Shown here: piece by piece, positions 1-6,713 of the stretch | Layout of the letters: the number at the start of each line of letters is the position of its first letter | Position numbering within the stretch: the stretch's first letter is position 1 | Position numbers and translations under genes: made by a program | Notes under the pieces: model-generated | Database searches by the model: none | What the model was told of the DNA's origin: nothing | The model's input: only the letters and a program-made list of their open reading frames with translations | Assembly: GCA_003510525.1 (NCBI GenBank) | Contig: DOMD01000208.1 | Span: forward strand, 1-6,713 | DNA: 6,713 bases | Direction of reading: 5' to 3' | Source of the DNA: Candidatus Omnitrophota bacterium | Lineage (GTDB): Bacteria > Omnitrophota > Gorgyraeia > Gygaellales > UBA12090

Positions 1-3000
1 CCTATATTAGTGTCTGTGCCCGGGATGTAAATAGCCCTATGCGGATTTTTAATGCTGCTTGTGAGTAAAATCTTCTTTTGCGCGCCTTCTTCATCCGGCC
101 TTGGCGGTTGCGGCTCGACAATCTCTACGGGAAAATGCGGCAAATCATTTTCAATAAATCTCATTAATTCAATATAATCTCCGATAGTTAAACAATCCCT
201 ACTATCTTGAAAGGCTCTGCTTACTATCGTAATAGCTTCTTTATTTAGGAACAGCGTTTTGGCCTCCCCAAATAAATCCGAATTATGCCTGTATTTAACA
301 CCCCCAAAGATACGATATATATCTTCATAATTAAGATGGTTTTTAACTCCGCTAACAATATAAGTAAGTATTATTTCCATTATCGCGCGCCTGTAGCGCA
401 AGACATCTAAATTGTCTAAATCTTTTGTCGTAGATCTAACTTTTATACCTTCACCATCAACAATGCCCATTAAGCCTCTGACATTCAAACCGGTATCGGG
501 ATTAACAATAATTTCCTCCATATCAATGGAGGAAGAAGCCTTATTTTCAGAATCCCGCGGTATGCCATAATCGGCGATATGTTTTTCCCGGGCCGCTTCC
601 TGCTCCCTGAGATATTCCCGCACGCTAAACAAACTTATATCATACCCGAAAATATCCCAATCGGTGTCCCTATGACCCAGCGTTACTATCTTGTTTCTAA
701 TGGCTTCGCTGTCTAAGAATTGGTCTATTCCTAATAATTTCCTTATACCGAATACCCTTAACTCATGACCAAGCCCTAAGTAGCGCCTCCCTTCTCTGGA
801 AATAATCCTATTCCAGGGCGCTATTTCCATAACCGCGTATTCATCCCTGCCGTCAGCAGTCGCCATATTTAAGTCAAGCCAGCCTTCTAAAGAATTCCCA
901 TCGAGAGAAAATACAAAATAGAGCCCCTCATGGGCCTTAGCCGAATCCTTAAGAAAATCTATATAATCTGCTATCATTTGTATATGCTCTGCATGGACAT
1001 TGCCTTTATAGAGAAGCCATTCTTCCAGATTGCGCAGTGCGGATAATTTTTTCTGTCTGCTTAAGCCGTCCGCCTTTACCACCGGCAGTTTAACCATATT
1101 CTTACCTGCGACATCCAACACAACCACTTCCCCAACAGCACAAGATGACGCGCCTTCAGAATAATTAACCCCTATGTCTAATTCATGAATCAGCTTATCT
1201 TGTAAATCTTTCAGGCCGGCAGAAAGCTCAACCTTGATTTTTCGGCGGATAAGGCGCCGCTTAATCCTGTTGCTTATGACATCAGCGGTAGTAACCAAAC
1301 GCACACCCAGTCCGGTGAGCTCTTTTAAAGTCTCCTCACCTGCCTTTTGATCCGCGGCCTTAATGGCATCGCTGACTAAGTAAACCTCTTTACCTAACTT
1401 AACCAACCCAAGGCAGGCCTTAAGGACACAAACTTCCGTGGCCACCCCGTAAACCACTACCTGCTCATAAAGGCTGAATATCTTAGCCACCTTAGGATTA
1501 TCAAAGACATCAAGACTATTCTTTTCAATAAAAATTTGCTGATTATAACCCTGGGCCAGGGTTTCCGGGATTTTATCCCAACTCTCCGTGCCCTTTACGC
1601 AATGAGGCGAATAGATATTAAACTCCGGGTCACCATCAACATGGGTATCACAAGTAGAGATTATCGGGATGCCTTTTCTCCTGGCAGATCCGGTCAAATA
1701 CCGGAGATTATCGGTTATCTTTTCCGCTTCGGGCACATAAAGCCCCCCGTTGATATACATAAAACCCTTCTGGGTATCAATATCCGCGAAGGCAAGCGAT
1801 GAATAATAAAGCCCAAGGACTTCTCTCTTCGCGCGTTCCTTAATCAATAAAAGCCCTTCTTTAGGATAAATCCGCTTATCCCGGCTAAACGCATGCACCC
1901 GGGGAGAAAGGACCTGCTCGCCTTTATCCATCATCCCTTGAATATGCTCCCCTTCCAGGGCTTGAATTACCCGGGTCAGCCATCCGTATTCATTAACTAT
2001 CCGGTAAATCATTCTTTTCCCGGGGAGAGTTGTCTTTTCCTTAGTGCCGCTTTTCTTGATTACCGGGCGGCCATTTACCAGGGACAACTTATAAACCCCG
2101 CCCAGGGCCGAGGTTTTTCCTCCGCAGGCAATCTGAGGCCCGAGACTGAAATAAGCCGGAAAATTAGCGTTAGCCGTAATATCCTCTACCGGAGCGGTCA
2201 AATCCTTATGTGGCGCCTCCAAAGGAATGCCAAAAATCCTGGCCGAGCGGATATTGGTTGTGCCAACTGCCCCCGCTATAAACGCTGAACGGGAAACCTC
2301 AATATTCGCCGGCCCTTGAGCCCAAGCCAAGGCATTTTCTATAAACGGCACTCCCTTAAGGACAAAAGAGACCCGGCTGACCTCGGTAGCTATCAGGCTT
2401 TGAAAATTCATTATATTAAGAATACGGGTTTCCACATACTGGGCTATCGGCAAGGCCGCGCGTATACTCAATATCGGCTCATTAGGAAATACCACGCTGC
2501 CTTCGGGCAGAGCCCAGACATCCCCGGTAAACCTGAAATCCTTAAAATAAGCAAGAAAATCCGCCTCAAATAATCCTAATGAATCCAGATATTCGATATC
2601 ACTTTGAGACGGCCTCAAACCTTCCAAATAATCCAAAATCTTATCCAGGCCAAGAGAGATTACATAATCCCCTCCCTCAGGAGCCTTGCGGTAGAAATAA
2701 TCAAATACCGCCGGCTCATTGATCCGTCCTTCCTTAAAATAAGCCTGTAGCATCAACAATTGATACAAATCCGTCTTCAGGGCATTACTATCCGGCTGAA
2801 CAATCAACCTATCATTCACCGGCCTGGATAGAGTAACTACCGGCCGGATAAAACCATCTAACTTATCGCTCATCTGGGCTAAGGAGTATTCTCTTATCCT
2901 GAACAAATCTCCGCTCGTCTGAGGCTTCAACTGTTTCAAGATAACCTCTTCCAAACCCGCGGTATTCGAGAGCGCGGACCGGCTAAACACACCCTCAAGA

Positions 3001-6000
3001 ATAGCCTGCTCGCCGCCAGTAACCATATTTGTCCCTACCCCAAAGCCGTCAATAGGCGCGTCCTGTTCAAGAAGCTCTTTGATTTTATATTCATCCAGGT
3101 CTCCGGAGGCAAGAATAAGAATTTTATACTGCTTTGTTCCGTCATACCCGGCATCATCAAATATCCGGCGCACTGCCTTAGCCTCCGCGTTTAGGTCTCC
3201 ACTATCCAGGCGCACGGCAAAAAGCCTTTTACCCCGGGCGCTTAATTCCTTGGCCACGATTAAGGCCTTTTTTGCTCCTTCAATGGTATTGTAGGTATCA
3301 ATTAAAAGAACCGGTTTTTTATCCTGATACACCCGGCCAAAGCTACGGAAGGCCTCTAATTCGGAAAGATGACTCATCACATAAGAGTGGGCCATAGTCC
3401 CGGAAAGCGGCAGCCCCAAGGCCTTGCCGGCATACACATTGGAAGTAGAAACAGCCCCGGCAATAAATGCCGACCTAGAGGCGAATAATCCGGCTTCTCC
3501 CTGGGCGCGCCTCAGCCCGAATTCGGCAACCGGCCGGCCTCTTGACGCCCAGATAATCCGGGAGGATTTAGTGGCGATTAAAGACTGAAAACCCAAGATA
3601 TTCTTTACAGCTGTTTTAATAATCTCCAGCTGTATCTTAGGGGCCTCAATCCTTATTACCGGCTCATTAGCCCTGACCAGCGACCCTTCAGGCTTCATCC
3701 AGGCCCTGCCCATGAAACTCATTCGCCCAAGGTAACCCAGAAAATCACCGTCAAATAAACCGGTAGGGCCTAGCAGCGCGATATCTTCATCGCTAAGCCT
3801 AAAATTCTTCAGATACTCGCAAAGCGCGTATTGGCCGCAGGCCAGGATATAATCACCCCTATAAGGGGCAACAGGCATCCTATAGTCATAGGCATAAACT
3901 TCTTCCTGCCGGCGAATACGGAATATCTCCTGGGCATCCAATAAATCATTAACGGTAGCTATTATCCCCTCCTCAACCGAACTGGATGAGGTTTTATTCA
4001 ATCGCTGACTAAGCCCTGCGAGGGTATTTTCGTGCAAATGTTTAAGAGCGCCCTCATCAACATCCCGGTTCGTGATTCCCGGCCCTGTCTTCTCCATCAC
4101 TATCATCATATTGCTGTCCGGCAAGGAAACCTGATTACCCGCCAAATCCAATAACCTAGACTTGCCTTTAAGATTCTTGATGTATCCCGGTTGGAGATAC
4201 GACTGCTCTTCTTTAGGCAGAGGAATTTCTTTTAGGTCAATACATTGCTCATTGGCTATCTCATAAAGCAAGCCCAAATACCCTTTCCTGGTCAAGACTC
4301 CGTATTGCTCTTTAACCTCATCCCAGAAGGTGCAGGGGTTAAACTCCGGCCGCCAGCACCAGGTAAGCTTAAACAGGAATTCCATCGCGTCTTTACGCTT
4401 GATAATAATCCTCCAGAGCTGATTCTGGCGGTCATCATCTATAACCTGGTAAGCCGCCTTCAAATCCCGGCCCGGGAAATGCCGGACAAAATAATCAAAG
4501 ACCTCTTTATTGGTTTCGCCCCTAAGTTCAAGGATCTGTTTTTCTTCCCCATCCTCTGGTATTACCCCGTCGCGGATAAGCAGGCGCCCGCCGCCTGACA
4601 AAGCCAGAAGCGCCTCAGCCAGGACATCCCTTACCGAATCCAGGTTAAAAAGCCGGCCGTCCTTACGGCTGTAACTGTAGATCTCATGGAGGACAGAGGA
4701 AAAAACTATGGTATCAGCCGAGGCAATTCCATCTTTTCTTAATAATTCCCTCAGTTCGCAGGCATCGCCTCTTACCGCTGTTATCAAGGAAAGGTTATGT
4801 TCCGTCTTTCTTTTATTTAAAGCCTTTATGGCCTCCTGGGATATTTCTATGGCCAGTATCCTCTCAATCCCTTTTTTACACTTTAGTTTCTGGGCTATCT
4901 CCAGGGTGGGGCCGTCAGCCGGGCCGATATCCACCCAGACCGGACCCTTACCATAGCTTAAAAGCCTGGCCTTATCATCCCAGGAAGAGGCCATTGCCTT
5001 CATATAGGTATCCTGATTACCCACCCGGTCAAACTGGTCCCGGCGCAGGCCCAGGAGATCCAACAACATATTCAGCGCTTGCTGATGCCGGAGGAGACTG
5101 CTCTGCTCATACATATAGATAAGCTCAAGAAGCTTGTTGGCCTCAGCGCTGAAAGAGAAATCAAAAGAAATGGCCTTTTGCCCGTCTATAACCATAGACA
5201 CCGCCCCCAGCGGTTGTTTTTTCTGATAAGATAAAGACTCCCGGTCAAACGGCTCTGCCGTTTCTGTATTCAAGAGGATATCTTCCAGGCTGATATCCTT
5301 TAACATCGCCTCCAGGATACGGGTCTTATAGGGATCAAACTCATGACGGCCGCTGGATAAGAGGCGCATCAGCTTAAAGAAATTGATATGAAACGGTTTT
5401 TCCATATCCAGCTCTTTTCTCTTGGCCATAGATAGGGCCAGGGCAATAACCTTTATCTGGGCATCAGCCATCAGCCCAAAGGTAGCGCTCTCCACATACC
5501 AGCCCTGGAGATAGCGGATATTGTCAAAAAATACCGCTAAGGCCTGCGGGCTTAGCGAATCTATTATCCGGCCTATTTCCTCACTTGGCTCGTCGATGTC
5601 CCTTCTTTCCTTGCGGAAGCGGCCTAAGCGCTCTTTAAGATACTCCCGGCGCAAGCCAACCGAGCTGAAGTTATCCCATCGGGAAAGCAACAAACCTTGC
5701 CAACTGGACAGGAATTTTCCGTTTCCAGGGGTGATTACCCTACGGAAATCCACGAAGAATTCCTCAAACTCGCGATTCAGGCGGCTGTCCATCAGGCCTT
5801 CGCGGATACTGGATGCATCCAGAAAATTAAAAAGATAGGCCGTATCGCTTATCCTCCGAGCTGCCTGATCCAAGTCGTCTTTACAGCCAAAGGCCGCGGA
5901 CAAGGAATAAAGATGGCCGCGCAGCCAGCCGGTAAAATCCTCAAAAACCTCATAAGTAACCTCACCCCTTATCCACTGGCCGGCCAGACCCCGGGTCTCA

Positions 6001-6713
6001 ATTATCCGATAAAATAATTCATTCAAGATATTTCGGTGAGGATGTTCCTCAAACAAGACGATATTCTCAAAAAGCCCTCTCCTTAGGCTTCCAGGATAAA
6101 TTTTATCGCGCAAGATTAAGGCCGAGGCCTTGTTGGGAATAAGCAGGTCCAGCCCTTTTATCCCCTGCCAAGCGCGCCTCAGCCGTTCCTGTCCGACCTT
6201 AGCAACATCGTGATAGAGGAAGCCACAGCGCAGATAAGGCAAGATGCCTTGTTTATTCAGGAACTTGACTATTTTAGAAAGCCGCTTAAACTCCTGGCAG
6301 GATATACCGGGGGCATCCTGGAATAAAGCGATGTCATATCTCTCCAGCCCCAGAAGCTTACGGCCCAGTCCGCGCTCAATGATATGCTTAATCAGAGAAA
6401 GGTTCCGCCTGCCGATAAGCGGAGCGGGGCTTATGTCATAGTTTGTTTCTTCCGGCTTCTGATATAAATAGCCGTAAATTTCCGGAAACAACTGTTTCAA
6501 CTCTTTCTCCCAGCTATTTGCCCTTTCCTTTAAGAATGGTTCGAAGGCCTCTACCATCTCAGCGGTATTGATATAAATCTTATCCTCGATAGCCTTGCGC
6601 CGGACGCGGGCCTCTGAAAATGAATATCCTTTTGTTTTTCTCTCCTTGCGGCCGATATTTAGGGCCGGGAATATCTCCTGCCAGCCATGCCAGCCTTCCA
6701 GGATAAAATCCAC
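1..6713 (-). CDS. Internal part of a giant multi-enzyme fusion protein (methyltransferase, tandem NAPRT, nicotinamidase)
   Basis: A single minus-strand frame stays open through the entire window: 2,237 complete codons (6713 to 3) without a stop, partial at both ends, so neither the start nor the ribosome binding site can be chosen. Recognisable domains lie in this one frame in the order HD-like, SAM methyltransferase, NAPRT core, NAPRT-like second copy, nicotinamidase and GNAT-like, separated by short linkers. Conserved motifs on both sides of each junction are in phase, so this is a real fusion and not several adjacent genes. The role visible in the sequence is NAD salvage from nicotinamide through nicotinate to nicotinate mononucleotide; the purpose of the other domains is unknown. 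I see no signal peptide or convincing membrane helix in this part. Enzymes of these families are normally separate proteins of roughly 200 to 550 residues. The frame and open reading are certain; the overall biological role is inferred. Confidence 0.97.
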   Translation of the reverse strand, partial: MDFILEGWHGWQEIFPALNIGRKERKTKGYSFSEARVRRKAIEDKIYINTAEMVEAFEPFLKERANSWEKELKQLFPEIYGYLYQKPEETNYDISPAPLIGRRNLSLIKHIIERGLGRKLLGLERYDIALFQDAPGISCQEFKRLSKIVKFLNKQGILPYLRCGFLYHDVAKVGQERLRRAWQGIKGLDLLIPNKASALILRDKIYPGSLRRGLFENIVLFEEHPHRNILNELFYRIIETRGLAGQWIRGEVTYEVFEDFTGWLRGHLYSLSAAFGCKDDLDQAARRISDTAYLFNFLDASSIREGLMDSRLNREFEEFFVDFRRVITPGNGKFLSSWQGLLLSRWDNFSSVGLRREYLKERLGRFRKERRDIDEPSEEIGRIIDSLSPQALAVFFDNIRYLQGWYVESATFGLMADAQIKVIALALSMAKRKELDMEKPFHINFFKLMRLLSSGRHEFDPYKTRILEAMLKDISLEDILLNTETAEPFDRESLSYQKKQPLGAVSMVIDGQKAISFDFSFSAEANKLLELIYMYEQSSLLRHQQALNMLLDLLGLRRDQFDRVGNQDTYMKAMASSWDDKARLLSYGKGPVWVDIGPADGPTLEIAQKLKCKKGIERILAIEISQEAIKALNKRKTEHNLSLITAVRGDACELRELLRKDGIASADTIVFSSVLHEIYSYSRKDGRLFNLDSVRDVLAEALLALSGGGRLLIRDGVIPEDGEEKQILELRGETNKEVFDYFVRHFPGRDLKAAYQVIDDDRQNQLWRIIIKRKDAMEFLFKLTWCWRPEFNPCTFWDEVKEQYGVLTRKGYLGLLYEIANEQCIDLKEIPLPKEEQSYLQPGYIKNLKGKSRLLDLAGNQVSLPDSNMMIVMEKTGPGITNRDVDEGALKHLHENTLAGLSQRLNKTSSSSVEEGIIATVNDLLDAQEIFRIRRQEEVYAYDYRMPVAPYRGDYILACGQYALCEYLKNFRLSDEDIALLGPTGLFDGDFLGYLGRMSFMGRAWMKPEGSLVRANEPVIRIEAPKIQLEIIKTAVKNILGFQSLIATKSSRIIWASRGRPVAEFGLRRAQGEAGLFASRSAFIAGAVSTSNVYAGKALGLPLSGTMAHSYVMSHLSELEAFRSFGRVYQDKKPVLLIDTYNTIEGAKKALIVAKELSARGKRLFAVRLDSGDLNAEAKAVRRIFDDAGYDGTKQYKILILASGDLDEYKIKELLEQDAPIDGFGVGTNMVTGGEQAILEGVFSRSALSNTAGLEEVILKQLKPQTSGDLFRIREYSLAQMSDKLDGFIRPVVTLSRPVNDRLIVQPDSNALKTDLYQLLMLQAYFKEGRINEPAVFDYFYRKAPEGGDYVISLGLDKILDYLEGLRPSQSDIEYLDSLGLFEADFLAYFKDFRFTGDVWALPEGSVVFPNEPILSIRAALPIAQYVETRILNIMNFQSLIATEVSRVSFVLKGVPFIENALAWAQGPANIEVSRSAFIAGAVGTTNIRSARIFGIPLEAPHKDLTAPVEDITANANFPAYFSLGPQIACGGKTSALGGVYKLSLVNGRPVIKKSGTKEKTTLPGKRMIYRIVNEYGWLTRVIQALEGEHIQGMMDKGEQVLSPRVHAFSRDKRIYPKEGLLLIKERAKREVLGLYYSSLAFADIDTQKGFMYINGGLYVPEAEKITDNLRYLTGSARRKGIPIISTCDTHVDGDPEFNIYSPHCVKGTESWDKIPETLAQGYNQQIFIEKNSLDVFDNPKVAKIFSLYEQVVVYGVATEVCVLKACLGLVKLGKEVYLVSDAIKAADQKAGEETLKELTGLGVRLVTTADVISNRIKRRLIRRKIKVELSAGLKDLQDKLIHELDIGVNYSEGASSCAVGEVVVLDVAGKNMVKLPVVKADGLSRQKKLSALRNLEEWLLYKGNVHAEHIQMIADYIDFLKDSAKAHEGLYFVFSLDGNSLEGWLDLNMATADGRDEYAVMEIAPWNRIISREGRRYLGLGHELRVFGIRKLLGIDQFLDSEAIRNKIVTLGHRDTDWDIFGYDISLFSVREYLREQEAAREKHIADYGIPRDSENKASSSIDMEEIIVNPDTGLNVRGLMGIVDGEGIKVRSTTKDLDNLDVLRYRRAIMEIILTYIVSGVKNHLNYEDIYRIFGGVKYRHNSDLFGEAKTLFLNKEAITIVSRAFQDSRDCLTIGDYIELMRFIENDLPHFPVEIVEPQPPRPDEEGAQKKILLTSSIKNPHRAIYIPGTDTNI
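3..722 (-). other. Unrecognised AT-richer tail of the window's ORF
   Basis: Residues 1998-2237. No catalytic family is recognised. The pieces seen are a charged helical part (VREYLREQEAAREKHIADYG, 2031-2050), a Ser-rich spacer (KASSSIDMEE), a stretch with DTGLNVRGLMGIVDGEGIKV that may be a small beta unit, a helical part with YRRAIMEIILTYIVSG (2107-2122), and a Pro-rich spacer (PQPPRPDEEGAQ, 2201-2212). After the spacer, KKILLTSSIKNPHRAIYIPG appears to open a further domain that continues beyond position 1. Positions 121-540 are about 36% G+C by hand count, against about 55% over 3361-3600, so base composition changes within the gene. Confidence 0.5.
723..1151 (-). other. Partial GNAT acetyltransferase-like segment
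   Basis: Residues 1855-1997. The stretch GWLDLNMATADGRDEYAVMEIAPWNR (1944-1969, given in two parts by its strands) reads as the central beta strands of a GNAT fold. It is followed by REGRRYLGLGHELRVFGI, in which Arg1977-x-x-Gly1980-x-Gly1982 fits the Q/R-x-x-G-x-G/A pyrophosphate-binding loop for acetyl-CoA, with a helix after it. The usual later strands with an Asn and a Tyr-x-x-x-Gly-Phe end are not clear, so the domain is either strongly diverged or shortened. Acceptor unknown. Similarity is by motif only, and a non-GNAT fold is possible. Confidence 0.5.
1152..1262 (-). other. Basic linker after the nicotinamidase
   Basis: Residues 1818-1854. It starts with a strongly basic stretch, KRRLIRRKIKVE (1818-1829), and continues with a short helical-looking part to about residue 1845. 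It joins the nicotinamidase to the GNAT-like segment. Nothing catalytic is visible. The basic run could contact nucleic acid or an acidic partner, but this is only a suggestion from composition. Confidence 0.45.
1263..1802 (-). other. Nicotinamidase domain (isochorismatase-fold hydrolase)
   Basis: Residues 1638-1817, close to the usual length of about 180-210 residues. Nicotinamidase hydrolyses nicotinamide to nicotinate and ammonia, giving the substrate of NAPRT. The catalytic triad is complete: Asp1646 in ADIDTQKGF, Lys1731 in FIEKNSLDVF, and the nucleophile Cys1762 in VVYGVATEVCV, where the preceding Val-Ala matches the place of the family's cis-peptide. The metal ligands of true nicotinamidases are present too: Asp1689 and His1691 in STCDTHVDGDPEF and His1704 in SPHCVKGTESW. 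The HCVKGT motif and the metal site favour nicotinamidase over other isochorismatase-family hydrolases. The end of the fold is visible in YLVSDAIKAADQ and GVRLVTTADV. It follows NAPRT-like domain B directly on the same chain, so product and substrate of consecutive steps are produced side by side. Confidence 0.93.
1803..2822 (-). other. Nicotinate phosphoribosyltransferase-like domain B (core-deleted copy)
   Basis: Residues 1298-1637. The N-terminal family motif is intact: LKTDLYQLLMLQAYFKEG (1312-1329), followed by DVWALPEGSVVFPNEPIL (1398-1415), the Gln-x-x-Glu-Thr helix (1425-1429) and NFQSLIATE (1436-1444). AFIAGAVGTTN (1477-1487) and FGIP (1494-1497) are recognisable. The sequence then jumps to a segment like the family's VGT region (YFSLGPQ, 1521-1527) and to TSALGGVYKLSL (1534-1545) with TLPGKRMIYR (1562-1571). 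About 100 residues are missing between FGIP and YFSLG, including the HSYV, DTYNT, RLDSGDL and SGDLDE motifs present in domain A. The EFGLRRAQG motif is also degraded (ENALAWAQG). Alone this copy cannot be a working NAPRT. It may complete domain A structurally, and it runs into the nicotinamidase with almost no linker. Confidence 0.9.
2823..3962 (-). other. Nicotinate phosphoribosyltransferase domain A (catalytic core copy)
   Basis: Residues 918-1297. NAPRT makes nicotinate mononucleotide from nicotinate and PRPP, driven by ATP, in the Preiss-Handler pathway. Family motifs seen in order: GFQSLIATK (1041-1049), EFGLRRAQG (1064-1072), SRSAFIAGAVSTSNVYAGK (1079-1097), GTMAHSYV (1105-1112) with the family's conserved His (1109), LLIDTYNTIEGAKKA (1136-1150), VRLDSGDL (1167-1174), ASGDLDE (1202-1208) and GFGVGTNMVT (1223-1232). 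The N-terminal part is diverged: NDLLDAQEIFRIR stands where the family has TDLYQLTMAQAY. The part after the VGT motif (residues 1233-1297) lacks the usual GGVYKL segment, so the copy looks incomplete at both ends while the core is intact. It is joined directly to a second NAPRT-like domain that supplies those missing parts. Confidence 0.93.
3963..4082 (-). other. Ser-rich interdomain linker between methyltransferase and NAPRT
   Basis: Residues 878-917. A hydrophilic stretch with the run TSSSSVEEG (residues 908-916) comes just before the first NAPRT-like domain. Its low hydrophobicity and poly-Ser suggest a flexible connection. A comparable Ser-rich piece (KASSSIDMEE, residues 2058-2067) and a Pro-rich one (PQPPRPDEEGAQ, 2201-2212) occur later, which suggests a modular chain with several flexible joints. 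Confidence 0.55.
4083..4991 (-). other. Class I SAM-dependent methyltransferase domain
   Basis: Residues 575-877. Rossmann-fold methyltransferase motifs occur in order: motif I GPVWVDIGPADGPT (residues 590-603), the SAM-binding loop in a D-x-G-x-x-x-G-like form; an acidic residue ending the second strand (Glu623 in ILAIEIS); RGDA (648-651) for the adenine-contacting region; DTIVFSSVLHEIYSY (667-681) as motif IV; and ALSGGGRLLIRDGV (704-717) for the late strand. A C-terminal extension follows with a Trp-rich stretch (KLTWCWRPEFNPCTFW, 782-797), EVKEQYGVL and PDSNMMIVMEK (865-875); from memory it resembles a family of bacterial methyltransferases of unknown substrate. It would transfer a methyl group from SAM to an unidentified acceptor. 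It lies directly before the NAD-salvage domains, but no motif ties it to nicotinate or nicotinamide. Confidence 0.85.
4992..5882 (-). other. Long helical region of unknown function before the methyltransferase
   Basis: Residues 278-574, about 300 residues with no motif I recognise. The composition is that of a folded, mainly alpha-helical, cytoplasmic protein: many Leu, Arg, Glu and Phe, few Gly-Pro runs, and no stretch hydrophobic enough to call a membrane segment. A short beta-like patch (GAVSMVIDGQKAISFDFSFS, residues 503-522) comes before a final helical part (residues 523-557) that leads into the methyltransferase. The last portion, with repeated Leu-Leu in SSLLRHQQALNMLLDLLGLR (residues 538-557), may be the helical N-terminal cap of the methyltransferase. 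It could be a scaffold or a domain too diverged to identify by eye. Confidence 0.5.
5883..6422 (-). other. HD-superfamily hydrolase-like region
   Basis: Residues 98-277. The sequence FLYHDVAKV (residues 165-173; His168-Asp169) matches the HD-x-[GA]-K signature of HD-domain metal-dependent phosphohydrolases. A possible earlier metal ligand is His110 in LIKHIIERG. Further on come IVLFEEHPHRN (His224, His226) and a segment around GQWIRGEVTYEVF (residues 245-257) that resembles the end of HD domains, where a downstream His and an Ile-x-x-Gly-Glu stretch are common. HD proteins hydrolyse nucleotides, cyclic dinucleotides or other phosphomonoesters, and the substrate cannot be told here. The match rests mainly on one short motif, so a degenerate or chance resemblance is possible. 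It is followed without a break by a long helical region. Confidence 0.45.
6423..6713 (-). other. Unrecognised N-terminal-side segment of the giant protein
   Basis: Residues 1-97 are rich in charged and aromatic residues and look helical, for example the Lys/Glu-rich stretch around residues 38-75. The first residues (VDFILEGWHGWQEIFPA) already read as the middle of a protein, so the gene continues upstream beyond 6713. I recognise no catalytic motif. It may be the lead-in to the HD-like region that follows, or the end of a domain outside the window. Confidence 0.5.

Follow-up and report, generated by a model that had tools for sequence, protein, structure and literature searches.

How can a single polypeptide come to hold two nicotinate phosphoribosyltransferase (NAPRT)-like domains, each without a different part of the active site? 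The question is raised by a 6,713-nucleotide stretch of a Candidatus Omnitrophota contig (here, the window), whose minus strand is open from position 3 to position 6713, a run of 2,237 codons without a stop that is open at both contig ends. A sequence-only reading had proposed that the two domains, A and B, form one working site and one dead site. Our analysis supports this reading of a predicted lopsided enzyme, and we judge it likely, at a probability of roughly 0.78, that A and B are two unequal halves of one NAPRT that would pack as a NAPRT dimer, Tyr1317 and Lys1542 of B completing the pocket of A. Pairing is predicted because each copy keeps the active-site part that has been lost from the other.

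Two NAPRT-like domains in one giant reading frame

The regions and residues of interest in the frame are given in Table 1. With Pfam, PF17767 (NAPRT N-terminal domain) is matched twice, in two stretches, at 161.6 bits. The nicotinate phosphoribosyltransferase model TIGR01513 scores 565.2 bits on the whole frame against a curated cut-off of 297.4, which the A piece exceeds alone (320.0 bits) and the two B pieces do not (212.1 and 39.5 bits). The NCBIfam NAPRT equivalog NF006695 likewise scores 569.6 bits against a cut-off of 469. NAMPT did not emerge as a better sequence match: among the family and PDB matches listed, the phosphoribosyltransferases named are nicotinate or quinolinate enzymes only. 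The alignment of the nicotinamidase-like domain to 1ilw runs through the Asp, Lys and Cys regions, which we take to be those of the nicotinamidase triad. The residues singled out beforehand, namely Tyr1317, His1109 (3387-3389), Asp1139 (3297-3299) and Asp1170 (3204-3206, all on the minus strand), proved to be correctly named and placed.

Table 1. Features of the window, with positions, strand and basis of assignment
Feature	Position	Strand	Basis or correspondence
Giant reading frame	3..6713	-	true start and stop off contig
SAM-dependent methyltransferase-like region, residues 388-875	4089..5552	-	NF005379, 271.9 bits, under cut-off of 602
NAPRT-like domain A, residues 916-1290	2844..3968	-	family models, NAPRT profile
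Asn922 (A), in place of cross-subunit Tyr (Y17 / Y21) of ordinary NAPRTs	3948..3950	-	NAPRT profile, fold alignment
Arg1068 (A; PRPP phosphate)	3510..3512	-	E. faecalis R163 / human R171
His1109-Ser1110 (A)	3384..3389	-	E. faecalis H205-S206 / human H213-S214
Arg1168 (A)	3210..3212	-	E. faecalis R262 / human R318
NAPRT-like domain B, residues 1304-1637	1803..2804	-	Pfam, NAPRT profile
Tyr1317 in TDLYQ (B)	2763..2765	-	E. faecalis Y17 / human Y21, in trans
Ala1463 (B), in place of PRPP arginine (R163 / R171)	2325..2327	-	profile alignment
Core deletion in B, approximate, residues ~1500-1525	2139..2216	-	profile alignment
Lys1542 in GGVYKL (B)	2088..2090	-	E. faecalis K333 / human K396, in trans
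Nicotinamidase/isochorismatase-like domain, residues 1640-1815	1269..1796	-	aligned to nicotinamidase 1ilw

Active-site residues are divided between A and B

NAPRTs are head-to-tail dimers with pockets at the interface, as established for relatives of the domains described here. In the human enzyme, Y21 and K396 (the Lys of GGVYKL) of monomer B reach the partner pocket (PMC4442680, section 3.4), while R171, H213, S214 and R318 of monomer A line their own (PMC4442680); hence B of the window keeps precisely the two cross-subunit motifs and A the own-subunit ones. The cross-dimer role that had been guessed for an aromatic residue near the N-terminus thus finds support in Y21, although Y21 and K396 were placed in trans by docking into a rebuilt, ligand-free crystal dimer (PMC4442680). 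For the Y21A variant cited in that paper, activity was lost without ATP and no more than halved with it, a sign that the Tyr is perhaps not an absolute requirement. The docking basis and the Y21A result both weigh against the split-enzyme reading. The Ser corresponding to E. faecalis Ser206 (human S214) has been proposed to help set nicotinate specificity (PMC4442680).

In alignment with a profile built from 34 ordinary NAPRTs, window A spans model columns 23-348, and B covers columns 16-211 plus 317-429 only, so that about 105 core columns (212-316) are absent from B. This agrees with the earlier estimate of about 100 missing residues, with TDLYQ and GGVYKL both present. The PRPP arginine is also gone from B, shortly ahead of the deletion, where RRAQG has become AWAQG. 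Domain A retains Arg1068, His1109, Ser1110 and Arg1168 of its own pocket, the partner Tyr is replaced by Asn922, and the GGVYKL stretch reads EGVFSRSAL (1240-1248), with Ser1244 at the Lys position. The pocket set Y17, R163, H205, S206, R262 and K333 (E. faecalis numbering) is therefore complete in A and B together and incomplete in either alone. Of the losses first ascribed to A, those of the TDLYQ Tyr and of GGVYKL stand. The N-terminal helix itself is retained, being modelled (model residues 4-15), and a VIA-align superposition of the A model on 2f7f opens with the pairing of model residue 1 and 2f7f residue 13.

Predicted structure and pairing

An AlphaFold2 model of window A-B (pTM 0.88) contains two protomer-like folds in confident relative placement. 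Modelled A superposes on 2f7f at 1.8 Å over 360 residues and modelled B on NAMPT 7yqp at 3.0 Å over 301 residues, and in these models both domains have the type II PRTase fold. We also considered that B might refill A as a single chain, and rejected this arrangement: the Foldseek match across both domains has an rmsd of 24, and A needs no partner to cover 2f7f 13-455. A second fold that included the nicotinamidase-like domain reached a pTM of 0.77, with pLDDT of about 27-58 across the added block, and it is not a clean control because that domain is poorly modelled.

Instead of pairing within its own chain, A could in principle pair mainly with the B of a second giant-protein molecule, as a domain swap. 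We regard this as unlikely, given the single-chain placement above and the short spacing of 57 residues between the A and B profile matches of the window. In 13 of 21 family members, however, the profile matches lie more than 260 residues apart, so that chain geometry is not tight everywhere, and this spacing favours a swap. All 21 members have the pair, but the tandem is not general. Among the 13 widely spaced members, three were scanned with Pfam (P0004, P0008 and P0018), and in each a nicotinamidase-like domain lies between A and B.

Recurrence of the arrangement

The division of residues is repeated throughout the 21-member set, in which 20 A domains are readable, and hence is not the noise of one metagenome contig. 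Every B domain has the Tyr (21/21) and the Lys (21/21; 20 by profile and one by motif), and none retains the own-pocket Arg, His, Arg trio (0/21). Conversely, the trio is kept in all 20 readable A domains and the Tyr in none. A homologue whose B had decayed just as far in the motifs proposed to serve A, which would have refuted the reading, was found in 0 of 21 cases. Independence varies among the 21 rows, the B domains of P0004 and P0006 being 88% alike, and the presence of Tyr and Lys in 34/34 ordinary NAPRTs is by construction, since the motifs used to choose those sequences contain both; Arg163 and Arg262 were not used in the choice, and the His only partly. Left out of the counts were P0012, P0014 and P0015 (not A-B proteins), P0013 (all but a duplicate of the window, though only the beginning of A is present) and L174/G382 (matches identical to P0017).

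Two positions vary in A. At the Ser206 position just two of the 20 A domains, that of the window among them, have Ser (Leu in 14, Ala in 3, Phe in 1), and at the K333 column a Lys is aligned in 4 of 20, though the GGVYK-type motif itself was found only in B. Both observations count against the split-enzyme reading.

A and B share one chain in 18/18 proteins and in 6/6 carrier genomes, three of the carriers being proteins already counted. Breaks at contig ends cut A in G006/P0002 and split B over two contig ends in G204. A protein search with P0003 as query returned P0003 and P0019 only. Across 384 Omnitrophota genomes, the B profile matched in 84, and B was present in six, in each of which A lies upstream of it within one frame. 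The remaining matches comprise G086, in two pieces within one ordinary 474-codon frame, and 77 genomes in which the pre-deletion part alone is matched, in frames of 353-691 codons. Of 168 relatives from the genome-contig scan, 80 were kept, and the profile found a core-less B-type domain in one (L037, the G006 contig). The remaining 79 match as ordinary NAPRTs, with the core between two matched parts or in the first part only; L086 among them gave a one-piece match, yet one that takes up 310 residues of its 456-codon frame. An ordinary NAPRT is also present in three of the six carrier genomes (G006, G104 and, in two frames, G000), a further point against the split-enzyme reading.

The A domains form one clade and the B domains another; in a quick tree of 104 rows each set also falls on one branch (94 for A, 95 for B). 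With A and B constrained to a single clade, the test (p-AU 0.545) neither rejected nor established that each is the other's closest kin. A broken NAPRT gene, a repeat misassembly or a chance open frame is suggested by the short contig, by a metagenome genome that is 65% complete and by the ordinary NAPRT of the window's own genome, itself in two frames. Such an origin is nevertheless hardly credible, for the same arrangement recurs in G006 (about 80% identity), P0003 (55%) and 18 further members, and a dN/dS of 0.21 indicates purifying selection on B; recurrence and selection together rule out decay or a chance frame.

A candidate mechanism and its alternatives

We envisage that, after duplication, each copy was free to drop what the other supplied, and that the pair thereby became locked together. 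The working pocket would consist of the A barrel with a helix and strand of B, and the mirror pocket, formed from the B barrel and A, would be dead on both sides. NaMN would be made at the working site from nicotinate and PRPP, the nicotinate possibly coming from the adjoining nicotinamidase-like domain, and where relatives are longer, NAD may be finished by the chain's own NadD and NadE domains.

The pair could instead be non-catalytic, a sensor or scaffold that only binds nicotinate, PRPP or NAD, as might be argued from the substitution of Ser206 in 18 of 20 A domains and from other domains that look degraded, such as one NadD-like domain of the two in P0002 and the radical-SAM-like domains of P0004-P0006, which lack cysteines. 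Retention of the Arg, His, Arg trio in A and of Tyr and Lys in B makes this improbable, and so does the presence, on the chains examined (for example P0018), of further domains from this pathway, namely nicotinamidase, NadD and NAD synthase. It is also improbable that the composite site acts on a different substrate, such as nicotinamide or an ADP-ribose-type donor, the latter as in the NAMPT-like enzyme Namat. NAMPTs and Namat (9w5w) do appear among the fold matches, and most A domains lack the proposed specificity Ser; against this, the frame scores above the NF006695 cut-off, a nicotinamidase-like domain lies on the same chain, and the Ser is kept in window A.

Relation to known systems

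With ordinary NAPRT (PncB, a type II PRTase; human 4YUB, E. faecalis 2F7F), A-B shares the sequence family (TIGR01513, NF006695), the predicted fold and, once A and B are combined, the same pocket residues, and a dimer with the pocket at the interface would be expected here too. However, ordinary NAPRT pairs two copies of one chain and has two pockets, whereas A-B comprises two different halves on one chain with one complete residue set. We therefore file A-B as a NAPRT variant and not as an ordinary member, because two unequal domains share one chain. Namat has a related fold, but the sequence models of A-B point to NAPRT instead. The trypanosomatid deoxyhypusine synthase and AdoMetDC-prozyme pairs of impaired and dead paralogues reportedly have in common with A-B duplication and loss in one copy, with activity there requiring both; they are separate proteins of different enzyme families, while in A-B reciprocal losses affect both copies on one chain.

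A literature search (without preprints and most subscription journals) found no published report of the A-B arrangement and no paper treating Omnitrophota and nicotinate phosphoribosyltransferase together. If the split-enzyme reading holds, the family would be a natural experiment in the passage from homodimer to obligate asymmetric pair, with reciprocal loss readable residue by residue in 21 members. Evolution alone agrees on which NAPRT residues cross the interface, for which the human evidence is partly docking.

NAD-pathway context of the giant proteins

Very long frames are known from the same phylum, where one study calls their roles poorly understood and has passages on adhesion, a cell coat and predation (PMC10066038); the string 'nicotin' has 0 occurrences in its text. 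Part of some such frames now gains a testable enzymatic role. Among the 18 database or window proteins, a nicotinamidase-like domain is found in 16 and an NAD synthase in 12, and signal-peptide-like starts occur in 13 of 15 usable protein starts. These features might tentatively be read as exported single-chain NAD assembly lines, in which giant proteins with a signal peptide set PRPP synthetase-like, nicotinamidase, NadD and NadE domains around a NAPRT that is solely a fused, irreversibly asymmetric pseudo-dimer, and would convert nicotinamide to NAD either beyond the cytoplasm or inside prey or host cells, although we think this rather doubtful. The domains point to an NAD metabolism that may be exported, and the phylum is one for which predators or parasites have been proposed.

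Tandem NAPRT-like domains with divided pocket residues

The window is an entire contig (C212) of a metagenome genome (65% complete), and its minus strand holds a single 2,237-codon frame, open at both ends, in which two NAPRT-like domains, A and B, stand in tandem.

Domains of the window's open frame, in residues of that frame
Feature	Residues	Strand	Basis
Methyltransferase-like region	388-875	minus	sequence-model matches
NAPRT-like A	916-1290	minus	sequence-model matches
NAPRT-like B	1304-1637	minus	sequence-model matches
Nicotinamidase-like domain	1640-1815	minus	Pfam match and alignment to nicotinamidase 1ilw

A study of human NAPRT describes two subunits that work together as a head-to-tail dimer, the pocket lying at their interface, and its docked models take Y21 and K396 from one monomer and L170, R171, G209, L211, H213, S214 and R318 from the other; the Enterococcus faecalis counterparts are Y17 and K333, and T162, R163, H205, S206 and R262 (PMC4442680). 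Our alignment puts Y17 at the Tyr of TDLYQ, K333 at the Lys of GGVYKL, R163 at the first Arg of RRAQG, H205-S206 at the HS of HSYV and R262 at the Arg of RLDSGDL. Because the docked Y21/K396 and R171/H213/S214/R318 come from different monomers, this alignment identifies the motifs that a sequence-only reading had found in B alone (TDLYQ, GGVYKL) as the two trans motifs, reaching the partner subunit's pocket, and those it had found in A as the cis motifs. The residues and coordinates named in that reading proved correct when rechecked against the sequence. Window A retains Arg1068, His1109, Ser1110 and Arg1168, with Asn922 at the Tyr position and Ser1244 at the Lys position; window B retains Tyr1317 and Lys1542, with Ala1463 at the Arg position, and lacks the core bearing the His and second Arg. 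Jointly, A and B have one full set of pocket residues, and the mirror pocket is short of residues on both sides.

Conservation across the family

Protein and genome searches found 21 members, namely the window, the G006 contig (P0002), proteins P0003-P0011 and P0016-P0022, and frames in genomes G089, G104 and G204; the protein searches were limited by protein length, and one scored only the 7,986 candidates with the most shared words. Database organism names assign P0003 to Candidatus Omnitrophota and P0008 to Candidatus Omnitrophus magneticus, and the relatives L037 (the G006 contig), P0003 and P0013, all named as Omnitrophota, place the window in that phylum. The B Tyr is kept in all 21 members and the B Lys in 20 by alignment, and in P0009, where the second half of B is unaligned, by the motif GGVFKL; Arg163, His205 and Arg262 are kept in none of the 21 B domains. 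All 20 readable A domains keep these three residues, and none has the trans Tyr (17 are unaligned that far, the others having Asn, Pro and Asp). By a hypergeometric count, uncorrected for relatedness, both trans residues fall within the 18 invariant of 280 columns of B with P 0.0039; for A, the corresponding value is P 0.0014, its three cis residues falling within 35 invariant of 302 columns. Two features count against a fully strict cis/trans reading: Ser206 is retained in just two of 20 A domains, and the K333 column is Lys in four of 20, without a GGVYK-type motif. In B domains aligned on either side of the deletion, the gap starts at columns 208-213 and ends at 312-342; P0010 is the exception, with a larger gap (columns 155-334) and Tyr and Lys still present.

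A careful tree (74 rows, 158 shared columns) recovered A and B each as one clade (99/94 and 99/95), as did a quick tree of 104 rows; A and B as mutual closest kin were neither rejected nor shown (p-AU 0.545). Purifying selection acts on B, for which dN/dS between the window and G006 is 0.21 over 334 codons.

Predicted structure

An AlphaFold2 model of window residues 918-1637 from 18 aligned rows reached pLDDT 85.6 and pTM 0.88, a pTM that would be unexpected had two domains of similar size an unknown mutual placement. In the model, A can be superposed on E. faecalis NAPRT over 360 residues at 1.8 A and B on a NAMPT over 301 residues at 3.0 A. When Foldseek stretched the two domains over a single 2f7f chain the rmsd was 24, which speaks against the alternative that B simply refills A. 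With the nicotinamidase-like domain included, pTM was 0.77, and the added domain was poorly modelled, hence offering no clean control. The proposal that A and B are complementary halves of a pseudo-dimer is supported and strengthened by the reciprocal, conserved loss, which follows the cis/trans split of the NAPRT pocket, and A-B is probably a NAPRT variant in the form of a fused, asymmetric pseudo-dimer. The pair would work like known obligate paralogue pairs. Catalysis, geometry and export of the A-B proteins are properties that we infer.

Distribution in genomes

The B profile (1e-15) matched 84 of 384 Omnitrophota genomes, themselves a selection from a larger group. Just six of the 84 have B on either side of the deletion, in families f1, f17, f30, f52 and f56: G000, the window's genome; G006; G089; G104; G382; and G204, whose B is split across two contig ends. 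A lies upstream of B in frame in all six, G006 showing A's end only. No further carrier appeared among 49 genomes of G104's class (1e-28), and one of the best 80 loci from an 84,980-species collection, L037, held a B-type domain. Another NAPRT was not found in three of the six carriers (G089, G204, G382); an ordinary one is present in G006, G104 and G000, where the stand-alone gene (G000:C196:2763-3969) is broken into two frames near the HS motif, which may be real or a sequencing error, and is followed by a nicotinamidase-like match.

NAD-metabolism domains and modularity of the giant proteins

Pfam places a nicotinamidase/isochorismatase-like domain in 16 of 18 proteins (not P0003 or P0022) and NAD synthase in 12 of 18. 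For example, P0018 (4,129 residues) joins on a single chain PRPP synthetase-like, NadD, CN-hydrolase-fused NAD synthase, histidine phosphatase, NAPRT A, nicotinamidase-like, NAPRT B and NUDIX domains, with NadD (123 vs 112.45 bits) and NAD synthase (500.4 vs 479) above their NCBIfam cut-offs and the nicotinamidase model below (92.3 vs 174). P0002 carries a nicotinamidase-like domain, an NAD(P)H-hydrate dehydratase above cut-off and two NadD-like domains below it (residues 2565-2767 and 3795-4006). In the first of these the catalytic motif is degraded (MFNPPTIAMS) and the second retains HNAH and SSSKIR, so that the giant protein may hold another example of duplicate enzymes that have become unequal. 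A radical-SAM-like domain after B keeps CxxxCxxC-type cysteines in P0007 and P0020 and has lost some or all in P0004-P0006.

Separate frames encode an ordinary NadE in five of six carriers (not G000) and NadD in five of six (not G006); the giant proteins, where this can be seen, thus seem to be an additional NAD set and not the only one. Further NadE domains lie inside the A-B frame in G089 and G104, and in another frame on the same or an adjoining contig in G204 and G382.

A simple hydropathy script assigned a signal-peptide-like N-terminus to 13 of the 15 members whose start was usable (the exceptions being P0019 and P0020) and to none of 34 ordinary NAPRTs, for which the nearest Met served as a guess at the start; the window protein's own start falls off the contig. 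The 13 proteins with such starts consist mainly of NAD-metabolism domains, and in several of them ALSP follows. The giant proteins look modular, since G001, of the window's genus, shares window residues 1-907 at 89% within an 18,421-codon frame, the rest of which, up to the contig end, is different sequence that lacks A-B. That frame (L177, G001:C33) spans the entire 55 kb contig, with a P-loop-module lookalike, judged by eye, at the place of A-B. Module order varies across P0001 (residues 2-224), P0003 (1422-1636) and P0013: P0003 runs from A-B through HAD to the window's N-terminal region, and P0013, a near-copy of the window, from a HAD-like stretch (by eye) through that region to A. Linker-like motifs (SASPLG, SSPLG, SASPI, SSSS) recur between domains, at residues 663, 1043, 1291, 1993 and 2547 of P0002 and 909 of P0001, and could be places where modules are joined or the chain is cleaved.
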